Assembly (NCBI GenBank): GCA_946482325.1 | Contig: CAMLRA010000105.1 | Location: 1-13,818, forward strand | From: an uncultured Chromatiaceae bacterium | GTDB lineage: Bacteria > Pseudomonadota > Gammaproteobacteria > Enterobacterales > Alteromonadaceae | Reading direction: 5' to 3' | DNA length: 13,818 bases | In this document: piece by piece, positions 1 to 13,818 of the stretch | How the letters are laid out: the number at the start of each line of letters is the position of its first letter | How positions within the stretch are numbered: position 1 is the stretch's first letter | Translations under genes and position numbers: made by a program | The notes under the pieces: generated by a model | Seen by the model: the letters and a program-made list of their open reading frames with translations, nothing else | Databases searched by the model: none | What the model was told of the DNA's origin: nothing

Positions 1-702
1 CAGCAGATGATCTCCGGCTAATGCGTAGAGTTCGAGCTTATCGTAGGCCATGCCAAGGCGCAGATGTATAGAGCCAATCGAAGCTTCATCGCCGCTGCGC
101 TGCGCCAGTTCCAAGGCCCGGCTTAATTGCTGCTGTGCCAGTGCGAAATTATTTTGTTGCAGCGCCAGCCGGCCTGCTATGATGCGGCTTTCTAGCTCGG
201 CATTTTCCAGCTTAAATTCAGTCGCAATAGCCACGCTGAGTTCAGCATATTTTAATGCGTTGGTAATGTCGCCCCGCTGGTTGTAGCCTTGAGCAAAACT
301 CTCATACAGACTGGTCTGCAGTTCAGGTTTGTCATCGCCGTGATAGAGATCTAATGCAGCCTCCGCCAATTTCAGCTGTTCCAGAGCGGCTTTGCTGTCG
401 CGGAACATGATGCCGTAAACCAGTGCTTTGTGGTGCAGTGCTTCGACTTTTTGTGCAGCAGTCAGCGTGCCAGTCAGTGCTTTATTCACTGCGCTGATGG
501 CGCCCTCTTTGTTCAGCAACTTCATGTAACCATAGCTGAGCAGTAGCCAATATTCGGCAGTTTGCTCGGCGGCTGGCAATGCGCTGAGTTTATTAATCGT
601 CGCTTTGGCGTCTGCTTCGATGTTTTTGCGTTCAGCCTGAAAATCCAGTGCAGTGGCATGGCCAAGCCAGAACAGGGCAGGGATCAGGCAAACTAAACGC
701 AT
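1..702 (-). CDS. Secreted tetratricopeptide-repeat protein, N-terminal 234 residues (cut by window edge)
   Basis: The reading frame is open on the minus strand from an ATG at 702 to the left edge, so the C-terminus is missing. It begins MRLVCLIPALFWLGHATA, a signal peptide with likely cleavage after HATA, so the protein starts outside the cytoplasm or in the membrane. The rest is all-helical. Repeats with TPR spacing include the stretches around LHHKALVYGIMFRDSKAAL, YNQRGDITNALKYAELSVA, LALQQNNFALAQQQLSRAL and IHLRLGMAYDKLELYALAGD. The ATG overlaps the TGA of the upstream dehydrogenase gene in TGATG, with GGAG 7 bases before it, so translation is probably coupled. In related bacteria such N-terminal TPR blocks often precede a membrane helix and a GGDEF or histidine-kinase domain. 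That part would lie outside the window, so the final function cannot be called. Confidence 0.85.
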   Translation of the reverse strand, partial: MRLVCLIPALFWLGHATALDFQAERKNIEADAKATINKLSALPAAEQTAEYWLLLSYGYMKLLNKEGAISAVNKALTGTLTAAQKVEALHHKALVYGIMFRDSKAALEQLKLAEAALDLYHGDDKPELQTSLYESFAQGYNQRGDITNALKYAELSVAIATEFKLENAELESRIIAGRLALQQNNFALAQQQLSRALELAQRSGDEASIGSIHLRLGMAYDKLELYALAGDHLL

Positions 703-1688
703 CAGAAGCTCCGGGAAGAGGGACAAGCTGCGATGATATTGCATGTCCGCACTGGCGTGCCAGCATTAAATGCGCGGATATTCTCAGCCAGCTGACCGAC
801 CAGCCGTTGCATCGATTCTGTCGTTGCCCATGCCAGATGCGGGCTCAGCAACAAATTTGGTAGTTGTTTCTGCAAAAACGGGTGGTTTAGATCGGGCGGC
901 TCGCTGCAAAGTACATCTAACGCGGCACCAGCCAGCTGCTTTTGCTGTAGCGCTCTCAGTAGTGCCGCTTCATCAATCAGCGCACCGCGGGCCGTATTAA
1001 TCAGTAGCGCTTGTGGTTTAAGCCAGCTCAGCTGCTCTGCGCCAAGAAGTGGTGGTGCACCAGCAATGGCCGGACAATGCAGGCTTAAAACATCTGCCTG
1101 AGCCAGCGCGTCGCGAAAGCGTACACGGCCGGGACGGATGGTCAGCGCATCCGGGCGTTCCGCCACACAGATGTGCATGCCAAAGGCCCTTGCCAAAGCC
1201 GAGGTCGCTTGTCCCAAGCCACCAAAACCAACGACTGTAAAAATTTTGCCGGCGAGACTTTGGATTGGCTGCTGATGCAGGCAAAACACCGGGCTGCGGC
1301 TCCAATCGCCGCGATATATAGCTTGTTGTTGCAACACGATCTGGTTGTTCAGCGCCAGTAACAGCGCCATGGCGTGTTGCGGTACGGCATCGAGCGCATA
1401 ATCCTGTACATTACAGACTTGGATATGACGGGCCGCGGCAGCAGCCAAATCAACATTATTGGTGCCGGTGGCGGCGACACAAATCAACTGTAACTGCGGC
1501 GCCAGCGCCAGTGTGGCAGCATCAAGCAGCACTTTATTCGTAATCACCACGGTGGCCTGTTGCAGTCGAGCCGGCAGTTCCATGGCAGTGGTAGACGGAT
1601 AGATGTGCAAGGTACAGCCGGGCAACTGTAATGCGGACAAATCAGCAGCGCGGAGTGTGTCCGCATCCAGCAACACTATGTGATGCAT
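702..1688 (-). CDS. D-isomer-specific 2-hydroxyacid dehydrogenase, hydroxypyruvate/glyoxylate reductase-like
   Basis: A cytoplasmic NAD(P)H-dependent oxidoreductase interconverting 2-keto acids and D-2-hydroxy acids. The start chosen is the ATG at 1688 (328 residues), because MHHIVLLDADTL aligns with the usual family N-terminus. An in-frame ATG at 1703 and a TTG at 1712 are alternatives with poorly placed ribosome sites. Residues in the 328 numbering: the substrate loop ATGTNNVDL near 73-81, the Rossmann motif GFGGLG at 154-159, an acidic residue (E177) at the end of the second strand that favours NAD over NADP, catalytic Arg in NTARG at 234, Glu in SEPP at 263 and His in SPHLAW at 284. All three catalytic residues are present, so it should be active. 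The ATGTNNVDL loop resembles glycerate dehydrogenase/hydroxypyruvate reductases, but the exact substrate cannot be read from sequence. Its stop overlaps the start of the TPR gene by one base. Confidence 0.93.
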   Translation of the reverse strand: MHHIVLLDADTLRAADLSALQLPGCTLHIYPSTTAMELPARLQQATVVITNKVLLDAATLALAPQLQLICVAATGTNNVDLAAAAARHIQVCNVQDYALDAVPQHAMALLLALNNQIVLQQQAIYRGDWSRSPVFCLHQQPIQSLAGKIFTVVGFGGLGQATSALARAFGMHICVAERPDALTIRPGRVRFRDALAQADVLSLHCPAIAGAPPLLGAEQLSWLKPQALLINTARGALIDEAALLRALQQKQLAGAALDVLCSEPPDLNHPFLQKQLPNLLLSPHLAWATTESMQRLVGQLAENIRAFNAGTPVRTCNIIAACPSSRSF

Positions 1689-1778
1689 AAAAACGTTATC
1701 CATCTTCGGCAAAAGGTTGCTTTTACCAGAGCATCACTCTAAAAATAAAGCACTTTTTAAGCATTTCCGGAGCATACC
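1689..1778. promoter_or_regulatory. Divergent promoter region between the dehydrogenase and the solute-binding protein genes
   Basis: These 90 bases separate two divergently read genes and must hold both start signals. On the plus strand TTGCTT at 1717-1722, a 17-base spacer and TAAAAA at 1740-1745 form a weak sigma-70-like match. No convincing minus-strand promoter was found. A short dyad AGAG-CATCA-CTCT spans 1728-1740, just before the weak -10. The A/T-rich stretch 1740-1760 fits a promoter. This is a by-eye assignment. Confidence 0.35.
1768..1772 (+). promoter_or_regulatory. Ribosome binding site that supports a TTG start
   Basis: CGGAG ends 6 bases before the TTG at 1779. No in-frame ATG exists near the N-terminus, and this is the only good Shine-Dalgarno sequence ahead of the signal peptide, so it decides the start. 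Confidence 0.55.
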
Positions 1779-2543
1779 TTGGCATTAGCCCGCAACAGAC
1801 AATTGTGCATACAACAATGGTGGTGTCTACGCAGGGCTGGAGTGTATGCGGTACTTGTTGTTTTTTTGCTGTTTAGATCAGCGCTTGCTGATGCCAAAAC
1901 TGTCACAGTGGTCGCCGGCGCCTGGGGGGATTTCACTAAAGCCGATGGCACAGGCCTGTATTTTGATGTGTTGCGTGCTGCACTGGCTGAGTCGGACATT
2001 GAACTGAATATCCGGGTCACCAACTGGAAACGTGCGAAACAAATGTTCTATGCCGGCCGCGCTGATGTGTTGCTGGCCGATTTTCGTGGCAGCGGTGACC
2101 GCCGCTTTGTGCCGCATTGGCATCTGAATATGGACCCGCCGGTGTTGCTGTTTAGTCTGCAGCAGGTGAACGATTTGCAGTCGTTAAAAGGCAAGACCGT
2201 TGGCTGGATGCTGGGCTATGACTATGGCGACTATCTGCCGGTCACGGTCAACGGGATTGAAGTGTCAGCGGAGAAACTTGGTTTTGATATGCTGCACTAT
2301 GGCCGGTTAGATGCCTATATCAGCTATCAGGACAATATACCGGATGAGCTGCGCGCGCAGCTGCATCAACTGCAACTGGCGCCGCCACAGGCGCTGTACC
2401 CGGTGTTTCAGAATACATTCTCCGGCCGTCAGTTGGCTGCAGACTTTGACCGCGGTATGCAAAAGTTATATCAAAGCGGCCGCTTGCAACAGCTGTATGG
2501 GGTCCACTTCCGTCAGGCTGCATTTCCACCCGCTCAGCGATAG
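1779..2543 (+). CDS. Periplasmic solute-binding protein, SBP_bac_3-like family
   Basis: A 254-residue protein with a long signal peptide: basic N-region ending LRRA, hydrophobic core VYAVLVVFLLF, likely cleavage after RSALA at residue 37. The mature part, starting DAKTVTVVAGAWGDFTKADG, follows the fold of polar amino-acid-type binding proteins. It has the first strand, then GLYFDVLRAAL, the WKRAKQMFYAGRADVLLADF segment, and a hinge passage with LKGKTVGWMLGYDYGDY. The C-terminal FDRGMQKLYQSGRLQQLYG helix is typical of the family. The likely start is TTG at 1779, preceded by CGGAG. No permease or ATPase gene is adjacent, so this may be an orphan binding protein rather than part of a complete importer; the ligand is unknown. 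It is convergent with the haemoglobin gene, and their 3' ends overlap by 10 bases. Confidence 0.85.
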   Translation: MALARNRQLCIQQWWCLRRAGVYAVLVVFLLFRSALADAKTVTVVAGAWGDFTKADGTGLYFDVLRAALAESDIELNIRVTNWKRAKQMFYAGRADVLLADFRGSGDRRFVPHWHLNMDPPVLLFSLQQVNDLQSLKGKTVGWMLGYDYGDYLPVTVNGIEVSAEKLGFDMLHYGRLDAYISYQDNIPDELRAQLHQLQLAPPQALYPVFQNTFSGRQLAADFDRGMQKLYQSGRLQQLYGVHFRQAAFPPAQR

Positions 2544-2956
2544 ACCACATCCCGGTACATCGGCGCCAATTTCGCCAGCAAACGGTTTTGTGCCGCGACT
2601 GGTATCTGCTGTTCAGTCATCACTTTGATTAAATGCCCGACCAAATTGTCAAAATCGGCTTCCGTGATCTGAAAGCCGGTGTGGCTTTCCTGCATGGTTG
2701 CGCCGCTGTATTTACAAGGGCCGCCGCTCAGTTCACAGAACTGTTCAATTAACAGTTTACGGAATCTGGCGATATCGGTGTCCTTAAAGTGATGGACGAT
2801 TTGCTGGTCTTGTTCAATTTCGCGTAGCAGGCCGTCTGTCAGCCGTTCCAACCCTGGGCCTGCACCCAGTTGTTGATACAGCCAGTCCTTCGGTTCGGTG
2901 TTGCTGCTACAGCCGGTCAGCACCAACAGCAGCAATGCACGGATTAAAATGCCCAT
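2534..2956 (-). CDS. Group 1 truncated haemoglobin, lipoprotein form
   Basis: A 140-residue haem protein anchored to a membrane. The N-terminus MGILIRALLLLVLTGC is a lipoprotein signal with lipobox LTGC (Cys16). Ser at +2 predicts sorting to the outer membrane, so the globin would face the periplasm. Residues 27-138 match the two-over-two globin fold: YQQLGAGPGLERL, then HHFKDTDIARFRKLL, the GGPCKYSG turn, MQESHTGFQIT with proximal His92, and a C-terminal LAPMYRDVV helix. The usual Phe-Tyr pair of helix B is Leu-Leu here (43-44), so the distal TyrB10 appears to be missing. Cys74 and Cys81 flank the GGP turn and could form a disulfide in the periplasm. GGAG lies 5 bases before the ATG. The start overlaps the end of the DUF3034 gene by 13 bases, making it the last gene of a three-gene operon. 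Ligand (O2, NO) and role are not determined. Confidence 0.9.
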   Translation of the reverse strand: MGILIRALLLLVLTGCSSNTEPKDWLYQQLGAGPGLERLTDGLLREIEQDQQIVHHFKDTDIARFRKLLIEQFCELSGGPCKYSGATMQESHTGFQITEADFDNLVGHLIKVMTEQQIPVAAQNRLLAKLAPMYRDVVYR

Positions 2957-3789
2957 GTCGACTCCAGGGCCAGATAATAGCCAGTCTGATTGTGGAAAGT
3001 AGCGATGCTACCAAGGTCAACATGGCCGGCAACAACACTCAGATGTTTATTGACGAACCAGGCGACAAACAAATCGCGCCAGTGATCTTCGCGGGCAAAC
3101 GCCAGTTCATCCGGTTTTTGTTTAAACTCGGCACCCAGCGCCCATTGCGGGTTCAGCAACAGCACGGCCGAGAACTCGCCGACATACTGGTAGCCATTGT
3201 CGTTGCTGGTGCCAAAGCCCAGTAAGCCGGTTTGCAGCCCTTTGGTGGCGCGTAGTGTTGCGTTGATTAACAGATTCCGGCCCCAGACTGCATCGAGCCA
3301 GACTTTACTGGCGGCCAGATACAGGTCTGTGCCCTGGTCATCATGTGCGCCTACGGCCTGTGGCACCGCAAAATCCAGTTGTTTTTTCTGCTGCAGACCA
3401 ATACTGATTTGAGGTATGGCACTGTATAGCAATTCACCGGCAATTTTGTATTTCAGGCCAATGATTTGCTGGTTCAGCTCACCACCCATGCTGTCGAGTT
3501 GCAACTGCTGACGACCCAAACTGAGTTCGTATTTGTTGTCGTAAGACAGACTGATACTGCGACTATTCAGAGTGAAGTCGTCAACACCAACCTGGCTGAC
3601 GGCACCGGTGACTGACCATTGACCGGAGCTGCCATAACCGTTAATAACCGCCCAGGGGACAATACCGCCACCGGCCCCGCCTTCAATACTGGTTGCGCCG
3701 CCAGTGGCCAGCACTTTACTGCCGGTGGCAAACACCGGCAGACTGGTCAGCAGCATCATTATGGCAATCGTTAAGGTGGGGCTGCGCAT
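2944..3789 (-). CDS. DUF3034 family envelope protein, probable outer-membrane beta-barrel
   Basis: A 281-residue secreted protein. The ATG at 3789 was preferred over one at 3807, because GGAGGT sits just before it and it overlaps the upstream stop in TGATG. The signal peptide is MRSPTLTIAIMMLLTSLPVFA, cleaved before TGSKV. The mature N-terminus GGATSIEGGAGGGIVPWAVI is the hallmark of DUF3034. The rest is alternating polar/hydrophobic strands with aromatic girdle residues (for example YQYVGEFSAVLLL, HLSVVAGHVDLG) and it ends in ALESTWAF. A terminal Phe is typical of proteins inserted by the Bam machinery, so an outer-membrane barrel is likely; this is inference. The biochemical role of the family is not known to me. 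It sits between a c-di-GMP phosphodiesterase and a lipoprotein globin, both overlapping it, which suggests a joint envelope function. Confidence 0.88.
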   Translation of the reverse strand: MRSPTLTIAIMMLLTSLPVFATGSKVLATGGATSIEGGAGGGIVPWAVINGYGSSGQWSVTGAVSQVGVDDFTLNSRSISLSYDNKYELSLGRQQLQLDSMGGELNQQIIGLKYKIAGELLYSAIPQISIGLQQKKQLDFAVPQAVGAHDDQGTDLYLAASKVWLDAVWGRNLLINATLRATKGLQTGLLGFGTSNDNGYQYVGEFSAVLLLNPQWALGAEFKQKPDELAFAREDHWRDLFVAWFVNKHLSVVAGHVDLGSIATFHNQTGYYLALESTWAF

Positions 3790-6095
3790 CAGACCTCCGG
3801 AAACCATTGGTTATGTTGTTGCTGAAATTCGACCAGCCAGTTGGCAAAATCGGCGGCTTTGAGCGGTTTGGAGAAATAATAACCCTGCACTTTATCAATG
3901 CCGGCAGCCTGCAGTTTGGCCAGTCCCGCCAGGTTTTCCAACCCCTCGGCAGTGACCATTAAACCCAGACCATGCGCTAATTCTGTTGTGGTCTGGACTA
4001 TCAATGCATCGTTATGATTATGCTCAATATCTTTAACAAAAGCCCGGTCGATTTTCACTTCGTGAACTGGTAGGCGCTTTAAATAAGCCAGAGATGACTG
4101 ACCGGTACCAAAATCGTCTATTGCGAGTTCAATGCCCATTTGCCGCAGGATTTGCAGGTTCTGAATGACTTGCTGTGGGTCCTGCATCACCGCGCCCTCA
4201 GTGACTTCCAGCGCCAGCGTGGACGCAGGCAGTTGATGTTGCTGCAGCAGCGCGGCGATTTGACCCGGTAAGTCGTTGCTGAGCAAGTCATACGCCGACA
4301 GATTGACTGCCACGGTCAGCTCAATACCCTGGTCGCGCCAGCTTGCCAGCTGGCTAATCACTTGCACTATCATCCAGTCAGTCACCCGCGAAATCAGGCC
4401 GGAGTGCTCGGCCAGCCGGATAAATTCGTCCGGCGGGATAAATCCCAGTTGCGGGTGTTGCCAGCGGATCAATGCTTCAGCAGAACCGGCATGGCGCTGG
4501 CGCAGGCTGACTTTGGGCTGGTAGACGACAAACATATGGCCGGATTGCAGTGACAACGGCAAATCATGTAACAAGGTCAGTTCGCGCTGATGACTTTCAT
4601 CCTGACCGGGTTGATATTCAGCAGTCAGCTGATGACTGGCTTTGGCATGGACCATGGCGATTTCGACCCGGCGCAGCGCGTCATTGGCATTGCCGGTGTG
4701 AGCCGGCACCTGATACAGCGCCAGCGCCAGTTTCAGATTCAGCCGCGAGTTTTCCAGACTAAAATCTGTCGATAACTGTTGTTGTAGCGCTGGCAGGTCG
4801 GTCAGTTGTAGCTGTGTTGGGCAAACCAACAGAAACTCATCTCCGGCTAGTCTGGCAATCATCGCTGCAGCGGGAAAAGCGTTGCGCAGGCGCTGTGCCA
4901 GCTGCTCGAGCAGCGAATCGCCATTTTTATAACCAAATGCGTCGTTGACGTGTTTGAAATCTTTGATATTCACCAGTAGCAGCCATAACGGCTGGTTACT
5001 GAGCAGTGTGGGCAGCTGCAGTTCAACCAGATAACGATTAGCCAGCCCGGTCAGAGTGTCGTGTTGTGCCTGAAATAAAATCTGTTGCTCACGCTGGCGG
5101 ATGTCGTGTTGCATTTTTTGTAAAGTGTCGCTGAGCAGACCGACTTCACCGCGTTTGATGGCAGGTGGAGACAAAGCCTGTCCCAAACCGATAGCCCTGG
5201 CAAACTGTGTCAGTAGCTGCAGCGGCTCGGTAATACTGCGCGCCAGTGTCACTGCAAACAATACCGCGAGTGTTAGGCCTAAACTAAAAATCGCCAGCAA
5301 TTGTGTGCGGGCTTGCTGGTAGGTCTCTTGCCAGGGTGCCGTGGATAAATGTAACAGCGCCCGAATAGTGCCAGCCCGGTCTAAAGCTTTTTGCGTCGTC
5401 AGTAACGGTTGATCCAGTACCGCTAATTGTTTATCACTGCTCATGCTGGTCAGGTTGTCGTGTATGCCGGGCGGCAACGTACTCGCCAGCAGCTCTGCAT
5501 CAGGCGTACCGCTGGCAAACACAAAACTGATGTCGAGGTCAGTGAGGGCTTTAATCTGATTGGCGAGCGCGTTGTCGAGCGAAAATCCCATCGCCACCCA
5601 GGCGATCAGTTGCGGTGCTTTCACCGGCACCATCACCATTTGATAGGCCTGATCACCGATATGCACGATATCCGACACAGAGTCTTGTCCGGACAGCCGC
5701 ATATCTTTGAACAACTGACTGATTTGACTTTGACTGACTTGCTGACCACTACTGGCAATTAAATCGCCTTGTGGCGTCAGTAACACGGTTAAAGTTGCAT
5801 CAATGCGACTGCCATGATTCTCCAGCACTGAGGCGATAGTATCCTGCTCACGCAGCGCAACGGCCTGCCGGAAGCCGAAGTCGCTGGCAACCAGACGGAC
5901 GGAATTGCCAAGCTGAGTGGCTCTGTTGCTTAACGCTTCCTGGAAAACCCGGCTGGCTACATCCAATGCCTGGCGCGCCTGAGTGGCACTGTCACGTTGC
6001 ATAGCGCCGAGCGCTGCATAACCCATAGCAACCGTCATAAAGGCCAGCATGCCAAGCAACAACAGAATGAGTCGACTACGCAACGAATCTAACAT
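3789..6095 (-). CDS. Membrane sensor with HAMP, degenerate GGDEF and intact EAL domain (probable c-di-GMP phosphodiesterase)
   Basis: A 768-residue inner-membrane protein. Transmembrane helix 1 spans about residues 9-31, followed by a periplasmic sensor region at about 32-262 (Cache-like by size and topology), helix 2 at 264-284, HAMP at 285-340, GGDEF at about 341-490 and EAL at about 505-755. The GGDEF half looks inactive as a cyclase: the signature is AGDEF (417-421), and the metal-binding Asp-x-Asp of the family is Asn376-Ile-Lys378. The EAL half keeps the catalytic set: EAL at 540-542, Asn598 in VNLS, Glu630, the Asp-Asp pair 660-661, Lys681, Glu717 in AEG, Gln737 and the YFSKP end. It should hydrolyse c-di-GMP to pGpG, with the AGDEF domain possibly sensing GTP. 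GAGG stands 5 bases before the ATG. The stop overlaps the DUF3034 start, so the three genes form one unit with this gene first. Confidence 0.95.
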   Translation of the reverse strand: MLDSLRSRLILLLLGMLAFMTVAMGYAALGAMQRDSATQARQALDVASRVFQEALSNRATQLGNSVRLVASDFGFRQAVALREQDTIASVLENHGSRIDATLTVLLTPQGDLIASSGQQVSQSQISQLFKDMRLSGQDSVSDIVHIGDQAYQMVMVPVKAPQLIAWVAMGFSLDNALANQIKALTDLDISFVFASGTPDAELLASTLPPGIHDNLTSMSSDKQLAVLDQPLLTTQKALDRAGTIRALLHLSTAPWQETYQQARTQLLAIFSLGLTLAVLFAVTLARSITEPLQLLTQFARAIGLGQALSPPAIKRGEVGLLSDTLQKMQHDIRQREQQILFQAQHDTLTGLANRYLVELQLPTLLSNQPLWLLLVNIKDFKHVNDAFGYKNGDSLLEQLAQRLRNAFPAAAMIARLAGDEFLLVCPTQLQLTDLPALQQQLSTDFSLENSRLNLKLALALYQVPAHTGNANDALRRVEIAMVHAKASHQLTAEYQPGQDESHQRELTLLHDLPLSLQSGHMFVVYQPKVSLRQRHAGSAEALIRWQHPQLGFIPPDEFIRLAEHSGLISRVTDWMIVQVISQLASWRDQGIELTVAVNLSAYDLLSNDLPGQIAALLQQHQLPASTLALEVTEGAVMQDPQQVIQNLQILRQMGIELAIDDFGTGQSSLAYLKRLPVHEVKIDRAFVKDIEHNHNDALIVQTTTELAHGLGLMVTAEGLENLAGLAKLQAAGIDKVQGYYFSKPLKAADFANWLVEFQQQHNQWFPEV

Positions 6096-6319
6096 GCAAC
6101 CTCAGCAAGGTGGTTCAGTTTATCTCACGGGGCCGTCGCGATCAAAGACACTGATTGTTCAATTGATACAACGAATTAAAGCATTTTTATCTGCTGGGAT
6201 AAAGCCTAAAACCATAGCAGGAATTTGCGTTGGGCTCAAAGTTCTCCGTCAGAATAGCCATCTGACGGGATCAGTGGTGCAGATGACCGGGAGATTGGCA
6301 CATTGTGGTTTTGACCGAT
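6096..6319 (-). promoter_or_regulatory. Upstream region of the EAL/DUF3034/globin operon
   Basis: A non-coding stretch between the operon start and the terminator of the next operon. On the minus strand, TTGAGC (6239-6234), a 17-base spacer and TATGGT (6216-6211) make a fair sigma-70 match, giving a leader of roughly 110 bases. Just upstream of the -35 lies the perfect 8-base inverted repeat listed separately. Within and after the promoter two hairpins compete: CTGCT...AGCAG at 6221-6192, and AGCCCAA...TTAGGCT at 6235-6202 with one G-U pair. The leader also contains TCAATTGA at 6157-6164. No known riboswitch class was recognised. Confidence 0.4.
6246..6268. repeat. Perfect 8-base inverted repeat upstream of the operon promoter
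   Basis: CCGTCAGA and TCTGACGG are separated by 7 bases (ATAGCCA). No T-run follows on either strand, so it is not an ordinary intrinsic terminator. Its place directly upstream of the putative -35 fits a dimeric regulator site. The binding protein is unknown. Confidence 0.5.
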
Positions 6320-6344
6320 AAAAAAAGCCGGCAGATGCCGGCTT
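6320..6344 (-). terminator. Rho-independent terminator of the nuclease/cohesin operon
   Basis: Read on the minus strand, AAGCCGGC, loop ATCT, GCCGGCTT is followed at once by a run of T (A at 6320-6326 on the plus strand). The 8-base GC-rich stem with a tetraloop lies about 20 bases beyond the cohesin stop codon. It is directional: reading plus-ward there is no T-tract. Confidence 0.9.
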
Positions 6345-6363
6345 CTCAATACGGGGAGCTCTC

Positions 6364-6912
6364 TTAGTTGCGACGACGCAGCATCAGCAGTGCCGGTAAC
6401 AGCAGCAGGGCTGTTGCCGGTGCCGGTACGGCCGGACCCGCCACATTGACTGCTGCCGGGTCGATGCTGAAATCTTTGACTTGTTCACCCCAGGCATCGG
6501 TCAGCTCGATGTTGTTCAACAACAGCTTGTGCAGGCCGCCGCCAAGCGCTTTAAATGTCACAGTCGCCAGAGTGAAATCCGGACCTTGTACACCGGCCAG
6601 GTCCCAGGCGAAGTCAAACAGGTTCATTTCGCTGATTGTCAGTGTGCTGCCGTTTTTGCTGTATTCACCGAAGTTTGGGTCAACCGGCGAAAAGTGCGGG
6701 CCAAAAGTGACAGCTTCAAAACCCAGCGCTGCTGACCAGTAGCTCAGGTCCAGTTTAAAACCAGCCAGACCATCGGTATAACCCTGCAGACGGATTTGCG
6801 CCTGCACCAGGTCATTTTTCTGATACTGAGCTTTGTCCAGTTCCACTTTGATCACTGCGGCCTGACTGCCAAACGCCAGACACAGAGCAAACAACGCAAT
6901 TAACTTCTTCAT
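6364..6912 (-). CDS. Secreted cohesin-domain protein with PEP-CTERM-like sorting tail
   Basis: A 182-residue protein. The ATG at 6912 has AGGA 7 bases upstream; a TTG at 6933 is an in-frame extension without support. The signal peptide is MKKLIALFALCLAFGSQA. Residues about 20-157 read as a cohesin-type beta-sandwich: the first strand VIKVELDKAQYQKND, then LAGFKLDLSYWSAALGFEAV, which is the characteristic cohesin strand pair, then SPVDPNFGEYSKNGSTLTIS, and ATVTFKALGGG near the end. The tail is VPAPATALLLLPALLMLRRRN. It has the short motif, hydrophobic helix and Arg cluster of PEP-CTERM proteins, with PAP (163-165) in place of PEP. Such tails are processed by an exosortase, which is not encoded here. 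The gene lies 33 bases after a nuclease gene whose product ends in a dockerin, and a terminator follows. By inference it is the surface receptor for that nuclease. The cohesin call rests on pattern recognition only. Confidence 0.82.
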   Translation of the reverse strand: MKKLIALFALCLAFGSQAAVIKVELDKAQYQKNDLVQAQIRLQGYTDGLAGFKLDLSYWSAALGFEAVTFGPHFSPVDPNFGEYSKNGSTLTISEMNLFDFAWDLAGVQGPDFTLATVTFKALGGGLHKLLLNNIELTDAWGEQVKDFSIDPAAVNVAGPAVPAPATALLLLPALLMLRRRN

Positions 6913-6945
6913 ATTAAATTCCTTCAACAACAATTGATTGAGTGA

Positions 6946-9459
6946 TTATTTGATAGCGCAACGGGCATAAGTACAGAGTGTTGCCATCGCACGGGCGTCA
7001 CTGCTTGAAACCACACCATCTTTGTTAAAATCGTATTCCAGACCCAGTTTTACACCTGATTTCAGCAGGTTGTTAAACAACGTGATGTCGTTGTTGTCGA
7101 CGTCACCGTCTTTATCCAGATCGGCCGGATTAGCATTGACCAGCGCCAGTTCAACCACTACCGGGTCATGGTCAGAACCGCGGAATGGCGTCGGTTGATA
7201 GAAATCGGCCTGCTGCTGCACGGTTTTATCTTCCATGTTGTAATCAAATACCGTGCTTTCGTCGGCGTTGATATGCCATTCCATCGCATAAGTCACTTGC
7301 GGTGACAGCGCGGCGCTGGCTAACGCATGGTCCAGATAACCACTTTCGCCACCAAACAGGTAAGAGTAACCACGGTTGCCCTGGAATTTCTCCACCAGAT
7401 TGACGAAGCCTTTACCGGTTAGCGTGACAATCGGATCTTCTTTGGCATAAGCGTTTAAGTCACCCATGATCAACACGTCTTTGTCAGCAGAACCGGTTGG
7501 ATTGGTTGCCAGCCATGCGGTCAGCTCAGTAGCCGCCTGCACGCGGGTCGCATTCCAGCAGCTCTGGCCGTCTTTGAAATCGCGGTCAGGGTTGGTAGAA
7601 CCACTTGGGCAGCTGCCTTTTGACTTGAAGTGGTTCACGGCGAAAGTGAAGACTTCATTATTGGATTTTTGCTTGAAGGTTTGTACCAGTGGCTGACGGT
7701 TACCATAACCAAACACGCCGGTGCTGATGGTGACGGCATTGCCGACCGGCGTCACTTTGGCAGGTTTGTATAACATGCCCACGCTGATCTCATCAGTACC
7801 CAACTGGGTGGTACCCGGCACCTGGACATACTGGTAAGTACCAGCGCCAAGCTGCTGATTGAGACGGCTGACCAAATCTACGATAGCACTTTGGCTGCCG
7901 TAACCGTCGTTTTCAATTTCCATCAGACCCACCACATCGGCGTTGATGCTGCTTAACGCAGCAACGATTTTGTTGGCCTGACGTTCAAATTCGACTGCAG
8001 TAGAAGCACCACGTGAAGTTGGGAAACCACCGCCGAAACCATCGCCATTGAAGTAGTTCAGCACGTTGGCGCTGGCGACTTTCAGGTTGCCCAGGTTACG
8101 CAGCACTGGTTGTTCTTCGCGTGGATTGCTGGCGTTAAACTGCACAGAACCTTCCGGCAGTAACCGCCAGGCGCTGAAGCTGTAATCCAGAATACCGCTT
8201 AAGTTGGCATTGACGCTGTCGCCAACCCGCACCGGGTTATTCATATTGAGGCCTGGTGCCGGATAAATGATGTTGGCCGGGTTTTTGCCGTTGGCCAGGT
8301 CGTCCAGCACAATTTTGCTGCGGCTGTTTTGCGAAGCCAGCGCCACAGCTTCAGGTGTGCCCGGGCGGAATTGGTTGGTTGGCGTGAACAGGCGCTGTGG
8401 CGCTAAAGTCAGTTCGCCATAAGTGCCGAGGTTGTAGTGATCAGCCACGACCAGTTGTTGCGGGAAGGTCACCTGCATACTTTCCAGATTTTCCCACACG
8501 CTGAGGTTGCTGACCGGCAGAGTCACGCTGACTGCCTGTGGTACTGTGGCTGTGCCACAGGCCTGCAGGCCGCTGCGGCGGATTTGGGTTTTAGTAAAGT
8601 ATTCTTCTACTTTACCCAGAACCCGTACTTTGTCACCAACGGCCGGATAATCAGTAGCCGTATCGTTGTAAACAAAAATACCTTCTGAAGTCGCCGGGTT
8701 GTTGTCCGAATCGCTGGCTTCTTCCTGGATATAAAAACCAGTGGCAAATGCAGTGACACGGCTGACTACCGCTTCAACAACCACAGTTTTGCCGGCTTCC
8801 GGAGAAGCAGCACCGCTGCCCTGTACAGCGCTAATCAGCGTCGCACTGTCGCCGCAGTTACCAATGACCGGGCCCACTGGTGGAACTACCACACCGCCGC
8901 CACCACTGCCAGAACCGGTATGTGCTCCCAGGTTGGCAAAATCGTCTTTGGCGTAAAAATCCCATTCCAGACTTGGATCAAAGGCATCGCTGCCGTTGAT
9001 GTCACCCTGGGTCACGCTGGCCTTACGGACCAAAGTGCGATCATGGGTGAAATTATTGTTGCTGCCCCATGAAGTGCCCGGGTCGAAGCCAATTTGACCG
9101 AATACGTCAATTAAATCATTGCCTTTATACAGGGCGATGGCATCGTCACCATTAAAATTGCTGGTACCAAACGTCATGTTGCTTTTGGCGGCAAGTGCTG
9201 CGGCTGAGCCCGTATCTGTGATGACTAAAGTGCTTTTGGCGGCCAAGGTGCCGCTCAGCGTGACGGTTTTGCCTGCGGTAACAGCACCGTTGGAAAACAC
9301 TTTGATCGAATAACCGCTCAGATCCAGCGCAACATCAGCCGGGTTGTAGATCTCCAGCGCTTTATTGTTTGATGAGCCTTCTACATATTCAGAGATAAAA
9401 GGTTCTGCATGTACTGCCGGGGCTAGCAGCATCGCCAGCAACAACGTATTTAGTTTCAT
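6946..9459 (-). CDS. ExeM/NucH-type extracellular nuclease with lamin-tail, OB-fold, EEP nuclease and C-terminal dockerin domains
   Basis: An 837-residue secreted protein; the ATG at 9459 is used (GGA 7 bases upstream), with a weaker ATG at 9471. Signal peptide MKLNTLLLAMLLAPAVHA. Domains in order: lamin-tail domain about 19-178 (EPFISEYVEGSSNNKALEIY is its typical start), Gly/Val/Pro linker 183-197, OB-fold region about 201-303 (VEAVVSRVTAFATGFYIQEE), endonuclease/exonuclease/phosphatase domain about 459-774, dockerin 776-837. Catalytic residues are in place: Asn in SANVLNYFN, Glu514 in GLMEIEN, NHFKSKG, Asp667 and Asn669 in GDLNAY, Asp763-His764 in GSDHDP. It should cut extracellular DNA with a divalent metal, for nutrient use or biofilm turnover. 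The dockerin has two calcium loops, with ligands Asp780/782/784/791 and Asp810/Asn812/Asp814/Asp821, and two Cys (829, 834) that may form a disulfide. It is first in an operon with the cohesin gene. Confidence 0.95.
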   Translation of the reverse strand: MKLNTLLLAMLLAPAVHAEPFISEYVEGSSNNKALEIYNPADVALDLSGYSIKVFSNGAVTAGKTVTLSGTLAAKSTLVITDTGSAAALAAKSNMTFGTSNFNGDDAIALYKGNDLIDVFGQIGFDPGTSWGSNNNFTHDRTLVRKASVTQGDINGSDAFDPSLEWDFYAKDDFANLGAHTGSGSGGGGVVVPPVGPVIGNCGDSATLISAVQGSGAASPEAGKTVVVEAVVSRVTAFATGFYIQEEASDSDNNPATSEGIFVYNDTATDYPAVGDKVRVLGKVEEYFTKTQIRRSGLQACGTATVPQAVSVTLPVSNLSVWENLESMQVTFPQQLVVADHYNLGTYGELTLAPQRLFTPTNQFRPGTPEAVALASQNSRSKIVLDDLANGKNPANIIYPAPGLNMNNPVRVGDSVNANLSGILDYSFSAWRLLPEGSVQFNASNPREEQPVLRNLGNLKVASANVLNYFNGDGFGGGFPTSRGASTAVEFERQANKIVAALSSINADVVGLMEIENDGYGSQSAIVDLVSRLNQQLGAGTYQYVQVPGTTQLGTDEISVGMLYKPAKVTPVGNAVTISTGVFGYGNRQPLVQTFKQKSNNEVFTFAVNHFKSKGSCPSGSTNPDRDFKDGQSCWNATRVQAATELTAWLATNPTGSADKDVLIMGDLNAYAKEDPIVTLTGKGFVNLVEKFQGNRGYSYLFGGESGYLDHALASAALSPQVTYAMEWHINADESTVFDYNMEDKTVQQQADFYQPTPFRGSDHDPVVVELALVNANPADLDKDGDVDNNDITLFNNLLKSGVKLGLEYDFNKDGVVSSSDARAMATLCTYARCAIK
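6949..7134 (-). other. Dockerin type I-like domain coding segment of the nuclease
   Basis: The last 62 codons of the nuclease encode DLDKDGDVDNND and DFNKDGVVSSSD, two EF-hand-like calcium loops with D-x-D/N-x-D-G spacing. The loops start 30 residues apart and each is followed by a helix (ITLFNNLLKSG; ARAMATLC). This is the classical duplicated dockerin layout. Dockerins bind cohesins in a calcium-dependent way, and a cohesin gene follows directly. Confidence 0.85.
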
Positions 9460-9756
9460 GGTGACGTCCATTTGTAAGAACTTGGTGTTAGTTGTCAGTT
9501 TAGGGGCCCGGACCGTTATTGTTTTCAGTGTGCTCCGACCAGGGGCCTTGTACGTTAAATGACCTTTGTGACAATTTCAATAAACTCTTATTAAGATTTT
9601 CAGAAAACATTACAGTAGTTGTAAAATAAGTTGACACATATTTTAGCTAAGCTATTGATCTGAGAACAGGAATCCCGCAGCAATTTTATTTACACTGAAG
9701 CATGAATTTTTAACCGACGCAGCAGTACTGATTTGCTGCACACCAGAGGAAACCGC
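9460..9756. promoter_or_regulatory. Divergent intergenic region between the nuclease and the patatin genes
   Basis: 297 bases without a gene, holding both promoters. For the nuclease (minus strand), TTGAAA at 9580-9575, a 17-base spacer and TAACGT at 9557-9552 is the best match I see; the -10 is weak and the leader would be about 90 bases. The patatin promoter is listed separately. A direct repeat AGGGGCC occurs at about 9502-9508 and 9541-9547, of unknown meaning. GCAGCA (9719-9724) and TGCTGC (9734-9739) can form a small hairpin just ahead of the patatin ribosome site. No riboswitch or small RNA was recognised. Confidence 0.4.
9631..9658 (+). promoter_or_regulatory. Putative sigma-70 promoter of the patatin/glpK operon
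   Basis: A perfect -35 TTGACA at 9631-9636, a 16-base spacer and TATTGA at 9653-9658, in an A/T-rich surround. The -10 matches four of six consensus bases. Transcription would start near 9665, leaving a leader of about 90 bases. Confidence 0.45.
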
Positions 9757-12039
9757 ATGCAGGATAATCCATGGAGCAGGCTTGGACTTCGTTGTTGTGT
9801 CGCAGCGTTGGTGTGGGCTGGTTCGGCGTGTGCTGAACCAGGCCGGGCGGACCGTGGCCCCTGCAGCACTGTGCAAGACCGTCCTTGTATCGCGCTGGTA
9901 CTGGGCGGTGGTGGCGCCCGCGGCGGGGCGCATGTGGCGGTGTTGCGTCAGTTAGAAGCTCAGCAAATACCGGTCGACCTGATTGTCGGTACCAGCATCG
10001 GCGCTTTTATCGGTGGGCTTTATGCGCAGGGCAAAACGCCGGCAGAAATTGAGCAGCTGTTATTGCAGCTGCCCTGGAGTGACGGTTTTCGTGACCGGGT
10101 CGACCGTGACGAGGTACCGGTGCGGCGCAAAGAGCAACGCGACCAGTTTCCGATCAATCTGGATTTAGGTGTTGGACCCGAAGGATTGCGCGTGCCGAAA
10201 GGCATTTTGCATGGTCAGGCGATGGCGGCGTTGTTACAACAGGCTTATGGTCTGGTGCCGGAGCTGGGCAGTTTTGACGAACTGGCAGTGCCGTTTCGTG
10301 CTGTGGCGACTGATCTGACCAATCGCGAAACTGTGGTGTTAAGCAGTGGCAATTTATTACACGCTGTACAGGCGTCTATGTCTATTCCGGGCGTGGTGCG
10401 GCCGATGCAGCTGCAGAACCATCTGCTGGTTGATGGTGGTGTGGCTAACAATCTGCCGGTCAGCGTTGCCAAAGCACTGGGCGCAGAGCGCATCATTGCG
10501 GTGTCTATCGATGCGCCGCTGTTATCCGGCAAAGAGCTGAACAGTGCGATGGCCATTACCGAGCAACTGACCAATTTCCTGGTGGCAGAAGCTGTCAGCG
10601 CGCAACTGGCGTTGCTCGGGCCAGATGATGTGTTGATCCAACCTGAGCTAAAAAACGTGGGGACTTTGGATTTTGACAAAGTGCCGCAGGCCATCACCGC
10701 GGGGCAAAGAGCAGTGGTGGCGGTGCGCAACCAGCTTGGCCGTCTGAGTCAGCCGGCACGGCATGCACAATGGCAACAACAGCGCCGGCAAACACCTGCC
10801 ACCGTCGAACTGACCGCGGTCGCTTTAGAAAACCGTACCAACCTTGCCGATGCGTTGTTGCTGCAGCGCCTCGATATGCCGTTACAGCAGCCGGTCTCAT
10901 TACAGACGCTGCAACAGGGTGTGCGGCGTATTTATGGTCTGGACACGCTGGAGCGGGTCAGCAGCACCTTACAGCCCGACGCCGCGGGCCAGCAGCGGTT
11001 GTTGCTGCGCGCCGAACCGAAAAGCTGGGGCCCGGCTTATCTGGATTTCCGTTTTCAGCTGGAAGATGATTTTGAGAATACCCATAACTATCAGCTGGCA
11101 GCGTCACATTTGTGGACCGGGCTGTCGCCTTATGGCGCTTCCTTGCAAAATGTGTTGGCTCTTGGCACTGACAAGCAGCTGGCCAGCACTTTATATTGGC
11201 CGCTCGGACTGTCCGGTTTTTTCAGCGAATGGCATGTTGAACAAAGCCGCACTGTGTTTGCGTTGGAGGATGACGCCGGCCGCTCCGGTGGCGAGCTGAA
11301 TCAGCGCGAACTGGTGTTAAGCGCCGCATTGGGCTGGGAGCCAATAGACCCGCTGCAGGTTTCGGTGGGCCTACAACGGCGTGATGGCCGTTTCCGACTG
11401 CCGGCGGTGCTGGCCGGCGCACTGTCGTTTGACAGCCTGCCTTATTTGCGTCGTGGCAGTCTTTGGCAGTTCAGTTATGACACCCTGGACAGCCGCAGCT
11501 TCCCCAGTCGTGGTGTGCGTGTGGACGCCAATTGGCAACATCTCAATGACGACTATCTAAATAACCGCAGCCAGAGCCAGACTTATGGCCTGCAGGCACA
11601 GGCAGCGCGACAATGGCAGTCGCATATCCTGCGTGGCCGGCTGCGGTTTGAGCGTGCGGACGGCGCAGCAAATCTGGTAGAGCTTGACCAGTTTTCACTT
11701 GGCGGCTTGCTGAATTTATCCGGGTATCCAAAGAATTTTTTGTTTGGTTCGGAAATTCAGTTCGCCAGTCTGGTCTATCAATATCAGTTGCCGGAATCGC
11801 GGCTCAGCCTGTTTAAAGCACCGTTTTATCTTGGCACTTCGCTGGAACGGGGCCTGGTGCGCCAGTCCCGGTTCAGTGCGATACGCGATGTGCAGGCATC
11901 AGACTGGATCTGGGCCGGTAGTATTTTTGCCGGCTGGGACAGTCCGTTTGGGCCTTTATATCTGGGTTATGGGCAGGCAGAGTCGGATGCGAGCGAGCAG
12001 CCGTATCGGTTTTATTTATCATTAGGTCAGACCTTCTGA
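9757..12039 (+). CDS. Patatin-like phospholipase fused to an outer-membrane beta-barrel (PlpD-like, type Vd secretion)
   Basis: A 760-residue protein. The ATG at 9757 has AGAGGA 6 bases upstream; a TTG at 9733 is unsupported. The signal peptide ends SACA (residue 25). The patatin domain spans about 44-325: oxyanion loop GGGGARGG (50-57), nucleophile Ser80 in GTSIG, and Asp226 in DGG, so the Ser-Asp dyad is complete. A POTRA-like segment follows at about 345-430 (LPQPVSLQTL-type helix region, RIYGLDTLERVSSTL). A 16-strand BamA/FhaC-like barrel fills about 430-760, with GSLWQFSYDTLDSRSFPSRG as the characteristic barrel segment and a terminal Phe. The protein should carry its own lipase across the outer membrane, like Pseudomonas PlpD; phospholipase A activity is inferred from the family. 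Cys14, Cys15 and Cys25 lie in or next to the signal, but no convincing lipobox is seen. It is first in an operon with glpK. Confidence 0.93.
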   Translation: MQDNPWSRLGLRCCVAALVWAGSACAEPGRADRGPCSTVQDRPCIALVLGGGGARGGAHVAVLRQLEAQQIPVDLIVGTSIGAFIGGLYAQGKTPAEIEQLLLQLPWSDGFRDRVDRDEVPVRRKEQRDQFPINLDLGVGPEGLRVPKGILHGQAMAALLQQAYGLVPELGSFDELAVPFRAVATDLTNRETVVLSSGNLLHAVQASMSIPGVVRPMQLQNHLLVDGGVANNLPVSVAKALGAERIIAVSIDAPLLSGKELNSAMAITEQLTNFLVAEAVSAQLALLGPDDVLIQPELKNVGTLDFDKVPQAITAGQRAVVAVRNQLGRLSQPARHAQWQQQRRQTPATVELTAVALENRTNLADALLLQRLDMPLQQPVSLQTLQQGVRRIYGLDTLERVSSTLQPDAAGQQRLLLRAEPKSWGPAYLDFRFQLEDDFENTHNYQLAASHLWTGLSPYGASLQNVLALGTDKQLASTLYWPLGLSGFFSEWHVEQSRTVFALEDDAGRSGGELNQRELVLSAALGWEPIDPLQVSVGLQRRDGRFRLPAVLAGALSFDSLPYLRRGSLWQFSYDTLDSRSFPSRGVRVDANWQHLNDDYLNNRSQSQTYGLQAQAARQWQSHILRGRLRFERADGAANLVELDQFSLGGLLNLSGYPKNFLFGSEIQFASLVYQYQLPESRLSLFKAPFYLGTSLERGLVRQSRFSAIRDVQASDWIWAGSIFAGWDSPFGPLYLGYGQAESDASEQPYRFYLSLGQTF

Positions 12040-12053
12040 TCTCAGGAGTTTTT

Positions 12054-13568
12054 ATGCCAGCGCAGCAAATCCCAGCGCAGGACAATCAGGTGATCCTGGC
12101 GATTGATCAGGGGACGTCCTCCAGTCGTGCCATGTTGTTTGACCGCGATGGTGTGTTGCGAGCACAGGCCCAGCAAGAGCTGGCTTGCTCTTTTCCGCAC
12201 AGCGGCTGGGTGGAGCAGGACGCGGAGGCTTTGTGGTTGTCGGTGCTGACTGTGTGCCGCGAAGTATTGGCGCAGGCTGATGCGTTGCAGCTGCAAGTTT
12301 GCGGCATCGGTATCACCAATCAGCGTGAAACCACCTTGCTGTGGCGGCGCGACACAGGCGAAGCGGTGGCGCCGGCCATTGTCTGGCAAGACCGCCGTAC
12401 GCTGGAATATTGTCAACAATTGCAGCAACGCGGGCATCAGGGGTGGGTGAGTCAACGTACCGGCCTTTGCCTGGATCCGTATTTCTCCGCATCGAAATTA
12501 CACTGGCTGCTGCAAAACCCGGCGCTGCGCCAGGCGGCAGCGCAGGGGGAGCTGGCGTTTGGCACTGTCGACAGTTTTTTATTGTGGCGACTGACCCGTG
12601 GTCGGGTGCATGCGACGGATACCACCAATGCCAGCCGGACTTTATTGCTGGATATTCACCGCCTGCAATGGGATGCCGAGTTACTGGAGCTATTTGATAT
12701 CCCGGCGGCCTTGTTACCGGAAGTGCGGCAAAGTGCCGATGATTATGGCGCCAGCGATGCGCATTGGTTTGGCCGGCCCTTGCCGATAGTGGCAGTGGCT
12801 GGCGACCAGCAGGCGGCGGCTATCGGTCAGGGCTGTGTGCGCGCCGGCGGTTTAAAAAGTACTTATGGCACTGGTTGTTTTGCCCTGCTCAATACCGGCG
12901 AAAAGCTGCTGCAATCCCAGCATCAACTGCTCAGCACTGTCGCCTGCACAGTGCAGGGCCAGACGCAGTATGCGCTGGAAGGTGCGATATTTGTCGCCGG
13001 TGCGGCGGTGAAATGGCTGCGCGACCAGCTCGGCCTGATCCGCCATGCCAATGAAACCGAAACTCTGGCGGCCAGCTTAGCGGATAACGGCGGCGTTTAT
13101 CTGGTACCGGCTTTTACCGGTCTTGGCGCGCCATATTGGCGACCTGAGTTAAAAGCCCAGTGGTCCGGTTTAACACTCGGCACCGGCAAAGCGCATCTGG
13201 CGCGGGCGGTACTGGAAGCCGTGGCCTATCAGACCGCAGACCTGTTGCAGGCCATGCGTGCGGATGGTGCCGCGCTGTTAAGCCTGCAGGTCGACGGCGG
13301 TATGGTCAATAACAGCTGGTTTTGTCAGTTCCTGGCCGATGTGCTGAATATCCATGTGATGCGGCCACTTCAGACCGAAACCACGGCTTTTGGCGTGGCC
13401 TTATTGGCGGGGATCCAGCTTGGCTGGTATGCCGATTTGGACGCGTTGCCGGCACTGGTGCGGGCTGAGTCTTGGTTTTATCCGCAGTGCAGCAGCGGTC
13501 AGCGGGCGGAACTGCTGGCCGGCTGGCAGCGGGCTGTGGCTGCACTGCTGTCGGCAGAGGTGCGCTGA
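12054..13568 (+). CDS. glpK: Glycerol kinase
   Basis: Cytoplasmic FGGY-family kinase converting glycerol and ATP to sn-glycerol 3-phosphate; 504 residues, the usual length. Seen: phosphate-1 motif AIDQGTSSSR (Asp18, Thr21), the glycerol-binding residues Arg91-Glu92 in NQRETTLLW, Trp111 in IVWQDRRT, Tyr143 in DPYFSASKLHW, and the catalytic Asp251 in VAGDQQAA. The ATP-site stretch STYGTGCFALLNTG and the C-terminal VDGGMVNNSWFCQFLADVL follow. All key positions are kept. AGGAG ends 5 bases before the ATG, and the gene starts 14 bases after the patatin stop, so cotranscription is likely. No glpF, glpD or glpR is visible nearby, so this copy may serve glycerol from lipid breakdown rather than be the main glp regulon; that is inference. 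Confidence 0.97.
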   Translation: MPAQQIPAQDNQVILAIDQGTSSSRAMLFDRDGVLRAQAQQELACSFPHSGWVEQDAEALWLSVLTVCREVLAQADALQLQVCGIGITNQRETTLLWRRDTGEAVAPAIVWQDRRTLEYCQQLQQRGHQGWVSQRTGLCLDPYFSASKLHWLLQNPALRQAAAQGELAFGTVDSFLLWRLTRGRVHATDTTNASRTLLLDIHRLQWDAELLELFDIPAALLPEVRQSADDYGASDAHWFGRPLPIVAVAGDQQAAAIGQGCVRAGGLKSTYGTGCFALLNTGEKLLQSQHQLLSTVACTVQGQTQYALEGAIFVAGAAVKWLRDQLGLIRHANETETLAASLADNGGVYLVPAFTGLGAPYWRPELKAQWSGLTLGTGKAHLARAVLEAVAYQTADLLQAMRADGAALLSLQVDGGMVNNSWFCQFLADVLNIHVMRPLQTETTAFGVALLAGIQLGWYADLDALPALVRAESWFYPQCSSGQRAELLAGWQRAVAALLSAEVR

Positions 13569-13818
13569 TGTTGTTGAAATACCTGCAAAATGTGCAACAA
13601 GGTAAACCGGTTAATTACCAAAAAATGCTGGCGTTATTGCCGCCGGCCTTTTATCAGCGGCGCACTGAACTGTTTAAAGTTAAAGCCAGTGGCGCCGGCA
13701 AATGGCAGGTCAGTATTGCCGATACAGCATTGTTTGACGCCTTGCTGCAAAGTGCCGTCACGCCGGCAGACCGGGTCACGGCCAGTTTGCAGGGCGATTC
13801 GCACCGGGTGCAAACTTC
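13568..13818 (+). CDS. Unrecognised protein, N-terminal 83 residues (cut by window edge)
   Basis: An open frame starts at the ATG sharing its A with the last base of the glpK stop (TGATG at 13566-13570) and stays open to the right edge. The product begins MLLKYLQNVQQGKPVNYQKM and continues LALLPPAFYQRRTELFKVKA. It has no signal peptide and no membrane helix in the visible part, so it is probably cytoplasmic. I do not recognise the family. The one-base overlap makes translational coupling to glpK likely. Codon use and GC bias match glpK, supporting a real gene. Confidence 0.7.
   Translation, partial: MLLKYLQNVQQGKPVNYQKMLALLPPAFYQRRTELFKVKASGAGKWQVSIADTALFDALLQSAVTPADRVTASLQGDSHRVQT

Follow-up and report, generated by a model that had tools for sequence, protein, structure and literature searches.

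Cohesin-dockerin systems are known from the cellulosomes of Clostridium, in which a multi-cohesin scaffoldin assembles glycoside hydrolases, and from the glycoside hydrolases of Clostridium perfringens; the partners in these systems are glycosidases. A 2017 review (PMC5244752) describes as not known what cohesin and dockerin modules do outside cellulosomes. A term search of Haft 2006 (PMC1569441) found neither "dockerin" nor "cohesin" in the text, and the GlyGly-CTERM proteins named in a passage of PMC3237569 include an "extracellular nuclease". In the literature found, cohesin, dockerin and exosortase occurred together in work on methanotrophic archaea. No description of an exosortase-sorted cohesin paired with a dockerin enzyme was found in the open-licence papers searched, in agreement with the first-pass annotation, according to which an adjacent matched pair that attaches an ExeM-type DNase through an exosortase substrate is not known as a described system.

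The window (the whole stretch of DNA that was analysed, 13,818 nucleotides) carries a candidate pair of this kind, with the following features:

6320..6344, minus strand: terminator-like hairpin 3' of the gene pair, GCCGGC-AGAT-GCCGGC plus a T run (by eye)
6364..6912, minus strand: cohesin / PEP-CTERM-like protein, 182 aa (PF00963 below cut-off; AF2 and Foldseek; family profile against PDB)
6367..6429, minus strand: PEP-CTERM-like sorting tail, residues 162-182, with VPAPAT, a hydrophobic helix and RRR (by eye; helix 167-181 in the model)
6442..6858, minus strand: cohesin domain, residues 19-157 (beta strands 19-157 in the AF2 model; top PDB match 2xdh, E 7.9e-11)
6859..6912, minus strand: probable cohesin-protein signal peptide, residues 1-18 (by eye, MKKLIALFALCLAFGSQA)
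6913..6945, minus strand: intergenic gap of 33 bases with a Shine-Dalgarno-like AAGGAA ahead of the cohesin ATG (by eye)
6946..9459, minus strand: ExeM/NucH-family extracellular DNase with C-terminal dockerin, 837 aa (NF033681, Exo_endo_phos, LTD and Dockerin_1 all above cut-offs)
6949..7140, minus strand: dockerin module, residues 774-837 (PF00404, Dockerin_1, at 779-824)
6958..6975, minus strand: CxxxxC motif closing the dockerin, C829 and C834
6997..7032, minus strand: dockerin calcium loop 2, residues 810-821, D-x-N-x-D-G-x-V-S-x-x-D (complete by eye)
7087..7122, minus strand: dockerin calcium loop 1, residues 780-791, D-x-D-x-D-G-x-V-D-x-x-D (complete by eye)
7141..8778, minus strand: ExeM/NucH catalytic region, residues 228-773 (NF033681)
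9094..9408, minus strand: LTD (lamin tail) domain, residues 18-122 (Pfam PF00932, 57.5 bits)
9406..9459, minus strand: probable DNase signal peptide, residues 1-18 (by eye, MKLNTLLLAMLLAPAVHA)

The positions, common strand and gap of the two genes are those given by the first-pass annotation. The shared terminator which it placed after the pair is visible by eye as the hairpin with its T run, but was absent from the output of the pattern scanner.

The larger gene encodes a nuclease of the ExeM type, as had been proposed: it belongs to the ExeM/NucH extracellular DNase family, matching NF033681 at 665.8 bits (cut-off 300) over the whole profile (1-546 of 546), and the Pfam scan placed its Exo_endo_phos, LTD and Dockerin_1 domains above their cut-offs. 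In being an ExeM-type extracellular nuclease it resembles the GlyGly-CTERM/rhombosortase nucleases (ExeM-GG, NF033680), although its score against NF033680 was 430 bits (cut-off 1300); moreover those nucleases carry the sorting tail themselves, whereas here a dockerin takes that place and the tail is on a separate partner. The two-loop dockerin reported at its C-terminus was borne out: residues 779-824 scored 23.5 bits against PF00404 (cut-off 22.9), with the two calcium-binding F-hand repeats of a type I dockerin. The AF2 model of the module had a pLDDT of 94.1 and its best Foldseek PDB matches were dockerin chains, all at E >=0.1 because the domain is small. Across 56 aligned dockerins (of 81 non-redundant ones; the 25 left out were mostly more divergent, and "invariant" refers to those 56), four of the D of loop 1 as well as D37 and D48 of loop 2 (excerpt numbering) were invariant. 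The CxxxxC motif, recounted on all 109 dockerins of the system, was found in 108 (L222 is without it in its frame).

The smaller protein had been taken for a secreted cohesin-type domain. By sequence alone it falls short of the Pfam Cohesin family (PF00963; 19.3 bits, cut-off 24.1), and is therefore filed here as a divergent relative with a cohesin fold. Several lines of evidence suggested this fold: i) the AlphaFold (AF2) model, with a pLDDT of 86.4, has the predicted cohesin beta-sandwich, and all 50 PDB matches listed by Foldseek, of 116 at E<=0.001, were cohesin-containing entries, the best being a cohesin of Archaeoglobus fulgidus (2xdh, non-cellulosomal according to its entry title) and the others including the Clostridium perfringens cohesins 2jh2 and 2vo8; ii) a profile of 81 relatives matched 25 PDB sequences (E<=0.01), of which the best 24 are cohesin-bearing chains (among which we count 2o4e and 2ozn, named O-GlcNAcase NagJ by the depositor); iii) of ten relatives, four (P0015, P0017, P0018 and P0022) were above the Pfam Cohesin cut-off, three below it and three without a match. 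The family profile was needed because the small protein alone gave chance-level matches only among PDB sequences (best E 0.37). Thus the cohesin which the earlier reading expected profile searches to find was found by family profile and predicted fold, despite the sub-cut-off score of the single protein. Among viral contigs the small protein had no relative.

The C-terminal sorting tail (VPAPATALLLLPALLMLRRR) resembles PEP-CTERM by eye. Like proteins of the PEP-CTERM/exosortase A system, the small protein combines a signal peptide (by eye), a C-terminal PEP-like motif, a hydrophobic stretch and a basic end. The VPAPAT variant in the window reached the cut-off of no PEP-CTERM model, TIGR02595 and PF07589 giving no match at E<=1; support for a sorting tail came from the relatives. 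Among the 81 family members, TIGR02595 matched 41 at E<=0.05 and PF07589 matched 33 at E<=0.01, and 100 of the 109 cohesin proteins have [VIS][PS]xP among their final 50 residues. Furthermore, in Fisher tests that ignore phylogeny and take their counts from the genomes of relatives, exosortase accompanied the cohesin: it was present in 138/142 cohesin-positive family genomes vs 123/253 cohesin-negative ones, and, within the genus of R. texasensis, in 8/10 cohesin genomes vs 0/12 cohesin-negative ones. The four cohesin genomes with no exosortase match were G003, G015, G263 and G391; 12 dockerin genomes in the same family sample of 395 also had none. R. texasensis itself carries XrtA, in a PEP-CTERM/EPS locus. 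What departs from the typical PEP-CTERM/exosortase A account is the cargo domain, which here is a cohesin, so that what is sorted would serve other enzymes as a socket.

Relatives retain the pair, and far more widely than had been expected. Within the genus, the cohesin family was found in 10 of 22 genomes (21 full-length genes), and every one of the 21 genes adjoins a dockerin gene, whose product is an ExeM DNase, an M9 collagenase or a third enzyme of nuclease/phosphatase fold. Rheinheimera sp. SA_1 has three pairs in its genome, with ExeM, M9 and EEP partners. Conversely, 20 of the 24 Pfam dockerin matches in the genus at E<=0.05 adjoin a cohesin, the other four being EF-hand or TonB-type by eye. 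In the 12 cohesin-negative genomes of the genus, 20 of 21 ExeM-family genes were seen, none of these dockerin-ended. A GlyGly-CTERM on the ExeM protein of L100 was read by eye only; it gave no model match at E<=0.01 and was set aside. Pfam Cohesin run on five genomes returned two family genes plus two sub-cut-off matches in long frames (G004:C20 and G005:C6); further cohesin proteins may be missed because this model is insensitive on these genomes.

In the family sample, 142 of the 395 genomes had a cohesin match, some possibly false positives at the weak end, since only 88 matches outside the genus were opened. Of the 110 loci opened in all, 109 had an adjacent dockerin gene on the same strand and the remaining one was masked; no dockerin match occurred in 39 other loci of the genus (178,478 bases), so the adjacency exceeds chance. 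A dockerin was present in 137/142 cohesin genomes and had no match in five, and 38 dockerin genomes were without cohesin at the threshold used. In the reverse test, of 20 dockerin regions picked for having no cohesin listed nearby, 16 did contain one and four did not. Gene layouts in the family vary (N-terminal dockerins included) and the cargo is unrelated between loci. A search of the order with a Rheinheimera-centred profile found the cohesin in 13/394 genomes, only two of which were new relative to the 11 shared with the family sample, and a search of the class with a wider profile found it in 18/274; a dockerin within 1.5 kb was not seen at 5/10 class-level loci and at 1/2 further order-level loci.

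Like cellulosomal and non-cellulosomal cohesin-dockerin systems, the pair thus combines a predicted cohesin fold with a two-loop calcium dockerin. As judged from this cohesin family it is not a cellulosome: all 109 cohesin proteins are 175-225 aa long, with room for one cohesin, and in the genus the dockerins sit on nucleases and collagenases, not on glycosidases. It also differs from the known cohesin-dockerin systems in having usually one neighbour per socket, a PEP-CTERM-like tail and a dockerin closed by CxxxxC.

We propose that the two genes probably form a tether unit with one enzyme per socket: the cohesin, sorted by an exosortase, would retain the dockerin enzyme at the cell surface or in exopolysaccharide. 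The DNase would be secreted and its C-terminal dockerin would fold with calcium bound, and the small protein would be secreted as a single-cohesin socket. Exosortase (of XrtA type in R. texasensis) would handle the cohesin tail, delivering the socket to the cell surface or exopolysaccharide; the dockerin would then plug into its cognate cohesin in a presumably calcium-dependent and specific manner, so that the enzyme would stay close to the cell and its products would be captured there. The unit would be one of a recurrent set in which a dockerin protein, be it an ExeM DNase, an M9 collagenase, another hydrolase or a binding protein, is usually accompanied by a socket of its own. A broader reading, which we favour with less assurance, is that Rheinheimera and many family relatives have a general plug-and-socket display: exosortase-sorted single cohesins, usually with dedicated dockerin neighbours, would display secreted proteins such as DNases and collagenases on the surface or in the matrix, the bond would take over the work done elsewhere by a sorting tail on the enzyme, and cognate specificity would separate parallel pairs within one cell. 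Such a system suggests sockets as a role for at least some PEP-CTERM proteins, suggests a way to keep a secreted DNase from leaving the cell's vicinity, and could serve as a library of calcium-dependent protein couplers that may be orthogonal. Moreover it supplies many naturally matched, genome-adjacent pairs whose cargo is non-cellulosic and whose anchor is plausible, and thereby makes the question of non-cellulosomal function testable with small purified domains.

That the fold is cohesin-like without binding dockerin, the genes being merely co-transferred or co-regulated surface proteins, is highly improbable. The weak sequence similarity to cohesins (29 of the 81 family members match Pfam Cohesin at E<=0.01) would suit such an account, but dockerin neighbours at 109/110 loci, with unrelated cargo and in several layouts, N-terminal dockerins among them, argue against it, since the constant element is then cohesin plus dockerin and not the enzyme. 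Alternatively the cohesin may bind dockerin while exosortase cleavage frees it from the membrane, and the complex would therefore be soluble or loosely matrix-bound rather than a cell-surface tether. With this the exopolysaccharide nature of the XrtA locus in R. texasensis is consistent, as is the match of the flocculation-associated PepA model to 20 of the 81 family members at E<=0.05; the gene pairing, on the other hand, is equally compatible with tether and release, and we consider release distinctly unlikely.

The tether unit proposes a separate socket for each enzyme; in a shared pool, by contrast, any dockerin enzyme would dock on any cohesin of the cell and adjacency would only ensure stoichiometry. 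The latter, which we regard as unlikely, gains from the calcium ligands common to the 56 aligned dockerins and from the near-universal CxxxxC. Against it, every dockerin gene in the genus comes with its own cohesin and the cohesins group according to the enzyme they accompany: for 69/70 pairs with ExeM or M9 partners, the closest cohesin from a different genome has the same partner class. The 109 cohesin-dockerin pairs also co-diverged (Mantel r 0.70), and within-genome shuffling lowered the correlation, 0/2000 shufflings reaching this value, although linked genes of common descent can co-diverge even if their products do not bind. Residue covariation over the same 109 pairs (effective number 73) showed no clear signal of an interface; as it lacked a shuffled control as well, it is not used as evidence. 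The receptor shared with other dockerin enzymes, which the first-pass annotation had suggested, is thus less likely in the genus, where each dockerin enzyme adjoins its own cohesin. It fares better in some other genomes, where a single cohesin is flanked by two dockerin genes (L258, L259, L286 and L288) or four dockerin genes have two cohesins among them (L282).

The pair under study and the neighbouring genes noted in the window are:

6946-9459, minus strand: 837-aa DNase with an LTD domain at its N-terminus, then a complete ExeM/NucH region (665.8 bits with NF033681, whose cut-off is 300), and at its C-terminus a Dockerin_1 domain (23.5 bits, above the Pfam cut-off of 22.9)
6364-6912, minus strand: 182-aa small protein, beginning 33 bases downstream of the DNase, with an N-terminal signal peptide (by eye) and a C-terminal tail made of VPAPAT, a hydrophobic stretch and RRR
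9733-12039, divergent from the DNase: patatin-like phospholipase ending in an Omp85-type domain
12054-13568: FGGY (glycerol-kinase-like) gene adjoining the phospholipase gene
2534-2956: small protein carrying a bacterial-like globin domain; by eye, a probable lipoprotein
2944-3807: DUF3034 gene adjoining the globin-domain gene

The first-pass annotation had proposed a dockerin nuclease and a cohesin-PEP-CTERM protein forming an operon that possibly acts as a surface tether. The outline of the pair held up, but the small protein's own model scores did not carry its two labels: it scored 19.3 bits against Pfam Cohesin (cut-off 24.1), and no PEP-CTERM model reached its cut-off on the tail. Both labels therefore needed independent support.

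A protein search returned 21 relatives of the small protein; among ten scanned with Pfam Cohesin, four passed the cut-off, three matched below it and three had no match. Its AlphaFold model (34 sequences; mean pLDDT 86.4) was mainly beta over residues 19-157 and had one helix, and the best 50 of its 116 PDB structure matches at E<=0.001 were all cohesin-containing entries, the top one among those listed being 2xdh, a non-cellulosomal cohesin of Archaeoglobus fulgidus (E 7.9e-11; TM 0.78 by target length). At E<=0.01, 25 PDB sequences matched a profile built from 81 diverse family members, and the best 24 of them were cohesin-bearing chains, including 2o4e and 2ozn (entries named O-GlcNAcase NagJ), which we take to be such chains. 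Thus the small protein is, by predicted fold, a divergent cohesin; as a single sequence it does not reach the Pfam cut-off. The dockerin of the DNase was modeled at pLDDT 94.1; its best structural matches were dockerin chains, all at E above 0.1, weak values because the domain is small. A CxxxxC motif closes 108 of 109 of these dockerins (C829 and C834 in the window DNase) and perhaps forms a disulphide; it is not known to be typical of cellulosomal dockerins.

In relatives on named contigs (Rheinheimera texasensis, R. riviphila, Rheinheimera sp. SA_1 and two MAGs), a dockerin DNase lay directly upstream of the cohesin gene in 5/5. The DNase frame of the Bin_57_1 MAG (L003, 6014-7964) is interrupted, with pieces in different frames and part missing, so either the gene is broken or the assembly is wrong there. 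Among the 22 genomes of the R. texasensis genus, ten carried the cohesin family (21 full-length genes and one tail-only match), with one to three pairs each. A dockerin-ended gene stood directly upstream of all 21 genes and of the window's, at gaps of -19 to 127 bases as measured on the script's longest frames; the partners were ExeM DNases (11, window included), M9 collagenases (nine) and endonuclease/exonuclease/phosphatase-fold (EEP) enzymes (two). Pfam dockerin matches in the genus at E<=0.05 numbered 24: a cohesin adjoined 20, and the other four resembled EF-hand or TonB-type proteins (by eye). The dockerin profile used for the family-level count below had no match in a further 39 loci of these genomes, 178,478 bases in all, which surround ExeM, M9 or exosortase genes.

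ExeM-family genes occurred in 22/22 genus genomes. The cohesin-adjacent ExeM ended in a dockerin in 9/9 positive genomes with a full frame read (the frame was interrupted in the tenth, G003), a count covering only that gene in genomes which also carry a further, shorter ExeM-family gene. By contrast, 0/20 ExeM-family genes seen, of 21, had a dockerin end in the 12 cohesin-negative genomes: short ones stop just past the catalytic domain, and long ones close with a cadherin-like region and a hydrophobic end or, in L100, a GlyGly-CTERM-like one (by eye). In L093-L099 and L101 the cadherin-like region is followed by a conserved hydrophobic end, ..VLGWLFG; scans of L093 and L095 against sorting models gave no match for it. 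In one cohesin-negative genome an M9 collagenase (L121) carries PPC domains behind the catalytic part in place of a dockerin, and another (L124) shares its last 110 residues. The paper on GlyGly-CTERM (PMC3237569) counts extracellular nuclease itself among the GlyGly-CTERM proteins. Therefore, the C-terminal module gained by ExeM- and M9-type enzymes seems to vary, the one here being a dockerin whose sorted socket is a protein of its own.

At family level, the cohesin profile (E<=1e-5) matched 142 genomes in a 395-genome sample of the GTDB family. We opened 110 loci: 22 at genus level, the best 80 listed outside the genus (ranks 22-101; 12 of the 80 extended) and eight hand-picked weak-end matches. 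A same-strand dockerin gene adjoined the cohesin in 109/110, by a profile built partly from those same loci; the sole exception, L185, is masked with N. Building the profile from only the 22 dockerins at genus level was already enough to detect one upstream on the same strand (E<1e-4) in 61 of the 80 loci before any was extended. The commonest layout was a C-terminal-dockerin gene followed by the cohesin (93); the others were an internal-dockerin gene then the cohesin (four), and the cohesin ahead of a gene whose dockerin was N-terminal (seven) or C-terminal (five). Family loci L245-L251 show the reversed order, the cohesin preceding a large protein with its dockerin near the N-terminus, right behind an apparent signal peptide. 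At class level, the wider cohesin profile matched 18/274 genomes, and 5/10 loci opened in genomes outside the family sample had a dockerin within 1.5 kb on either side.

Clustering of 92 upstream proteins, four of which (L185, L213, L228 and L241) are not established as dockerin-bearing upstream genes, gave an ExeM cluster (48), an M9 collagenase cluster (22) and small groups or singletons. Pfam scans of 16 outside-genus partners found Endonuclease_1 with ExeM-type domains, Metallophos, peptidase M43, PKD/REJ, PASTA, CBM6, IgGFc-binding and propeller proteins; the L233 partner matched no Pfam family. Across these loci the cargo varies, and the pairing of a cohesin with a dockerin is the constant element.

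In the reverse direction, a dockerin profile (A4, 56 aligned sequences) matched 175/395 family genomes, comprising 137 of the 142 cohesin genomes and 38 without a cohesin match at the threshold used. Among 20 regions around listed dockerins without a listed cohesin nearby (hand-picked, roughly in rank order), the wider profile placed a cohesin next to the dockerin and on the same strand in 16. That profile found none within about 6 kb on each side in L276, L281, L287 and L290; these dockerins are of the CxxxxC type, and their proteins possibly use a distant or unrecognised socket.

Exosortase was present in 138/142 cohesin genomes versus 123/253 without cohesin (Fisher 6e-27, phylogeny ignored), and within the genus in 8/10 cohesin-positive versus 0/12 cohesin-negative genomes, the two positives lacking it being G003 (a MAG) and G015 (in many contigs). 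The R. texasensis exosortase A (TIGR03109, 314.9 bits; cut-off 208) sits within an XrtA/PEP-CTERM exopolysaccharide locus. Among 81 family members, TIGR02595 matched 41 at E<=0.05 and PF07589 matched 33 at E<=0.01; a loose motif, [VIS][PS]xP, occurred in the last 50 residues of 100/109 cohesins (51 with E, 43 with A or T). The most likely mechanism is a tether: the cohesin protein would be exported, XrtA would sort it to the surface or exopolysaccharide, and the sorted cohesin would capture the calcium-loaded dockerin of the enzyme encoded next to it. Cohesin-dockerin pairing and PEP-CTERM sorting are each already known; the new part would be their union in dedicated enzyme-socket gene pairs, which we did not find in the open-licence literature searched, a scope outside which the main review of non-cellulosomal cohesins falls.

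Cohesin and dockerin distances correlated across 109 pairs (r 0.70); when cohesins were shuffled only within the 19 genomes with at least two pairs, mean r was 0.53 and the maximum 0.63 (0/2000 reached the observed value). The nearest other-genome cohesin had the same partner class in 69/70 pairs with ExeM or M9 partners, and in the genus mean identity of same-class cohesins was 47% (ExeM) and 55% (M9), with 56% for the single EEP pair, versus 28-35% between classes. These patterns show that cohesin and dockerin are inherited together as matched units; they do not show contact, because linkage and common descent could yield them without binding; a residue covariation scan of the dockerin-cohesin pairs, run without a shuffled control, gave no clear interface signal. 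Larger arrangements also occur: L282 (955-14160, plus strand) holds a cluster of four dockerin genes and two cohesins, and in L258, L259, L286 and L288 sharing is possible because a single cohesin lies between two dockerin genes.
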